From positions 62,001-126,000 of the forward strand of contig NZ_JAPCZF010000007.1 of NCBI RefSeq assembly GCF_025938095.1: a DNA stretch of 64,000 bases. The letters are read 5' to 3'. Within the stretch, counting starts at the first letter, position 1. Each line of letters opens with the position of its first letter. This document shows positions 1 through 64,000 of this stretch, piece after piece. Below the pieces are notes generated by a model. That model searched no databases and had not been told where the DNA came from. It saw nothing but the letters and a program-made list of their open reading frames with translations. The position numbers were made by a program, and so were the translations under genes. The stretch comes from Novosphingobium sp. JCM 18896 (GTDB taxonomy: Bacteria > Pseudomonadota > Alphaproteobacteria > Sphingomonadales > Sphingomonadaceae).

Positions 1-956
1 ACGAACAGATCGACGCTCGGAGCCGAGCGGAAGGCACGCGGCTCTCCGCCCGGCTCGGCTATGAAATCGCGTTCTCCCATGGCGAGCAGGACCGGAACGG
101 TCACGGCAGCTGCTTCGGGGATAACGATGCCCGGCGTCATGACGCTTCTCGAGGCCTTGCCCGCGATTCCCGTGGCGGCCCAGGGAACCGTCGGGGCTCC
201 GATCGGCGGGATACCGTCAGCCGCGTACTCGTAGTGTGAAATGTCGGTGGCGATGACGTCCTCGGACACGTCATCGAAATAGGAGCTCCACTGCAACGCG
301 GTGAGACCACCGCCATCGGTTCCTGAAGCCTGACTGGCTTCGACCTCGTCGAGATTCAGGATCCCGCCGGGCCTATCAGCGGCTATGTCCCTGCTGAACC
401 ATGGCACCACGACGGGCGGCAGTCCCGGAGGCGTGGGCGGATGATTATGAAATAGACCGTACCCCAGCACGACGACGCCGTCGTAGCAGCGATGATGGGC
501 CTGCTGCATGATCGTCAGGCAACCACCAAGCGAATGTCCGAGCCCGATACGGACAGGCTGGATGACGGGTGGGAGGTTGGGACAGAGCATCCCGTTGGCC
601 AGCCGCAGCAGGATTTCCTCTTCGGCTCGCCGGTTGATCTCGCAGACGGCCGGAAGGCTCAGGGTGTCAAACGGATGCCGCGAGCTCTCACCTGTCCCGA
701 CGTTGTCGAGCGCCACGAAGATCCAGCCGCGGCGCGCATGCCAGTCGGCTTGTGCCCCGCTCCCGGGCCCAGGGAGATCGCAGGTAAAATAGGCGCGCGA
801 ATAGCTTCCCGCAGGCTTTGAAAAGCAGATGATCGGAGGGTCGCTGAGCGCATCCGCCGGCGGTAAGACAACCGTTGCCGCGACTTGCGCGTATTCCGCA
901 ATGCCGGGCACGTCGACGTCGATTCTCAGCTCGATACTTGCCGTCAATCCCGCCAC
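1..956 (-). CDS. alpha/beta hydrolase, C-terminus cut by window edge
   Basis: Reading leftward from a GTG at 956 gives an open frame to the window edge, so the C-terminus is missing. An in-frame TAG lies four codons before this GTG, so GTG 956 or the TTG just inside it is the start. The nucleophile elbow GLGHSLGG is near residue 147, and a segment RRGWIFVALDNVGTGESS near residue 80 matches the pre-elbow region of this fold. The order of motifs and the text around them resemble the complete hydrolase at 5158-6117 (GGGHSMG, HLGVGESSRAP), so the two are probably paralogues. It is divergent from the AraC regulator at 1177. Substrate is unknown; an ester or lactone is likely for the fold. No clear signal peptide is seen. 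Confidence 0.75.
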   Translation of the reverse strand, partial: MAGLTASIELRIDVDVPGIAEYAQVAATVVLPPADALSDPPIICFSKPAGSYSRAYFTCDLPGPGSGAQADWHARRGWIFVALDNVGTGESSRHPFDTLSLPAVCEINRRAEEEILLRLANGMLCPNLPPVIQPVRIGLGHSLGGCLTIMQQAHHRCYDGVVVLGYGLFHNHPPTPPGLPPVVVPWFSRDIAADRPGGILNLDEVEASQASGTDGGGLTALQWSSYFDDVSEDVIATDISHYEYAADGIPPIGAPTVPWAATGIAGKASRSVMTPGIVIPEAAAVTVPVLLAMGERDFIAEPGGEPRAFRSAPSVDLF

Positions 957-1176
957 CCCCCGGGGCTACGATGCAGATGCTCTGCCCAAACGATCCATCA
1001 CCTAACTGACGAATCTGCACGGGCATTACAATGCCGCCGGACCCTTGGTCAGTCGTTCTGGACGCCCGGCCAAGTTGCCGAGTTGACAGCCCTTCTCTCG
1101 GTCCTATCGTTTTCGCACGGACAACCGCCACGCGCCCACAAATGGTCGAAGATGGCATCCGGGAGAGACCAGATCG

Positions 1177-2193
1177 ATGAAAGGCGTGAATAGCCCGAGC
1201 CGCTCGCCGTCGATGGCCGATTTGCTGGAGGCGGTGGAGCTGCGCGGCAGAGGTTGGTGTTACGTCGACCTTTCCGATACGGGTGGCTACTCCGTAAAGC
1301 CAAGCGATGCCGTGTTCCTGCATGTGGTCCTTGCCGGCCAGGTCGTACTTGCAAGATCAGGCGGGGAACCGGTGCGGATTTGCACCGGCGAGGGCATTGT
1401 CGTCGCTTCTGGCGAAGCCCATGCAATCCGGGCCGGTGCGACCGCAAGCACGCAGACCTTGGACTTTCTGTCGACCGAACAAGATGTGGACATTCCCCCT
1501 ACGATCCGTCTCGGCCGAGCCGGCAACTATTGTGCCCGTCTCCTCACGGCCCGGCTCCGGATGTCCTGGCCCGAAGGACTTAGTAGAGCGTCAATTCCCC
1601 CAACACTTCGGCTGGGGCATTCCGTAGGATCATCTGCCGAAGACACGCTCGATCCGGCCCTGCTTTCACGATGTGGCTTCGGCCCAGGCGCCACGCTGGT
1701 CCTGACGCGACTGGCGTCGGCAATGCTCACCGATGCGTTGCGACGAGAGCTTCTGCACCGCAAGAAGAAGGACATCGCCATCGCCGATCCACTCGATGAA
1801 GCGCGCAATCTGGTCGAACTCAGTCCGGGCAAGGGATGGACTGTCGAGACGCTCGCCCGAGCCGTAGGAATGGGGAGATCAAATTTCTCTGCCCAGTTCA
1901 GTCAGAGCTACGGCAAGTCGCCGATGGAGTTCGTAACGTCGGTCCGCATGCAGAGAGCTGCCGAGCTGCTACGCGACAGCCATATGGCCCTCCAGGAAAT
2001 CAGCGAAATGGTCGGTTACGGCTGCGAGGCAGCGTTCAATCGGCGTTTCGCCAAGCATTTCGGAGTGACACCCGGCACGATGCGGTCGGCGTCCGCGGCG
2101 ACGCAAGAGATCACCCGTTCGTCACGCGAGTTCAGCGTGCTTTCCGGCAGCCTCACCCGCCCTGCAGCTATTCGTCGGCCGGCTGCGGCTTAG
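1177..2193 (+). CDS. AraC family transcriptional regulator
   Basis: The 338-residue protein has an N-terminal cupin-like sensing domain (about residues 15-200) and a C-terminal AraC double helix-turn-helix (about 210-310). The second helix region reads LQEISEMVGYGCEAAFNRRF followed by FGVTPGTMR, the usual AraC signature with the F/P-G-x-x-P ending. The sensing domain is of the kind that starts 'L.AVELRGRGWCYVDL' and contains 'GEGIVVASGEAHAI', typical of AraC proteins next to short-chain dehydrogenase or hydrolase genes. It is divergent from the hydrolase that ends at the window edge, and probably regulates it or the SDR-ADH-hydrolase genes at 3194-6117. The effector cannot be read from sequence. 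Confidence 0.9.
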   Translation: MKGVNSPSRSPSMADLLEAVELRGRGWCYVDLSDTGGYSVKPSDAVFLHVVLAGQVVLARSGGEPVRICTGEGIVVASGEAHAIRAGATASTQTLDFLSTEQDVDIPPTIRLGRAGNYCARLLTARLRMSWPEGLSRASIPPTLRLGHSVGSSAEDTLDPALLSRCGFGPGATLVLTRLASAMLTDALRRELLHRKKKDIAIADPLDEARNLVELSPGKGWTVETLARAVGMGRSNFSAQFSQSYGKSPMEFVTSVRMQRAAELLRDSHMALQEISEMVGYGCEAAFNRRFAKHFGVTPGTMRSASAATQEITRSSREFSVLSGSLTRPAAIRRPAAA

Positions 2194-2370
2194 CCAAGCC
2201 ATTGTTCGGGAAGCTTTGCATTGCCCTGCGAAGGCAAAGACGGGCCGCAAAAACTTCCTCGATTATCGGAGCCGGCCGATTATCCAAAAACGCCAGTCTT
2301 TGAGATCACGGTCAAAGCAAACCGCCTTGGTCCGAGTTCGATCGCTAGACCCGCCACTCTAGCTTGCTGC

Positions 2371-3081
2371 CTATTTGCCCCAAATCCGCCTGTGCATTTC
2401 GGCCCGCGCGCGATTGGCGGCGAGGACCGCGATCTGCTCATCCCCGGCAGCGATCGCATCAAGTTCCAGTCGCGTGGCCCGTCGCCAGGCCTCCACGAAC
2501 AAGGCGTGGCTCGACGCATCGTCTTCCCCTGCGGGTGACGTCGCGAACCGGCGCCGGGCGAAGTTCGCGTTGATGTTGAAGATCAGTTCCACGTAAGGAC
2601 TTTCCAAGAGCGTGAACAGCTCGGCGCGGATCTTGTGCTCGAATTTCTGGATCGCACTGAAACTCGCATCCCTGGGAAGACGCTCCAGGGCGCGCTGGCC
2701 GCGGGCGACTAGCTTGAGGAGCCGCTCGTCCCGGAGTGCCGTTGCCTTGCGTACCGTTTCCACCCAGAGCGCCGTCGCAACGTGTGTCAGATCCTCGGGA
2801 CTGGCCTGGAGCACCTCCAGATAACTCGCGACCGTCGCCTCGATGAAGCTCGCGTCCGGCCTTGCGCAAAAGTAGCCGCCATTGTTACCGCGCCTGACCC
2901 GCAATAGTCCTTCGCGCTCGAGTACGCGCGCGGCCTGCCGGACTGTAGGCTTCGAGGCGCCGAGAAGCCGTTCGAGCGCTTCCTCGTTGCCCAGGAATTC
3001 GTCGTTTGCGCGCGCCAGCGTCACGGCTCGCAGACGCGAGACGACCTCGGGGACGTTAGACCGGTGGTTCGATGCTGGCAC
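2371..3081 (-). CDS. GntR family regulator (FCD type)
   Basis: This 236-residue protein has a winged helix at about residues 10-70 (LLGASKPTVRQAARVLEREGLLRVRRGNNGGYF) and a helical C-terminal ligand domain of FCD type, with a histidine-bearing segment HKIRAELFTLLESPYVELIF. The order and length match FadR-subfamily GntR regulators. It is divergent from the SDR gene at 3194 across 112 bp of AT-rich DNA holding an inverted repeat, so it is the best candidate regulator of the SDR-ADH-hydrolase operon. FCD regulators usually respond to small carboxylic acids of the pathway they control; which one is not visible here. Confidence 0.9.
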   Translation of the reverse strand: MPASNHRSNVPEVVSRLRAVTLARANDEFLGNEEALERLLGASKPTVRQAARVLEREGLLRVRRGNNGGYFCARPDASFIEATVASYLEVLQASPEDLTHVATALWVETVRKATALRDERLLKLVARGQRALERLPRDASFSAIQKFEHKIRAELFTLLESPYVELIFNINANFARRRFATSPAGEDDASSHALFVEAWRRATRLELDAIAAGDEQIAVLAANRARAEMHRRIWGK

Positions 3082-3133
3082 GTACAGACCTTCGAGGTGG
3101 AGCGGTTGAGAAGCTCAAAACGATATTTGATTT

Positions 3134-3160
3134 GGTGATTTTTTCAATGTTACTGTCACC
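3134..3160. promoter_or_regulatory. candidate GntR operator in divergent promoter
   Basis: The arms GGTGA (3134-3138) and TCACC (3156-3160) form an inverted repeat with a 17-base spacer. A second, overlapping pair, TTGA (3127-3130) and TCAA (3144-3147), is also present. The stretch is far richer in A and T than its surroundings and sits between gntR (starts 3081, minus) and the SDR gene (starts 3194, plus). The role as operator is inferred only from position and symmetry. Confidence 0.3.
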
Positions 3161-3193
3161 TAAAGAGCAAAGAGATAACGATTCGGGACGACG

Positions 3194-4054
3194 ATGACCG
3201 GCGATGCGAAGACTGCTGTCGTGACGGGTGCCAGCTCGGGCGTTGGCCTCGCCGGCGCGATCGAATTGGCTCGGTTGGGCTGGAATGTCATCGCCCTGGG
3301 ACGCAATCCCGAACGAAGTGCGGAAGCGCTGACCACGATCCGCGGCGCCGCGACGTCCGGGGCGAAGATCGAGATGATCGTAGGCGACCTCGACCTACTC
3401 GCGGGCACGGCACGGATGGCCGACGGAATCCTGAGCACCACCGGCAAGATCGACGCCCTGATCAACAACGCCGGCGGCGTGCGCAACCGGCGCGAAATCA
3501 CCCCCGAGGGCAACGAGGCGACCTTCGCGGGCAATTATCTCGGCCACTTCCTGCTCACGAAGCGGTTGCTGCCCGCGCTGCGCCTGGGCGCGCAAAGCGG
3601 CAAGGCGCGGATCGTAAATGTATCTTCCGAGGGCCACCGTCAGGCCCCTGAGTTCGATTGGGCCGATCTCCAGGGCACGAACAACTGGGTATCAGGGCGC
3701 AACTACTGTCTGGCGAAGCTCTGCAATCTGCTCTTCACCTTTGAACTGGCGCGGCGTCTCGAAGCTGACGGCATCGTCGCCCACGGAATGCATCCTGGCG
3801 AAGCAGCCACCAACTTTTCGAGCTACGCCGTTCCGGAAATGCAGGCCTACATCGCCAGTCTTGAGACGATCTCGCCGCATGTGGCAGGGCGCACGATCGC
3901 GTGGCTGACGGCCTCCGACGAAGCCGCCTGCACGACGGGCGGGTACTACTTCGATCGCGAGCTCGTGACGCCCGCCCCATCGGCCAGCAATGCCAGCGAC
4001 GCCGCGCGGCTCTGGACCGAGAGCCAGGCCCTGCTCGCCCGGGCTGGCTATTGA
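3194..4054 (+). CDS. SDR family NAD(P)-dependent oxidoreductase
   Basis: The 286-residue protein has the Rossmann glycine motif TGASSGVG near residue 12, the NNAG motif (INNAGGVRN, near 93) and the catalytic YxxxK (NYCLAK, near 173) with a serine in IVNVSSEGH about 26 residues earlier. The fill between motifs resembles retinol/WW-domain-oxidoreductase-like SDRs. It is the first gene of a tight operon with an alcohol dehydrogenase (30 bp downstream) and an alpha/beta hydrolase, so alcohol or ketone oxidation in a small catabolic pathway is likely. The GntR gene is divergent. Substrate not determinable. Confidence 0.92.
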   Translation: MTGDAKTAVVTGASSGVGLAGAIELARLGWNVIALGRNPERSAEALTTIRGAATSGAKIEMIVGDLDLLAGTARMADGILSTTGKIDALINNAGGVRNRREITPEGNEATFAGNYLGHFLLTKRLLPALRLGAQSGKARIVNVSSEGHRQAPEFDWADLQGTNNWVSGRNYCLAKLCNLLFTFELARRLEADGIVAHGMHPGEAATNFSSYAVPEMQAYIASLETISPHVAGRTIAWLTASDEAACTTGGYYFDRELVTPAPSASNASDAARLWTESQALLARAGY

Positions 4055-4083
4055 ACCAGAACATGGACCAGAGGACTTCACGC

Positions 4084-5109
4084 ATGGCACCGCAGACCTT
4101 CAAGGCCGCCATCTTCCGCGGGGTAGGCAGCATCGACGTGGTAGACCTTCCGTACCCGCCCTGCGGTGACGACGAGGCGATAGTCCGCAACGTGCTCACG
4201 GGCATCTGCGGCTCGGACATCTCCGCATTTCATAAGCACACGCCGGAAAGCCGGATCTGGATCGACGAGGAGTTCGGGCACGAGGCGATCAGCGAAGTGG
4301 TCGAGCTCGGCAAGAACGTGACAGGTCTCGCGATCGGCGACCGGGTCTTCGTCAACCAGGACAGGGCCTTTCGCGATGCGCGCCGTATCTCGGCGACGGG
4401 AGGCTTTTCCAACTATCTGCGGATCCCCCAATGCGAGGTCGGCTATAGCCTGCTGCCGATCGACAACGACCTGCCGACGCGAACGGCCGTACTGTTCGAA
4501 CCCTTCGTCATCGGCGCGCGGGCCGTTCAGGGCCTGCTGCCTCAGGCGGGCGATACCGCCATCGTCTTCGGCGCCGGCATCATCGGCATGACCAGCGCGA
4601 TCATGCTCGACTGGCTGGGCTGCAAAAAGGTGATGGTCGTCGACTATTCCGATTTCCGGCTCGAGAACGCGCGCCGGCTCGGCTTCCTGACCTGCAACCC
4701 CCGCCGCGAAGACCTGAAGGCGAAAGCCATCGCCGAGTTCGGTACGCAGCGCGGATATCCGTCCGAGAAGTGCGGCGCGCAGCTCTATGTCGACTGCGTT
4801 GGAGTGCCGTCGGTCATCCACGATTTCGCGGCCCTGGCCCGTCCTGGTGCCAGCATGTCCATCGTCGGCGTCCATAAGGAAGCCACTTCGCTCAACTTCA
4901 CCGAGATTGCCTTCAACAACTGGCAAATCCGCGGCTGCGGCAGCGAGACTACCGAAAACCTGCTGCCGGTTATTCTCGAGATGATGCGTTCGAGGCGATA
5001 TGACCTCTCGTCGCTCGTTACCCACGAGTTTCCGGTCGATCAAATCAGCGAGGCAATCGCGCTCGCGGCCAAACCCGACGAGGCGCAGAAGGTCTGCATC
5101 TCGTTCTGA
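4084..5109 (+). CDS. zinc-dependent alcohol dehydrogenase, MDR superfamily
   Basis: Start chosen at ATG 4084, with AGAGGA eight bases upstream; an in-frame ATG at 4063 is possible. The 341-residue protein has the GroES-like catalytic domain with GICGSD (catalytic Cys, near residue 40) and GHEA (His-Glu, near 63), then a Rossmann domain with VFGAGIIGM near 162. The four-cysteine structural zinc lobe normally found after the GDRV motif is absent: GDRVFVNQDRAFRDARR goes straight to GGFSNY. Such loss is known in several MDR branches, for example sorbitol dehydrogenases. It follows the SDR by 30 bp and precedes the hydrolase, and probably oxidises or reduces an intermediate of the same pathway. 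Confidence 0.9.
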   Translation: MAPQTFKAAIFRGVGSIDVVDLPYPPCGDDEAIVRNVLTGICGSDISAFHKHTPESRIWIDEEFGHEAISEVVELGKNVTGLAIGDRVFVNQDRAFRDARRISATGGFSNYLRIPQCEVGYSLLPIDNDLPTRTAVLFEPFVIGARAVQGLLPQAGDTAIVFGAGIIGMTSAIMLDWLGCKKVMVVDYSDFRLENARRLGFLTCNPRREDLKAKAIAEFGTQRGYPSEKCGAQLYVDCVGVPSVIHDFAALARPGASMSIVGVHKEATSLNFTEIAFNNWQIRGCGSETTENLLPVILEMMRSRRYDLSSLVTHEFPVDQISEAIALAAKPDEAQKVCISF

Positions 5110-5157
5110 CGCGCCCTTCGCGGGCGAGAGGACAAACCAGCAACGAGGAGTTCAGCC

Positions 5158-6117
5158 GTGGGACCGATTGCTCTCGACGTGGAGGTGACGGACTCCCTGC
5201 CACCCGACGTCACCGACGGAAAGCGGCTTACGATATCGGCTTGGCTGTTCTTCCCCGACGATCCGGTGACATTGGGCGAGCGCCCCGTGACGATGACCCT
5301 GCTAGCCGGCGGCAGTTACGACAAGCGCTACCATCATGCCGTCATTCCGGGATTTTCCGGCTATAGCGCTGCCGAACACCTTGCCGCACTCGGCAATGTC
5401 GTGATCCTTGCCGACCATTTGGGGGTCGGCGAAAGTTCGCGCGCACCCAATCAGTCGAAAGCCACGCGCCAGATCTGTGCGAGCGCCATGCATGCAGCCG
5501 TTGAGGAGATCCATCGGCGCCTCGCTGAGGGTGACGTTCACCCTACCCTCCCGCCGCTCGCTGCACCCGTGCGGATCGGTGGCGGGCACTCGATGGGGGC
5601 CATGCAGACGGTTGTCCAGCAAGCCCGGCACCGGACCTATGATGCGATCATGTTCCTCGGCTACACGACGCAGGGCGTACATTTCTATCACGGGACGACG
5701 CGCGTTCGCGCGGGCGACTACATGCCCCCCGAGCCCTATGTGGACTATGCGGAAAACGACCGCGCGGCCCAGCGCTATAATTTCTATTGGGGCGACGTAC
5801 CTGCGCAGGTCATCGCTTTCGACGATACTTTGGCCGTCCCAACGCCCACCCAGATCGGGCTCGATTCCATCAGGCTCGACATCATCAAGGAGGATGCGGC
5901 TGCGATCGACGTGCCGGTTTTCTTCGGTAACAGCGAGCGCGACGTCTCGCCAGATCCGCAAGCCGAGGCAGCGCGTTTTTCCCGTTGCACCGATTTCACA
6001 ATGTATCTGCTTCCGCACGCAGCACACTGCCAGACCTACGCCGGAACGCGGCAATTGTTCTGGGACCGCATGCATGGCTGGTCCCGATCCGTAACGTGGC
6101 CTAGTCCCCCCGCCTAG
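5158..6117 (+). CDS. alpha/beta hydrolase
   Basis: GTG start at 5158, preceded by GAGGAG. The 319-residue protein has the elbow GGGHSMGAMQ near residue 140, a preceding HLGVGESSRAPN near residue 84, and a late aspartate in GNSERDVSPDPQ followed by HAAHCQTY, which gives a Ser-Asp-His triad. No signal peptide. It is the third gene of the SDR-ADH-hydrolase operon, 48 bp after the ADH, and resembles the partial hydrolase at the left edge. A hydrolase with two dehydrogenases suggests ester or lactone opening in the same pathway; the substrate is unknown. Confidence 0.9.
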   Translation: MGPIALDVEVTDSLPPDVTDGKRLTISAWLFFPDDPVTLGERPVTMTLLAGGSYDKRYHHAVIPGFSGYSAAEHLAALGNVVILADHLGVGESSRAPNQSKATRQICASAMHAAVEEIHRRLAEGDVHPTLPPLAAPVRIGGGHSMGAMQTVVQQARHRTYDAIMFLGYTTQGVHFYHGTTRVRAGDYMPPEPYVDYAENDRAAQRYNFYWGDVPAQVIAFDDTLAVPTPTQIGLDSIRLDIIKEDAAAIDVPVFFGNSERDVSPDPQAEAARFSRCTDFTMYLLPHAAHCQTYAGTRQLFWDRMHGWSRSVTWPSPPA

Positions 6118-6419
6118 ACTGTCACTTCCCGTCGCCGCGCGTCGCAAAGCAGAAATTTTCCACGCTAGCAGTCGCGAACACCCCAAAGATGGTCGATCAT
6201 TGCGCCAAACTGTGGGTGACCGAAGACGAGTATCGGAGGTGCCATCCGGAATTCGGAGCGATCGCGGTCTTGACGCTGTCGGCTAAACTCGAAAGTCGCG
6301 CCCAAAGCGTCGCGAAGGCCCCGTGAACGGCGGCTCGGTCGGCAAACAATGATGTTGTGTGTAAGCCGCCCGACACCGGCGTTGACCCACGATGTTCAAC
6401 TCGGCATAGGAACGGCCAC
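6118..6419. other. intergenic, no gene found
   Basis: This stretch separates the hydrolase operon from the fluoride riboswitch. No frame on either strand gives a convincing protein; open frames here are short and lack recognisable domains or ribosome sites. It presumably carries the promoter for the riboswitch transcript, but I cannot pick out -35 and -10 boxes with confidence. Confidence 0.5.
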
Positions 6420-6484
6420 GGCAATGGATTTCTGCCGGGCATCGTGCCGAACCGCCCTCGCAAGGGCCGATGATTCCTACCAGG
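6420..6484 (+). promoter_or_regulatory. fluoride riboswitch (crcB motif)
   Basis: The conserved blocks of the fluoride aptamer appear in order: GGCAATGGATTTCTGCC at the 5' side, then AACCGCC (about 6449-6455), a small stem with CCCTCGCAAGGG, and CCGATGATTCCTAC (about 6467-6480). This follows the consensus GGxxATGG...CC, AACCGC, stem, xTGATGxTxCCTAC known from proteobacterial crcB-motif RNAs. The element lies just upstream of a gene of the CLC-F (fluoride exporter) type, whose AAGGAGGAA ribosome site lies about 15 bases past the aptamer. No T-run terminator is seen, so control of translation is more likely than of transcription. Confidence 0.88.
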
Positions 6485-6509
6485 CGCCGCAAGGCAGCAA
6501 GGAGGAATC

Positions 6510-7893
6510 GTGCGCGCGACTTTTCAGAACCTGTTCGACGGATTGAACCTGGCCGCCTTCGTGCGCCATCGACACGACCACGCGGTGTCGGTTCTGCGCT
6601 GGGTGCTACTGTTGGTCCCGATGGCCGTCGGCGTCGGGACGCTCTGCGCCGCATTCCTCTGGAGCCTCGATGCGGCGACACGTGCACGGTTTGATCACCC
6701 TTGGCTACTGTTCCTGCTTCCGGTCGGCGGCGCCCTTGTCGCATTTGCCTACAATCTGACAGGCCGCAGCGTCGAAGCCGGCAACAACCTGATCGTCGAG
6801 CAGATCCACGAGCCGGACGGTGGCGTGCCCTTGCGGATGGCACCATTGGTGTTCACCGGTACTATTGTAACGCATCTGCTGGGCGGCTCGGCCGGCCGCG
6901 AAGGAACGGCGGTACAACTCGGCGGTAGCCTAGCCAGCGCCGTGGCCAGCCGGTTCCGCCTCGACGCGCCGAGCGTGCGCATTCTGCTGATGGCTGGCAT
7001 CGCCGCGGGCTTCGGCGCCGTCTTCGGCACGCCACTCGCAGGCGCTGTGTTTGCGCTCGAAGTTCTCGCGATCGGTCGCATCCAATACGCCGGCCTTGTT
7101 CCCTGCCTGCTAGCCGCGCTGGTCGGCGATTGGGTCTGCCTGGCCTGGGTATCCATCACACCCCTTATCTCGTCACCTATCCCCCACCGCCGCAAGCGAG
7201 CCGCTGCTGCTGGCGAAGGTCGCCGTGGCGGGCGTGCTGTTCGGGCTCGCTGGGCTGGCGTTTGCCGAAGCCAACCATGCGTGCGGCGGATTTCTAAAGC
7301 GGCGCGTTCCCTATGCGCCGCTGCGTGCGGCGCTGGGCGGCGTCGCGGTGATCGCACTGGTCAACCTGTGCGGTACGCGCGCCTATCTCGGCCTCGGCGT
7401 CTGGTCTGCGCTCCCCGGTGATCCGACTATCGCCGGGTTCTTCCACGATCCCGTCGATCCGTGGAGCTGGGCATTCAAGATGCTGTTCACTGTCGTCACG
7501 CTCAGCGCGGGGTTCAAAGGTGGCGAGGTGACGCCCTTGTTCTTCATCGGCGCTGCATTGGGCAACGCGCTGGCCGGCCTGCTTGGAGCGCCGGTCGACC
7601 TGTTCGCCGCAATCGGCTTCGTCGCGGTGTTCGCCGGTGCCGCCAATACTCCCCTGGCCTGTGCGATCATGGGGATCGAGTTGTTCGGATCGGCCTATGC
7701 CGTGCCGATCACCGTGGCCTGTTTCGTCGCTTATCTCTGCTCGGGGCACAGCGGCATTTACCTGTCGCAGCGCATCGCCGTACCCAAGCATCGCAGCCAT
7801 ACTCTGTCGCAGGAGGCGACCCTGCGCGAAGCCCGGGTACGCCGGCGGGAAAGCGCGGCAACCTCCTTACCCCATCCAAAAGCGAGTGATTGA
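6510..7893 (+). pseudogene. CLC-F type fluoride/H+ antiporter, frame broken by two one-base losses
   Basis: GTG start at 6510 after AAGGAGGAA. The first frame runs well to about 7148 and holds [12 protein letters not shown] and [12 protein letters not shown]; the last frame, from about 7195 to 7893, holds [15 protein letters not shown] and [11 protein letters not shown]. These are hallmarks of the CLC-F branch, which exports fluoride, not of chloride CLCs. Between them the expected family text ([17 protein letters not shown], then ASEPLLLAK) can be read only by restoring one base in the GGG at 7147-7149 and one more near 7192. So the gene is either inactivated or the assembly lost two bases. 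Intact length would be about 460 residues, normal for the family. The riboswitch upstream fits fluoride control. Confidence 0.85.
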
Positions 7894-8065
7894 TTTGGTA
7901 GCAGTGCTCTCGACCACGGCGGTCTAGGGTGACGGCCCGACCGAACGATGTGAATGGATGGCTGCTATCAGGGGCGAAGTTTGACGCCACGAACGTCCGC
8001 TATGTCGGCGAGACGAGCCCCCCCTAGGTCCTATGACTTTTTAACGTGACTGACCTTATCACGGA

Positions 8066-8725
8066 GTGATGTCCGAAGCCGCGCTCACCGACCACACCCG
8101 CCCGCCGATCGGTCCCCGAGCAATCCGCATAAGGTGGGTCGCGATAGCCGTCTTCGCCTGGTGGGTTGTGGATATAAACCTGCAAGACACAATCCTCATG
8201 ACACCGATTGACACTCGGATTCGCTGGACGGCCTTAATGGCCGGCCTTTTGAGCGGGTGCGGGTTTGGTTACGAGCTTTCGAAGCTGGATCGATCCGCAG
8301 CGCTTCCCGCTGCTCGCCGCATCCAAAGGCGCGCTCTAGTTTTCATCATGTGCTCGCTCGGTATGTTTTTCGGCGCGGTAATTGCCGATCAATTGGTTTG
8401 GCGCACAGCAAATCTGATCCAGTTCGCCGGCGCGCGCTCAGAAGTTTCAGTACGATCATTTCCAATTCGCGAAGTCTTTGGCGGACGAGGCGGCCCTCGG
8501 GTTTCGATCGGTTCGCGCGGTGAACTGGACCGCTTGCATATCTCACCAGAAGACTATCGCATTTTAGCCGGTCAAGGGAGACCGCGCCGACCCTGGATCC
8601 ACTGCCTGAAGCTGCTGCGCGAGACGACTGATACCGCAGTCAGGGTCTGGCTGCCTTCTCGCCATCGGCTCACATCGAAGCAGCGAACCGTGAGCTCGTG
8701 CCCCGCGAGTGTGCGGTGGATCTGA
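8066..8725 (+). CDS. hypothetical membrane protein
   Basis: The start is GTG 8066 or ATG 8069. The 219-residue product has hydrophobic segments at about residues 28-40, 53-67 and 88-108 (VFIMCSLGMFFGAVIADQL), so it is probably an inner-membrane protein with two or three spans. The C-terminal half is basic and soluble, with ISPEDYRILAG and VWLPSRH. I recognise no family. Base composition is less GC-rich than the flanking genes, which may mean recent acquisition. It stands alone between the CLC-F gene and the mscS region. Confidence 0.55.
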   Translation: MMSEAALTDHTRPPIGPRAIRIRWVAIAVFAWWVVDINLQDTILMTPIDTRIRWTALMAGLLSGCGFGYELSKLDRSAALPAARRIQRRALVFIMCSLGMFFGAVIADQLVWRTANLIQFAGARSEVSVRSFPIREVFGGRGGPRVSIGSRGELDRLHISPEDYRILAGQGRPRRPWIHCLKLLRETTDTAVRVWLPSRHRLTSKQRTVSSCPASVRWI

Positions 8726-8916
8726 CCTCTGCGATCGCATAACGCGCCGACTGCTTTCGAGGCCCTGATCCTCACGGCATTACGTCGGCTTCGTTGGCGT
8801 AGGCCCGCCAGCGCACCGGGATGTTGGCGACCACGCCAATGCCACCGAGGTAGCACGGTACCCAAACCCACGCAGATCGCCGGAACGCCCCCCACTGTTC
8901 ATGACGCCCGCCAACT

Positions 8917-9117
8917 TCATTGCGGGAACAGCTCGACATGCGTTTCGCCGGTGCGTCCGAAATAGGCTGCGCGGCGCGCCAGGAAGGAGACAAGATAACC
9001 CGCACAACCTGCGGCCTTCACTCTCTCGCAGAAGCCAGCATAGGTGTAGTCGGGATTGTTCGATTGCGCCCATCGCACCAGCGCATCCACACTTTCGCTG
9101 TCGAACGCCTTGGCCAT
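8917..9117 (-). CDS. small DUF1398-like protein
   Basis: A 66-residue product starting at ATG 9117. The segment YTYAGFCERVKAAGCAGYLV followed by FGRTGETHVELFP has the pattern of DUF1398 (YbcV-like) proteins, in which 'F.E.v..l.aAGv..Y.vd...rt.tYyg.dGe.yve' recurs. The usual family length is about 130 residues, so this would be a half-length form. It is divergent from the MscS gene at 9187, sharing a 69 bp promoter region. Function unknown. Confidence 0.55.
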   Translation of the reverse strand: MAKAFDSESVDALVRWAQSNNPDYTYAGFCERVKAAGCAGYLVSFLARRAAYFGRTGETHVELFPQ

Positions 9118-9186
9118 CGCAGTGCGGAACGATGGGCGCGCTCGCTTCTTTACATCGCATACCCCCCAGTCGCGTTGGAGACAGCC

Positions 9187-10239
9187 ATGGCGCTCTTGGC
9201 CACGCTGCCGGACTGGCTTTGGCGTAGCCTCGTCATTGTCGTAGTCCTGCTGGTCGCAATAATCGTTTATCGTTCGATGGTGATCATCCTGCGTCGGATG
9301 CTCGCCAGGCACGACAACGGCATGACGGTCTTGGCGCGCCTTCAACGCCCCGGTTTCTGGTTCGTCATCGGCATTGCGCTGTCGCTGGCCCAGCCCGCGC
9401 TCGACCTCTCCGCGCGCGGTGTCGACGCGTGGAACCGCGCGGCCGGCATAGCGGTGCCGGGACTGCTCGGGTGGATGATCGTCGCCATTCTCGGAGCCAT
9501 CGCGGACATCCTGAAGGAGCGCGCCGACATCTCGGTCGCGGACAATCTCCGGGCCCGGCGACGCCGGACGCGCATAGACATACTCCGGCGGATCGCCGTC
9601 TTCGTGGTGGTTCTCGCCACCTTCTGCTTCATGCTGATGAGCATCCCCAGCGTCCGCAATATCGGCGTGACGCTGATCGCCTCGGCCGGCCTGGCGGCTC
9701 TCGCGGTCGGAGCCGCGGCGCAGCCAGCGCTCAAGAACCTGATCGCCGGGCTGCAAATGGCCTTTACCGAGCCGATCCGTATCGACGATGTCGTCATCGT
9801 GGATGGCGAATGGGGGCGTATCGAGGAAATCCGGCTGACCTACGTCGTCGTCAAGATCTGGGACGAACGCCGCTTGGTCGTTCCGATCTCGAAGTTCCTC
9901 GAAGAGAGCTTCCAGAACTGGACCCGGGAGACCAGTCAGATACTCGGCAGCGTGTTCTGGCATCTTGATCCCGCCACAGACGTCGAGCGCCTGCGAGCCG
10001 AGCTTGTCTCACTCGTCGAGGCCAACGAACGTTGGGACGGCCGCTTCTGCAATCTGCAGGTCACCGACGCGAAGCCGGAGGCGATCGAGGTTCGCGCGCT
10101 GATGACAGCCAAGGACGCATCGACGGCCTTCGATCTGCGATGCGACGTGCGCGAGGGATTGCTCCGCTTCATCCGCGCCGAAATGCCCGAGGCGATCGTG
10201 CGCCACCGCGCTTATTTGGAGCCAGCCTCGCACCGCTAG
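9187..10239 (+). CDS. MscS family mechanosensitive channel
   Basis: ATG 9187 is chosen because GGAG lies six bases upstream. The 350-residue protein has several N-terminal transmembrane spans (about residues 10-28, 56-72, 90-105, 135-152) and then the pore helix and beta domain typical of MscS: VGAAAQPALKNLIAGLQMAF near residue 178, then RIDDVVIVDGEWGRIEEI and LVVPISKFLEESFQNWTR. It is an inner-membrane channel that releases solutes on hypo-osmotic shock. The trehalose genes follow at 10293, in keeping with an osmotic role. A second, longer MscS-type channel is encoded at 43917. Confidence 0.93.
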   Translation: MALLATLPDWLWRSLVIVVVLLVAIIVYRSMVIILRRMLARHDNGMTVLARLQRPGFWFVIGIALSLAQPALDLSARGVDAWNRAAGIAVPGLLGWMIVAILGAIADILKERADISVADNLRARRRRTRIDILRRIAVFVVVLATFCFMLMSIPSVRNIGVTLIASAGLAALAVGAAAQPALKNLIAGLQMAFTEPIRIDDVVIVDGEWGRIEEIRLTYVVVKIWDERRLVVPISKFLEESFQNWTRETSQILGSVFWHLDPATDVERLRAELVSLVEANERWDGRFCNLQVTDAKPEAIEVRALMTAKDASTAFDLRCDVREGLLRFIRAEMPEAIVRHRAYLEPASHR

Positions 10240-10292
10240 GACGCCTGAGGTAAGGCGGAGCGAGGAACCTTTCATCGCGCGAGGCATTCCTG

Positions 10293-11156
10293 GTGCAGGG
10301 AAAAGGATGTTCTGCAAGGCCAGTCGCCGCTGCGAACGCGGCTTTCGTGTCCATTCGTCACCTTGCAGCGACATCACGAGGTATCGACATCATACGGGCA
10401 AAACCCAGTAAACTGGCCCATCCGGCCACCGATCTCCTGTCGGGAGCGAGCCTTTTTCTCGATCTCGACGGCACTCTCTTCGACATCGTCGCCGATCCGG
10501 CCTTGGTCCGCGCCGATGCGGCGCTCGAACGCCTGCTTGTCGATCTAGCTGAACGCCTCGACGGACGCCTGGCGATCGTCAGCGGCCGCTCGCTCGAACA
10601 GGTCGATGCGATGCTGGGAGACTGCGCGCAGGAACTCGCGGTCTCGGGCAGCCATGGCTGCGAGCATCGATGGCGCGGGATCCACGCCCGCCCCGACCGG
10701 CCCGCATCTCTCGACGTCGCCGCCGAGCGGCTGGGTACGCTCGCCGCCGCCGAACCTAGGTTGCTGCTCGAGCACAAGAGCTTCGGCGTGGCGCTTCACT
10801 ATCGTGCAGTTCCGGAGGCGGAAGGCGAGGTCCGCGAGCTCGCGGCGCAGCTCGCGCAGGAACTCGATCTCGCCCTTCAGCCAGGTAAGATGATGGTCGA
10901 GCTGCGTGTTTCGGGCGGCGACAAAGGACTCGCCGTCGAGCGCCTGATGCGACGTCCGCCGATGCGCGGAACGGTTCCGGTGTTCATCGGTGACGACGTT
11001 ACCGACGAGCCCGGCTTTGAAGCGGCACTGGCCCTCAATGGCCACGCGATACTGGTCGGGGAAGAGCGGCCCACCGCTGCACGGTACCGTCTGCCAAACC
11101 CGGCGGAAGTCAGGGCTTGGCTCGCGGATGCCGTAACGGCGGGCGCTGCCCGATGA
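10293..11156 (+). CDS. otsB: trehalose-6-phosphate phosphatase
   Basis: GTG start with GAGG eight bases before it. The 287-residue protein is a HAD phosphatase: nucleophile motif LFLDLDGTL near residue 56, IVSGRS near 95, and GDDVTDE near 232 for magnesium binding. It removes phosphate from trehalose-6-phosphate in the cytoplasm. The stop overlaps the start of the GH15 gene (ATGA), which in turn overlaps otsA, so the three are translationally coupled. The first 40 residues are not conserved in the family; a GTG at 10347 is an alternative start. Expression is probably tied to osmotic stress, as for other genes around. Confidence 0.95.
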   Translation: MQGKGCSARPVAAANAAFVSIRHLAATSRGIDIIRAKPSKLAHPATDLLSGASLFLDLDGTLFDIVADPALVRADAALERLLVDLAERLDGRLAIVSGRSLEQVDAMLGDCAQELAVSGSHGCEHRWRGIHARPDRPASLDVAAERLGTLAAAEPRLLLEHKSFGVALHYRAVPEAEGEVRELAAQLAQELDLALQPGKMMVELRVSGGDKGLAVERLMRRPPMRGTVPVFIGDDVTDEPGFEAALALNGHAILVGEERPTAARYRLPNPAEVRAWLADAVTAGAAR

Positions 11157-12949
11157 CCGCCACGCTCGATCTTTGGCCGATCGGTAATTGCCAGGTCTCG
11201 GGTCTGGTAGACCGTGCCGGCCGTCTCGTGTGGGGCTGCGTTCCGCGAGTAGACGGCGATCCTGTGTTCTCCTCGTTGCTCGACGCCGCGCCGCGCGCCG
11301 GCGAAGGCGCGCGCGGCTTTTGGGAGATCGATCTCGAAGACTGCGTCGAGACGACGCAATCCTATCTGCGCAATACGCCCGTTCTGGTCACCCGGCATCG
11401 CGACGCGAACGGAAGCGCCGTCGAAGTCGTCGATTTCTGCCCACGCTACCGCGAGAACGGCCGCATCTATCGGCCTGTGGCTTTCGCGCGGATCGTCAGA
11501 CCGGTGCACGGATCGCCGCGGATCCGCATTCGCTTGCGTCCGGCGCGGGACTGGGGCAGCGAATCGCCACCATTCACGCGCGGCTCGAACCACCTGCGCT
11601 TCCTGCTGGATGAGATCACGCTGCGGCTGACCTCGTCTGCGCCGATCGGTTGGATTGAGAGCGAAAGGCTGTTTCGCGTCGAGCGACCGTTGCACTTCTT
11701 CCTTGGCCCGGACGAGAGCTTCACGAGCGATCTGCGCATCGGGCTGGAAACCATGCTCGATCGCACTGTCGAGGAATGGCGCCACTGGGTGCGCGGGCTC
11801 GCGGTCCCACTGGAGTGGCAGGATGCCGTGGTTCGCTCGGCGATCACGCTGAAGCTGTGCCAGCACGAGGAAACGGGCGCGATCGTCGCCGCGCTGACCA
11901 CCTCTATCCCCGAGCATGCGGATTCGCAGCGCAATTGGGACTACCGGTACTGCTGGATCCGAGACGCCTACTATACGGTCCAGGCACTGAACCGGCTCGG
12001 CGCGCTGGACGTGCTGGAAAGCTATCTCGAATACTTGCGCAATATCGTAGAGAATGCCCGGGGCGGGCATATCCAGCCACTCTACGGGGTCGGCGGCGAG
12101 GAGACGCTCGAAGAGCGGGTTACGCCGGGGCTGACCGGATATCGCGGCATGGGTCCGGTGCGCGTCGGCAACCAGGCCTACGAACAGGTCCAGCACGACG
12201 CCTATGGGCAGATCGTGCTTTCGAGCACCCAGGCATTCTTCGACACGCGGCTCTATCGGATGAGCGGCGTCGAGGATTTCGAGGCCTTGGAAGCGGTCGG
12301 CGAGCGCGCCTGGCAGGTCTACGACAAGGCCGACGCGGGGCTCTGGGAACTGCGCACGAAAAGCAATGTCCACACCTATTCGGCGGCGATGTGCTGGGCC
12401 GCCTGCGACCGCCTCGCCAATGCCGCAACGGCGCTTGATCTCGGTCCGCGATCCGAATTCTGGCAGGATCGTGCCGAGGTCATCCGCGCGACAATCGAGA
12501 AGAGCGCCTGGCGTGAGGAGACCAGTCGCTTTTCCGCAACCTTTGGCGGCGATGATCTCGACGCCAGCCTGATCCAGCTGCTCGATCTGCGCTTCCTGCC
12601 GCCCGGCGATCCGCGTTTTCGCGCAACGCTCGTCGCGGTCGAGGACGGGCTGCGGCGCGGCAGTCACATGCTGCGCTATGCGACGGAAGACGACTTCGGC
12701 CTGCCCGAGACCGCCTTCAACGTCTGCACCTTCTGGCTGATCGAGGCGCTCGCCGTCACCGGGCGCATCGAGGACGCTCGCGCGCTGTTCGAGGAGATGC
12801 TCGCGCGCCGCACGGCTGCGGGGCTGCTTTCGGAGGACATCGATCCGCACACCGGCGAGCTCTGGGGCAACTATCCACAGACCTATTCGCTCGTCGGCAT
12901 AATCAACTGCGCAGGTCTGCTGAGCAAGCCATGGAGTACCGTGCGATGA
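11153..12949 (+). CDS. glycoside hydrolase family 15 protein (glucoamylase/trehalase type)
   Basis: ATG 11153 overlaps the otsB stop. The 598-residue protein has an N-terminal domain beginning TATLDLWPIGNCQVSGLVD and a C-terminal (alpha/alpha)6 barrel with RNWDYRYCWIRDAYYT (near residue 260) and LSEDIDPHTGELWGNYPQTY (near 560), both characteristic of GH15 and its trehalase-like branch. No signal peptide, so it is cytoplasmic. Placed between otsB and otsA, it could hydrolyse trehalose or an alpha-glucan and so balance the trehalose pool. Which substrate it prefers is not settled by the sequence. Confidence 0.93.
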   Translation: MTATLDLWPIGNCQVSGLVDRAGRLVWGCVPRVDGDPVFSSLLDAAPRAGEGARGFWEIDLEDCVETTQSYLRNTPVLVTRHRDANGSAVEVVDFCPRYRENGRIYRPVAFARIVRPVHGSPRIRIRLRPARDWGSESPPFTRGSNHLRFLLDEITLRLTSSAPIGWIESERLFRVERPLHFFLGPDESFTSDLRIGLETMLDRTVEEWRHWVRGLAVPLEWQDAVVRSAITLKLCQHEETGAIVAALTTSIPEHADSQRNWDYRYCWIRDAYYTVQALNRLGALDVLESYLEYLRNIVENARGGHIQPLYGVGGEETLEERVTPGLTGYRGMGPVRVGNQAYEQVQHDAYGQIVLSSTQAFFDTRLYRMSGVEDFEALEAVGERAWQVYDKADAGLWELRTKSNVHTYSAAMCWAACDRLANAATALDLGPRSEFWQDRAEVIRATIEKSAWREETSRFSATFGGDDLDASLIQLLDLRFLPPGDPRFRATLVAVEDGLRRGSHMLRYATEDDFGLPETAFNVCTFWLIEALAVTGRIEDARALFEEMLARRTAAGLLSEDIDPHTGELWGNYPQTYSLVGIINCAGLLSKPWSTVR

Positions 12950-14367
12950 ACCGGCTGATCGTCGTATCCAATCGGGTTCAGCCTCCCAGTGGCCAAGGCA
13001 CGGCCAACCAGGGCGGGCTGGCGGTCGCGCTATCGGCGGCGCTGCGCGAAAGCAACGGCGTCTGGTTCGGATGGTCCGGAGAAGAGACCGAGACTTTCAC
13101 CGGCCAGATCCAGTTCCAGAAGGCGGCCGGCGTCACCACCGCGACGATCGACCTGGAGAACCAGGATATCGAGGAGTACTACAACGGCTACGCCAATCGT
13201 ACGCTTTGGCCTCTGTTCCATTATCGTATCGATCTCGCTGAGTTCCAGCGCGGCTTCGCGGGCGGCTACGAAAGAGTCAACGCGCGCTTCGCCGACACGC
13301 TGACGCCGCTCGTGACGCCCGAGGACGTCGTCTGGGTCAACGACTATCACCTCATTCCGCTCGGCCGCGAGCTGCGCAACCGCGGATGCGCCAACCGCAT
13401 GGGCTTCTTCCTGCATATCCCGTGGCCGCCGATGCGGCTGCTGCTCTCGCTGCCCAGCCACCGCGAACTCGTCGAATCTTTGTTCGCCTACGACGTCATC
13501 GGCTTTCACACGCGCGATTGGCTCGATTCCTTTCTCCATTACGCACGCGAGCAGCTCGAGGCGGAAGTCGCCGAGGACGGAACCGTTCGCTATGCGGGCA
13601 GAAGCCTTCGCGCGATCGTCTGTCCGATCGGGATCGACAGCCAGGAGTTCATAGCAGCTACCCAAAGCGAGGCGGCGGTGCGGATGCAAGAGACGATGGA
13701 GCGCAGCGCCGGAGGCCGGCAGATGATCGTCGGCGTCGATCGGCTGGACTACTCCAAGGGGCTTCAGGAGCGCTTTCTCGGCTACGAAAGATTCCTCGCG
13801 AGCAATGCCGACCAGCACCAAAAAGTCTTTCTCCTCCAGATTGCGCCGCCTTCTCGGGGCGAAGTGCAGAGCTATCAGGAAATACGCGCCTCGCTCGACG
13901 CACTCTCGGGGCGGATCAACGGCGAATATGCGAGTGCCGAATGGGTCCCGATCCGCTATGTCAACAAGGGCTACCCGCGTGACCAGCTCGCCGGGATTTA
14001 CCGCGCGGCGAAGGTCGGCCTGGTGACGCCGCTGCGCGACGGGATGAACCTGGTCGCCAAAGAGTATATCGCGGCGCAGGATCCTGAAGACCCTGGCGTT
14101 CTGATCCTCTCGCACTTTGCCGGCGCCGCCGCGCAGATGAGCGAGGCTCTTCTGGTCAATCCCTACAGCGCGGAAGACGTGGCAGACGCGCTTTCGGTCG
14201 CCCTGGCGATGCCGAGAGAAGAGCGCATACGGCGCTGGCGCGCGCTCATGGAAGGGGTCTGCCGAGAGGACGTCATGTGGTGGCTGCGATGTTTCGTCAC
14301 CTCCATTGAAGGCGGGGAGTGCGGCGATGCGGGAGCGCCCGATCAGGAACTTGGGGCAGCCGCCTGA
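12946..14367 (+). CDS. otsA: trehalose-6-phosphate synthase
   Basis: ATG 12946 overlaps the GH15 stop (ATGA). The 473-residue GT20 enzyme joins UDP-glucose and glucose-6-phosphate. Visible are the N-terminal VSNRVQPP with GGLAVAL, the WVNDYHL segment near residue 130, FFLHIPWPP near 150, [15 protein letters not shown] near 265 and [16 protein letters not shown] near 363, all typical of OtsA. Length is normal for bacterial OtsA. With otsB it forms the complete OtsAB route to trehalose, an osmo- and thermoprotectant. Confidence 0.97.
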
Positions 14368-14645
14368 TCGCTGTCAGTTCGCATCGAATCATTCCGCGGT
14401 CGACACGCACGGCGGCTATGATGCTCCAGATCAAGGGACGGCCGCTCCACGAGGCCCGGTCCTCAGACGCTCCGCATGCATGTATCCTTGTAGAACGGCG
14501 ACAGCTGCGTTAGGCGGCCGCATTCGCAAGGACCCGGTGGAATTCCGGGTGGCTATTCCGGCCGCTTATCCGCCGGACAACGCATGTCGCACTCTTGCCC
14601 GTCCGCGCCAGTTCGCGGCGTCCTGCGACTTCCGCTGGTATTTCC

Positions 14646-16124
14646 ATGACTTCCCAAGCTTTCGCTCGGTATTGCGCCGAATGGTTCGACAGCGCCGGCA
14701 ACGCCCGTCGCGACATCCTGGCCGGAATGGTGGGGACTTTCGCGCTGATCCCCGAGGTTATCGCCTTCTCGTTCGTCGCGGGCATCGATCCGGAGGTCGG
14801 GCTGTTCGCATCCTTCGTGATCGGCATCGTCATCGCCTTTGCCGGCGGCCGGCCGGCGATGATCTCGGGCGCAGCGGGATCGGTCGCGCTGGTCGCGGCT
14901 GCCCTCGTCCATAGCCATGGCCTCCAGTACCTGCTGGCGGCCACGCTGCTGGCAGGATTGTTTCAGATCGCCTTCGGCCTGATGAAGCTGAACGTGCTGA
15001 TGCGCTTCGTGTCGCGATCGGTCCGGACCGGCTTCGTGAACGCGCTCGCGATCCTGATATTCTCGGCGCAAGTGCCGCAGATGCTGAACGTGAGCTGGCA
15101 TACCTATGCCATGATAGCGGCCGGCCTAGGCATCATCTATCTGACCCCCAAGGTTACGAAGGCGATTCCTTCGCCGCTGATCTGTGTCATCGTGCTGACC
15201 GCGATCAGCATGGCCTTCCCCATGCCGATCCACACGGTCGCCGATCTGGGCCGGCTGCCGGCTACCCTACCGGCCTTTGCGCTCCCTGCGGTTCCATATG
15301 CCTGGCAGACACTGACTGTCGTGGCGCCTTACGCGCTGGCCATGGCCGCGGTCGGCCTGCTGGAATCGATGATGACCGCCAGTGTCGTCGATGACCTGAC
15401 CGACACCAACAGTTCGAAAGCACAGGAATGCACGGGGCTGGGCCTGGCCAATCTGGCCGCCGGCCTGTTCGGCGGCATCGCGGGGTGCGGGATGATCGGG
15501 CAGACGGTGGGCAACGTGCGATATGGCGGGCGCGGCAGGCTCTCGACCCTGGTCGCCGGGGTCTTCCTGCTGCTCGTCATGGTGCCGCTGCGGCCATGGA
15601 TCGCGCAGGTCCCGGTGGCGGCGCTGGTGGCGATCATGATCATGGTGTCGATCAGCACGTTTTCCTGGGCCTCCCTTCGCGATCTGGCCCGGCATCCGAA
15701 GCTCTCGGGCGCCGTCATGCTGGCGACGGTCGCCGTGACGGTCGCGACCCACGATCTCTCGATGGGCGTCGGCGTGGGCGTGCTGCTCAGCGGGGTCTTC
15801 TTCGCATTCAAGGTGACGCGCCTGATGCAGGTCCGTTCCGAATACTGCGACGCCACGGACACACGGACCTATGTCGTCTCGGGCCAGATATTCTTCGCGA
15901 GTGCCGAGATCTTCGTCGATCAGTTCGACCTGCGCGATACGGCCCGGACCGTGCGGATCGATCTTTCCGCCGGGCACCTGTGGGACGTCACGGCGGTCGG
16001 CGCGCTGGAGGACCTCGTCACCAGGATGCGTCGTCATGGCATTACGGTGGAGGTCATAGGGATGAACGAGGCGAGCGCGATCCTGGTCGATCGCCACGCT
16101 CCCCTCCTGGGCAATCCTGCCTGA
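14646..16124 (+). CDS. SulP family anion transporter with STAS domain
   Basis: Start at ATG 14646; an upstream extension to 14595 is open but lacks family similarity. The 492-residue protein has 10-12 hydrophobic spans in about residues 25-395, with GIDPEVGLFASFVIGIV, ISGAAGSVAL, the SulP-type SVVDDLTDTNSSKAQECTG near 260 and GCGMIGQTVGN near 285. A STAS domain follows (about 400-490, VRIDLSAGHLWDVTAVGALE). SulP carriers move sulfate, bicarbonate or other anions across the inner membrane; the specificity is not readable. It stands alone, 278 bp after otsA; that gap holds no recognised feature. Confidence 0.93.
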   Translation: MTSQAFARYCAEWFDSAGNARRDILAGMVGTFALIPEVIAFSFVAGIDPEVGLFASFVIGIVIAFAGGRPAMISGAAGSVALVAAALVHSHGLQYLLAATLLAGLFQIAFGLMKLNVLMRFVSRSVRTGFVNALAILIFSAQVPQMLNVSWHTYAMIAAGLGIIYLTPKVTKAIPSPLICVIVLTAISMAFPMPIHTVADLGRLPATLPAFALPAVPYAWQTLTVVAPYALAMAAVGLLESMMTASVVDDLTDTNSSKAQECTGLGLANLAAGLFGGIAGCGMIGQTVGNVRYGGRGRLSTLVAGVFLLLVMVPLRPWIAQVPVAALVAIMIMVSISTFSWASLRDLARHPKLSGAVMLATVAVTVATHDLSMGVGVGVLLSGVFFAFKVTRLMQVRSEYCDATDTRTYVVSGQIFFASAEIFVDQFDLRDTARTVRIDLSAGHLWDVTAVGALEDLVTRMRRHGITVEVIGMNEASAILVDRHAPLLGNPA

Positions 16125-16424
16125 GCAGCCGTTAAGCCAACGCCGGTCATCGCGACGTATACCTGCCGTCGTCAAAGGCAGGCATGTTTAGGGCTACTTC
16201 CCGTCCGCCAGAGCTGCACTCGCACGTTGCCCCGATGGCTGCGGCATCGGCATGGTTTCTAAGCAGAGGTCGGCCTGTCCATTGGGGTTTCGACACACCG
16301 CCTTTTCGCTCGAAGGGATGAATCGTTCCGGAAGCAGTTGGCTGCAAACTTTCCGCGCGGGCGGGCTTGCCCTGCAACCGTGCTCATATAATCTCCGCTT
16401 CCGAAAGAATTGGCCGATCAGCCT
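16125..16424. other. intergenic, no gene found
   Basis: About 300 bp between the SulP gene and the sensor kinase. The minus strand has open frames here, but they continue as antisense readings of the kinase gene and show no domain. No clear hairpin terminator or promoter was picked out. Confidence 0.4.
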
Positions 16425-17609
16425 ATGACTAGGGAGAAAACAGCCGGGAATGCGACGGGCCCCGAACGGGCTCGCGGCTTGTTCGCGACCTTTCCGTATT
16501 CGCACCCCCAAGGCAGGCTGCGCGAGCGCGTCAAGGAGTTGCATTGCCTCTACCGCGTCCTCGAGGTGACGTCGGACAAGGAGGCAGACGTCGAAGAGGT
16601 AGGCGCGCGGGTAATCGAACTTCTGATGGGAGCCTTTCTCTACGAAAACCGCACGGTCGTGCGGATACGGCTCGGCGACAAGGACTTGAGGTCGGATAAC
16701 TGGAAATCGCCTGACCTCGCCATGGAGGAGCCGATCTGCTGCGAGCGCGAGGAAATCGGATCGCTCGTCATCGGTTATGTCGACCACCAGGGCGCTGAGT
16801 CCGACTTCCTGCCCGAGGAGCACGACCTGGTTGCCGCGGTCGCAGCCAATCTCGGCAAGATGGCAGAAGATCGACTTCTGCTGGAACGGGTGCGGCAGGC
16901 TGAACGGAGCCGTGCGAGCGCGGAAATTACAGGCGTATTCGCGCACGATTTCAATAACCTGCTGACCGTAATCATGGGATCGGCCGAAAATCTGCTCGAC
17001 GACATCCGCGAAGGCGATCCCGCGCGCGAGCAGGTTCAGATGATAGGCGAGGCGGCAGTTCGCGGATCGGCGATCGTCGCGCAGCTGCTGGCGCACATAC
17101 GGAGCAGACCGCTGCCGCGGCAGGCCGTCCAAACCGCAGCGATGTTGCACGACATGGGCCGTATACTGGCGAGCGCGGTCGGCAAGGCCATCACGGTCGA
17201 GCTACAGATCGCGCCCGACGTCTGGCCGATCTGCGTCGATCGCACGCAGCTCGAAAATGCCTTGCTCAACCTTGCCATCAATGCGCGCGACGCGATGCCC
17301 GCTGGCGGCCGGCTCTGCATTTCGGCAACCAACGTCCGCGCCGAACGGGATCAAGACAATCTCCCCGACACGGCCATGGCTGGCGACCGCATCCGCATCG
17401 AGGTGAGCGATACGGGAAGCGGCATGACCGACGACATCGCGGCGCGGGCCTTCGAACCCTTCTTTTCGGCAAAACCGCATGGGACCGGTCTCGGTCTCAG
17501 CAGCGTCGCCGGCTTCGTCCACCAATCCGGCGGCACGATCGAGCTGTCATCCGAGCCCAATCATGGCACGACATTCCTGATATCCCTGCCGCGCGCCCAG
17601 ACTTCATAG
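16425..17609 (+). CDS. soluble sensor histidine kinase
   Basis: About 394 residues from ATG 16425 (TTG 16410 is an alternative; neither has a strong ribosome site). There is no transmembrane segment. Residues about 30-150 form a GAF-like sensing region; the phosphoacceptor histidine lies in FAHDFNNLLTVIMGSAENLL near residue 178. The ATPase domain has the N box NLAINARDAMPAGG near 285, the G1 box VSDTGSGM near 328 and GTGLGLSSVAG near 358. The HDFNNLL form is that of the hybrid kinase at 47764, so the two belong to one kinase group. No response regulator gene lies next to it, so its partner must be elsewhere. Confidence 0.92.
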   Translation: MTREKTAGNATGPERARGLFATFPYSHPQGRLRERVKELHCLYRVLEVTSDKEADVEEVGARVIELLMGAFLYENRTVVRIRLGDKDLRSDNWKSPDLAMEEPICCEREEIGSLVIGYVDHQGAESDFLPEEHDLVAAVAANLGKMAEDRLLLERVRQAERSRASAEITGVFAHDFNNLLTVIMGSAENLLDDIREGDPAREQVQMIGEAAVRGSAIVAQLLAHIRSRPLPRQAVQTAAMLHDMGRILASAVGKAITVELQIAPDVWPICVDRTQLENALLNLAINARDAMPAGGRLCISATNVRAERDQDNLPDTAMAGDRIRIEVSDTGSGMTDDIAARAFEPFFSAKPHGTGLGLSSVAGFVHQSGGTIELSSEPNHGTTFLISLPRAQTS

Positions 17610-17837
17610 ACCGGTTCACTACCGCCATCGACCGGCTTGCCATAGAGCGCACATCCTCTTGCCGCTGATCGGTAATGATCGAGGAGAAGTTTTGCGGCCG
17701 CAGTTTCAAAATCATAGGCGGTGCGTCAGCTGACAAGCAAAGCCCTGGCATCCGCGTGCGCGCTACAAACGTCGGGCAACGCCAGGAAAAGGTTGCCATG
17801 CTGATATCCGCAGCGCCGCTCGTCGAGGGCCGCGTCC

Positions 17838-18341
17838 TTACCGGCCAGCAGCCTGATATGCCTGCGGCGCCAGATCCGGCGCGTGCGCGGCGGGTGGCCT
17901 CGCCTCCAGGCGCGCGATCATGCGCTTCATTTCAGCGATCTCACGCCGCTGCGCCGCGATGATCCCGTCGGCAAGCCGGCGTACCTCGGGGTCGCGGATA
18001 TGCGCGCGCTCGCTGGTCATGAGGGCGATCGAATGATGCGGGATCATCGCCTTCATGTAGGAGACGTCGTCAACGGTCTCCTGGCTGCGCACCAGCCACA
18101 GCGAGGCTGCGAAGACGACCCCCGAGGCGGCGAGGATGGCGAGGTTGAGAGAGCGATTGCCGTACATGCGCCACATGAAAACGAGCATGATCATCGTCAT
18201 CACCGCGCCCATCAGCACCGACATCCAGACCCGGGTCTGACTGAACTCGACATGGTCGATCGCATAGGTGTTGAGATACATCAGGCCGAACATGACGATC
18301 GTGGAGGTGGCGATCATCGCGGCAAAGCGAGCATAGCTCAT
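17838..18341 (-). CDS. DUF305 domain membrane protein
   Basis: The 167-residue protein has three N-terminal hydrophobic spans (about residues 5-25, 38-57, 67-85) and a DUF305 domain with YMKAMIPHHSIALMTSERAHI near residue 95, followed by a heptad-like helix (LADGIIAAQRREIAEMKRMI). The HH pair in MIPHH and the methionine-rich helices are typical of DUF305, often found near metal resistance genes. The domain would face the periplasm. No metal operon is adjacent. ATG 18341 is the only good start. Confidence 0.9.
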   Translation of the reverse strand: MSYARFAAMIATSTIVMFGLMYLNTYAIDHVEFSQTRVWMSVLMGAVMTMIMLVFMWRMYGNRSLNLAILAASGVVFAASLWLVRSQETVDDVSYMKAMIPHHSIALMTSERAHIRDPEVRRLADGIIAAQRREIAEMKRMIARLEARPPAAHAPDLAPQAYQAAGR

Positions 18342-19018
18342 CGTCTGGGTTTCCCTTCGCAGGCGCTCAATCCGTCGGCTGTTTCGCGGCCCCCTCTCTC
18401 CTACAACGCCTGAGGGACCAGCGCGTTGCGTTCGGCCCCGCGAGCGCCGATCGGGTCGGCGGCCGACCAGAAAACCGCGCGCTCGTGACCGCCACCCCTG
18501 ACGTCGTCGAGGATTGGCGTTTTGGGTATCGTTTCAATCGTGTTCCGGACCTGGGCGAGCCGCTTACTGAGCGCCGCCGAGGATGCCATCGCCTGATCTT
18601 GCCCGCGCCGGGCACATGGCCTTCGCAAGCTGCCGCGGCCCTCTTTTGGCGCCGGCGATCTAGTCGAAATTGTCGGTACTATAGACGATGTCGCGCTCGT
18701 TTCCTTGCGGTCATGAAGCGAGATAGCTACCCCGCGATCTATCGCGCCTTCGCCTCCAATCTGATCTGGCGTCACATCGCTGCAGGGTTGGAGGTTTTCA
18801 GCCCAGCAAAAAAGAGGCCAAGACCATTAAAATCTCAAATTCCTCATAGACATACCCCCCCTAGTTTAGGCGACGTGTGACCGGATCTTTTCGCTTACGA
18901 TAACAATCCGTAGCCATACCGCTTTCGGAAAGGCGAAGGAGCGCGGTCCTGTCGCACATTCTCGCAGTATGGGCTCTCCGCCGGAACCGCAGTCCAAAGA
19001 AGTTCGGAAAAAACAGTC
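18342..19018. other. intergenic, no convincing gene
   Basis: This 677 bp stretch separates the divergent DUF305 and rodA genes. A minus-strand frame at 18401-18589 could encode 62 residues beginning MASSAALSKRLAQVRNTIET, but its ribosome site is weak and no family is recognised. Long frames in other registers overlap it. The AT-richer part at 18830-18950 probably carries the rodA promoter. Confidence 0.35.
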
Positions 19019-20113
19019 GTGTCGATCTTACCAGAATCCGTGCGTAGGCTGCCACTGGGCATGCTTTGCGTGCTTATCGCGATCGTCCTTTTTGGACTTG
19101 CGACCCTATACTCGGCAGCCGGGGGCAAAATGTCGCCTTGGGCATCCAGTCAAGGCATACGGTTCGTCCTGCTTTTCTGCATGATGATCTTCCTGTCGCG
19201 AATTCCCGTGTCCCGATGGATGGCGGCCGCCTATCCCTTTTACGTCATTGCGCTGGCCTTGCTGCTCATCGTCGAGCTCTTCGGCAAGATCGGCATGGGC
19301 GCGCAGCGCTGGATCGATCTCGGCTTCATTCGACTGCAGCCATCCGAATTCATGAAAATTGCCGTCGTGCTGAGTCTCGCACGTTACTTCCACCGGTTGC
19401 CACCGGCCTATGTTTCGACGACCTCGGCCCTGATCGCACCTGCGCTCATGGTCGGCTTGCCGGCCGCTCTCGTCATGCTGCAACCCGATCTCGGCACTGC
19501 CCTCATGATCACCATGGCGGGCCTGCTCATCATGTTCATGGGCGGCCTGCCACTTCGCTGGTTCATGGGCGGCGGGATTGCCGTCCTGGCCGCCGCGCCG
19601 CTCGCCTGGTCGCTGCTTCACGACTACCAGAAGCGCCGCGTCCTCGTGTTCATGGACCCGGAGAGCGATCCGCTCGGGTCGGGCTATCACATCACGCAGT
19701 CCAAGATCGCAGTGGGTTCAGGCGGCGTATTCGGCAAAGGTTTTCTCAATGGCTCGCAGAGCCACCTCGACTATCTCCCCGAATCGCACACCGATTTCAT
19801 ATTCTCGACCATGGCCGAGGAATGGGGCATGGCCGGGGGCCTGATCCTGCTCGCGGCCTATGCCTACCAGATCCGCTGGGGAGCAAAGCTCGGCGCTGGC
19901 GGTGCGATGGAATTCACCCGTCTCACGGCAATTGGGCTATCGTTCACGCTATTTCTCTATGTGGCCATCAACCTGTCCATGGTCATGGGGCTTGCTCCTG
20001 TCGTGGGCATCCCGCTTCCGCTCATGTCCTATGGCGGATCTGCCATGATGACGGTCATGATCCTTCTCGGAATTCTCATGGCGATCCATCGCGAGGACCT
20101 GCGAAAGTCCTGA
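19019..20113 (+). CDS. rodA: RodA-type peptidoglycan glycosyltransferase (SEDS)
   Basis: GTG start at 19019. The 364-residue protein has about ten hydrophobic spans and the SEDS family signatures: GAQRWIDLGFIRLQPSEFMK near residue 94, LQPDLGTALMI near 155, ESHTDFIFSTMAEEWG near 257 and PLPLMSYGGSAMM near 330. Length and text fit RodA better than FtsW. RodA polymerises peptidoglycan glycan strands for cell elongation, with a class B PBP. The usual partners (mreBCD, mrdA) are not in the window, so this is an isolated gene and may be a second SEDS copy. Confidence 0.93.
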   Translation: MSILPESVRRLPLGMLCVLIAIVLFGLATLYSAAGGKMSPWASSQGIRFVLLFCMMIFLSRIPVSRWMAAAYPFYVIALALLLIVELFGKIGMGAQRWIDLGFIRLQPSEFMKIAVVLSLARYFHRLPPAYVSTTSALIAPALMVGLPAALVMLQPDLGTALMITMAGLLIMFMGGLPLRWFMGGGIAVLAAAPLAWSLLHDYQKRRVLVFMDPESDPLGSGYHITQSKIAVGSGGVFGKGFLNGSQSHLDYLPESHTDFIFSTMAEEWGMAGGLILLAAYAYQIRWGAKLGAGGAMEFTRLTAIGLSFTLFLYVAINLSMVMGLAPVVGIPLPLMSYGGSAMMTVMILLGILMAIHREDLRKS

Positions 20114-20352
20114 TTGGCTTGCATTTGGTTATGTGTCCGCGATCGTTCCGGAGTCTCGAAGCCTGGGGTACCAGCCGGTCCCCGCCCCGACACCAGCAAT
20201 TTCGACATGGCTGGGGAAGTCGACGGCCGCCTGACCTGTTGCCGGATAAGAGGTTACAGGGGTGGACGCGGCGCACGACCTATTTCGCCGACTGGGCACT
20301 GCCGCAGGCGGCTCCGCTCATCGAAATGGCGATGAAAGCGATTTCGACCGCC

Positions 20353-20622
20353 TCATTCTTTTCGCGCCTCGGAAGCAGCGATGAGCCGATCGAGCTTTGC
20401 CCGCACCTCCGTCTCGAAATCGGCTGCAAATCGATGTGATGGGCGCCCCTGCACCGCGGCAGCGACTATCGCCGCCTTGATGCGCTCGAGTCCATCGGCA
20501 TCCAAGACGTCGGCCAGGCGGAGCTCGACGACGAGCTGCAACAGCGCCGCGGCGACGATAGGCGAACGGATCCCCACCAGATCCATGAGATGACTGCGCA
20601 GTTCGCTTTCGTCGAGAGACAT
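20353..20622 (-). CDS. hypothetical small acidic protein
   Basis: An 89-residue frame from ATG 20622 with a coherent, mostly helical composition: MSLDESELRSHLMDLVGI, then repeated hydrophobic and charged helices, ending in LDRLIAASEARKE. The frame continues upstream of this ATG, but that part is arginine- and glycine-rich and looks non-coding. No family recognised. It is convergent with rodA. Coding status rests on composition only. Confidence 0.5.
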   Translation of the reverse strand: MSLDESELRSHLMDLVGIRSPIVAAALLQLVVELRLADVLDADGLERIKAAIVAAAVQGRPSHRFAADFETEVRAKLDRLIAASEARKE

Positions 20623-21172
20623 AGTGTCAGACCCAGCGTTACGTTTTGCAGCGGCGCCAGGACAAATCACCGCAGGCGAGCCGATGCGACCTCCCTCATC
20701 GCGGACAAAAACCCCGGATCCCGACCCTTCGATCGGCTTCGGGCGCATAATCACGGCATCTGCGAGCCACGAAATAAGCGCGCCGCGCGTTCGCGAAGCT
20801 GCGCCGAACCACACGCCAGTCCGACGCAGCCCGCGAAAGCCAAGGCCTGGGATCTGACGGCCTGCCTTCTGTCCCCTTGGGCCCCTTGGAATAGTCGAAA
20901 GACACGCCGCGGCCATGCAGAAATCCCCAAACGAACCGTTCGGATTTACCAAAGTTGCCGCCGCCGCCGTCAGCCGGCGATGGGACTGGCCCATCGGCGG
21001 TTGCCGACAGTGGACGCAGGCAAGCTCAGTTGCGCCGACTGCCGTCCCGCGCGCTGTTCGCCGGCTTTTCCGCGAAATCCGGATGGCGTCAGATGGAGCT
21101 TGCGAAACGATTGCAGCCAGGCAGATTTAGGACCAAACTTGGCCAGGCCCGCCGCCAGACAGGGAGCGTGTC
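20623..21172. other. intergenic, no gene found
   Basis: About 550 bp upstream of the AraC gene at 21173. All frames longer than 60 codons here are arginine- and proline-rich and show no domain or good ribosome site. It should contain promoters for the divergent 20622 and 21173 genes. Confidence 0.4.
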
Positions 21173-22210
21173 GTGTCCGGCATTCAGGTTTCTCGTACAG
21201 GGTATGTGCCGCAGGTTCGCGCCGTGGCGCTGACGAACTACATCGAAGTGGCGATCGACCTTGGCATCGATCCCTATCAGATGCTGCGTGCGGGGATCGC
21301 ACCTGAAGATCTCGCTGATCCCGAAGCGCGTCTCGCAGCCGACAAGGCCGTGCGACTGGTCTGCGAAACGGCGTATAGGTCGGGCTGCGAGCATCTCGGG
21401 TTGTTGCTTGCCGCCCCCCGGGATTTCGCGTCGCTCGGCCATATCAGTCTTCTCCTGCAACATCGCAGCACGATGCGCGATGCGATGGTCTCGCTCAGCA
21501 AGCACCAGGCCATGCTCAACGACATCGTCGATATGTCGCTCGAGGATGATGGCGAGACGACGCCCTTTCGCGTGGACATCCTGCATGGCTTTGCCACCAG
21601 GGAGACGCTAGAACTGGCCGTCGCGGTGCCCTTCAAAGCGCTCGACGACCTCTCGGGACGGCTCTGGCACCCCGCGAGCATCCATTTCCGGCATTGCGCT
21701 CCAAGCGATGTTTCCCGTCATCGCCGGTTCTTTCGCACGCAGGTTCAATTCGACAGTCACTTCAACGGCATCCTATGCGATTCGTCGGCCCTCGCCCTGC
21801 CGATCCGCTCGGCCAACGCGCATCTTGCGCGCCACGCGGAGAAATTCATCGACCTGGTTTCGGACAGGCGTAGCCCAAGCGCGATCAGCGATCAGGTACG
21901 CCGCGTCGTCCACGACCGTTTGAGTAAAGGTGTCGCCACGATCGAGCAGGTGTCGGCGAGGCTCGGCCTCCATCCACGCGCGCTCCAACGCCTGCTCGCC
22001 CAGGAAGGCACGACCTATGCCGAGGTTCTCAACGACGTCCGGCGCGGCCTGGCCTCGCACTATCTGTCAAGTTCGGACCATAGCATCCTCGATATCGCCA
22101 TCGCGCTTGGATATTCGACGACGAGCGCGTTCTCACGATGGTTCGCCGGTGAATTCGGAAAGCCCCCCGCCAGCTGGCGCCGTGCGGCAACCGTTACCGC
22201 CCGACACTGA
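21173..22210 (+). CDS. AraC family regulator, arabinose-binding-like sensing domain
   Basis: GTG start at 21173. The 345-residue protein has an N-terminal domain of the OruR/ArgR-like AraC type (about residues 20-205; LGIDPYQMLRAGI, SGCEHLGLLLA, LQHRSTMRDAM) and a C-terminal double HTH (about 240-340) with ATIEQVSARLGLHPRALQRLL and SILDIAIALGYSTTSAFSRW. Proteins of this type often regulate catabolic genes next to them, but the neighbours here are a LysR gene (convergent) and hypotheticals, so the target is unclear. Confidence 0.92.
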   Translation: MSGIQVSRTGYVPQVRAVALTNYIEVAIDLGIDPYQMLRAGIAPEDLADPEARLAADKAVRLVCETAYRSGCEHLGLLLAAPRDFASLGHISLLLQHRSTMRDAMVSLSKHQAMLNDIVDMSLEDDGETTPFRVDILHGFATRETLELAVAVPFKALDDLSGRLWHPASIHFRHCAPSDVSRHRRFFRTQVQFDSHFNGILCDSSALALPIRSANAHLARHAEKFIDLVSDRRSPSAISDQVRRVVHDRLSKGVATIEQVSARLGLHPRALQRLLAQEGTTYAEVLNDVRRGLASHYLSSSDHSILDIAIALGYSTTSAFSRWFAGEFGKPPASWRRAATVTARH

Positions 22211-22328
22211 AATCGAGTTTCGCTGCAAAATGCCGGCCTGCCCCTGCCCGCGGGCGGTTGCAAACGGCGGCTCGACCGGCGCGAGGCATGATCGGCGAAG
22301 AGGTCAACCGCCGAGGGCGATGGCCTCG

Positions 22329-23165
22329 TCAAGTCGTCATGCCGCGCTTTGCCAGATCCACCAGTCTGGCCGCGAGGTCCTCGTCCATCGAGCTGCGCCA
22401 GCATACGTAGGGTGAGAAGTCGATCGATGGCGTGTCGTCGACTGGCTCCAAGAGGCGCTTGGCAAAAAAGGGCCGCGCCATGCGCTCCGGCACGAAACCG
22501 CTCGCCCCCATGTCGACGAGCCACTGCAGCGACAGGGCCCCGAGATCCAATTCGAGGCCGGCCGAAGGCCATACATCGAGCCGGGCCATCAAGGCGGCGC
22601 TGGCGCTCTCGCCCCAATTCAGACGCACGAAGTTCTCCTTCCAATCCAACCCCGGCCGCGCCGTCGCGAGCACGAGTCTGTCGGGGGCGAGTTCTTCGAC
22701 GCGCACGCCGAGACGCTGAACGGGATCGTAGAGGAACACTATGTCGAGCTCGTCTTCCTCGATAGCTCGGTTGAGCTGCGCGGGAGCGGCGGCAAGAGCG
22801 CTGACGGCGAGCCTCGAAAACTGGTCGCGGACCTCGCCCAGCCAGGGTATCAGCAAGGACGGCCAGAGCGCGTGCTGCCCTCCCAACCGGATGACCGCCT
22901 CGAATCTAGGCGGCAGCGCGACGCGCGCACATCCTTCATCCCAGGCCCGGACCATCGCCTGTGCCGGCTCGACGAGGCGCCGGCCGGCAGCCGTCAGCCT
23001 GCAACCGCGGCGGTCACGATCGAACAGCCTCGCGCCCAGCACGTGCTCCAGCTGCTTTATGCGCTCGGTGACGGTCGGGGGACTGGCGTGAACGCGGCGC
23101 GCAGCCGCCACGAAACTGCCCGTCGCAGCGGCGGCAAGGAAGGTGCGCGCGGTCGGTACATCCAT
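22329..23165 (-). CDS. LysR family transcriptional regulator
   Basis: The 278-residue protein starts at ATG 23165 with the LysR HTH (MDVPTARTFLAAAATGSFVAAARRVHASPPTVTERIKQLE split over residues 1-40; LGARLFDRDRRGCRLTAAG to 62). The substrate domain follows (about 88-275). Tryptophan and cysteine placement (VCWRSSMDEDLA) near the end is unremarkable. It is divergent from the small membrane frame at 23371 and the YbgF-like/HlyD genes, which it might control. The effector is unknown. Confidence 0.92.
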   Translation of the reverse strand: MDVPTARTFLAAAATGSFVAAARRVHASPPTVTERIKQLEHVLGARLFDRDRRGCRLTAAGRRLVEPAQAMVRAWDEGCARVALPPRFEAVIRLGGQHALWPSLLIPWLGEVRDQFSRLAVSALAAAPAQLNRAIEEDELDIVFLYDPVQRLGVRVEELAPDRLVLATARPGLDWKENFVRLNWGESASAALMARLDVWPSAGLELDLGALSLQWLVDMGASGFVPERMARPFFAKRLLEPVDDTPSIDFSPYVCWRSSMDEDLAARLVDLAKRGMTT

Positions 23166-23370
23166 TTCGGTTAAGTAACTCCGAATTCAAGGTTCAGAAC
23201 ATTCGATAACACAAAACTTACAGACCGGGTATCGGGTTAGCGGAGAGGATCGCCAGAACGCGCAATCAGGCGCGGGTCAGGTGCAGCCAGCCTCGCAGAG
23301 GGGCCGCAAAGTGCGGCAGAGACGAGACCGCTGATCATCACCTAGCGGTCCTTCACGAAGAGCATGTCAG

Positions 23371-23475
23371 GTGCACGGACTCAGCAAAATCGAAATCATC
23401 TTCATCGCTGCAATTCTTGGGCTCGGGGTTCTGCTCCTCGGCTGGTTCGAGCTGGAGTATCTCCTTGAACGCTGA
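23371..23475 (+). CDS. possible small single-span membrane protein
   Basis: A GTG-started frame of 34 codons with one clean hydrophobic helix (EIIFIAAILGLGVLLLGWF), a short charged N-terminus containing a lysine, and an acidic-basic tail LEYLLER. The composition is far from random for this GC-rich DNA. A GAAGAG stretch lies about nine bases upstream. It precedes the YbgF-like and HlyD genes by 65 bp and could belong to their transcript. No homologue is recognised; coding status is uncertain. Confidence 0.35.
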   Translation: MHGLSKIEIIFIAAILGLGVLLLGWFELEYLLER

Positions 23476-23539
23476 ATCTTCCCAGCCCTGCCGCGAGCGC
23501 GGCCAGACACCCTTAAAGTTTGTCAATTCCGGACCGCCC

Positions 23540-24469
23540 TTGCGAACCGGAATTCGGCTCTGCCGACCACTGGCGGCTGTTTTGCTCGTCGCCGCCTGTC
23601 CAGCTCTCGGACAGGAGAGGCCCGGCGAGCCGCGAATGCAGAAGATGGAAGCGGAAATCCGAGCCCTGCAGCGCAAGGTCTTCCCCGGCGCTGGCGGTGA
23701 AAAGATTTTCACGCCCGAGTTCACCAACGCACCGACCCGCACGACCGTCCCCGGCCGCGCAGCCAGCAACCCTGCGACCGATATCTCGCTGCGCCTCGAC
23801 AGCGCGAGCCGGCACATCGCGCGGCTGACGGCGAGGCTTGGGGAGGTGAACGAACGGCTTTCAAGGATCGAGAGCGCGATGGTCGCGAACGAGCAGGCAA
23901 TTCGCGGCGACAAGCCCTCGACGGCGGCCCCCGGCCTGCCCCCGTCGGAACCGGTCCCGCCGGCTCTGGTGGCTGTCGACACGACAGCACCCGCGGGCCC
24001 CTCCCCCAATCGGCTCGAACGGGTTCGCGCGATCGTCAAGCCCCGCACGAGCGATCCAGCCGACGACGATTACAGCTACGGGTTTCGCTTGTGGCAGGCC
24101 GGACTCTATCCTGAAGCGCGGCAGCAACTGAAATTGTTCCTCGCCAAGTATCCCCGGCACGGCCGCATCAGCTTCGCCAGGAACCTGCTTGGCCGCGCCT
24201 TCCTCGACGAGGGCAAACCGCGCGAGGCCGCGACCTGGTTTCTCGACAATTACAGGAACGCCAAGCAAGGCGCGCGCGCGCCCGACAGCCTGCTTTTTCT
24301 CGCCGAGGCCATGCACAGCCTGAAGGACGACAAGCGCGCCTGTATCGCGCTCGCCGAATTTGGCGACGTCTTTGCGATGGAAGCCGTCGGCCGGCTGCGC
24401 GAACACTATCGATCGGTCCGCGAAACGGTCACCTGTCGGCAGGCATCGGCGACACGAGATCACGCCTGA
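23540..24469 (+). CDS. YbgF/CpoB-like periplasmic coiled-coil and TPR protein
   Basis: TTG 23540 is chosen because it gives a signal peptide (RTGIRLCRPLAAVLLVAACPALGQ); the frame is open further upstream. The 309-residue product has a helical/coiled-coil part (about residues 28-125, MEAEIRALQRKVF and ARLGEVNERLSRIES), a proline-rich linker, then TPR-like repeats with YSYGFRLWQAGLYPEARQQL and ARNLLGRAFLDEGKPREAA, as in YbgF/CpoB, the Tol-Pal associated protein. The tol-pal genes are not here. It is followed by an HlyD adaptor, so a role in the cell envelope or in secretion is likely. Confidence 0.75.
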   Translation: MRTGIRLCRPLAAVLLVAACPALGQERPGEPRMQKMEAEIRALQRKVFPGAGGEKIFTPEFTNAPTRTTVPGRAASNPATDISLRLDSASRHIARLTARLGEVNERLSRIESAMVANEQAIRGDKPSTAAPGLPPSEPVPPALVAVDTTAPAGPSPNRLERVRAIVKPRTSDPADDDYSYGFRLWQAGLYPEARQQLKLFLAKYPRHGRISFARNLLGRAFLDEGKPREAATWFLDNYRNAKQGARAPDSLLFLAEAMHSLKDDKRACIALAEFGDVFAMEAVGRLREHYRSVRETVTCRQASATRDHA

Positions 24470-24571
24470 CGATCGGCGCTTCGCCAACCGAAATTCCGCA
24501 CGCTGGCCCAAGCTCGCCCCACCGAAGGCGGACTGGACAGCCAGCTCTACCGCGCCCGTCCGAGGAAACGA

Positions 24572-25798
24572 ATGATGGCGATGCAGCTGCAAGGACACCA
24601 TGGGCAATCCGCCGGGTACCCGACATTTCGTATTGTAAAAAGTCCTCGGCTCCGGCGGCTTGGCCAGTCCTCGCGCCTCGCGCTGATGATCTGCGCCTTC
24701 TTCGCTTTGGCACTGCTATGGTCGTTCTGGGCCCAGCTCGACCAGGTGGCACGTGCGCCCGGGCAAATCATTCCGACCGGCCGGGTCCAGGTCGTCCAGA
24801 CGACCGATGGCGGCAAGATCGAGGCCATTCGCGTACGCGAGGGCGACAGGGTGCGAAAAGGACAGGTCCTGGTCGAGCTCGATGCCGTGAAGATCACGGC
24901 GGCCGTCGGCGACGCGCGCGGCAAGGTCGCCTCGCTTATGAGCTCGATGGCGCGTATCAACGCCGAGTTGTTCGACCGACCTTTGACCTTCCCGCCTGAA
25001 GTCCAGGCCTTTCCTGAATTCATCGCGAACCAGACCCTGCTCTATCAAAAGCGCCAGCAGGCCCTCAAGGATCAGCTGGAGGCGCTACAAGCGATGCTGA
25101 CTTTGATGAAGCAGGAGTTCGACATGAACCAGCCTTTGCTCAAGCAGGGCGATGTCAGCCGCGCGGACATGCTGCGGCTCCAGCGCGGCGTATCGGACAT
25201 CCAGTCGAAAATGGTCAACGTGCGTAACCGGTACATTCAGGATCTCCAGGCGGAATATACCCGGACCGAGGAGGACCTCGTCTCAGCGCGCGAAATGCTT
25301 GCCCAGCGCAGCGACGCGCTTACCGACACCAGGATCGCTTCGCCGGTCGACGGGGTGGTAAGGAACATCCGCGTGACCACGGTCGGGGGCGTCTTGCGCC
25401 CATCGGAAGAGGTACTCTCGATCGTCCCGACCAACGACCAGCTGGTCCTCGAGACCAAGATGAGCCCGCGCGACATCGCCTATATCCGCGTCGGCCAAGG
25501 GGCCTCGGTCAAGTTCGACGCATATGACAGCTCGATCTATGGCTCGGCCATCGGCAAAGTCACCTATGTCAGCCCCGACACCTTGACCGAGCGAACGCCG
25601 GCTGGAGAACAGGTCTACTACCGTGTCCACATTTCGGTCGACACGCGCCTCATGAAGCCGCACCTGCCTGGCGAGACGATCGAGATCCAGCCCGGGATGA
25701 CCGCGACAGCGGAGATCCAGACCGGCCGCGACACGGTCTGGCACTATCTGACCAGACCGATCCGCAAGATCCTGAGCGAAGCGATGACGGAGCGGTGA
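24572..25798 (+). CDS. HlyD family type I secretion periplasmic adaptor
   Basis: ATG 24572 has GAGG six bases upstream. The 408-residue protein has a single N-terminal span (ALMICAFFALALLWSFWAQL, about residues 38-57), a biotinyl-lipoyl half motif TTDGGKIEAIRVREGDRVRK near 80, a long coiled coil (about 130-240), and the second lipoyl half TRIASPVDGVVRNIRVTTVG, then a beta-barrel domain with GMTATAEIQTGRDTVWHYL. This is the membrane-fusion protein of type I secretion systems. Neither the ABC exporter nor a TolC protein is next to it, which is unusual, since these genes normally lie together. Confidence 0.93.
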   Translation: MMAMQLQGHHGQSAGYPTFRIVKSPRLRRLGQSSRLALMICAFFALALLWSFWAQLDQVARAPGQIIPTGRVQVVQTTDGGKIEAIRVREGDRVRKGQVLVELDAVKITAAVGDARGKVASLMSSMARINAELFDRPLTFPPEVQAFPEFIANQTLLYQKRQQALKDQLEALQAMLTLMKQEFDMNQPLLKQGDVSRADMLRLQRGVSDIQSKMVNVRNRYIQDLQAEYTRTEEDLVSAREMLAQRSDALTDTRIASPVDGVVRNIRVTTVGGVLRPSEEVLSIVPTNDQLVLETKMSPRDIAYIRVGQGASVKFDAYDSSIYGSAIGKVTYVSPDTLTERTPAGEQVYYRVHISVDTRLMKPHLPGETIEIQPGMTATAEIQTGRDTVWHYLTRPIRKILSEAMTER

Positions 25799-25957
25799 AG
25801 GGAAAGCCCGCAAGCCTGACCGGTTTCGATCGCGAGCGATGCCGGCGGGTTCAAGGCAGCCGCCCGGCGAGTGCGAATTCTTGACCAGGAGTGCGGGGAC
25901 GATGGTGGCGCGCGCGCCCCGACCGCACGGGCACTCCGAGCGATCGGGGGGCGCGGC

Positions 25958-26149
25958 TTAGTTGATCGGGAAAGACAGCGTGAGGGTTTCACCGGTTTCG
26001 GCGATGAGGAAGGTTCCATCTTGTTGGCGCGTGAGAGCGCGGCCGTCCTGCAATATGAAGTCGCGGTCGTCCCCCTCGCCCATCTCGACGATAGTATGAC
26101 GGGTCTGCGAACTGCCAATGGCCTCATGCTTTGCGATGACCCGCCACAT
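25958..26149 (-). CDS. hypothetical protein of 63 residues
   Basis: A complete short frame with a protein-like composition: TIVEMGEGDDRDFILQDGRA, LTRQQDGTFLIAETGETLTL, ending SFPIN. The alternation of polar and hydrophobic residues after residue 20 suggests a small beta-sheet protein. There is no recognised family. It lies between the HlyD gene and the DUF389 gene, on the opposite strand to both. Confidence 0.55.
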   Translation of the reverse strand: MWRVIAKHEAIGSSQTRHTIVEMGEGDDRDFILQDGRALTRQQDGTFLIAETGETLTLSFPIN

Positions 26150-26533
26150 GCCCCGCTTTCCAAGCCTTGCCGGAAGGGAGCCCCGCCACTGGAGCGAGGC
26201 TCCCGGTGATCATCCGTGCGAGCATCCTCGTCGGCGGCGATCCTGTGTGGAACGACGGCCATGGCATGGCGGTTCCCGCGGCGCGGCGGGATTCACCCCA
26301 ACCTGTTTCACCGCTCTTCCCAAGGCGTGCGGCTGGCCGAAGGATTTTCGCATGCACGGACGGCGGGGGTTCGGGGTCGCGCAGGACAAAAGCGCTGGCG
26401 GCGGCCAAAGCAGCGGGTCGCGGCCGCGAAACCTCGACCATCTTCGCCGGTTGCAACGGGCCGGGCTTGCCAATATCGGCCAGTCGGGCATCGATGACGC
26501 GAACCTCGGCAGCGTCGCGATCGAGGAGGCGAG
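26150..26533. other. intergenic, no gene found
   Basis: About 380 bp upstream of the DUF389 gene. The frames present are proline- and arginine-rich and overlap one another on both strands; none has a recognisable domain. It presumably holds the promoter of the DUF389-antiporter pair. Confidence 0.4.
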
Positions 26534-28093
26534 ATGACCCAGCATTCGATGCGCGCTGACGCTTCCACTTTGGAAGACAGGCTGAGCCGCCTCGCGCTTT
26601 ACCGCTGGTGGCGCAGCCACGTCGTGGGCAGCATCGATCACCCCGCGGTTGTCGAGAAGATCGTTGCGGAAAGCGGCTGGTCGCCGCGTTTTCTGTTCAT
26701 GACGATGATGTCGGCGGGGATCGCCGTGCTCGGGCTTCTGCTTTCGTCGCCGGCGGTCGTTATCGGAGCGATGCTCATCTCGCCCCTGATGAGCCCCATC
26801 CTCGGCCTCGGCTTCAGCCTCGCTCTGTTCGATTTCGCGGAGATGCGGCGCGCCCTGACGGCGCTTGCCGCAGGTTCTGCCTGTGCCGTCGTATTCACCG
26901 CAATCATCGTCATGGCCTCGCCGCTCCAGGCGCCCACCGCGGAGATCATCGCACGCACGAGACCAAATCTCTTCGATCTCGCAGTAGCGCTCTTTGCGGC
27001 GCTTGCCGGTACTTTCGCGATAATCCGCGGACGCGGCGACACGGTCGTGGGCGTTGCCATCGCGACGGCGCTGATGCCCCCGCTCGCGGTCGTGGGATAT
27101 GGCGCCGCCACTGGCAACCTGCCCGTCCTTGGCGGAGCCTTCGCCCTGTTCGTCACGAACTTCGTCACCATCGCGCTCTCGGCAACGGTAATGGCGCGTT
27201 TCTACGGCTTTGGTCACGCGCTTTCGAGCCAACAGACCTGGACACAGACCATCGTTCTGATTTTCGTATTCGTCGTCATGGCCGTGCCGCTTGGCATTTC
27301 ACTCAAGCAGATAGCCGGCGAAGCGGTAACGGTCACGCAGGTGCGCTCCTTTCTCACCGGCCGCTTCGGAACAGACGCGCGGGTAACCCAGCTCGACGTC
27401 GATTTCGACACAGCGCCGATCGACGTACGGGCAGTCGTGATCACCCCGCGCTCGCGAATGCAGCGAACCGGATTGCTGCAAGAAGACCTCAAGCGGCGTC
27501 TCGACAGGCCAGTGCGCCTTCAACTGGACCAGGTCCTGCTCGAGGCTGGTTCGGGCGCGCTCGAGGCGCAGCGGGAAGAATTGCGACAGGCGGGCGAGGC
27601 GGCGGGCATCGAGAACGCCCGGATCGCCGCGCTATCGCGGATGCTGGCGCTGGCGGCGGGCACTCCCGTCGATGCCGTGACGATCGACCGCGAACATCAG
27701 CGCGCTACCGTTGCCGCCTCTCCCCTGCCCGGCGCGACGCTTGCGACCTACCGTGCGCTTGAAGAGCGCGCTCACCTCGAAGCCGCGGAATGGGAAATCG
27801 CCATTACACCGCCGCAAGGTCCCTTGCCGCTTATCGCCTTTGCCGAGAACGACGATGAGCTCGATGCCGCCGCGCGCGACGCCGTTCTGACCTCGGCCTG
27901 GGCCGCCAAACGCTGGAACGTCCGCACGCTCGCCGTTCCGGGATTTGCTGATACCGCGGGCGGAACGCCGACGCTGTCGCAGCGGCGCGGCGCCGCGATC
28001 GCGGGGCTGCTACGCGATCAGGGCCTGGGGCCCGTGCATGCACCGCCCGCAGGACAGCGCTTCCGGCTGATCCGCTCCGAGCTCGCGCAATGA
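26534..28093 (+). CDS. DUF389 (TIGR00341-type) membrane protein
   Basis: The 519-residue protein has an N-terminal membrane domain of about six spans (residues about 55-260) with the DUF389 text SAGIAVLGLLLSSPAVVIGA, MLISPLMSPILGLGFSLAL and GVAIATALMPPLAVVGYG, then a soluble C-terminal part of about 250 residues that is helical and acidic. Function is unsettled for this family. The stop overlaps the start of the Na+/H+ antiporter at 28090 by four bases, so the two are coupled and may act together in ion balance. Confidence 0.9.
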   Translation: MTQHSMRADASTLEDRLSRLALYRWWRSHVVGSIDHPAVVEKIVAESGWSPRFLFMTMMSAGIAVLGLLLSSPAVVIGAMLISPLMSPILGLGFSLALFDFAEMRRALTALAAGSACAVVFTAIIVMASPLQAPTAEIIARTRPNLFDLAVALFAALAGTFAIIRGRGDTVVGVAIATALMPPLAVVGYGAATGNLPVLGGAFALFVTNFVTIALSATVMARFYGFGHALSSQQTWTQTIVLIFVFVVMAVPLGISLKQIAGEAVTVTQVRSFLTGRFGTDARVTQLDVDFDTAPIDVRAVVITPRSRMQRTGLLQEDLKRRLDRPVRLQLDQVLLEAGSGALEAQREELRQAGEAAGIENARIAALSRMLALAAGTPVDAVTIDREHQRATVAASPLPGATLATYRALEERAHLEAAEWEIAITPPQGPLPLIAFAENDDELDAAARDAVLTSAWAAKRWNVRTLAVPGFADTAGGTPTLSQRRGAAIAGLLRDQGLGPVHAPPAGQRFRLIRSELAQ

Positions 28094-29367
28094 TCGCAGA
28101 TTTCGCTCTCACCCCCTTCGACGCGGCCGCGATCCTGATCGTGCTCGCCGCATGCCTCGCCTATCTCAATCACCGCTTCGTGGGGCTCCCTTCCTCGGTG
28201 GGTCTCACGATCATGGGCGCGGTCGCCTCGCTCGTGGTGGTGGGGCTAGACAGATTGCTCCCAGGCAGCACGATGGCGGGAGATGTCGCGCGCTTCATCG
28301 CCGGCATAGATTTCCATACGACCCTGATGGACGGCATGCTCTCGTTTCTCCTGTTCGCCGGGGCGCTGCACGTCGATTGGCATGAAATGCGCCGCGGCCG
28401 CTGGCCCATTCTCGTCCTGAGCACGCTCGGCGTCCTCATTTCGACAGCGATCGTGGGATCAGGCTTCTGGCTTCTTGCAGGCGTCCTGGGCCTCGAGATC
28501 CCGCTTGTCTGGTGCCTCGTCTTCGGCGCGCTGATCAGCCCGACCGATCCCGTATCGGTCATGGGCGTGCTCAAACGCGCCAGGGTCTCGCCCATCCTGG
28601 AGGCAACAGTAGCCGGCGAGAGCCTGTTCAATGACGGTGTCGGGGTCGTCGTGTTCGCCATCCTGCTTGCAACAGCCCTGTCGGGAGCGCCATTTTCGCC
28701 GTCCCATGCCGCGCATCTCTTCCTGCTCGAGGCGGGCGCCGGCGTTTTGCTCGGACTTGCGATCGGCTGGATCGCCTTTCGCATGATGCGCTCGATCGAC
28801 GAATACAAGGTCGAAGTCATGATCAGCCTTGCCGTCGTCATGGGAGGCTATGCCCTCGCACGGGCAGTCCACGTGAGCGGCCCCGTGGCGATGGCCGTTG
28901 CCGGCCTGCTCATCGGCAATGCCGGCGTCACCTATGCGATGAGCGACATCACCCGCGACTACGTCCACAAGTTCTGGGCGCTGGTCGATGACATTCTGAA
29001 TGCGGTCCTGTTCTTGCTGATCGGCCTCGAGGTCGTCACGATACCCGCGGACCCGCGCCTGCTGTTGCTTGGCCTCCTCGCAATTCCGCTCGCGCTAGGT
29101 GCGAGGGCGGTCTCGGTGCTCATTCCCTTGGGAGCGATGCGTCCGCGCCTCGACCTTGGGCCATTGGCCGCCCCTACGCTGGTCTGGGGCGGCCTGCGCG
29201 GCGGCATCTCGGTCGCGCTGGCGCTCGGCCTCGCGAGTGAAGCGGCAAGACCCGTTCTCCTGGCCGCGACCTATATCGTCGTCCTGTTCTCGGTGATCGT
29301 CCAGGGCGGCACGATCGAGCGCGTCCTTCGCTATGCCGAAAGCCGAAGCAAGTCCCAGAAATCCTGA
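28090..29367 (+). CDS. CPA1 family sodium/proton antiporter
   Basis: The 425-residue protein has about 12 spans and the CPA1 signature FGALISPTDPVSVMGVL near residue 142 followed by VAGESLFNDGVGVVVF near 175, with the ion-binding Asn-Asp in FNDG. It exchanges Na+ (or Li+/K+) for H+ across the inner membrane. There is no C-terminal TrkA-type domain. It is coupled to the DUF389 gene by a four-base overlap. A second Na+/H+ antiporter of the unrelated NhaA type lies at 33761-34954. Confidence 0.94.
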   Translation: MIADFALTPFDAAAILIVLAACLAYLNHRFVGLPSSVGLTIMGAVASLVVVGLDRLLPGSTMAGDVARFIAGIDFHTTLMDGMLSFLLFAGALHVDWHEMRRGRWPILVLSTLGVLISTAIVGSGFWLLAGVLGLEIPLVWCLVFGALISPTDPVSVMGVLKRARVSPILEATVAGESLFNDGVGVVVFAILLATALSGAPFSPSHAAHLFLLEAGAGVLLGLAIGWIAFRMMRSIDEYKVEVMISLAVVMGGYALARAVHVSGPVAMAVAGLLIGNAGVTYAMSDITRDYVHKFWALVDDILNAVLFLLIGLEVVTIPADPRLLLLGLLAIPLALGARAVSVLIPLGAMRPRLDLGPLAAPTLVWGGLRGGISVALALGLASEAARPVLLAATYIVVLFSVIVQGGTIERVLRYAESRSKSQKS

Positions 29368-29621
29368 CGCTCGTGTTGCGGTATTCGCGTCCGATCCGCA
29401 CGCTCCGGCGATGCGAGAGGGCATGTCCAAAGTGACGCCTGTTCATCCATGGGCGCTGCTGGCCGGCTTGCACACCGCGGCGAATCAACTGCCGTCAGGA
29501 GAGACGGAAAGGGCACGTATCGAACCAAGCACCGCGAACGTGTTCTGCGGCGCACCAGTCGCCCTTATCCCGGAAAAAAGGAGTTCAATGCAAAGGGAGA
29601 TGCCGGGGAGAGCGACACCGC

Positions 29622-30017
29622 TCAACCACGTGTCTTTTGCGCGGTGAAGTCGATGGCGATCTGCGCCTGATGGCCGTTGTGGCAAGCAACCTTGTAGATC
29701 ACCGAGCGCGGGGTAGACCGGTTGGCGATAGTGACGACATCGACGCGGTCGCATCCACCAGCCCCCCAGACCTCTTGAGCGATCATCGGCACGCGGAGCG
29801 TAGCGCGGTCGAAGATTTCGCCCCCCAGGCGCTGCGTCATGCGCTCGTAGGGCGGGACGGGCCAATCCCCCGGCGATAGTTGCATCGCTCGACTTGGCTT
29901 GCCCATGGCGACCAGGGACGTCTCCTTGAGCGCGAGCACGGCCACAAGGGGCATGAGCACGGCGACCAACATGGACCAGATGAAAGACGTAGACCGCGCG
30001 CAATGCGAAACCGGCAT
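29622..30017 (-). CDS. membrane-anchored hypothetical protein
   Basis: ATG 30017 gives 131 residues with one N-terminal span (SFIWSMLVAVLMPLVAVLAL, about residues 11-30) and a soluble tail that should face the periplasm. The tail holds two cysteines, in GGCDRVDV and KVACHNGHQAQI, which could pair. The frame continues upstream of this ATG but turns arginine-rich. No family recognised. It lies 239 bp downstream of the KdpD-like gene on the same strand. Confidence 0.55.
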   Translation of the reverse strand: MPVSHCARSTSFIWSMLVAVLMPLVAVLALKETSLVAMGKPSRAMQLSPGDWPVPPYERMTQRLGGEIFDRATLRVPMIAQEVWGAGGCDRVDVVTIANRSTPRSVIYKVACHNGHQAQIAIDFTAQKTRG

Positions 30018-30256
30018 CGACAAGATGCGCCCCCTCCTTGCCCGAAGACAGAGCCGATCTCGCGTTCCATCGCGCGACATCGCGACCAGAAATCGCGAGG
30101 AGCTCAATCCTGCAACGTCCTCGTCGTCAACCGGTTCCTTTCGCCCATCACGAGCCAGTCGCCATCCGTGAATTCTTTTGCCCGGCGATACGCCTCGCGG
30201 CTCGGCGGCGCTCGGGCGCGAGCTGCAAGACCGGCTGCTCCCCCCGCCCTCGTTAC

Positions 30257-31534
30257 CTATCCATGAGCGCCGGCAATCTGCGACGCGTCGGCCTGGTCGC
30301 GCGCGATGTCCTCCAAGCGCAAGCGTTCGTGTGCAAGTGCCGCCTGGGCAATCGCGGTCGCGAGCAGGACGCGCCGCTCGGGCGGGACGGGGTCCCGGCC
30401 ATCCTCGCGCGCGAGGCCGAGGATCGCGAGCGTTCCCAGCGACGTCGCGAGCGGATGGAACTGCCAGCTGGCCTCCGAGATCCTGCCCGTCCCGCTCCCG
30501 GCGGCTTCTCCCCGCTCCCAGACCCAATCGAGCGCCGTGTGGTCGAGCGGATCGAGCTCGACCTCACAGGGATGCGAGGCGATGACCCTGAGACGGCCAT
30601 CGATCTCGCGTGCGACGAGAGCGTGTACGTGCATCAGGCTTCCGATGTCGCGAGCGACGACCTCGCCTGTCGCTGCCCAGTCGGCAACCCGGGTCAGATC
30701 CTGGGCGAAACTGGCAAGCGCCGCGCTTTCCTGGGCGCTCCTGTCGCTGAGAAGCAGGCGGTCGCGCAGTGTGCCAGTCAGCCAGGATGTGTAGAGGGCG
30801 ATGCCGGCAAGGACCGCGAACATGAGCCAGGTCTGAGCCGCCAAGGGATCGAAGGCGGTCACGGGTGCCAGGAAAAGGACGTTGAAGCCCGCCGCCGATA
30901 CGAGTGCAGCGAAAAGCGCCGGCCAGAATCCGGCCCGCGCGGCTACGGTGATCACCGGGAAAAGGAAAAGCAGGCTGAAATAGCTGGTACCCGTCGCACG
31001 CTCGAGAAGGAACACCAAGGCAAGCGTGGCCAAGGCGGCCAAGGCTGCGACGACGTAGGCGGTGGCGGATTGGGACGATCCCGCCGCGCGCCCATTTCGC
31101 GGCGCGCGGTCACCGGCGACCATGTGCACCACCAAGTCGGGGCGACGCAGGACGAGGCTTTGCGCGAGCGAGGGAGCACGCAGTCTCTCGATCAGACTTC
31201 GCGGCGAGAGCGCCAGCACGATGTGGGGACGCGAATAGCCCGAGACATGGGCTGCGATCGCATCCGCCATCGTTGCGGCCGGTACCTGCGATACGCTCGC
31301 GCCTAGCCGAACCGCGAGGGTCAGCGCCTTGGCGCCACGCCCGTCGTCGAGCGAAGGATCCACCGACCGCGTCACGGGAAGAATGGCCTCCCAGGGGACA
31401 TTGCAGATGCGAGAGAGGTCACGGCCGAGCGACACCGCCTTCTCGGCGCCCGCCGAACCATCGATGACGACGACAATACGGTCGCTGCCCATCTTCTCGG
31501 TGTCAGCTCCTGCATCCATTCGCCGCTTCTCCAC
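30257..31534 (-). CDS. KdpD-like sensor without kinase domains
   Basis: The 425-residue protein begins with a universal-stress-type domain (about residues 18-140: RIVVVIDGSAGAEKAVSLG, ADAIAAHVSGYSRPHIVLAL), then four close spans of DUF4118 type (about 160-265: FSLLFLFPVITVAARAGFWP), then a GAF-like domain (about 275-415). This is the middle part of KdpD. The N-terminal KdpD ATP-binding domain and the C-terminal histidine kinase domains are absent, with the stop following a complete GAF-like end, so it does not look like a frameshift. No kdpABC or kdpE is near. It may sense potassium or turgor without signalling by phosphorylation; that is inference. Confidence 0.85.
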   Translation of the reverse strand: MEKRRMDAGADTEKMGSDRIVVVIDGSAGAEKAVSLGRDLSRICNVPWEAILPVTRSVDPSLDDGRGAKALTLAVRLGASVSQVPAATMADAIAAHVSGYSRPHIVLALSPRSLIERLRAPSLAQSLVLRRPDLVVHMVAGDRAPRNGRAAGSSQSATAYVVAALAALATLALVFLLERATGTSYFSLLFLFPVITVAARAGFWPALFAALVSAAGFNVLFLAPVTAFDPLAAQTWLMFAVLAGIALYTSWLTGTLRDRLLLSDRSAQESAALASFAQDLTRVADWAATGEVVARDIGSLMHVHALVAREIDGRLRVIASHPCEVELDPLDHTALDWVWERGEAAGSGTGRISEASWQFHPLATSLGTLAILGLAREDGRDPVPPERRVLLATAIAQAALAHERLRLEDIARDQADASQIAGAHG

Positions 31535-31788
31535 GGGACTTAGCGCCCCCGCAGTTCGTCATACCGGCAAATGTCACCATGCCGCTCCCTCGAGCCATGG
31601 CCATGCAAATGCGGTGAAAACACGGCAACGAACCGAGCGGGCACAATCCGCCGACAACGAAGCCCGGGAAAGCCGCTACGCCAGGCGAACCGGTAAAAAT
31701 GGGTTCATCCCCCAAGCGCAGCGCGATATCGGCAGCGGCGGCACCGCCAGCTCGGCCGGCCTGCCCTCGTCGCCCGCCGCTTCGCGCA

Positions 31789-32463
31789 TCAGCATTCCAG
31801 GACCAGGCAAGTCGCTCCAGCACGCATGGTAAGATCGGCCCGAGGCTCGTCGGCAAGCGCCAGAGCGTCGTTCGCGCCGAGCTCGACATCGCAGGCCAGG
31901 ATGCTCCCTGCCATGGCGCAAACGTAGGAATGACGCGAGCCCAGCGGCAAGGAGCAGAAGCGCCTTCCCTCGGACTGTACAAAACGAAGGCTGGCACCGG
32001 TGCCGAGCAAAATCGCGGGGGCGTCCTCGACACGGGAGGAAGCGACAAGACCCTCGGTGTGGTTCCACCGCTGGCGCGACATTTGCGAAGGCCCCGACCA
32101 CTCGTCCGAGGTGAGCCACAATTCTATGAGACCGGCCACTTGCGATCCGCGATTGACGAGCCCGAAATCATCGCCGCCGCGCATGCGCAAGTGGATGATC
32201 TCTCCGGGTCGCGCGAGGATCCTCTCGCCGCCGCACTGGACGAGCGCGGCCCCCGTCTCGGCGATCAGCAGGACTTCCATGGCGCCCAGGAAATTCGGTC
32301 CGCGCGCCCCGCCCGGCGCGACCTCGAGGCGATTGAAAGCGCGCAGACGCCCCCAGTTGATCCGGTCGGGCGACTGGTAAGGGCCATAGCAGAAATGATG
32401 CCTCGACGTGACGCCGCGGAACCGCGTTTCTCCCTGCTGATCGGCGGGTCTTGGCTCGATCAT
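31789..32463 (-). CDS. pirin-like cupin protein with degenerate metal site
   Basis: The 224-residue protein follows the pirin/YhhW layout: HHFCYGPYQSPDRINWGRLR then NRLEVAPGG, a bicupin order, and LIELWLT before the second half. In pirins the segment after 'vaPG.GfgtH' is HPHRDMEIVTYV, giving the metal ligands; here it reads GPNFLGAMEVLLI, so the two histidines are gone. The second metal segment is also changed (GEIIHLRMRGG). It therefore probably does not act as an iron or quercetinase-type enzyme. Its start overlaps the ClC stop by four bases, in a coupled nhaA-clc-pirin unit. Confidence 0.7.
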   Translation of the reverse strand: MIEPRPADQQGETRFRGVTSRHHFCYGPYQSPDRINWGRLRAFNRLEVAPGGARGPNFLGAMEVLLIAETGAALVQCGGERILARPGEIIHLRMRGGDDFGLVNRGSQVAGLIELWLTSDEWSGPSQMSRQRWNHTEGLVASSRVEDAPAILLGTGASLRFVQSEGRRFCSLPLGSRHSYVCAMAGSILACDVELGANDALALADEPRADLTMRAGATCLVLEC

Positions 32464-33764
32464 CGCGCATTATCCGCGGAAAATCGCAGCGACAGGGCGT
32501 GATAAAGGCGCTCGCGGCACACGAACTGGGCAACGAAATCGGCGACGAGCGCCGCCGCGAGCAAGGGCATCATCAGCCCGCGACTGGCCGTCGTCTCGGC
32601 GATGATGATCACCGCGGTGAGCGGCGCGCGCACGATGCCCGTGAAATAGGCAACCATGCCCAGGAGAACCACTGCGCCAGTGGGGCAATCTGGAAAGAGC
32701 ACGCTCAGAACATAGCCCACGCCGGTGCCGGCCGAAAGCGAGGGCGCGAAAATGCCGCCCGGCAAGCCCGAAACGGCAGTCGCGAGCGTCGCAAGCATCT
32801 TGGCTGGACCAAACCAGTAGGGCGCGTCCGTGCCTGAAATGATCGCGTGGGCCGTGGCGTAGCCGGTCCCCCAGGTGAGCCCGGTGAGGAGGCCGAGCGC
32901 GGCGACGACCAGCCCGCAAAGACCGGCGAGATGCAGCGGACGTGCCCGAAGCCAGGCAAGCGGCCGAGCGCGAGAGGCGCCCACGGCGAGCATGGCGCGC
33001 GAGAAAAGCCCCCCCAGGAGGCCACCGACGACGCCGGCGACCGGAGCGACCACGAGCGCCTGACCGACGCTCAGTGTCTGCCCCATTGCGCCAAAATAGA
33101 CGTAGTCACCTGCCAGGCCGAGGCTCACCATGCCGGCGATGAGGACGGCTGCCATGACGAGCAGTGTCATGCGCTGCTCGTATGCGGCGGCAAGCTCCTC
33201 GATCGCGAAGGCAACGCCTGCCAGGGGCGTATTGAATGCAGCCGCCACGCCGGCTGCACCGCCCGCGATGTAGACCGAAGCGCGGATCGGCACCGCCATG
33301 AGCCGATGCGCGTGGCCCATGATCGAGGCAGCGACCTGTACGGTCGGGCCTTCGCGTCCCACCGAAGCTCCACAAAGAAGCGCCGCGATCGTGAGGACGA
33401 GCTTCGTCACGACGGTCCGCGCCGATAGCAGGCGCTCCATCCCGCGCTCGGGGTGACGGGTCGCCGCCATGGTCTGGGGAATACCCGACCCAGCAGCCTC
33501 GGGCGCGATCCGGCGCGTCATCCAGACCAGGGCGACGAAGCCGAATGGCGTCATCACCATCGGCGCCCACCACCAGCGGGCGACGATGTGATGGAAGAGC
33601 TCTCCCGCCGCGTCGGCGAGCCGGGCGAATAGAAGCGCTGCCAGGCCGACGAGAATCGCTCCCCCAAGGAAGGCCGCGCGCCGTCGCATGACCACGGCAC
33701 CCAGGCCATATAGCCTGAGGAGCGCGCGAGCCCGGCGCGGCGTGAAACGCGCGTTCGAGATCAT
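32460..33764 (-). CDS. ClC family chloride/proton antiporter or channel
   Basis: The 434-residue membrane protein shows the three selectivity segments of chloride CLCs: GSGIPQTMAA near residue 92, GREGPTVQVAASIMG near 132 (with the gating glutamate), and GGIFAPSLSAGTGVG near 330. There is no CBS domain pair at the C-terminus. It is coupled by four-base overlaps to nhaA upstream and the pirin-like gene downstream. It differs from the CLC-F protein at 6510, which has GREGT and GGEVTP motifs, so the two have different ion roles. Confidence 0.94.
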   Translation of the reverse strand: MISNARFTPRRARALLRLYGLGAVVMRRRAAFLGGAILVGLAALLFARLADAAGELFHHIVARWWWAPMVMTPFGFVALVWMTRRIAPEAAGSGIPQTMAATRHPERGMERLLSARTVVTKLVLTIAALLCGASVGREGPTVQVAASIMGHAHRLMAVPIRASVYIAGGAAGVAAAFNTPLAGVAFAIEELAAAYEQRMTLLVMAAVLIAGMVSLGLAGDYVYFGAMGQTLSVGQALVVAPVAGVVGGLLGGLFSRAMLAVGASRARPLAWLRARPLHLAGLCGLVVAALGLLTGLTWGTGYATAHAIISGTDAPYWFGPAKMLATLATAVSGLPGGIFAPSLSAGTGVGYVLSVLFPDCPTGAVVLLGMVAYFTGIVRAPLTAVIIIAETTASRGLMMPLLAAALVADFVAQFVCRERLYHALSLRFSADNAR

Positions 33765-34954
33765 GACGCTCCTCCGATCCTGGGCTGCGGTGCGAAACGC
33801 AGGACGAGAAAGCCAGCGATGCCCGAAAGGAGCGAGCCACCGAGCACGCCGATCTTCACTTCATCGACGAGCGCCGCATTGTCGAAGGCAAGCCCGCCGA
33901 TGAACAGGCTCATGGTAAAGCCGATGCCGCAAAGCAGCGCGGTGCCGTAGATTTGCACCCAGCTCGCATGGCCGGGCCGGCAGGCAAGCCCGAGCCGGTC
34001 GCACAAGGCGACCGCACCCAGGACACCGACCTGCTTGCCGAGGAAAAGGCCTGCCGCGACGGCGAGCGGCAAGGGCGCGAGCAAGTCCCGCATCGTCACG
34101 CCGACCAGCGAGACACCGGCATTGGCCAGGCCGAAGACGGGCACGATGACGAATGCGACCCAGGGGTGTAGCCTGTGTTCCAGGCGATGCAATGGCGAAT
34201 CCTCGGCGTCCGGCGCAGCGGGGCTGACGCGGATGGGTATGAGGCTCGCCGCAAGAACGCCGGCAATCGTCGCGTGGATGCCCGAGAGAAGCACGGCCAC
34301 CCACAGCATCGCGAACAGAAGGAGGTAGGGCCACAGGGCCGTGACACCCGCGCGATTGAGAACGAACATGACACCAAGCAGAATGCCTGCGGCCAAAAGG
34401 GCGGGACCGCCGATCGCTTGGGTGTAGGCCAGGGCGATGATGACGACGGCGCCCATGTCGTCGACGATGGCAACCGTGGTCAGGAAAAGCTTGAGCGATG
34501 CGGGCACGCGGCGCCCCAGAAGCGACATGACACCCAGCGCGAAGGCTATGTCTGTTGCCGAAGAGATGGCCCAGCCTGGCGCAAGGCCCGGAGTGCGGCC
34601 GGCGACCGCGAGGTAGACCAGCGCCGGAACGGCCATGCCGGCGAAGGCCGCGATCGACGGAAGCGCCCGATCCGACCAGGATGCAAGATGCCCATCGACG
34701 AGCTCGCGTTTGATCTCGAGCCCCACGAGGAGGAAGAACACGGCCATCAGACCATCGTTGATCCAGTGAAGCAGCGAGAGCGGTCCGACCGGAAGGTGGA
34801 GGACGGCTGCGAATACCGGCGCGAGATCGCTGTTGGCGAGGACCAGTGCAAGCGCTGCAGCCGCCATCAGGATGAGACCGCCGGCGGCTTCGTGGCGCAG
34901 GAATGTTCGCAGCGCGGAGGCGGGGACGCGTCTTATCGATCGCAGGACGGACAC
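33761..34954 (-). CDS. nhaA: NhaA Na+/H+ antiporter
   Basis: The 397-residue protein has the NhaA signatures: HEAAGGLILMAAAALALVLA at the start, NDGLMAVFFLLVGLEIKREL near residue 67, SSATDIAFALGVMSLLG near 132 and the paired aspartates in TTVAIVDDMGAVVIIALAYT near 166. It exports Na+ for two H+ and matters most in alkaline, salty conditions. Length is normal. It is the first gene of the coupled nhaA-clc-pirin unit. The ATG at 34954 is the clear start. Confidence 0.97.
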   Translation of the reverse strand: MSVLRSIRRVPASALRTFLRHEAAGGLILMAAAALALVLANSDLAPVFAAVLHLPVGPLSLLHWINDGLMAVFFLLVGLEIKRELVDGHLASWSDRALPSIAAFAGMAVPALVYLAVAGRTPGLAPGWAISSATDIAFALGVMSLLGRRVPASLKLFLTTVAIVDDMGAVVIIALAYTQAIGGPALLAAGILLGVMFVLNRAGVTALWPYLLLFAMLWVAVLLSGIHATIAGVLAASLIPIRVSPAAPDAEDSPLHRLEHRLHPWVAFVIVPVFGLANAGVSLVGVTMRDLLAPLPLAVAAGLFLGKQVGVLGAVALCDRLGLACRPGHASWVQIYGTALLCGIGFTMSLFIGGLAFDNAALVDEVKIGVLGGSLLSGIAGFLVLRFAPQPRIGGAS

Positions 34955-35011
34955 GGTATCAAGCTCCCTGAACAGAAAAATGCCATGGCCTTCACTCGGG
35001 CAGTCGAGTGC

Positions 35012-35887
35012 TCAGGCCCCCGACCACTGGGCGAGAACCTCGCCTGTGCTGGGATTGACGATGGCGACGTTATCGAATTGCACCGAGACGAGGCAGTCGG
35101 GCGGCGCTGAAGGACGGCTTAGGGCGCAGGCTATGACGCGGCCGCTGGCCAGGCGGCGCAGACGTCCGGCGAGGACGATGTCGTACCCCTCGAGGCTCGG
35201 GCTTTCGCCGGCGCGAAGCACTTTCGTCACCGCATAGCCGCGCTCGGCCCGCCGATGGGTGCGCGCGTCGTCGGGCGTGAAGAACTGGGCGATACCGATA
35301 TGCCGCTGCTCGCTGGAAGACCTCTCGCCGGCATCGGCGTTCAAAGATTGAGGCTGTCCCGAAGGCTCCGGGCCCGGTGCCGACGCCGCGACGGTTCTCG
35401 GCGCCTCGGCGCCCGGGGCAGCCTGCCGGCAATCGGCGGCAAGGAGCCAGGGCCTGCGGACCCAGAACCCCTCGACGGCTTCGTAGCCACTTTCATGTAG
35501 GCCCAGGACCAGCGGCGATTGCGCGCCGATCTCGTTGTCGATCCTGAGCTCGAGCTTGCCGCGCGTTTCATCGAACGTCAGCCGGCGCCCCGGCACCGGC
35601 TCGTCGCCGGCGCATCCGAACCGCATGCGCAGGGCGAAGCGCGTTCCGTCGAGGTCACGCTGGGTTGCCGACTGATCGCGTCCAAGCGCCGTATCGCTTG
35701 CCGCCCGGGCAATCGCGAGCAGCAAGGCCTCGCGCCCCAGAGGCGTCTCGACGAGCGGTGGTACGAACGTGGGTGCGCCAGCGCTGGGGGTCGCGGTGGG
35801 CAGGACTTGAGGCGCGTCCCCCTTCTTGCAGGCGGACAACAGGCAGACGCCCGCCACTAAGGCGGCTGTTGCGGACCATCGCGTCAT
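35012..35887 (-). CDS. predicted lipoprotein, function unknown
   Basis: The 291-residue protein has a lipoprotein signal ending LLSAC with the lipid cysteine at residue 20 (MTRWSATAALVAGVCLLSAC), so it is anchored in the membrane facing the periplasm. After a proline/alanine-rich linker come about 250 residues without a recognised domain; motifs such as HESGYEAVEGFWVRRPWL and GYDIVLAGRLRRLASGRVIAC suggest beta structure. It ends 57 bp before nhaA starts and may share a transcript. It is divergent from the SLC13-type permease at 35990. Confidence 0.7.
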   Translation of the reverse strand: MTRWSATAALVAGVCLLSACKKGDAPQVLPTATPSAGAPTFVPPLVETPLGREALLLAIARAASDTALGRDQSATQRDLDGTRFALRMRFGCAGDEPVPGRRLTFDETRGKLELRIDNEIGAQSPLVLGLHESGYEAVEGFWVRRPWLLAADCRQAAPGAEAPRTVAASAPGPEPSGQPQSLNADAGERSSSEQRHIGIAQFFTPDDARTHRRAERGYAVTKVLRAGESPSLEGYDIVLAGRLRRLASGRVIACALSRPSAPPDCLVSVQFDNVAIVNPSTGEVLAQWSGA

Positions 35888-35989
35888 GCGAGAGGCCCTA
35901 ACACGATTGTCGCGGACTTTGCGAGCCTGGTCTCAACTTTGTAAGCCGGATTGCTTGGCGCGGCGCCGATTTCCTATCATAAGCGGCCC

Positions 35990-37303
35990 ATGACCATGAG
36001 CCAGCTGATCACGCTCGCCGTGCTCGTTACCGTCGTCGCCGCCTTGATCTGGGATCGGTTGCGATCCGATGTCGTGGCACTGACGGGCGCCGCGGTGCTG
36101 CTGATGACGGGAGTGGTGCGGCCGGTCGAAGTGCAAAGCGCTTTTGCCAGCCCTGCCATCATCGCGCTCGCCTCGCTCTTCGTCATAGCCTACGCCATGG
36201 AACTGTCAGGCTTGCTCGACGCGGCGATCGCGCGCGTCACGCGTTTGTGCGAGAAGATCGGCAGGGCGGGACTCTGGCTGCTGATAGGTCTCGCCGGCGC
36301 GGCCTCGGCCTTTCTCAACAATACGCCGATCGTCGTGCTCGGCGCGCCGGTGGTGCGCGATGTCGCAAGGTCGCTGCAGCTTTCCCCCAAGCCCTTCCTG
36401 ATTCCCTTGTCCTATGCCGCGGTGCTGGGCGGTTGCTGCACGCTGATCGGCACCTCGACCAATCTCCTCGTCAATGACATGGCCTCGGTCGCCGGACAGC
36501 CCCGCTTCGGCATCTTCGAGATCACGCCGGTCGGCGTCCTCGTGGCCTTGTCGGGCGGGATCTACCTCATGCTGTTCAGCCAGGTGCTGATCCGGGCCGA
36601 GCCGGAGGCCGAGCCATCGCCGCGGCCCGATGCCTCGGCGCTTTCGGAACCTGGTCTTGCGGGGGGCCAGATCGGTATGGCGGCAGCCTTTGCCGAGCAG
36701 GCGGGTCTGCGACCGGCGGCCGCTGCAACGGCCGCGACGGTTTTCGTAGGCGTCGTCGTCCTGGCGGCGCTCGATATCGCGCCGATCGCGGCCTGTGCCT
36801 TTGCCGGGGCGGTTCTTCTCATCCTGCTACGCGTGCTGACGGCCGAAGAGGCCTATTCGGGACTGAGACCCGAGGTCCTCATGCTGATCGCCGGGATGGT
36901 GGTTCTGGGGATCGCGCTCGACGTCACGGGGCTTGCAGCGGCGGTCACCGCGGGTCTGATCCGTTCGCTCGACGGACTGAGCCCCTTCCTGGCTCTGGTG
37001 ATCATCTACGGCGTGACCCTTTTTGCAACCGAGCTCCTGTCGAATGCGACGGTAGCCGTACTGTTCACGCCGATCGCGGTGTCGCTTGCCGAGGCCTTGC
37101 ACGTAAGTCCTCGCCCCTTTTTGGTCGCGGTCATGATTGCCGGCAGCGCGGCCTTTGCAACGCCCTTCGGCTACCAGACCAATGTGCTCGTCTACCAGAT
37201 GGGCGGCTATAACTATCTCGACTTCGTCAAGGTCGGCATTCCGCTCAACCTCATCACCTGGATGGTCGGTGTCGCGGCCATCCACGCGTTTTTTCCCTTC
37301 TGA
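35990..37303 (+). CDS. SLC13/DASS-type permease
   Basis: Start at ATG 35990 or 35996; both are close to the first hydrophobic span. The 437-residue protein has 10-12 spans and the family motifs FLNNTPIVVLGAPVV near residue 105 and LIGTSTNLLVNDM near 145, repeated in the second half as ELLSNATVAVLFTPIAV and FATPFGYQTNVLVY. These are typical of the ArsB/NhaD/SLC13 group, here without a TrkA_C pair. It could move divalent anions such as sulfate or dicarboxylates with Na+. The substrate is not visible. Confidence 0.9.
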   Translation: MTMSQLITLAVLVTVVAALIWDRLRSDVVALTGAAVLLMTGVVRPVEVQSAFASPAIIALASLFVIAYAMELSGLLDAAIARVTRLCEKIGRAGLWLLIGLAGAASAFLNNTPIVVLGAPVVRDVARSLQLSPKPFLIPLSYAAVLGGCCTLIGTSTNLLVNDMASVAGQPRFGIFEITPVGVLVALSGGIYLMLFSQVLIRAEPEAEPSPRPDASALSEPGLAGGQIGMAAAFAEQAGLRPAAAATAATVFVGVVVLAALDIAPIAACAFAGAVLLILLRVLTAEEAYSGLRPEVLMLIAGMVVLGIALDVTGLAAAVTAGLIRSLDGLSPFLALVIIYGVTLFATELLSNATVAVLFTPIAVSLAEALHVSPRPFLVAVMIAGSAAFATPFGYQTNVLVYQMGGYNYLDFVKVGIPLNLITWMVGVAAIHAFFPF

Positions 37304-37892
37304 AAGGGACCCGCGCCCGCATGAGATGATGCGGGATCGATCCCTCCGCGCGCATGGCGATCAACCCGCAGTTCGTGGGCGCCAGGCAACAATCCACGGG
37401 CGGATGACCCGATTTCCGCTGGTCCAGGCGCCGGCACCATAGATGCCGCGGCCCTCAGGCACGCGAATACGGCTCGAGTGCCGCAGCGGTGCCCGCCCGG
37501 TTGAACCGTCGGCGCCGACAAGCTAGGAAAGTCGAACCCGACGCATGCGGGGCGTGGCCTGCGCGTGGGTTTCGATCCCGTTCCCCGGCAGGCCACGCAC
37601 ATCGCGATCGGGTCGGCGACGCTCCGCCGAAGGTTCGAGCAGTCCGTTCGCCATAGCCAGGACACCCGGGCGCCAGCGCTCGTTCAATCCGTGATTACGG
37701 CCGACAGGCGGCGAACCCCGATGGCAATGGCGCGAATTTCGCGGCGCGAGAGCCGGGCCAGGTCTCCGGCCCTTGCCTATTCACGTGGCTCAACTGCATC
37801 TGCCTGCGCGCCGATCCGGAATTTTCGTCGCACATTGTCCGCCAAGGGCCGCGAGACTCAACGCCCCGCGAGCCACCAATGCAAACCTTCCG
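37304..37892. other. intergenic, no gene found
   Basis: About 590 bp between the converging permease and periplasmic-protein genes. Frames on both strands are arginine-rich and lack domains. The long gap between convergent genes may hold terminators or decayed sequence, but I find no clear hairpin with a T-run. Confidence 0.4.
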
Positions 37893-38435
37893 CTACTGGC
37901 CGGGCGCGGGTGATGCCGCCGATTTTGCGGCGGCCTCCAGTTCGGCCGTGGTCATCCAGATCGTCAGGCCCGCAGTACCGAGGGTGAAGGCGCTCCTGGA
38001 AAGACTGACGGCGCCTTCTGGGCGATCGATGAGCACCTGATCGCCAGATACTTCCTTGATCGTGCCGATCATTGCGCCGGCCTTGCCATGAACCTGGGCC
38101 CCGACGACCAGAGCCGCGTCGCGTGCTGCATTGGTCTTCGCGGCAGCGGCAACGACCATGTCGTCAAGCTGCGCCTTGGTGGCATTGATCACCGGGCCCT
38201 TGGCGCCAGCAGTAAAGGCGCTGCGCGGTAAAGTCGCTTTATTGGCCCCTGTGTCGAGGACGACGGCGTCTCCTGACTGACTGACGATCTTGCCGACTTC
38301 TCCGCCCTGCGGGTCAAAGACCGTGGCGCCGGCGGCGAGGGTTGGACTGGCAGGCGCCGAAGGCGCGCCCTGCGCGAAGGCGGCCGTCGGCGTCATCGTT
38401 GCCGCCAGGACCGCGATCGTGAGGTGCATTCTCAT
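37893..38435 (-). CDS. periplasmic protein with two PRC-barrel-like repeats
   Basis: The 180-residue protein has a signal peptide (LTIAVLAATMTPTAAFAQG, cleaved near residue 22). Two related segments follow: AAGATVFDPQGGEVGKIVSQ ... LPRSAFTAG and VVGAQVHGKAGAMIGTIKEV ... LSRSAFTLG, each of about 45 residues, so the protein looks like an internal duplication of a small PRC-barrel-like fold. Such proteins are common in sphingomonads, with no known function. It stands alone upstream of the ectoine locus. Confidence 0.75.
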   Translation of the reverse strand: MRMHLTIAVLAATMTPTAAFAQGAPSAPASPTLAAGATVFDPQGGEVGKIVSQSGDAVVLDTGANKATLPRSAFTAGAKGPVINATKAQLDDMVVAAAAKTNAARDAALVVGAQVHGKAGAMIGTIKEVSGDQVLIDRPEGAVSLSRSAFTLGTAGLTIWMTTAELEAAAKSAASPAPGQ

Positions 38436-38695
38436 AAATTACTCCCAAAACTGGAAAAACTCGGATCGAAAGCCTTTCGCTGATGCGATCGACCTCGACC
38501 GCATCGGCATTGGAAAGCGCAATTGCGGCGAAGATGTGTTCATGGGATCGAGGAATGCCGCGAGGGACAGCCTGTGACCTCGCGGCCCGCCCTCAGGACC
38601 GCGGGTCAATTGCCCCTCGCAAGCGAGCGGGGACCGGACGCATCAAGGCGGCATGAAGGGGCATGGGAGAGGCGCAAGCCGCCCGCCGATCTCGT

Positions 38696-39184
38696 TCAGT
38701 CTGGTGCGATGCGGTCGATGATGCCCGCATCGATGACCGGCGCGGCCTCGAGGCCGTCGGCATCGAGCACGGCGGAAAGGCGCTCGAGCATTGCGACGAT
38801 CATCGCCTGCTCCCAGTCGGCAAGCTGCGAAAACCGCTGCTGGAAGCGATCCTGCATGACATCGGGCGCGGATGACAGGATTTCCTGGCCTTCAGCGGTG
38901 ATCGTCACCCAGACCTTCCGGCGATCCTTCTCCCGGCGGCTTCGCACGACGAACGATCGTTCGACGAGCCGGTCGACGATGCTCGTCACGGTAGCCTGAC
39001 TGAACTGGACCGCGGTGGCGATCCCCCCGGCGGTGGTTTCGCCCTCGCGTGCCACTTCCTGCAACACGACCAGTTGCGACGGGGTCAGGCCCGTCGCCGC
39101 TGCCAGACGCCTTTCGCTGAGATCGGCAGAACGCAGCAGACGGCGGATGGCCCTCAAGGCGAACTCGGTGCGGGGCTCGATCAC
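38696..39184 (-). CDS. ectR: MarR family regulator, probable EctR
   Basis: GTG 39184 is chosen: GGGGG lies just upstream and the family similarity begins at IEPRTEFALRAIRRLLRSADL. The 162-residue protein has the winged HTH with LTPSQLVVLQEVAREGETT, FSQATVTSIVDRLVERSFV and the DRR of RREKDRRKVWVTIT in the wing. Divergent MarR genes next to ectABC are known as EctR repressors, first studied in methylotrophs. Position and text both fit EctR. It would repress the ect operon at low salt. The intergenic region has a repeated TTTCGAA element. Confidence 0.85.
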   Translation of the reverse strand: MIEPRTEFALRAIRRLLRSADLSERRLAAATGLTPSQLVVLQEVAREGETTAGGIATAVQFSQATVTSIVDRLVERSFVVRSRREKDRRKVWVTITAEGQEILSSAPDVMQDRFQQRFSQLADWEQAMIVAMLERLSAVLDADGLEAAPVIDAGIIDRIAPD

Positions 39185-39228
39185 GCCCCCAGCTACCCGC
39201 CGAATGCAGCCGCGCCAATCGTATATTT

Positions 39229-39377
39229 TATTTCGAATTCCAAACAGATGAACGCAGCATTCCGTTTTTTCGAACGAAAGGCATAGATCCATCATCTTGT
39301 TTAATATGGTTTTTATGTCCACTTATGACGCCGACTCGTGCCAGCGAGCCAGGTAATTTCATTCCTATTTCGAAATA
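39229..39377. promoter_or_regulatory. ect control region with three TTTCGAA elements
   Basis: Between ectR and ectA the motif TTTCGAA occurs at 39231-39237, 39268-39274 and 39368-39374. The last lies in a perfect 12-base palindrome TATTTCGAAATA (39366-39377), just before the ectA ribosome site; the first reads TATTTCGAATT. The DNA here is markedly AT-rich compared with the genes. Repeated palindromic sites next to a divergent MarR gene suggest EctR operators; the proximal one would sit in the ectA leader. Confidence 0.5.
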
Positions 39378-39391
39378 ATGGGGGACTTCAC

Positions 39392-39979
39392 TTGATCGAC
39401 AGCGACCATGCGGACGACATCGTCCGCAGTTCCGCCCAGCCGAGCAGGCGTGCCGGCTCGGACCACTGTTTTCGCAGTCCGACATCGCGCGACGCGGGCG
39501 CGGTCGCGGCCCTGGTGGCGGCCAGCCCGCCGCTCGATGGCAATTCGCTCTACTGCAATCTCCTGCAGTGCACGCATTTCGCTGGAACCTGCATCATCGC
39601 CTCGCGTGACGGCGAGATCGACGGCTGGATTTCCGGCTACCGGCCGCCCGACCAGCCCGAAGCCTTCTTCGTCTGGCAAGTCGCCGTGCACGAGCGCGCC
39701 CGCGGCGCGGGTCTCGGCGTTGCCATGCTCGAAGCGCTGTTCGAGCGGGACGGCATGGCCGATGCCCGGTGGCTCAAGACCTCGGTCACGCCATCGAACA
39801 AGGCGTCGCTGCGCATGTTCGAGAAGTTCGCGGCGAAGCGCGGGGCGCCCATACGGCGCGAGCCCTGGTTCGACGCCGCCGCCCACTTCGGCGGCCATCA
39901 CGAGAGCGAGGACCTCTATTCGATTGGTCCGCTCCCGGTCCATCTTCCCACACGATCGACCCGAAAGGAAACTCGATGA
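39392..39979 (+). CDS. ectA: L-2,4-diaminobutyrate acetyltransferase
   Basis: TTG start at 39392, with GGGGGA seven bases upstream; the alternative GTG/ATG codons in frame lie before the palindrome and have no ribosome site. The 195-residue GNAT enzyme acetylates 2,4-diaminobutyrate, the second step of ectoine synthesis. Visible are SPPLDGNSLYCNLLQCTHFA near residue 50 and the acetyl-CoA loop ERARGAGLGVAMLEALF near 108, then SVTPSNKASLRMFEKFA, all typical of EctA. Its stop overlaps the ectB start (ATGA). Confidence 0.96.
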   Translation: MIDSDHADDIVRSSAQPSRRAGSDHCFRSPTSRDAGAVAALVAASPPLDGNSLYCNLLQCTHFAGTCIIASRDGEIDGWISGYRPPDQPEAFFVWQVAVHERARGAGLGVAMLEALFERDGMADARWLKTSVTPSNKASLRMFEKFAAKRGAPIRREPWFDAAAHFGGHHESEDLYSIGPLPVHLPTRSTRKETR

Positions 39980-41283
39980 ACACGATCCCGCGCCCATCCG
40001 CGACCCAGCCGAACGCCGCCCTTTATCGCCGGCTTGAATCGCGCGTTCGCAGCTACTCGCGCGCCATGCCGCGGGAGTTCGCGAGCGCGAGCGGCCCGTG
40101 GATGATGGATAGCCAGGGCGGGCGCTACCTCGACTTCCTTTCGGGCTGTTCGACCCTCAACTACGGCCACAACCATCCCGTCCTCAAGAAAGCCCTGCTC
40201 GACTACATCGAGCACGATGGCATCGCCCACAGCCTCGACCTTCACACCGAGGCCAAGACGACCTTTCTCGAAGAGTTTGATGCGACGATCCTCAAACCGC
40301 GCGGACTGTCCTACAAGGCCATGTTTACCGGCCCGACGGGGACAAATGCGGTCGAGGCGGCCCTCAAGCTCGCGCGCAAGGTGACAGGCCGACAGCATGT
40401 GATCGCCTTCACCAATGGCTTCCATGGCATGACGCTCGGCGCCCTCGCCTGCACGGGCAACGCCGGCAAGCGTGGCGGCGCTGGCATCCCGCTCAGCCAC
40501 GTCAGCCACGAGCCGTTCGATGGCTATTACGGACCAAAGATCGACACGGCCGATCTCCTGCGCCAGCGGCTCGAGGACCCTTCGAGCGGTCTCGATGCGC
40601 CGGCAGCCATCCTCCTGGAAACCGTCCAGGGCGAAGGCGGCCTCAACGTCGCCTCGCCGCGCTGGCTGCGCAAGATCGCGGCGATCGCCAAGGATCACGG
40701 CGCGCTGCTTATCGTCGACGACATCCAGGCCGGTTGCGGGCGAACGGGCTCCTTCTTCAGCTTCGAGGAGGCCGGCATCGCCCCCGACATCGTTACCATG
40801 GCCAAGTCGCTATCGGGCATGGGCGTGCCATTCGCCCTGACGTTGATCCAGCCGAACCTCGACGTCTGGGATCCGGGCGAGCACAACGGCACCTTCCGCG
40901 GGAATTGCCACGCTTTCGTCACGGCGACGGCGACCTTGCGGCACTTCTGGGGTGATCCGACCTTCACGCAGGACCTGCACCGTCGCGGCGAGTTCCTCGC
41001 CGAACGTCTCGAGGCGATCGCCGCGGCCTGCGATGTGCCCGCCCAGGTCAAGGGGCGCGGAATGATGCGCGGGATTGACGTGGGCTCGGGCGCACGCGCC
41101 GCGGCGATCACCGCGGCGGCATTCGACCTTGGCATCGTCATCGAGACGAGTGGTCCGCGCGACGAGGTCGTGAAGGTCTTGGCACCGCTCACGATCGACG
41201 ACGACGTGCTCGCAAACGGGCTCGACCTGCTCGCCCATGCCTTTCGCAGCACCGGAGCCCAGCCGCTCGGCGCGGCGGCCTGA
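39976..41283 (+). CDS. ectB: diaminobutyrate-2-oxoglutarate transaminase
   Basis: ATG 39976 overlaps the ectA stop and has AAAGGAA upstream. The 435-residue class III aminotransferase makes 2,4-diaminobutyrate from aspartate semialdehyde and glutamate, the first ectoine-specific step. Signatures are FTGPTGTNAVEAALKLARKV near residue 118, IVDDIQAGCGRTGSFF near 245 and the PLP lysine in TMAKSLSGMG near 276. Length is as expected. No ectoine-specific aspartokinase (ask_ect) follows, so precursor supply depends on the housekeeping aspartokinase. Confidence 0.97.
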   Translation: MNTIPRPSATQPNAALYRRLESRVRSYSRAMPREFASASGPWMMDSQGGRYLDFLSGCSTLNYGHNHPVLKKALLDYIEHDGIAHSLDLHTEAKTTFLEEFDATILKPRGLSYKAMFTGPTGTNAVEAALKLARKVTGRQHVIAFTNGFHGMTLGALACTGNAGKRGGAGIPLSHVSHEPFDGYYGPKIDTADLLRQRLEDPSSGLDAPAAILLETVQGEGGLNVASPRWLRKIAAIAKDHGALLIVDDIQAGCGRTGSFFSFEEAGIAPDIVTMAKSLSGMGVPFALTLIQPNLDVWDPGEHNGTFRGNCHAFVTATATLRHFWGDPTFTQDLHRRGEFLAERLEAIAAACDVPAQVKGRGMMRGIDVGSGARAAAITAAAFDLGIVIETSGPRDEVVKVLAPLTIDDDVLANGLDLLAHAFRSTGAQPLGAAA

Positions 41284-41294
41284 GGAGACCGACA

Positions 41295-41687
41295 ATGCTG
41301 ATCAAGAAGCTCCACGAGATTCGCAGGTCCGACCGCAACGTCACCGACAAGGGCTGGGAAAGCAGCCGCCTTCTTCTCGCCGAGGATGGCATGGGCTTTT
41401 CCTTCCATGTGACGACGCTTCAGGCGGGCGGCGAATGGACCTTTCACTATCGCCACCATGTCGAGGCCGTCTTCGTCCTCAACGGTACGGGCAGTGTCGA
41501 GGACCTGGCGACGGGCGAGCTCCATGCCCTGTCGGCGGGCACGCTCTACGCGCTTGACCGGCATGATCGGCACACGCTGCGCGCCGAGACCGAGCTCGTC
41601 ACTGTCTGCGTGTTCAATCCGCCGGTCACGGGCAGTGAAATTCACGACGAGAGCGGCGCCTATCTGCCCGCTGTTCCCGCCTCGTGA
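41295..41687 (+). CDS. ectC: L-ectoine synthase
   Basis: The 130-residue cupin closes N-gamma-acetyldiaminobutyrate to ectoine. It starts MLIKKLHEIRRSDRNV, and shows the glutamate of HHVEAVFVLNG and the tyrosine-histidine pair of GTLYALDRHDRHTL that bind iron and substrate in EctC. Length is typical. It follows ectB by 11 bp and precedes ectD by 35 bp. Confidence 0.97.
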   Translation: MLIKKLHEIRRSDRNVTDKGWESSRLLLAEDGMGFSFHVTTLQAGGEWTFHYRHHVEAVFVLNGTGSVEDLATGELHALSAGTLYALDRHDRHTLRAETELVTVCVFNPPVTGSEIHDESGAYLPAVPAS

Positions 41688-41722
41688 ACGCATCGGACCC
41701 CACTAGCAAAGGAGGAGCGACA

Positions 41723-42646
41723 ATGGCCGATCCCTATCCCTCCCGGTGCGGCCGGGAGGCGGCCGTGCTGCCGCGCGTCGATCCGGTCGTGCACGGCACC
41801 TGGCATGAAGGCGCGCCGCTGACGCAGGAGCAGTTGACGCAATTCGAACGAGATGGCTACCTCGTTCTCGGCGATCTTTTCACCACCGAGGAGGTCGCCG
41901 CCCTATGCGAGGCGAGCGCAGGGCTGCTCGCCAATCCCGAAGCGCTCGAGCCCGACACCCTGATTGCCGAGCCCGGCTCGCGCGAGGTGCGGTCGGTCTT
42001 CATGATCCATCGCCAGGACCGGACCATGGCTCGTCTGGCGGCGGACCGACGCCTCGCCGACATCGCGCGCCTTGTGCTCGGAGACGAGATCTACGTCCAT
42101 CAGTCGCGGCTCAACTACAAGCCGGGCTTCGCGGGACGCGAGTTCTACTGGCACTCCGATTTCGAGACCTGGCACGTCGAAGACGGCATGCCGCGCATGC
42201 GCGCCCTGTCGGTGTCGCTCCTGCTTTCGCCCAACGATGCGACCAACGGCCCGCTGATGATCATACCCGGCTCGCACCTCGCCTTCCATGCCTGCGCCGG
42301 CGAGACGCCGCAGGACAACTATCGGGCCTCCCTGCGCAAGCAGGACCTCGGCGTGCCCGATCAAACGACGCTGACCGATCTCGTAGCCGAGCACGGGATC
42401 AGGATCGCGACGGGCGAGCCGGGAACGGTCATCCTGTTCGACTGCAACGCCATGCACGGCTCGAACGGCAACATCACGCCCTTCCCCCGTAGCAATGCCT
42501 TCATCGTCTACAATGCCATTTCGAACCGGCTGGGGCCTCCTTCGGGAGACCTCGAGCCGCGTCCCGAATTCATCGCCGCGCGTAAGGCAGCACCCGTAGT
42601 TTCGGGGCGACCGCCGCTGCCGCTCGAAATCGCCACTATCTGCTGA
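41723..42646 (+). CDS. ectD: ectoine hydroxylase
   Basis: ATG 41723 has AGGAGGAG at a good distance; an upstream ATG-type start at 41684 is disfavoured. The 307-residue Fe(II)/2-oxoglutarate dioxygenase (PhyH superfamily) makes 5-hydroxyectoine. The EctD motif FYWHSDFETWHVEDGMPRMR near residue 147 supplies the iron His-Asp pair, and CNAMHGSNGNITPF near 250 supplies the third histidine. Its place in the operon means the strain should make hydroxyectoine as well as ectoine. Confidence 0.97.
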   Translation: MADPYPSRCGREAAVLPRVDPVVHGTWHEGAPLTQEQLTQFERDGYLVLGDLFTTEEVAALCEASAGLLANPEALEPDTLIAEPGSREVRSVFMIHRQDRTMARLAADRRLADIARLVLGDEIYVHQSRLNYKPGFAGREFYWHSDFETWHVEDGMPRMRALSVSLLLSPNDATNGPLMIIPGSHLAFHACAGETPQDNYRASLRKQDLGVPDQTTLTDLVAEHGIRIATGEPGTVILFDCNAMHGSNGNITPFPRSNAFIVYNAISNRLGPPSGDLEPRPEFIAARKAAPVVSGRPPLPLEIATIC

Positions 42647-42683
42647 CAGCGGGCCGAGTTGTCTCGGCCTGTCTCGAAAAACC

Positions 42684-43916
42684 ATGCTCCAGAACATTCG
42701 CTCCGTTGGCACCCTGCTTCTCGCCATCTTCATGCTGATGATGGGGAGTGGGTTCCTGGCCACGCTCGTGGCGCTGAGGCTCCAGGCCTCGGGCGCCGCC
42801 GCCTTTGCAGTGGGCATCGTCGCCATGGCCTATTTCGCCGGCCTCGCGATCGGTTCGATTCTGGCCTTCAGCGTCGTTGGCCGGGTCGGGCATATCCGCG
42901 CCTTTGCGGCTTTCGTCTCGTTGTTCTCGGCGACCTCGATCGCCTATGCCATCGCGCTGGATCCGGTGTTCTGGGCCTTGCTGCGCCTGGTCGACGGCCT
43001 TTGCATGGCCGGCGTCTTCGTTTGTCTCGAAAGCTGGCTCAACGAACGCGCCCGGCCCGAAAATCGCGGCGCCGTTCTCGCGCTCTACATGATCGCGCTC
43101 TACGCGGGCCAGGCGATCGGACAGTTCCTGCTGAACCTGGGTCATGCCTGGCCGTCGATGCCGTTCATCGCTGCCTCGATCCTGCTCTCGCTTGCCGTTT
43201 TGCCCGTGGCCCTGACGCGCATGCCGACGCCGCCGCTGCCGCAAGGGCGGGTCATGCGGCTCGGTCGGCTCTATGCCGCCTCGCCGCTCGGCGCCGTCGG
43301 CGCCGGCGCGACGGGCCTCATGCTCGGCGCCTTCTACGGCCTCGGCGCCGTCTTCTCGCGCGGCTCGGGCCTTACCGACGCGGGTACCGCCTTGTTCATG
43401 AGCGCGACGATCCTTGGCGGTGTTGCCCTGCAATGGCCGCTGGGGAAACTTTCCGACCGGCTGGATCGGCGAAAGGTGCTCGTGGCCTGCTTTGGCGCGA
43501 GCTTCGCTATCTGCCTTGCAATCGTTCTCGGTGCCCAGGGACGTGCCGAGTTGATGGCCGCGGGCGGACTTTTCGGCGGTATGTCCTTCGCGCTCTATCC
43601 GCTGTGTGTCGCTCATACCAACGATCACCTCGGTGCCGAGCAGCGGGTAAGCGCGACAGGCGGCCTCGTGCTCGTCTATGCCCTCGGCGCCGCCGCCGGA
43701 CCGGTCCCGGCAGCGCTGTTCATGGACATTGGCGGGCCGCGCGGCCTGTTCCTGTTCATCGCTCTTTGCGCGGCGCTCGTCGTCGTCTTCGCCAGCTACC
43801 GCCTTGTCGTGGCCCCTCCCGTTCCCGGTGAGAGGCAGCGCCGCTTCCTGCCGCTGCCGCGTACGACGCCGCTGACCGCAAAGCTCGCGCCGAGCTCCCG
43901 CGAGGCGAGACGCTAG
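42684..43916 (+). CDS. MFS transporter, YcaD-like
   Basis: The 410-residue protein has 12 spans and an MFS loop LGKLSDRLDRRKVLV near residue 255. The first half (LASGAAAFAVGIVAMAYFAGL type text, CLESWLNERARPENRGAVLA near 112) resembles YcaD-type carriers. It starts 37 bp after ectD and its stop abuts the MscS start, so it is in the ectoine operon. A role in moving ectoine or hydroxyectoine, in or out, is suggested by position only. Confidence 0.9.
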   Translation: MLQNIRSVGTLLLAIFMLMMGSGFLATLVALRLQASGAAAFAVGIVAMAYFAGLAIGSILAFSVVGRVGHIRAFAAFVSLFSATSIAYAIALDPVFWALLRLVDGLCMAGVFVCLESWLNERARPENRGAVLALYMIALYAGQAIGQFLLNLGHAWPSMPFIAASILLSLAVLPVALTRMPTPPLPQGRVMRLGRLYAASPLGAVGAGATGLMLGAFYGLGAVFSRGSGLTDAGTALFMSATILGGVALQWPLGKLSDRLDRRKVLVACFGASFAICLAIVLGAQGRAELMAAGGLFGGMSFALYPLCVAHTNDHLGAEQRVSATGGLVLVYALGAAAGPVPAALFMDIGGPRGLFLFIALCAALVVVFASYRLVVAPPVPGERQRRFLPLPRTTPLTAKLAPSSREARR

Positions 43917-45200
43917 ATGGAGCACGTCAACGAACTTGTCGCCGGCTGGCCGGTCTGGACGCAGGCTATCGCAGGCGCCGCCGCGCTGGTCCTCTTCGCG
44001 GTCTTGGCAAACATCCTCGTCAAACGCGTCATCCTGCGCCTGATCGATCGCGCCCTGGTCCGGCTCGGTCTCGAGACCGGTACCGCCTATCTCGATCCGG
44101 TCGCGCGGCGCCTCGCCAACGTCGTTCCCGCGATCGTGGTCGCGCGCGGGATTGCCTGGATCCCCCGACTCCCAGCCGATGCCATATCGTTCGGTCGCAA
44201 CGTCGCCCATGCGGCCATCATCGTCGCCGTCGTTCTGGCGCTGAGCGCCGCGCTCGACGCCTTGAATGCCCTCTATCAGCGCCGCCCCCAGGCCGCGAGC
44301 CGTCCGATCAAGGGCTATCTCCAGGTCGCCAAGATCCTGCTGTTCGGCGCCGCGGCGATCCTCGTGGCGGCCCTGCTCATGGACCAGTCGCCGCTGCTCC
44401 TGCTTTCGGGGCTTGGCGCCATGGCGGCCGTGCTCATGCTGGTGTTCAAGGACACGATCCTTTCGCTCGTCGCTTCGGTTCAACTGACCTCGAACGATAT
44501 GTTGCGCGTCGGCGACTGGATCGCTGCCCCGCAATTCGACGCCGACGGGGACGTCGTCGACATCGCGCTTCACACCGTGAAAGTGCAGAATTTCGACAGG
44601 ACGATCACGACAATCCCCACGCATCGCCTCATTGCCGAACCGTTTCGCAACTGGCGCGGGATGAAGGAGACCGGCGCCCGCCGGATCATGCGGGCGCTCC
44701 TGCTCGACCAGACGAGCGTCGCTTTCCTGTCGGAGGATGCCGAGACCCAGCTCGCCCAGTTCCAGGCGCTTGGCATCTATCTGAAGGACAAGCGCGCGCA
44801 GATCGCTCGCTGGAATGCGGAACTCGACGACCGCGGTGAAGCCGCGATCAATCGCCGCGCGCTCACGAACATCGGTACGTTCCGCGCCTATGTCGACCAC
44901 TACCTTGCCAGTCATCGGGGCTTGCGTTCCGACATGACGCGTATCGTGCGCCAACTTGCGCCGAGCCCCGAGGGCCTGCCGCTCGAGATCTACTGCTTCG
45001 CGGACACCTCCGATTGGGGCGCCTACGAGGCGATCCAGGCTGACATTTTCGATCATCTCCTCGCGATCCTGCCGCGGTTCGGCCTCCGTCTCTATCAGCG
45101 CCCCGGCGGCAGCGACTTTCGGCCGCGCGGCGGCTCAATTGCCGCCGAAAACTGGGAGGACAGCCAGCGAAACCAAGAGGGTGAGGAATTGCCCGTATGA
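43917..45200 (+). CDS. YbdG-like mechanosensitive channel (MscS family)
   Basis: ATG 43917 follows the MFS stop codon at once. The 427-residue protein has spans at about residues 14-34, 60-78, 98-118, 135-158, the pore helix LSGLGAMAAVLMLVFKDTIL near 162 and the MscS beta domain with TSNDMLRVGDWIAAPQFDAD, then the YbdG-type extension (FRNWRGMKETGARRIMRALL). An mscS gene beside ectABCD is known in other bacteria, where it may let ectoines out on osmotic downshift. The end overlaps the next gene by four bases. Confidence 0.93.
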   Translation: MEHVNELVAGWPVWTQAIAGAAALVLFAVLANILVKRVILRLIDRALVRLGLETGTAYLDPVARRLANVVPAIVVARGIAWIPRLPADAISFGRNVAHAAIIVAVVLALSAALDALNALYQRRPQAASRPIKGYLQVAKILLFGAAAILVAALLMDQSPLLLLSGLGAMAAVLMLVFKDTILSLVASVQLTSNDMLRVGDWIAAPQFDADGDVVDIALHTVKVQNFDRTITTIPTHRLIAEPFRNWRGMKETGARRIMRALLLDQTSVAFLSEDAETQLAQFQALGIYLKDKRAQIARWNAELDDRGEAAINRRALTNIGTFRAYVDHYLASHRGLRSDMTRIVRQLAPSPEGLPLEIYCFADTSDWGAYEAIQADIFDHLLAILPRFGLRLYQRPGGSDFRPRGGSIAAENWEDSQRNQEGEELPV

Positions 45201-46522
45201 TTTCTCGAAGCGCAGCGCCGCTGCTGCCGTCATCGCGCGCGACTTTGCATCGCGCGATCGCGGCTTCCGCCCTCGGCAATGCCACCGAATGGTTCGACTA
45301 TGGCATTTATGCCTATGGGGTGACCTACCTGTCGGGCGCGCTTTTTCCCGGCACGACCGAGAAAGCCACGCTCTTCGCGCTGGCAACTTTCGCGATATCG
45401 TTTCTCATCCGCCCTCTCGGCGGTCTTTTCTGGGGCCCTCTCGGCGACCGGTACGGTCGCAAGACGGTGCTGTCTCTGACGATCGTCATCATGTCAGCGG
45501 CAACACTCGCGATCGGCCTCGTCCCGTCCTACGCCTCGATCGGGTTCTGGTCTCCGGTCCTGCTCGTGCTGCTGAGGCTCGTCCAGGGTTTCTCGACCGG
45601 GGGAGAATATGGCGGAGCCGCCACCTTCATGGCGGAATATGCGCCCGACGAACGTCGCGGGTTCTACGGAAGCTTCCTCGAGGTCGGAACGCTCGCGGGC
45701 TTCTCGCTGGGCGCGCTGCTGATGCTTGGCTGCTCGATGGTCCTGGGCGAGCCCGAAATGCAGGCCTGGGGCTGGCGCCTGCCCTTCCTCGTCGCCGCCC
45801 CGCTCGGCCTTGCCGGCCTCTACCTGCGGTCGCGCATCGAGGACACGCCGGTATTTCGCGAAATCGAGGCGATCGGCGCTAAAGAGCGCGGGCACCTGCG
45901 CGAACTGCGCGATCTCCTGCGCCGGTTCCGCGCCCCGCTGATCGTGCTCGGCATGCTCGTCGTCGCGCTCAATGTCGTGAACTATACCCTACTGAGCTAC
46001 ATGCCGACCTATCTCCAGCTGCGGCTTGGCTTGACGCCCGAACAGGCGCTCTACGTGCCCATCGTCGGCATGCTTTTCATGATACCTTTCCTGCCGGCGG
46101 CAGGCGCCCTGTCCGATCGCTTCGGACGCAAGCCTCTCTGGTGGGCCTCGCTTGCCGGCCTTCTGGTGATGGCGATACCCGCCTACGAGCTGATGGCGAC
46201 CGGTATTGCCGGCGCGGTCGGGGGGTTCGTCCTGCTGGGACTGCTCTACGTTCCCCAGCTCGCGACGATCTCCTCGACCTTTCCTGCAATGTTTCCGACA
46301 CACGTCCGTTTCGCGGGCGTCGCGATTGCCTACAACGTCTCCACCTCGCTATTCGGTGGCACAGCCCCCGTCATCAATTCCTGGGCGATCGGTGAGACGG
46401 GCGACATTCTCATTCCCGCATATGCCATGATGGCGGCCTGCACCGTGGGCCTCGCGGCAATGCCCTTTCTCGTCGAGACAGCCGGTCAGTCGCTTCGCGG
46501 GATCGGCACGCCGGGGACGTGA
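45197..46522 (+). CDS. ProP-like MFS transporter, likely compatible-solute uptake
   Basis: The 441-residue protein belongs to the metabolite:H+ symporter group: ASALGNATEWFDYGIYAYG near residue 26, FWGPLGDRYGRKTVLSLTIV near 78, and LRLVQGFSTGGEYGGAATFM near 130. ProP, the proline/betaine/ectoine uptake carrier, has the same signatures. The long C-terminal coiled coil of E. coli ProP is absent. It is coupled to the MscS gene upstream and the BrkB-type gene downstream by four-base overlaps, which supports uptake or retrieval of ectoine, but dicarboxylate transport cannot be ruled out. Confidence 0.9.
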   Translation: MISRSAAPLLPSSRATLHRAIAASALGNATEWFDYGIYAYGVTYLSGALFPGTTEKATLFALATFAISFLIRPLGGLFWGPLGDRYGRKTVLSLTIVIMSAATLAIGLVPSYASIGFWSPVLLVLLRLVQGFSTGGEYGGAATFMAEYAPDERRGFYGSFLEVGTLAGFSLGALLMLGCSMVLGEPEMQAWGWRLPFLVAAPLGLAGLYLRSRIEDTPVFREIEAIGAKERGHLRELRDLLRRFRAPLIVLGMLVVALNVVNYTLLSYMPTYLQLRLGLTPEQALYVPIVGMLFMIPFLPAAGALSDRFGRKPLWWASLAGLLVMAIPAYELMATGIAGAVGGFVLLGLLYVPQLATISSTFPAMFPTHVRFAGVAIAYNVSTSLFGGTAPVINSWAIGETGDILIPAYAMMAACTVGLAAMPFLVETAGQSLRGIGTPGT

Positions 46523-47562
46523 ACGGTTTGCCGCCCAAAGGCCCGCAGTCCAAGGCTGGCGATGGGGTAGCCGCGACGAGCGAGCAGATGCTTCGCGGCG
46601 CCGAGGCCACTTCTCCAACGGCAATGCCTTTCAATGCCTGGCGCTCGATCGCTCGTCGCGTCTGGCTCAATAGCGATCGCCATCATCTGGGGCTGATGTC
46701 GGCGGGCATCGCCTTTTACGCCTTTCTATCGTTCGTCCCGCTGCTGGGCGCCTTGGTCATGTCTTACGGAATCATCGCTGACCCGGAAGCGGTCGGACGG
46801 CACATGGCCTTCATGATCGAGGTTCTCCCGACCGACGCGGCCCGGCTGGTCAACGAACAGCTCGTGACGCTGCTCGTAACCGCCAGCAAGAAAAAGGGTA
46901 TCGCGCTGATCGTCGCGATGATCATTTCGGTCTTCAGCGCGAGCCGGGCGGCAGGCGCGATGATCGAAGCGCTGAACGTCATATATGAAGAAAGGAACCG
47001 CCGCGGCCTCGTCCGCAACTGGCTCGTTGCGATGGCGCTGATCGTCGCCGCCGTCGCCATCGCGCTGACGGGCCTCGCCGCAGCGGCGCTTTTCGCATTT
47101 GCCGAGGCGGTCTTCACAAGCGCGGGCTCTTTCGTCGCGCCTCTTGCCCGAGCGCTGGCCTGGACCACGGCTGCCTTGTTATGTTGCCTCACCCTTGGCG
47201 CCATGTACCGCTTCGCGCCCGATCGATCCGACGCGCGCTGGCAGTGGCTGAGTGTGGGAGCCGCGATGGGCACCGGGCTGTGGCTCGTGGCGACGCTTCT
47301 GTTCGGTGTCTATGCGGCAAATTTCGGGAATTACGATGCCACTTACGGTTCACTTGGCGCGGTCGCGGTCCTGCTGATGTGGCTCTATGTTTCGGCTTAC
47401 GCAGTGCTGGTCGGCGCGCTCGTCAATGCGGAGATCGAGCGACAGACCGCGCGCGATACGACGACGGGTTTGCCCCGTCCAATGGGGCGGCGCGGCGCCC
47501 ACATGGCCGACATCAGTGCAGCGCTGGACGAAGCCGGCGCGAATGCCGACCTACGTCAGTAA
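46519..47562 (+). CDS. YihY/BrkB family membrane protein
   Basis: GTG start at 46519 overlaps the ProP-like stop. The 347-residue protein has six spans in residues about 55-320 with LGLMSAGIAFYAFLSFVPLL, IISVFSASRAAGAMIEALNV and NYDATYGSLGAVAVLLMWLY, all hallmarks of YihY (formerly tRNA-processing ribonuclease BN) and BrkB. Function of the family is unclear; it is often next to transport or envelope genes. It is the last gene of the ectoine-transport array; the 200 bp that follow, before the convergent kinase gene, hold no gene. Confidence 0.92.
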   Translation: MNGLPPKGPQSKAGDGVAATSEQMLRGAEATSPTAMPFNAWRSIARRVWLNSDRHHLGLMSAGIAFYAFLSFVPLLGALVMSYGIIADPEAVGRHMAFMIEVLPTDAARLVNEQLVTLLVTASKKKGIALIVAMIISVFSASRAAGAMIEALNVIYEERNRRGLVRNWLVAMALIVAAVAIALTGLAAAALFAFAEAVFTSAGSFVAPLARALAWTTAALLCCLTLGAMYRFAPDRSDARWQWLSVGAAMGTGLWLVATLLFGVYAANFGNYDATYGSLGAVAVLLMWLYVSAYAVLVGALVNAEIERQTARDTTTGLPRPMGRRGAHMADISAALDEAGANADLRQ

Positions 47563-47763
47563 AATTATTCAGCAATTAGTTCGGTATAGTTCGACTTCGT
47601 CGTGACCGATGTGATCTTCCGCGAACTCTAGACTACCAGGAAACGTACTTTCCAGACTGCAAAAACGACCAAATCAAGTTCTGCTCTTTATCGGCTTACG
47701 CGCCGATGTCCTGTCAGGCGCTCCAACTCAGCGGAAGCCGCCGCATTGTTGACAAGTCTGCTT

Positions 47764-50762
47764 TTAAGCGCCGGAAGGCGCGGCACCAAAAATCAGCGCT
47801 AGCGTTTCGACAAGGGCCTCCTTGTTGTAAGGCTTGGCCAGAAACTTAACCTGGGTGTGACCGGGCATTCCATTCGCATAGGACTCGCTGGGATATCCCG
47901 ACGAAAGAATTACGGACAAGCTTGGGCGTGCTGCAATCGCTCTCTCCGCCAGGCTAGCGCCATCCATACCTCCCGGCATTCTAAGATCGGTGAACAGCAG
48001 GTCGATGTCGTCGCGCTCTTTCAAGATCATCAACGCATCCGCAGCGCGTGCGACGTCGAGAACCCGATAGCCCAAGCCATGCAACTGCCGGTAAACGTGT
48101 TGCCTGACCAGGTCATCGTCCTCGACGAGCAATATGCACTTGCCTCCCCCCTTATGCTCCTGCCGCCGCGGCGCTTCCGCTGTCTGGGTGTCCGGCTCTC
48201 CTCTTGGCAGATAGAGCGAAATCGTCGTCCCCTTCCCAAGGCACGTCTCGACATCGACGAAACCACCGGATTGCTGAACGAAACCGTAGACCATGCTGAG
48301 ACCCAGTCCCGTGCCTCGTCCAACTTCCTTGGTCGTGAAAAAGGGGTCAAAAATTTTGTCGATGATTTCGTCCGGAATCCCCGTTCCGGAATCGCTAACG
48401 CGAATTGCGACATACTCGCCGGGCTTGGCATCCAGGCAGCGCCGGGCAAGCAGTTCGCCGACTATCGCGTTTTCGGCACAGAGGCGAAGAGAGCCGCCCC
48501 GGGGCATGGCATCGCGCGCATTCAGCGCAAGGTTGAGGATGGCGCTCTCGAGTTGTGCGGGATCGGCATTGAGAGACCAAAAGTCAGAGCCCGCTTCCAA
48601 CGCGAAATCCAGTTCGCTGCCCAGCGCTCGCCGGATCAATGCCTCTAACCGGTCCAGCAGTTCGGCGACGTCGAACGTGCGTGGCGACAAGGTTTGCTGC
48701 CGCGAGAAGGCCAACATGCTGCTGGTTAACTCGGCTGCGCGTTCTGCTGAATGTCGGATCAAGTGGGCGACGTCCTGAAGCTCTGGGTCAGAAATCTGCT
48801 CGGTCAAGTCTTCGCTGCTGCCGATGATCACGGTCAGGATGTTGTTAAAGTCATGCGCTACACCTCCGGCAATTCGGCCAATCGCCTCTCTGCGCTGTGA
48901 ATTGTGGAGTTGATGCTGAAGCGCCTGTGCGGTGCTCTCCGCGCTGATCGCATCCAGCGCTGCCCCCCACTGCGCGGCCATGCCCGAAAGCAGCGCGCGC
49001 GCCTCGCTGTCGAAGTAGCCCTCTTGACGTGTGTAGAGGACGAGTATCGCGCGAACACCTTCGCGCTGGTTGATCGGCAATGCGGCCGCGCCCCGCCATC
49101 CGAACGTGCCCGCCCGATCGTGCCATGGACCTGTCCTCTTGTCGCAACCAAAGTCGTCAACCCAGGCGGCTGTGCCCTCGCGATAGGCCCTGCCGAGCGG
49201 CCCCTGCCCTGTCACATCTGCCGAGCTAGTCGAGACCTCCAGCCCCTCAAGGTAACGAGCATCAGTTGCGCTGCCGAAACTGGTATAATGGACGATCCGA
49301 TCTCCCGTCTCGTCGGGCACGCATACGCCGGCCAAGGCGATGTCGCCCTCCTCAACCAAAATTCTGCATATTTCATCGGCTATGTCGCGCATTGAGCGAC
49401 GTTGCAGGATGGCATGGCTTGCGGCCGCAATCGCACTGAACAGCTTGCTGTGGCGCATTGATTTTATGGCATTTTGCATTGCCAGATCGATGTCCATCTC
49501 GATCCCGGTAATTCGCGTGGGCTCCCCGCTCTCCCCACGTTCGGAAACCATTCCACGTGCCAGAAACCACTTGTAGTTGCCGTCCTTGCAGCGGGCCCGG
49601 TATTCGAATTCTAGCTGGGCCGTTTCGCCTGCTATGTGACGGCGATATTCTTCGCTGACAAAGGTCCGATCATCGGGATGGGCAAGATCTGCGTCTTTGG
49701 GCAGCAGATCGCGCTCGCCATATCCGCGCATTTTTCGCCAAGTTGACGAAACTTCGAGATGCCGTTTGATCTGATCACGGTTCCATACCCCCAAGCCCGA
49801 ACCGTCGATGGCCATGCGCCATCGCTCTTCCTGTAGGCGCGTCGTGGTGAGGGCATCCTGCAGTGCAGCCTCGCGCGCGATGTGCTTCGCGCGTCCGATA
49901 GCAAGCGGAATACTTGCCAAGACCGACACCGCCAGGAATAGCTCGACAAAAAACCCGACTTCAATCGGCGAGAATCCTGCTGCTGCGAGCCTGTGTGTGT
50001 AAGATCCAGGCATCGTCTGCAGGATCAGGCCTGTGCCATTGGTGACAAACGCGCCCCAGCCCGCCCCTTGGAGGCCATATCGCCAGGCCAACCACATCAG
50101 CGGCAGCATTATAAGGTAGGCGGCAAAGAACGCCGGCGGTCCAAAAAAGAAATAGGACGCGACAGCCAATGCTATGAGTATCGGATAGCCCGGCCAATCG
50201 AATTTGAAGCGCTGTGCATCTTGTTGCGCGGTGATCGCCAGCAGCGGCCAACCCAAGGCGAATGTGCTGAGCGCAACGCACGCGATCCAGATCAAAGGCT
50301 GGGCGGAAAACTCCCGCCCGTGGCGATTAGCGCTTGTGGCCGTCCGAGCGTGATGATCCCGCTCCCGACGACGGCAATCTTTGCAAGTCCGGTTAGACAC
50401 GCCATGGCGGCAAAGGCCGTCAAATGGGAGATGTTGAGAAGGTCGAATTCGCGACAGAAACGTCGCAGGACGAAAGCACTGCCACCGTATTGCAGGGTGC
50501 TCGTGACACTCTGGAAAACCGCCCAATCCAGTGGCATCCCGGCAATCCAGTGACGAGCGGAAAGATCTCCAAGGACCGCGCTGAGGATTGCCAGCGGCCA
50601 AACCTGAGTTTTCGTCCGCAGCAAAACGGCAAGCGGTAAGCCATTGGCGAACCAGAAAATCGCGTGCGATGTCGGTTCTGCTGTGAAGCGGCTTTCGACC
50701 GCCATGGCAGCGAACATCGCAAATCCCAGTGCGACTGCGATCACCAAGGATCTCAGCAGCAT
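47764..50762 (-). CDS. MASE1-PAS-GAF hybrid histidine kinase, frameshifted near 50313
   Basis: The true start is ATG 50762: this frame reads [19 protein letters not shown] and [13 protein letters not shown], a MASE1-type membrane sensor, but stops at 50292. The frame that carries on the protein ([17 protein letters not shown] onward) is one base off, and both join if one G is restored in the run at 50313-50315. The rest is intact: more spans, PAS ([13 protein letters not shown], to GIEMDID), GAF, the histidine in [17 protein letters not shown], ATPase with [14 protein letters not shown] and [12 protein letters not shown], and a receiver with the aspartate in [14 protein letters not shown]. 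The full product would be about 1000 residues. GC is lower than in the flanking genes. Confidence 0.85.
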
Positions 50763-51052
50763 AGCGTGATCCTCTCCGAGCCTCCCAAAATCTCACTCTG
50801 CGCTGAACATTCGCTTTGCGCAATTGTGACATCGGACCAGATAAGGGCGTCCGCTTCTGCCAACTGGTCGATACACGAAAGCGGCAGGAAGGTCCGCGTG
50901 TCCTGCTGCGGTCACTGCGGGGCAGTTCGCGACCAGACCCAGCCCATCGCCACTCCGCGATTATGCGATGAACGAACGGCGGGTTTCAAGGAGGCGTCTT
51001 GGACCGCCCTACGTCGGCAAGGTTGGCGGATGTCGCCTTATCTCGCGCCAAC

Positions 51053-51679
51053 TCAATTGGCTGCTGCGAGATAGGCGGCACATGCTCGAGGCAATTCCCG
51101 GCGGAGGCGCGCAAGATCACCCTCTGCCGCGCCCGCCTCCATGACGACGCGTACAGATCCGCCAAGCAGGACAGCCACCATGAAGGCCGCAGATTCGGCA
51201 TCGGCCAGATTTGTATCGGGTGCGGTAGCGATCAGTCCGCAGATGACCTCGATCATCCGCGACATGGCGAGCGCCATGTGCTCGCCAAGGTCGAACTCGG
51301 CGGCGATGGCATAGATCGCCCGTGACGAAACGATGTCGGCCGTCTTCGCGTCAAGCCATGCTGTGGCAAGCCCTTCGGCAAGGATCGCGAGGTCTGCACC
51401 TTGGAGCCGTTCGGTGGCTGCCATCATGGTGTCCATGATCGTTTCGAGCTGCCGCTCCACGATGGCGAACAGCAAGGCCTGTTTGTGCGGGTAGTACTGG
51501 TACATCGTGCCGACTGAGACGCCGGCCCGCTCGGCCACGCGCGTCGTCGTCAACTTGCCCACGCCGTCTGCCAGCAAAACCTGAATGGTCGCGGTGTGGA
51601 TCGCCTCAATCGTCGCCGCGGATCGGGCCTGCCGGGGCGATTTCCGGGGTTGGAGAAGCGCGGGCAAGCGGCGGTTCAT
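51053..51679 (-). CDS. TetR family transcriptional regulator
   Basis: ATG 51679 is preferred over the upstream start at 51706. The 208-residue protein has the TetR HTH at about residues 15-62 (SPRQARSAATIEAIHTATIQ, TTTRVAERAGVSVGTMYQYY, PHKQALLFAIVE), and a helical ligand domain. It is divergent from the SDR gene at 51751 across 71 bp that contain ATATG (51678-51682) and CATAT (51708-51712) as an inverted pair. It most likely represses that SDR gene. Confidence 0.92.
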   Translation of the reverse strand: MNRRLPALLQPRKSPRQARSAATIEAIHTATIQVLLADGVGKLTTTRVAERAGVSVGTMYQYYPHKQALLFAIVERQLETIMDTMMAATERLQGADLAILAEGLATAWLDAKTADIVSSRAIYAIAAEFDLGEHMALAMSRMIEVICGLIATAPDTNLADAESAAFMVAVLLGGSVRVVMEAGAAEGDLARLRRELPRACAAYLAAAN

Positions 51680-51750
51680 ATGCGAATTCCGAAACTGAAG
51701 GATCATTCATATCTTGAGCCTGCAAGCACAGGTTTGCAAGGAGCCACATC

Positions 51751-52506
51751 ATGAATACCGTTCTCATAACTGGTTGCTCGACCGGCTTCGGCCGTGAAGC
51801 GGCCATCCATTTCCTCGACCGCGGCTGGACCGTTGTCGCGACCATGCGTGATCCCGCCGCCAGCACTCTGCCGATTTCCGACCGGCTTCGCGTTCTACCG
51901 CTCGATGTCACCGACGCCGGCAGCATTGCCCTCGCCGTCTCGAAAGCGGGACCGATCGACGTACTGGTCAACAATGCGGGCATCGGTTGGCTCAATGCCC
52001 TCGAAGGTACGCCGATGACGGCAGTGCATGGCATCTTCGAGGCCAACCTATTCGGCGTGATCGCGACGATGCAGGCGGTCTTGCCGGGCATGCGCGATCG
52101 ACGCTCCGGCGTTATCATCAACGTCAGTTCAAGCTCGACATACAAGCCGCTTCCGCTGCTTTCGGTCTATCGAGCCAGTAAGGCCGCGGTCACGGCGCTG
52201 ACCGAGTCGGTCGCGCTCGAGCTTGCCGAGTTCGGCATTCGCGCCGCAGTGGTAGTGCCCGGCATGGCACCCTCCACCAATTTCGCCACCGACATCTTGG
52301 GACGAATCGCAAAGGGCGGTTGGTTTCCTGACGCCTATGAAGGCTTCGCGCGCCAGACGATGGCCATGATGGAACAGTCCGCAACTGGGGAGATTACGAC
52401 GGCGCAGGACGTGGCTGAAGCAATCTTCCGCGCCGCGACCGACGCGGCGTGCCCGGTGGTCCTTCCGGCCGGTGCGGACGCGGTCAGTTGGTCAAAAGGC
52501 GACTGA
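51751..52506 (+). CDS. SDR family oxidoreductase
   Basis: The 251-residue classical SDR has LITGCSTGFGREAAIHFLDR at the N-terminus, VNNAGIGW near residue 75 and the catalytic VYRASKAAV near 138 with the serine in NVSSSSTYKPL. RBS AAGGAG lies ahead of ATG 51751. It is the target-like neighbour of the divergent TetR gene. The substrate is unknown; TetR-SDR pairs of this type are widespread in proteobacteria. Confidence 0.93.
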   Translation: MNTVLITGCSTGFGREAAIHFLDRGWTVVATMRDPAASTLPISDRLRVLPLDVTDAGSIALAVSKAGPIDVLVNNAGIGWLNALEGTPMTAVHGIFEANLFGVIATMQAVLPGMRDRRSGVIINVSSSSTYKPLPLLSVYRASKAAVTALTESVALELAEFGIRAAVVVPGMAPSTNFATDILGRIAKGGWFPDAYEGFARQTMAMMEQSATGEITTAQDVAEAIFRAATDAACPVVLPAGADAVSWSKGD

Positions 52507-52639
52507 GCAGCGATGCCCGGGAGCGAACGTCGACGATTGGATGTTCGCTCCCACGGGGCGAGAGTGCGACACGTAACGAACGACCGCTTTTGGAAAGTTC
52601 CCTGGACAGGCGAACGACCGCAAAGTCGGCAATCTCCGT

Positions 52640-53545
52640 CTATGATTTGGCCACAGTACGAAATCTGTCGCGCAGGCGCAGGGCAGCCGGCGAGAGTGAG
52701 CGATCACTGCGGCTATACATCATCAGGCGTATGATTGGTCCCTCATTGGCGGGTTCCAAGGGGAGACAGCACAGCAGCCCCGCTTCCAACTCCCGGACGG
52801 CGGTGGCGCGTGATGTCACCCAAATCGCATCGGTGTTCTGCGCGATCGAGGACAGACAATCTAGATCCTCGATCTCGAGCTGCGGCTTCTGCCGGAGTTG
52901 TGAAAGGCTGTGCAACTCGTCCAGGGGCTGCTCGGCGACAACCTGCTTGGTGATTATCCAGGGAAATTCATGAGGCTGCCGGCGCTCAGTCGGGTCGAGC
53001 AAAGGATGACCACGCCGCACGAGCTGATCACTCGTATAGACGCCGATCGGGCTGCGCTTGACTGGCGCCCCTTCGGGCACGAGCGCATCGGCGCAAAGGA
53101 GGAATTCGATCTCATCGAGGAGCAGCATCGACAGCAGCGTTTCCGAAGTGCGCACGAATGTCTTGATATGCAGCGTCGGATTGTCCGCGAGTTCCTGCGC
53201 CATTACCTGCGGCAAAAGAGCCTTTGCCGGCAAATGCCCCATCCCGAAAGTTACGCTGTCCTGTGACCCGCGGGCAGACTGCTGGACCGTGCGCTCGAAC
53301 GCATTGGCCTCATCGACCAGTGCCGACGCACGCTTGGCCAGTTCCTTGCCCACCACCGTTAGGTGAACACCGCCCCGATTGCGATCGAACAGGCGAACTT
53401 GAATCGAATCCTCGAAGCGCTGGATGCTCCGTGACAGCGCCGATTGCGTGATCCCCAGTTCTTCCGCCGCATGGGTGAAACTCAAGTGCCTCGCCAGAGC
53501 CACGAGATGCCGCGCAGCGCGAATATCGATATTCCACTGAGTCAT
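52640..53545 (-). CDS. LysR family transcriptional regulator
   Basis: ATG 53545 is chosen for its strong GGGGGAGA ribosome site; the upstream extension to 53656 is unlike LysR proteins. The 301-residue protein starts MTQWNIDIRAARHLVALARH and has the HTH AEELGITQSALSRSIQRFE and LFDRNRGGVHLT. The substrate-binding domain spans about residues 90-295. It is divergent from the DUF1214-like/TonB/sulfatase genes, so it is the candidate activator of that catabolic island. Confidence 0.93.
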   Translation of the reverse strand: MTQWNIDIRAARHLVALARHLSFTHAAEELGITQSALSRSIQRFEDSIQVRLFDRNRGGVHLTVVGKELAKRASALVDEANAFERTVQQSARGSQDSVTFGMGHLPAKALLPQVMAQELADNPTLHIKTFVRTSETLLSMLLLDEIEFLLCADALVPEGAPVKRSPIGVYTSDQLVRRGHPLLDPTERRQPHEFPWIITKQVVAEQPLDELHSLSQLRQKPQLEIEDLDCLSSIAQNTDAIWVTSRATAVRELEAGLLCCLPLEPANEGPIIRLMMYSRSDRSLSPAALRLRDRFRTVAKS

Positions 53546-53884
53546 AAGTTCTCCCCCAGCCGGAATTTGACACCGGCCATGCACAGTGTCGACAATCAAT
53601 CCATCAGGAGCCGGCAGGAATATATCGGCCATGTCATGAGGGGAGAGTTGCGACACCGCCAGTTTGCGCGTGGGTAGGGAAATTCCGCAGATTCTGGACT
53701 ATTCCGTCATCGCGATCGGTCTCGCGGCGCGAACCTACCGTGCTCTGCCTGCTCGCTTTTCCGGCAAACGAACCACCCAGCGGTGCCGCGCTGCGGGCCA
53801 GGCGACGCTCGCCATCATTGTACCAATAGGGAATGCAACGGACCCGGGGCTTCGCCGGTGCCCAACCGAGGATCGGACAAGCGT
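53546..53884. other. intergenic, divergent promoter region
   Basis: About 340 bp between the LysR gene and the DUF1214-like gene. No coding frame is convincing. LysR proteins usually bind T-N11-A boxes in such regions; several fit this loose pattern, so I do not single one out. Confidence 0.35.
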
Positions 53885-55192
53885 ATGACGGTCAAACAGC
53901 TTCGTGGCATCGGCTTGGCTGGGGCTCTGGTGATGACAGTCGGGGCAAGCCAGGCGCAGGCGCAGACTTCGCCCCCGGCCACGACGCCGATCGCCAACCC
54001 GCCGGGCTGGGCCGAGCTTGTCGGCACGCTGGGCGATCTGCCGGCACGCATGCTGGCCAAGCTGACGCCCGAGCAACGGGCCGATCCGCAGATCCAGCAG
54101 GAGGTCGTCCGCTTCGCCCTTTCAGCGCTTGCCCATGCGACGCTCGACGCGCTGGGGCAGGATGGCGACCATCCGGTGTTCATGCCCGCGATCGGCCAGG
54201 TCATCAGCATCGGCCAGCCCAATGCCGATACGGTCTACCGCACGGCGAAGATCACGCCGGGCGGTAGCTATCGCCTGCGTGGCAAGCGTGGATCGGTGCG
54301 CATGGCGCGCGTCGCGCAAGTCGCGCCGCGGCCCCGCGACAAGGTCGACGCCAACGGCATGGCTGTGCTCGGCCCGCCGCGGATCGTGTTCGACATCAAT
54401 GCGCTGCAAGTCGACGCCCAAGGCAATTTCGACGTGATAGCCAGCCCCGTTCGACCAGCGGGCTATACCGGCGATTGGTGGCAGCTCCAGCCCGATACCA
54501 ATGCCCTGATGATGCGCTGGGTCGCCTCCGACTGGGGGAAGGAAATCGATCCGACGATCTCGATCGAGCGCGTCGACGGGCCGATCGTGCGCCCCCGCCC
54601 GCCTGCTGCCCTGCTCGAACAGCGACTACGCGCGATGCCCGGAGACATCACCTTCAGCGCGATGATGTTCCTCGACCATGTCGCCCGGCTGCGCGAGCAG
54701 GGTGTCGTCAACACGCTCAAGGTCTTCGATCTCGCGCTCGCGGGCGGTCTCGCCGGCCAGTTCTACTATGAGGGTGCCTATGACCTGAAGCCCGACGAAG
54801 CGCTGATCGTCGAGGCCAAGGTGCCGACAAAGTGCGCCTATCACTCGGTCATCCTGACCAACGAGCTTTACGAGACGACCGACTGGTACAACAACCAATC
54901 CACGCTCAACGACGCGCAATCCCGGACCGATCCCGACGGCATTCTGCGCGTAGTGATCTCGGCCAAGGATCCCGGCGTGGCCAACTGGGTCGACACCTCG
55001 GGCTATCCGACCGGAGTCATCCAGGGCCGCTGGACCGAATGCGACAGCCAGCCCGTGCCAACCGTGCGCAAGGTCAAGGTTGACCAGGTTGCGCGGTCAC
55101 TGCCGTCAACCACGCCCAGGGTGACCCCGGAGGAGCGGGAGCGGATCATCCGCGACCGCCGCAGCGCGCTCCAGCAGCGTCCGCTGTGGTGA
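53885..55192 (+). CDS. DUF1214/DUF1254-like periplasmic protein
   Basis: ATG 53885 gives a signal peptide (LRGIGLAGALVMTVGASQAQAQ, cleaved near residue 27). The 435-residue protein has text typical of DUF1214 proteins: NADTVYRTAKITPGGSYRLR near residue 110, ALMMRWVASDWGKEIDPTIS near 210 and the C-terminal NELYETTDWYNNQSTLNDAQ with GVANWVDTSGYPTGVIQGRW. Function is not established. It is 38 bp upstream of a TonB receptor gene, and such pairs occur often in sphingomonad catabolic clusters. It is divergent from the LysR gene. Confidence 0.85.
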   Translation: MTVKQLRGIGLAGALVMTVGASQAQAQTSPPATTPIANPPGWAELVGTLGDLPARMLAKLTPEQRADPQIQQEVVRFALSALAHATLDALGQDGDHPVFMPAIGQVISIGQPNADTVYRTAKITPGGSYRLRGKRGSVRMARVAQVAPRPRDKVDANGMAVLGPPRIVFDINALQVDAQGNFDVIASPVRPAGYTGDWWQLQPDTNALMMRWVASDWGKEIDPTISIERVDGPIVRPRPPAALLEQRLRAMPGDITFSAMMFLDHVARLREQGVVNTLKVFDLALAGGLAGQFYYEGAYDLKPDEALIVEAKVPTKCAYHSVILTNELYETTDWYNNQSTLNDAQSRTDPDGILRVVISAKDPGVANWVDTSGYPTGVIQGRWTECDSQPVPTVRKVKVDQVARSLPSTTPRVTPEERERIIRDRRSALQQRPLW

Positions 55193-55230
55193 ACCGACAA
55201 GCCATCAATCCGAAAATTGGGGGATTACCG

Positions 55231-57723
55231 ATGACAAGACCGACGATCAGGCTGCTGGCCGCCACCACACTCTTCGCGCTATCCGCGACGCCGGCGCTCG
55301 CACAGGGCCCCGCCGATGACGACGCCGGCGCGATCATCGTCACCGCGCGCCGCACCGAAGAGCGTCTGCAGGACGTGCCGATCTCGATCACGGTGTTCAA
55401 CCAGCAACAGCTCAACGATCGCAACATCACCAATGCCGGCGACCTCGGCAAGTTCACCCCGTCGCTGACTACGAACAGCCGCTTCGGCAGCGAGAACAGC
55501 TTCTTTTCGCTGCGCGGTTTCACCCAGGAGATCCAGAACTCGCCGACCGTGGGCGTCTACTTCGGCGAAGTCGTCGCGGCGCGCGCGGCGGGCGGCACCA
55601 CCGGCGGCAATGGCGCCGGTCCGGGTTCGTTCTTCGACCTGCAAAACGTCCAAGTGCTCAAGGGCCCACAGGGCACGCTGTTCGGTCGCAACACCACGGG
55701 CGGCGCCGTGCTGCTGGTGCCGCAAAAGCCAACTGACAATCTCGAAGGCTATGTCGAGGGATCGATCGGCAACTACGGCTTGCTGCGCGGCCAGGCGGTT
55801 CTCAACATCCCGCTGGCCGATACCTTCAAGGTCCGCCTCGGCGTCGATCGCCAAAAGCGGGACGGCTATCTGAAGAACGTCTCGGGCATCGGCGTCAAGG
55901 ATTACAACGACATCGACTATTTCGCCGCCCGCTTGTCGATCCTCGCTGAACTGACGCCCGACCTCGAGAACTACGTGATCGCGTCCTACATGCGCAGCGA
56001 CACCAACGGCTCGTTCTCCAAGATCGTCAGCCAGGACAACGCCAGCCGCGACCCCTGCACCAGCGCGGCCGTACGCGCGGCCTTCCCCACGGTCTGCCCG
56101 GTCGACCTGCGCGCCGCACAGATCGCCGCAACCTCGGGCAATTTCTGGAACGTCTCGGGCGGCCGCCCGGATGCGCGCCAGCTGATCGAGCAGTGGCAGG
56201 TCATCAACACCACGACCTGGACCGCCAGCGACACCCTGACGATCAAGAACATCGTCTCCTACGCCGAATACCGCCAGCGCTCGCGCGGGGACATCTTCGG
56301 CGAGAACGGGTTCCAGAGCGGCGCGACTGTCGGCTATCACCCGGCCGGCGCGAACAACGTGCCGGGCACCAACAACATCGGCCAGTCGACCTTCACCGAG
56401 GAACTCCAGCTCCAAGGCAAACCGAGCGACAACCTGTCGTATCAGGTCGGCGGCTACCTTGAGGTCGCCGATCCGCTCCAGGGCTTCCAGACGACGATCG
56501 GTGCCAGCGGCATCGCCTGCTCCGACATCGTCGCCAAGCTTTGCGCCGACATCACCGGCCGCGGCTTCGAGCAATTATCGCAGAGCAAGTACCACTTCCG
56601 CAACCTGGGCCTCTATGCCCAAGGAACCTTGAAGTTCGCGCCGACGCTGAGCTTGACCGCGGGCTTCCGCTACACCTCCGACGTCCAGTCGGGCCTGGGT
56701 CAGGTGCTCAAGTACACCTTCCCTGCCGGCTCGACCCCGTCGGCGCCCAGCGGCGTCGCCTGCTCGCAGCCGACCGGCGTGGTCATCGGCGGCACCTCGG
56801 CCCAGATCGCCGCCGATCCATCGCGCTGCAACTTCTCGCGGCGCGTCTCGTCGAATCGGCCGACCTGGCTGGTCGACCTCGACTGGAAGCCGAACGACGA
56901 CGTGCTGGTTTATGCCAAATATGCGCGCGGCTATCGCCAGGGCGGCGTCAACGTAACCAGCTACGGCCTGGAGACCTGGGGACCCGAGAAGCTCGATCTC
57001 TACGAGATCGGCGCGAAGACCAGCTTCGACGGCGCGGTGCGCGGCACCTTCAACATCGCTGCCTTCTACAACGATTTCGCGAGCCAGCAGATCGCGATCA
57101 ATACGCTGCCCTGCAGTCTGCTACCGCCGGCCCAGCAGCCCGCCTCCTGCGTCGGTGCCCCGGCCGTCTCGGCGGCACAGGGCATCGCCAGCGGCGCAAC
57201 CTCGACGATCAAGGGCGTGGAAGTCGATGCCTCGATTTCCCCGTTCGCGGGCTTCCGTGTCGACGTGGGCTATGCCTACCTCGATACCAAGCTCAAGAGT
57301 TTCCCGGACCTGTCGAACGTGCCGCCGGGCTTCGCCCAGTTGCTGCCCGCCGCGACGGTTGGGGGCGTGCTGGCCATGACGCCCAAGAACAAGGTGACGG
57401 TGACGGGCAGCTATACCGTGCCGCTTCCCGAGACCCTTGGTCGGATGACACTGTCGGCGACCTACACCTATCAAAGCTCGATGTTCGGCAACAGCTCGTC
57501 GCTGCCGAGCCGGCAAACGATAGCACCGCAAAACCTCGTCAATGCCAACCTCAACTGGTCAAGCGTGGCCGGCAGTCCGGTTGATCTCTCGTTCTTCATC
57601 ACCAACCTGACCAACGAGAAATACTACACCTACTATATCGGCTCGTCATTCGGATGGGAGGCGGGCATCCCCAACGAGCCGCGGATGTATGGGGTTCGCG
57701 TCAAGTATCGCTTCGGCGACTGA
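55231..57723 (+). CDS. TonB-dependent outer-membrane receptor
   Basis: ATG 55231 has GGGGGAT upstream. The 830-residue protein has a signal peptide (LLAATTLFALSATPALAQG), a TonB-box region with GAIIVTARRTEERLQDVP near residue 36, the plug domain (VLKGPQGTLFGRNTTGGAVL near 150) and a long beta-barrel ending RMYGVRVKYRFGD. It imports a ligand through the outer membrane using TonB. Next to an arylsulfatase, P450 and amidohydrolase, uptake of a sulfated or hydrophobic carbon source is more likely than iron; siderophore uptake is not excluded. Confidence 0.95.
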   Translation: MTRPTIRLLAATTLFALSATPALAQGPADDDAGAIIVTARRTEERLQDVPISITVFNQQQLNDRNITNAGDLGKFTPSLTTNSRFGSENSFFSLRGFTQEIQNSPTVGVYFGEVVAARAAGGTTGGNGAGPGSFFDLQNVQVLKGPQGTLFGRNTTGGAVLLVPQKPTDNLEGYVEGSIGNYGLLRGQAVLNIPLADTFKVRLGVDRQKRDGYLKNVSGIGVKDYNDIDYFAARLSILAELTPDLENYVIASYMRSDTNGSFSKIVSQDNASRDPCTSAAVRAAFPTVCPVDLRAAQIAATSGNFWNVSGGRPDARQLIEQWQVINTTTWTASDTLTIKNIVSYAEYRQRSRGDIFGENGFQSGATVGYHPAGANNVPGTNNIGQSTFTEELQLQGKPSDNLSYQVGGYLEVADPLQGFQTTIGASGIACSDIVAKLCADITGRGFEQLSQSKYHFRNLGLYAQGTLKFAPTLSLTAGFRYTSDVQSGLGQVLKYTFPAGSTPSAPSGVACSQPTGVVIGGTSAQIAADPSRCNFSRRVSSNRPTWLVDLDWKPNDDVLVYAKYARGYRQGGVNVTSYGLETWGPEKLDLYEIGAKTSFDGAVRGTFNIAAFYNDFASQQIAINTLPCSLLPPAQQPASCVGAPAVSAAQGIASGATSTIKGVEVDASISPFAGFRVDVGYAYLDTKLKSFPDLSNVPPGFAQLLPAATVGGVLAMTPKNKVTVTGSYTVPLPETLGRMTLSATYTYQSSMFGNSSSLPSRQTIAPQNLVNANLNWSSVAGSPVDLSFFITNLTNEKYYTYYIGSSFGWEAGIPNEPRMYGVRVKYRFGD

Positions 57724-57752
57724 GCGTGATGACATCGAGGGGAGATAGCCCA

Positions 57753-60065
57753 ATGGCTCGAAGGTTGCGTAACACCTTGCTGGCGGCGACCGCGTCCTGG
57801 TCGCTCGCCTGGTCTCCCCTCGCCGCAGAGACGGGCTACCCCCCGGCGCCCGCGCCGCCGCCAGGCGCGCCCAACGTGCTGGTGATCATGACCGACGACG
57901 TCGGCTTCGCCGCCTCGAGCGCGCTGGGCGGCGGGATTCCGACGCCGAACCTCGATCGGCTCGCGGCGAACGGGCTGACCTACAACAACTTCCACACCAC
58001 CGGCCTCTGCTCGCCAACGCGCGCCGCCCTGCTCACGGGTCGCAACCATCATGCCGTCGGCTTCGGCAGCGTCGCCGACTTGGCGCGCGGCGAGCCCGGC
58101 TATAATTCGATCATTCCCAAGAGCGCGGGCACCGTCGCGCAAGTGCTCTCGGCCGCGGGATACGACACCGCCTGGCTCGGCAAGCACCACAATGTCCCCA
58201 CCTGGCAAAGCGGCAGCCTGGGCCCATTCGACCAGTGGGCCAGCGGCCTGGGCTTCCAGTATTTCTATGGATTTCACGGTGGCTGGACCGACCAGTATGC
58301 GCCGCAATTGATCGAAAATACGCGCATGGTCGATCCGCCGGCTAAGGGCGATGGGACCGAGAAAGGTTACATCCTCGATCGCGACCTCGCGGATCATGCT
58401 CTGGCCTGGTTGCAGACCCAGCGGGTCCAGCATCCGCACGCACCGTTCCTCATGTACTATGCGCCGGGCACCGCCCACGCGCCGCTGCAGGCCCCCGCCG
58501 AATGGATCGCGAAGTTCAAGGGCCGGTTCGACCAGGGCTGGGATGCCTATCGCGAGGCCGCTTTCGCGCGGCAGAAGCGCATGGGCATCATCCCGCACGA
58601 AGCCAGACTCTCGCCGCTGCCCGAGGGCATCCGCCCCTGGGCTCAGCTCTCGTCCGACGAGAAGGCGATCGCGGCGCGCTACATGGAAGTCTACGCGGCG
58701 ATGATGGCCTATTGCGACGCGCAGATCGGCCGCGTGCTCGACGACCTGAAAGCCTCGGGCCAGCTCGACAACACCTTGGTGGTCTTCGTCGAAGGCGACA
58801 ACGGCGCCTCGGGCGAAGGCGGCGAACTGGGCTCGTTCAACTATATGACCCGCGTGTCGATGAGCGCCGGCCGCGACGAGGAGATCGCCTGGTCGCTTGC
58901 CCATCTCGACCAGATCGGCGGACCGCACAGCAATTCGGTAGGGCCGGTCGGTTGGGCCGCGGCCATGAACACGCCACTGCCCTACTACAAGACCGTCGCC
59001 TCGCGGCTCGGCGGCGTACGCAACGGCATGGTCGTCTCCTGGCCGGCGAAGCTCACGGCGCGCGGCGTGCGCCAACAGTTCGCCGACGTGACCGACGTGA
59101 TGCCGACGATCCTGGAGGCGACCGGCATCGCCGCACCAGCTTCACTTGGCGGCGTGACGCAGCAGCCGTTCGACGGCGTAAGCTTCGCCTACAGCTTCAC
59201 CCAGCCGCAGGCACGCTCGCGCCACCGCACCCAATATTTCGAGGTCTTCGGCAATGCCGCGATCTATCACGACGGCTGGATGCTGGCCGAGCGGGTGAAG
59301 ACGGATCCTCGCCTGGGCGCGGCCCAGCCCGACGCGGCACTGCCCTGGCAGCTCTTCGACCTGAGCCGGGACTTCTCGCAGGCGGAAGATGTCGCCGCCG
59401 CCCATCCTGACAGGGTAGCCGAGCTCAGCGCGCTGTGGCAGGCCGAAGCCAGGCGCAATCAAGTGCTCCCGATGGCGGCGAGCAATCTCGCCTCGATGCT
59501 TCCCGGCGCCCGGCCCGAACCTTTGTCCGAACCCGGACGCTACGTATTCCGCGCGACGCCCGACCGCTATCCTGAAGGCGTGTTCCCCGCTCTGAGCAAC
59601 CGCAATTGGTCGATCGACGCGAACATCAACGTGCATGCGGGAAGCGAAGGCGTGCTTGCGACCCAAGGCGGACGGATGTCCGGGTGGGCGCTGACCATGC
59701 TCAAGGGCGTCCCCACCTTCCTCTACCGTACCAGCGACCGCGACACCGCGCTGTTCCGCCTGGCCGCGCCGCAAGCGCTGCCACCAGGCCGGCACAAGAT
59801 CACGATCGCTTTCACGGTCGACGGCCCCGGTTTCGGCAAGGGCGGCCGCTTCGTGCTGCGCATCGATGGGGAACCGGCTGCCGAAGGCCGCGTCGAACGC
59901 ACCGCGCCGTTCAAGTTCGCGCCCGAGGACGCAACGATCGGCCGTGACACGGGCTCGCCCGTCAGCGACGACTATGAGGTGCCTTTCACCTATACGGGCA
60001 CGATCGACGCCGTGGCACTGCAACTCGGCCCGGTCCAGCCGCCAGGGACGCCTGAAAAGAGATAG
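57753..60065 (+). CDS. arylsulfatase
   Basis: ATG 57753 has GAGGGGAGA upstream and gives a signal peptide (RRLRNTLLAATASWSLAWSP, cleaved near residue 25). The 770-residue protein has metal-binding aspartates in VLVIMTDDVGFAASSA near residue 50 and the sulfatase signature LCSPTRAALLTGRNH near 87, whose cysteine is converted to formylglycine. C-terminal residues about 600-770 form a beta-rich extension (GRHKITIAFTVDGPGFGKGG). The product should be periplasmic and cleave a sulfate ester. No formylglycine-generating enzyme gene lies in the window. Confidence 0.95.
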   Translation: MARRLRNTLLAATASWSLAWSPLAAETGYPPAPAPPPGAPNVLVIMTDDVGFAASSALGGGIPTPNLDRLAANGLTYNNFHTTGLCSPTRAALLTGRNHHAVGFGSVADLARGEPGYNSIIPKSAGTVAQVLSAAGYDTAWLGKHHNVPTWQSGSLGPFDQWASGLGFQYFYGFHGGWTDQYAPQLIENTRMVDPPAKGDGTEKGYILDRDLADHALAWLQTQRVQHPHAPFLMYYAPGTAHAPLQAPAEWIAKFKGRFDQGWDAYREAAFARQKRMGIIPHEARLSPLPEGIRPWAQLSSDEKAIAARYMEVYAAMMAYCDAQIGRVLDDLKASGQLDNTLVVFVEGDNGASGEGGELGSFNYMTRVSMSAGRDEEIAWSLAHLDQIGGPHSNSVGPVGWAAAMNTPLPYYKTVASRLGGVRNGMVVSWPAKLTARGVRQQFADVTDVMPTILEATGIAAPASLGGVTQQPFDGVSFAYSFTQPQARSRHRTQYFEVFGNAAIYHDGWMLAERVKTDPRLGAAQPDAALPWQLFDLSRDFSQAEDVAAAHPDRVAELSALWQAEARRNQVLPMAASNLASMLPGARPEPLSEPGRYVFRATPDRYPEGVFPALSNRNWSIDANINVHAGSEGVLATQGGRMSGWALTMLKGVPTFLYRTSDRDTALFRLAAPQALPPGRHKITIAFTVDGPGFGKGGRFVLRIDGEPAAEGRVERTAPFKFAPEDATIGRDTGSPVSDDYEVPFTYTGTIDAVALQLGPVQPPGTPEKR

Positions 60066-60310
60066 CAGAATGATTTCGCTGGCGCTGCATGGTGCATCGG
60101 CTGGGCCGCTCCCACAGTGACCGCGTCGAGATTATCCTGGCACGAGATGACTCGCGCGAACGATCGAGAACTCCGCCGCTATCAGCGCGCTCACCAGCAC
60201 AGGCGAACGGCTGCTCTGTCGGCGGAAATCTCCCGCCACATCGGCGGGCGTAGCGAGGGGACCTTTTGGCGCCCTTGACCCGGGTCGCTATGGCCAAGGC
60301 ACCATAGCAT
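60066..60310. other. intergenic after the sulfatase gene
   Basis: No coding frame or clear terminator is seen here. The SDR remnant begins just after, and may once have extended into this stretch, but I cannot read any further similarity. From 60621 to 60733 lies the leader of the P450 gene, with no gene. Confidence 0.35.
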
Positions 60311-60620
60311 TCAGCAGCACTCTGTTCCGAGACCTAGGCCTTCGCGCTTGGCGAACATCGCGGCGATCCGCTCGGGACCCCGCCAGCCCTCGGCAAGGCC
60401 CGGTCATTCCAAGACGGCAGCATAGATCAGGTGCGTGACGGGTCGCAGTGGTCCTGCAAGTTCGGCACAGGCGGCCGGATCGGAAAGATCGACGCTCGCA
60501 TGATCAAAGCGGACGACCTGCGTCACCAGGGGACGCCGTCGCGACAGCACCGTCACGCTTCAGCCGGGCATCCTTGCGAAATGCTTGGTCGCCGCCGCGC
60601 CGATGACGCCGCTGCCCTCT
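60311..60620 (-). pseudogene. remnant of an SDR (PRISE-like) reductase
   Basis: Read on the minus strand, one register gives SGVIGAAATKHFARMPG, stop, SVTVLSRRRP, then VVRFDHASVDLSDPAACAEL, THLIYAAVLE, stop, PGLAEGWRG. This is the N-terminal Rossmann part of extended SDRs of the PRISE (progesterone 5-beta-reductase-like) kind, where GASGV.G..a..hF, LSRRrP, D.sVDLtD and THlvYAAl.EkPGL.aGWR recur. In-frame TGA codons lie at 60560-60562 and 60404-60406, and the rest of the gene is missing. It is therefore a decayed fragment, next to the P450 and sulfatase genes. Confidence 0.65.
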
Positions 60621-60733
60621 CGACGAGAAGATGCATGCCCAAGCGCGACCACCCTAATAGAATGATTCTGATGCAATTCTTATTGCTCAGACTTTCGCGC
60701 TTTGGCAAGTTCGGCTTGGAGGATCTTGCCGCC

Positions 60734-61951
60734 ATGCTCTATCCCTCACGCGAGCACCTGCCCGATCACGTGGCGCCGGCGCTGGTGGTCGACTATGACA
60801 CCTTCGTTGTCGATGCACCCGACGGGGACTTCGCCGCCGCCATGGTCCGTCTGCGCGATTCCGGCGTGCCCGGGCTGTTCTGGACGCAGCGCAACGGCGG
60901 CCACTGGGTCGCCACGGGCGATGGCCAGGTGCGCCGCATTCTCGAGGATGCGGAGACGTTCTCGAGCCGTGCCATGCGCGTGCCCAAATCGGCCAATCCG
61001 GTGCCGCCGATCATTCCGCTGATGCTCGATCCGCCCGATCACCACAAGTACCGGCGGCTGATCGGACCGGCGATGACGCCCAGCAAGGTCCAGCGGCTAG
61101 AGGATAGCGCGCGTATCCTCTCGATCGGCCTGATCGAGGCCCTCGAACCGCAGGGCCACTGCGAATTCATCGGCGATTTCGCGCAGCAGATGCCGATCGC
61201 GATCTTCATGGGCATGCTCGATCTGCCGCCCGAGGATCGCGGGCACATCATGGGCATCGTCGACCGCATCATTCGGCCCGACGTGCCCGAGACACGCATG
61301 CGCGGTTTCGAGGAACTGGCCGGCTACACCATGGTCAAGGTCCGCGAGCGCCGCGCGGTGCCGGGCGAGGACCTGGTCAGCCAGCTCGCGCTCGCGAGGA
61401 TCGACGGCGAACTTCTAGACGATGCTCCGCTGCAGGGACTCATGAGCGTACTGCTGCTCGCCGGGCTCGATACCGTCGCAGGCATGCTCGGCTTCATCGT
61501 GCGTTTCCTCGCAACGAGCCCCCGTCACCGCCGCCAGCTTCGCGAGGAACCGGCGTTGGTCAATTCGGCGATCGAGGAATTCCTGCGGCGCATGGCGATG
61601 GTCAATCTCACCCGCGAGGTCGAGCGGGACACCGAGCTTGGCGGCGTGACGCTCAAGCGCGGCGATCTCATCGTCGTCCCCACGCCGCTGGGCAATTTCC
61701 CGCAGGACGGGCAGGACTGGCTCGCGGTCGATTTCCAGCGGCCGCGCATCGCCCACGCCACCTTCGGCGCGGGGCCGCATTTCTGCCTCGGCGCGATGCT
61801 CGCCCGTGCGGAAATCCGCATCTTCCTCGAAGAATGGCTGGCCCGCATTCCCGACTTCGCCATTGCCGAAGGCGCTTCGCTCAAAGTCCAGGTCGGCGCC
61901 GCCGCGATGATCCCATGCCTTCCGCTGGTCTGGCCGGCCGCGGCCAAATAG
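60734..61951 (+). CDS. cytochrome P450
   Basis: ATG 60734 follows GGAGG by eleven bases; the frame is open further upstream but that part overlaps the SDR remnant and is unlike P450s. The 405-residue soluble P450 has the I-helix motif LLAGLDTVAGM near residue 240, the ExxR in EEFLRR near 288 and the heme loop FGAGPHFCLGAMLARAEI near 345 with the cysteine ligand. It is a bacterial class I monooxygenase needing a ferredoxin and reductase, neither of which is in the window. It probably hydroxylates the compound taken up by the adjacent TonB/sulfatase system. Confidence 0.93.
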   Translation: MLYPSREHLPDHVAPALVVDYDTFVVDAPDGDFAAAMVRLRDSGVPGLFWTQRNGGHWVATGDGQVRRILEDAETFSSRAMRVPKSANPVPPIIPLMLDPPDHHKYRRLIGPAMTPSKVQRLEDSARILSIGLIEALEPQGHCEFIGDFAQQMPIAIFMGMLDLPPEDRGHIMGIVDRIIRPDVPETRMRGFEELAGYTMVKVRERRAVPGEDLVSQLALARIDGELLDDAPLQGLMSVLLLAGLDTVAGMLGFIVRFLATSPRHRRQLREEPALVNSAIEEFLRRMAMVNLTREVERDTELGGVTLKRGDLIVVPTPLGNFPQDGQDWLAVDFQRPRIAHATFGAGPHFCLGAMLARAEIRIFLEEWLARIPDFAIAEGASLKVQVGAAAMIPCLPLVWPAAAK

Positions 61952-61961
61952 CATACAGCTA

Positions 61962-61991
61962 TTGCAATTAACCTCCGCCCGCCCCTAACGT
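61962..61991 (+). promoter_or_regulatory. candidate promoter of the amidohydrolase gene
   Basis: TTGCAA at 61962-61967 and TAACGT at 61986-61991 are separated by 18 bases, a workable sigma-70 spacing. The -10-like box touches the palindrome at 61990. This is a pattern match only; no start site is known. Confidence 0.35.
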
Positions 61992-62008
61992 GTGACAGCA
62001 TGTAACAC
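61990..62008. promoter_or_regulatory. near-perfect palindrome, candidate TetR operator
   Basis: GTGTGACA (61990-61997), three-base spacer GCA, then TGTAACAC (62001-62008). The right arm inverted is GTGTTACA, so seven of eight positions match. It lies 37-55 bp before the amidohydrolase start, overlapping a candidate -10 box, so a bound protein would block transcription. The coupled tetR gene at 63784 is the obvious candidate to bind it. Confidence 0.55.
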
Positions 62009-62044
62009 ATTGGCGCCAAGCCGAGTCGAGCCGGGAGAAATGCG

Positions 62045-63787
62045 ATGGAAATCCGTATCCTCATCAAGGGTGGCACCGTGGTCGATGGCTCGGGTGCGCC
62101 GGCCTATGCCGCCGACGTTCGCATCGCCGGCGGCCGGATCGTCGAGATCGGCCGCGATCTGGCGGCGGGCACCGGCGAACGCGTGTTCGACGCCGCGGGC
62201 TGCTACGTCACACCCGGTCTGATCGAGACGCATAACCACTGGGACGGCGGCGTCTGGTGGTCGCCTAACCTCGATCCACTGCCCGCCTATGGCGCGACGA
62301 CCTCGATCAACGGCAATTGCGGCTTCTCGATGGCCCCGGCCCCCGCCAGCGACGAGGGCCGCCAGAACGTGATCGACATCTTCAACTACTTCGAGGACAT
62401 TCCCGAAGAGCCGATGCGCTCGATCGTCCCCTGGGACTGGAGCAAATGGAGCGAATACAAGGCCTCGATGGAGGCCAAGGTCCGCCTGCCGCTGAACTTC
62501 TGCTCGTTCTGCGGCCACATCCCGATGCGGCTTTCGGTAATGGGCCAGGATGCCTGGACGCGCACTGCAACGCCCGACGAGATCGCCCGGATGTGCGCGC
62601 TGCTCGACGATGCGCTCGCGGCCGGCGCCATGGGCCTGTCTTCCAACTTCCTCGATTTCGACAAGTACGAGCGCCCCCTGCCCTCGCAACTCGCCGATGA
62701 TGCCGAACTCGAGGCGCTGATGGAGGTGGTCGCACGCTATCCGGGCGCGACGATCCAGGTCATCCTCGACTACTTCATGCGCCACACGGCCAACGACAAT
62801 CTCGAGCGCTTCGGAAAGCTCGCGAAGAAGACCGGCGTCCGCCTGCAGTGGGCCGGCATGCCCTCGCTCGAATACATGAAGCCGCAACTCGCACGGGCCG
62901 AGGAACTGCACGCGCAGTTCAAGGCCGAGGGTCTGCCGATCTACACCAGCTTCAACGTGCTCTCGCCCACCTCGGTGATCAATTTCGGCCGCACGCTGGT
63001 CTTCGGGCAGAACGGCAACCCGGTCTGGCAGGAACTGGTCAACACGCCCGGCTGGGACGCCAAGGTCGCCCTGCTCAATGACCCGGAATGGCGCGACCGC
63101 GCGCGGGATGCCTGGGAGAACCAGTTCCCGCATTCCTACCTGCACCACCCCGACGCGCTGTTCCTGCGCGAAAGCGAGTCCGGCTACGGCCCGATCGGCG
63201 TGACCCTGGCCGACTACATGGCGCAAACCGGCATCAACCACGCCTCCGACGCGATGGCGCAGTGGGTGCTCAACAACGGCCAGGAATCGGTGATCCTCAA
63301 GAAGTCCTGGGAGAAGAACGAGGAGATCCTCGAAAAGCTGCTCGTCGACACCCACTCGCTCGCCAACGTCAGCGACGCCGGCGCGCACGGCAAGCTGTTC
63401 TGCGGCGCAGGCTACAACGTGTTCCTGTTGACCGACTATGTCCGCGACCGCGGCATCATCTCGATCGAGCAGGGCGTGCACATGCTGACCTGGCGGCTCG
63501 CCGAATTCTTCGGACTGCACGATCGCGGGCTGATCGAAGTCGGCAAGGCGGCGGACATCACCGTGTTCAACTTGGACGAGATCGAGATGCGGCCCGAGAA
63601 GAAGACCTGGGACGTCTGGGACGGCACCGGCGGACGTACCTATCGCTACACGCGCGATCCGGCGCCAATGCGCCTGACCCTGGTCAACGGCGAGCCGACT
63701 TTCGACCGCGGCGAGTTCACCGGCCGCTATCCGGGCCGGTTCGTCGGCCCCGAGACGTCCGAAGAACTGGCGATCGCCGCCGAATGA
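62045..63787 (+). CDS. D-aminoacylase-family amidohydrolase
   Basis: The 580-residue protein has the amidohydrolase metal motif in ETHNHWDGGVWW near residue 62 and the family start ILIKGGTVVDGSGAPAYAAD. Later segments LSSNFLDFDKYERPLPSQ, SDAGAHGKLFCGAGYN near 442 and GKAADITVFNLDEI near 500 follow N-acyl-D-amino-acid deacylase family members. The usual HxHxD core reads HNHWD here. Length is somewhat above the D-aminoacylase norm of about 480-530. It is coupled to a downstream tetR gene by ATGA. The substrate could be an amide, a lactone or a cyclic imide. Confidence 0.9.
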   Translation: MEIRILIKGGTVVDGSGAPAYAADVRIAGGRIVEIGRDLAAGTGERVFDAAGCYVTPGLIETHNHWDGGVWWSPNLDPLPAYGATTSINGNCGFSMAPAPASDEGRQNVIDIFNYFEDIPEEPMRSIVPWDWSKWSEYKASMEAKVRLPLNFCSFCGHIPMRLSVMGQDAWTRTATPDEIARMCALLDDALAAGAMGLSSNFLDFDKYERPLPSQLADDAELEALMEVVARYPGATIQVILDYFMRHTANDNLERFGKLAKKTGVRLQWAGMPSLEYMKPQLARAEELHAQFKAEGLPIYTSFNVLSPTSVINFGRTLVFGQNGNPVWQELVNTPGWDAKVALLNDPEWRDRARDAWENQFPHSYLHHPDALFLRESESGYGPIGVTLADYMAQTGINHASDAMAQWVLNNGQESVILKKSWEKNEEILEKLLVDTHSLANVSDAGAHGKLFCGAGYNVFLLTDYVRDRGIISIEQGVHMLTWRLAEFFGLHDRGLIEVGKAADITVFNLDEIEMRPEKKTWDVWDGTGGRTYRYTRDPAPMRLTLVNGEPTFDRGEFTGRYPGRFVGPETSEELAIAAE

Positions 63788-64000
63788 CCGGCGCCGCCCT
63801 CGCCCTGCCCGCCGGGCTGCTCGCGTTCCAGAGCCGCCGCAAGGAGGATACGCGCGGCCGGCTGCTGGCCGCCGCGGCGACGGCCTTCTGCGAGCGCGGC
63901 TACGTGCCGGTGTCGATCGAGGAGATCGCGCTGGCGGCAGGCGTCAGCCGGATGACCTTCTACCGCCACTTCGGCGGCAAGGCCGAAATCGCGACCGAGC
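63784..64000 (+). CDS. TetR family regulator, cut by window edge
   Basis: ATG 63784 overlaps the amidohydrolase stop (ATGA). Only the first 72 residues are inside the window, and they hold the full TetR HTH: RGRLLAAAATAFCERGYVPV, SIEEIALAAGVSRMTFYRHF and GGKAEIATE. The ligand domain lies outside. Coupling to the amidohydrolase and the palindrome upstream of that gene suggest autoregulation of the pair. Confidence 0.9.
   Translation, partial: MTGAALALPAGLLAFQSRRKEDTRGRLLAAAATAFCERGYVPVSIEEIALAAGVSRMTFYRHFGGKAEIATE

Follow-up and report, generated by a model that had tools for sequence, protein, structure and literature searches.

A putative ectoine production and traffic operon of Novosphingobium with a YcaD-like transporter as candidate exporter

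Compatible-solute genes and their transport neighbours

Genes for the salt protectant ectoine (ect) often co-localise with genes of importers, exporters and MscS channels (PMC13342039), a combination that Czech et al. 2022 also name in their title, and in biofilms of Novosphingobium sp. LH128 high osmolarity was reported to strongly induce ect and transporter genes (PMC13342039). One paper describes exporters of osmoprotectants as theorised but for the most part not identified (PMC11278993). One candidate was put forward in Stenotrophomonas rhizophila, in which ycaD and the glucosylglycerol synthase gene ggpS are co-induced by salt and ycaD was proposed to export glucosylglycerol (PMC3653106, PMC4101175, PMC4390839, PMC6753628), a solute that this species excretes (PMC3653106).

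Annotated ectoine arrays with a similar transport section are carried by plasmids pSA2 of N. resinovorum and pMSHV of S. herbicidovorans, in which the run is ectABCD, the specialised aspartokinase gene ask, two MFS genes and an MscS gene. The annotated joints on pSA2 and pMSHV are, respectively, -4 and -4 bp for ectD-ask, +20 and +17 bp for ask-MFS, -4 and -4 bp for MFS-MFS, and +94 and -4 bp for MFS-MscS. Joints estimated from the start closest to the preceding stop are lower limits (22 against the annotated 94 at one pSA2 joint) and were not relied on.

The ect array of the window and its relatives

The window, the whole stretch of 64,000 nucleotides of Novosphingobium sp. JCM 18896 that was analysed, contains at 39392-47562 eight open reading frames, all on the + strand, with joints from ectA to a YihY/BrkB gene of -4, +11, +35, +37, 0, -4 and -4 bp. 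When recomputed, the array and its spacing were identical to those of the original prediction, and the claim that a co-directional ect array continues into transport and channel genes was borne out, the plasmid relatives being annotated with a like run and overlaps. Like those plasmids, the window has a divergent MarR gene, ectABCD, two MFS genes, an MscS gene and short or overlapping joints; unlike them, it has no ask, places MscS between the MFS genes instead of after both, and adds YihY/BrkB.

The MarR-family gene lies in the position of ectR (38696..39322, - strand; Pfam MarR 7e-14), divergent from ectA. Both the MarR fold and the divergent position that mark EctR are present, no EctR model was found among its NCBIfam matches, and a homologue occupies the equivalent position in all 28 other ect clusters of the family, each of which also has ectABCD. 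Given this position and conservation, the protein would be an EctR-type regulator of a shared promoter. Its true start is possibly about 40 codons inside the open reading frame, as the homologues of two related loci (L042 and L061) are 159 and 163 aa long and their tblastn matches start at residues 45-46; matches in the other loci start anywhere from residue 13 to 56.

The four biosynthesis genes are co-directional and their products all exceed the NCBIfam cut-offs, as in an operon for ectoine and hydroxyectoine biosynthesis. Diaminobutyrate acetyltransferase is encoded by ectA (39392..39979, +; TIGR02406, 178.7 bits, cut-off 120.6), diaminobutyrate--2-oxoglutarate transaminase by ectB (39976..41283, +; TIGR02407, 593.9 bits, cut-off 552.2), ectoine synthase by ectC (41295..41687, +; PF06339, 182.1 bits; PRK13290, 180.5 bits, cut-off 128) and ectoine hydroxylase by ectD (41723..42646, +; TIGR02408, 369.4 bits, cut-off 336.5). 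EctC matched the solved L-ectoine synthase 5bxx with an E value of 6e-55. The unusual TTG start of ectA and a G-rich box 5' of it also occur in L042 and L061, while in an alignment L062 differs. By family membership, EctB, EctA and EctC form ectoine and EctD hydroxylates it.

Beyond ectD and a YcaD-like MFS gene (42684..43916, +; MFS_1, 5e-32) lie genes for a channel and a symporter. The channel (43917..45200, +) belongs to the MscS superfamily by its beta-domain (PF00924, 2e-13, 50.5 bits, cut-off 20.2), and its nearest solved relatives are an MscS/YnaI chimera (E 8e-10) and YnaI (2e-9), a similarity that is local only. The symporter gene (45197..46522, +) encodes a ProP-like metabolite/H+ symporter. 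E. coli ProP and OusA are osmolyte-H+ symporters, and the coiled coil of ProP lies in its C-terminal part. PRK10642 (ProP) is the best NCBIfam model of the symporter, yet the score of 411 bits is below the equivalog cut-off of 544, and the match stops at position 449 of 500, so that the C-terminal part of ProP is uncovered. Taking families and conserved neighbourhood together, we propose that the ProP-like protein is a proton-coupled importer that would recover external ectoines, that the MscS-type protein may act as a fast release valve at down-shock, and that the YcaD-like MFS could be an exporter that releases ectoine and hydroxyectoine in steady growth.

Twenty-seven of the 28 other clusters were informative, having enough sequence downstream. 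In their ectD flanks a ProP-like gene was found in 26, a YcaD-like MFS in 24, aspartokinase in 22 and MscS in 7, and the window itself has the divergent MarR gene together with the YcaD-like MFS and ProP-like genes 3' of ectD, as is typical of sphingomonads. The gene order ectD-MFS-MscS-ProP is that of L042, where the MFS-MscS-ProP joints are -4 and +15 by longest open reading frame. No specialised ask follows ectD in the array, and the best match to the L041 ask in the window's own genome is 26% identical (E 2e-4); ask is also missing in 5 of the 27 informative clusters and is thus common but not defining. In L058 an SSS symporter stands in place of the ProP-like gene, and in L062 and L198 SSS replaces ProP-like while the YcaD-like MFS is kept, which fits a scheme of one importer and one separate transporter. 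As the gene set recurs in family clusters and overlaps are annotated on pSA2 and pMSHV, the arrangement is beyond chance. YihY and the lack of ask aside, this gene content is what sphingomonads commonly have, and the array is likely to be a sphingomonad-type operon for ectoine and hydroxyectoine production and traffic, an ask-less variant with importer, exporter and release valve. Synthesis, hydroxylation, import or export and release would plausibly come under one putative control point.

The YcaD-like MFS transporter

The best NCBIfam model of the MFS protein is PRK03633, with 148.4 bits against an equivalog cut-off of 361, and the protein is 28% identical to E. coli YcaD; on sequence grounds it is a relative of YcaD, not YcaD itself. 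It had been stated that this gene has no known link to ectoine. That statement was not supported, the gene being present in 24 of the 27 clusters and S. rhizophila ycaD being induced by salt with glucosylglycerol synthase (PMC3653106). Of 397 genomes of the family, 29 are ect-positive and 368 ect-negative; a close MFS relative (E < 1e-100) was found in 26 of the former and 36 of the latter (Fisher p 1e-20, with kinship ignored; G236 and G278, whose ect matches are below the PF06339 cut-off, are classed as ect-negative). Together with the 24 of 27 clusters, this skew rules out the MFS as a random neighbour of ect. The 36 ect-negative genomes that keep a close relative indicate that the MFS is not strictly tied to ectoine. 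It is missing from three informative clusters (L037, L049 and L058); the genomes of the first two have no MFS match at E <= 1e-60 and that of L058 has the gene elsewhere.

Relatives of the MFS were found next to ect genes of other families, next to genes for glucosylglycerol synthase and choline/betaine carriers, and tail to tail with NAGGN genes. In two loci (L228 and L233) a solute synthesis gene, ggpPS for glucosylglycerol, is located just downstream on the same strand, and the linked MFS proteins are 36-37% identical to that of the window. The S. rhizophila pair resembles the window in having a ycaD-named MFS with an adjacent locus tag that is co-induced with a solute synthesis gene (PMC3653106, PMC4101175), and differs in that the solute is glucosylglycerol, not ectoine, and in that its ycaD is likened by gene name. 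Distant relatives were collected from more than 100 matches listed, as 57 loci (L199-L216 and L220-L258; three genomes supplied two loci each) picked by score and partly from outside the class. Of these 57, 53 have no compatible-solute gene of the queried kinds nearby, the queries being ectABCD, ask, SSS, BCCT, TPR, TonB-receptor, permease, NAGGN and OtsA, which other solute genes could escape. An incomplete match (37%) to N-acetylglutaminylglutamine synthetase in the MFS neighbourhood of L207 was left uncounted. As a small control, none of 13 loci of YihY relatives carried ectABCD, ask, BCCT, GgpS/OtsA or NAGGN genes.

We tentatively suggest that YcaD-like MFS proteins may include widespread general exporters of compatible solutes, with branches paired with the solute of the host and the window gene as the ectoine member, a reading that we hold as possible rather than established. 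The pairings would be ectoine in sphingomonads, two other alphaproteobacterial families, Ectothiorhodospiraceae/Spiribacter and L225; glucosylglycerol in L228, L233 and S. rhizophila; choline or betaine where BetT or BCCT genes adjoin; and perhaps NAGGN in Azospirillum, there tail to tail only. In the literature searched, no earlier account of this cross-solute pattern was found.

A somewhat unlikely alternative is that the MFS serves as a further importer, taking up other, betaine-like osmolytes, or carries another metabolite, and that the operon pools uptake with synthesis. Away from ect clusters in the family, where the neighbourhoods of 20 loci were covered out of 37 close matches (the 36 ect-negative genomes plus G133, locus L176), a BCCT betaine/choline carrier gene lies 3' of the MFS on the same strand in four (L162, L163, L169 and L173), and in L240 BetT precedes the MFS relative. 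Also in favour of this alternative, the same-strand gene 5' of the MFS relative in Azospirillum is carbon starvation protein A, with a BtsR two-component pair; the NAGGN genes there are convergent with the MFS at distances of 156 and 160 bases, which weakens the NAGGN link. Structure leaves room for import as well: the AF2 model of the MFS (pLDDT 92.3) has the NorA drug/H+ antiporter as best Foldseek match, VIA-align put a glucose-6-phosphate carrier on top, equalled or closely followed by NorA, VMAT2 and others, and such matches of a predicted fold give no direction of export versus import. Against a second importer stand the synthesis gene that L228 and L233 carry as same-strand partner, the fact that most ect clusters already contain a dedicated importer (ProP-like or SSS), and S. 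rhizophila, which was reported to excrete glucosylglycerol and to co-induce ycaD (PMC3653106).

Extent of the operon and the YihY/BrkB gene

The last gene (46519..47562, +; GTG start) encodes a YihY/BrkB-family inner-membrane protein (PF03631, 4.5e-52, 177.7 bits, cut-off 33.7; TIGR00765, 78.2 bits, cut-off 73.15). Its start may be GTG 46519, giving the joint of -4, or the in-frame ATG 46588, giving a joint of about +65. Ten relatives match, in a blastp search of called genes, from residues 16-31 of the GTG-started protein, which fits ATG 46588, and 5 of 13 tblastn matches start at residues 2-5, which fits GTG 46519. The 12 best relatives in the family are 54-59% identical. YihY/BrkB was found in none of the 28 other family ect loci and none of 59 named ect loci (flanks covered, many of the 59 being distant or on short contigs). 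A regular place in ect clusters is rejected on this absence from the flanks covered at all 87 loci, and the original prediction that YihY/BrkB has no known link to ectoine has held so far. One study of a UV mutant with raised ectoine includes a YihY/BrkB entry in its list of altered sites (PMC10622362); the listing shows no link between YihY/BrkB and ectoine.

The array might also not be one unit, with the ect operon stopping after ectD or ProP and with YihY, perhaps also MscS, as an overlapping hitch-hiker. The 0 of 87 for YihY, its possible joint of about +65 bp and the presence of MscS in just 7 of 27 informative family clusters all point that way. We nevertheless regard such a split as unlikely, for MFS, MscS and ProP abut or overlap in the window and are similarly close in L042, and the annotation of pMSHV has 4-base overlaps linking its two MFS genes and MscS. 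Internal promoters or terminators, named beforehand as what could split the array, were looked for by simple scans and none was convincing at any joint. The promoter scan of the array yielded no sigma-70-like site, where shuffled sequences averaged 1.7, and the terminator scan gave 11 sites against 6.1 +/- 3.1 in shuffles, with a single, weak + strand site at a joint (45179-45194; 6 pairs, 3 of them G-C) and no + strand site 3' of 47562. The lack of a promoter match counts against the operon reading, no transcript end emerged either, and little weight was placed on these scans. An RNA family search gave no match inside the operon.

That YihY contributes to the ectoine response, for instance through inner-membrane or envelope adaptation to turgor change or by acting with the channel, is quite improbable, for although its gene ends the array in the same orientation and may overlap its neighbour by 4 bp, and its relatives lie near Omp85/TamA-type (7 of 13 loci) and TamB-type genes (4 of 13; one member per cluster checked by Pfam) that hint at envelope work, it occurs in a single genome, related ect clusters manage without it, a search of solved structures gave chance PPR matches and no relevant relative, and its AF2 model (pLDDT 59.5) is too poor for a fold search. 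YihY/BrkB would be a late 3' addition, probably co-transcribed, which related clusters do not require to handle ectoine; a role in the membrane or envelope is probable by a weak inference.

Little is known of how compatible solutes leave bacteria other than through mechanosensitive channels, and a YcaD-like family that recurs beside genes for several such solutes offers a direct candidate. This has a bearing on ectoine and glucosylglycerol production, for which continuous export is desired (PMC6753628, for glucosylglycerol). If YcaD-like proteins do include general compatible-solute exporters, they would provide a genetic handle on the steady leak or controlled export of solutes, apart from the emergency channels.

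The ectoine operon and its layout in the family

Eight genes of the same direction occupy positions 39392-47562, in the order ectA, ectB, ectC, ectD, a YcaD-like MFS gene, an MscS-type channel gene, a ProP-like MFS gene and a YihY/BrkB gene. The successive joints from ectA to YihY measure -4, +11, +35, +37, 0, -4 and -4 bases, so that the original prediction's gene content, direction and spacing were recovered by computation. EctA, EctB, EctC and EctD all scored above curated NCBIfam cut-offs, EctC matched the solved L-ectoine synthase (E 6e-55), and the TTG start and good purine box of ectA both recur in two related clusters (L042, L061). A divergent MarR gene upstream of ectA, in the position of the ect regulator EctR, would be part of the unit. 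The MscS-type protein has the channel beta-domain, its nearest solved structure being YnaI, and the ProP-like protein reached 411 bits against the ProP model, under the NCBIfam cut-off of 544.

Among 397 genomes of the Sphingomonadaceae, an ectoine synthase over the cut-off was found in 29, the genome of the window included. The surroundings of the 28 other clusters were read, and the MarR gene and ectABCD were present in every one. As one contig (L036) ends too early, downstream counts cover 27 clusters, with a ProP-like gene in 26, a YcaD-like MFS gene in 24, ask (a specialised aspartokinase gene) in 22 and MscS in 7. The sole informative cluster lacking a ProP-like gene (L058) has an SSS symporter. 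Two named sphingomonad plasmids, pSA2 and pMSHV, have the order ectABCD-ask-MFS-MFS-MscS, annotated on both with a 4-base overlap between the MFS genes, MscS following at +94 (pSA2) or -4 (pMSHV). Since this layout recurs in family clusters and on named plasmids, the cluster type is standard, and the window holds a variant of it in which ask is missing, MscS stands between the two MFS genes (the arrangement of L042) and YihY is an extra gene. No ask gene lies in the window's cluster, and its own genome has no close match elsewhere. In 59 named ect loci of other species, the YcaD-like MFS gene was found in 6, and ProP-like and MscS genes in 1 each. The array is thus a genuine and well-formed operon that belongs to a known kind, of which it is a modest variant.

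Origin of the cluster and its flanking regions

The window's EctC shares 81% identity with those of L042 and L061 vs 60% with those of its own genus (L038, L045), and the MFS tree agrees, placing the window's cluster nearer L042 and L061 than its own genus. Lateral transfer of the cluster between sphingomonads is likely, and sphingomonad ect clusters of this kind are found on plasmids.

Many ion and osmotic stress genes lie 5' of the cluster (8920-37303), including an MscS-type channel, a GH15 and GT20 (trehalose-phosphate synthase type) pair, a SulP permease, DUF389 with a Na+/H+ exchanger, a CLC channel, an NhaA antiporter and a CitMHS permease. Directly ahead of the SulP permease gene (14595-16124) is a sul1 RNA (14527-14582, 73.8 bits); another RNA element, a fluoride riboswitch (41.7 bits), lies at 6411-6486. 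A CitMHS/SLC13-type permease gene is near the ect cluster in the window (35951-37303) and in N. album (L061, 16849-18147), and a gene annotated as an SLC13 permease directly adjoins it on pMSHV (L194, 725-2044). On pSA2 a DUF389 gene lies close to the cluster; in the window one is found about 11-13 kb upstream of it. A small secreted-looking protein is encoded upstream of the MarR gene (37893-38435); its L042 homologue (41%) is on the opposite side of the cluster, and therefore the genes flanking the operon seem to have been reshuffled.

The YihY/BrkB gene

The YihY protein scored above the cut-off for PF03631 and TIGR00765. Within the sample read, the gene is an addition particular to the window's genome, as none was found beside ect in the 27 family clusters or the 59 named loci of other species. 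It was proposed that YihY/BrkB has no known link to ectoine, and none turned up in the literature searched. The 12 best family relatives share 54-59% identity, and 10 are in genomes without ect; in two ect-positive genomes (G242, G085) the relative sits apart from the cluster, and the window's own genome has a paralogue elsewhere (42%). Blastp matches in 10 called relatives start at residues 16-31, and 5 of 13 tblastn matches start at residues 2-5; because these disagree, the start may be GTG 46519 (4-base overlap) or ATG 46588 (gap about 65).

In 13 loci, those of the 12 best relatives and the paralogue, an Omp85/TamA-type gene is close in 7 and a TamB-type gene in 4, one member of each being confirmed by Pfam (from L188 and L183). 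Such neighbours occur at L182, L183, L184, L185, L186, L188 and L189. They may hint at a part for this YihY branch in envelope assembly, and a membrane or envelope role is suggested with low confidence.

The YcaD-like transporter and compatible solutes

The best model for the window's first MFS protein is YcaD, at 148 bits, far under the NCBIfam cut-off of 361, and E. coli YcaD is 28% identical to it. The original prediction held that this protein lacked a link to ectoine, which fails because ect-cluster transporters are already in print, and which recurrence in family ect clusters likewise contradicts. Importers, exporters and channels of the MscS type that occur in ect clusters are, by its title, the subject of Czech et al. 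2022; a passage of PMC13342039 cites that work for transporters and channels co-localised with ect genes, and also describes that ect genes and transporter genes were osmotically induced in biofilms of Novosphingobium sp. LH128.

From the established genes, order, families and recurrence, we infer roles for three proteins. The ProP-like protein would import, because another carrier family substitutes where its gene is missing, and the MscS-type protein would be a safety valve. The YcaD-like protein would export, because its gene persists when the importer type switches (L062, L198; at L058 the MFS gene does not adjoin ect) and because some relatives adjoin genes for the synthesis of other solutes.

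A close relative (E < 1e-100) was found in 26 of 29 ect-positive vs 36 of 368 ect-negative family genomes (Fisher test, kinship ignored). Strong clustering of the ect-linked genes (3 changes vs 19.1 in shuffles) was seen on a tree of 57 sequences, where the window's gene grouped with the ect-linked L061, L042 and L062 (support 98/96). Beyond the family, the closest two relatives in data for the whole class (58% and 60% identity) are both in ect clusters (L197, L198). The AF2 model was good (pLDDT 92.3), and its fold matches, NorA, a glucose-6-phosphate carrier, VMAT2, SPNS2 and a galactonate symporter, do not fix the transport direction. Residues invariant across 45 aligned sequences include E116, R72, R101, D258, D261 and D314, which are candidates for mutagenesis.

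In two genomes of the phylum (L228, L233), a fused glucosylglycerol-phosphate synthase/phosphatase gene (825 and 702 bits, cut-off 569) lies directly 3' of the YcaD-like gene on the same strand. At L240, BetT shares the strand of the relative, with betaine-aldehyde dehydrogenase nearby; ectABC is divergent from the relative at L225, as are ect genes at four named loci from Ectothiorhodospiraceae or Spiribacter (L084, L088, L090, L097). On two Azospirillum plasmids the MFS and NAGGN genes are tail to tail, their ends 156-160 bases apart, and the same-strand gene 5' of the MFS encodes a carbon starvation protein; this link is weak for both reasons. Family MFS loci outside ect clusters have a BCCT gene in 4 of 20, and in 7 of 20 an adjoining TonB-dependent receptor and TPR-sulfotransferase pair (L165, L166, L170, L175, L177, L178, L179). 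None of the searched-for neighbours was found in 53 of the 57 distant relatives read, which counts against solute export. In passages of PMC4101175, PMC3653106, PMC4390839 and PMC6753628, ggpS and ycaD of S. rhizophila have neighbouring locus tags, salt induces both, and ycaD is put forward as a glucosylglycerol exporter. That one published proposal and several gene neighbourhoods point the same way, to compatible-solute export by YcaD-like transporters. Their recurrence beside different compatible-solute genes is a more interesting result than the operon itself, and makes such export testable.
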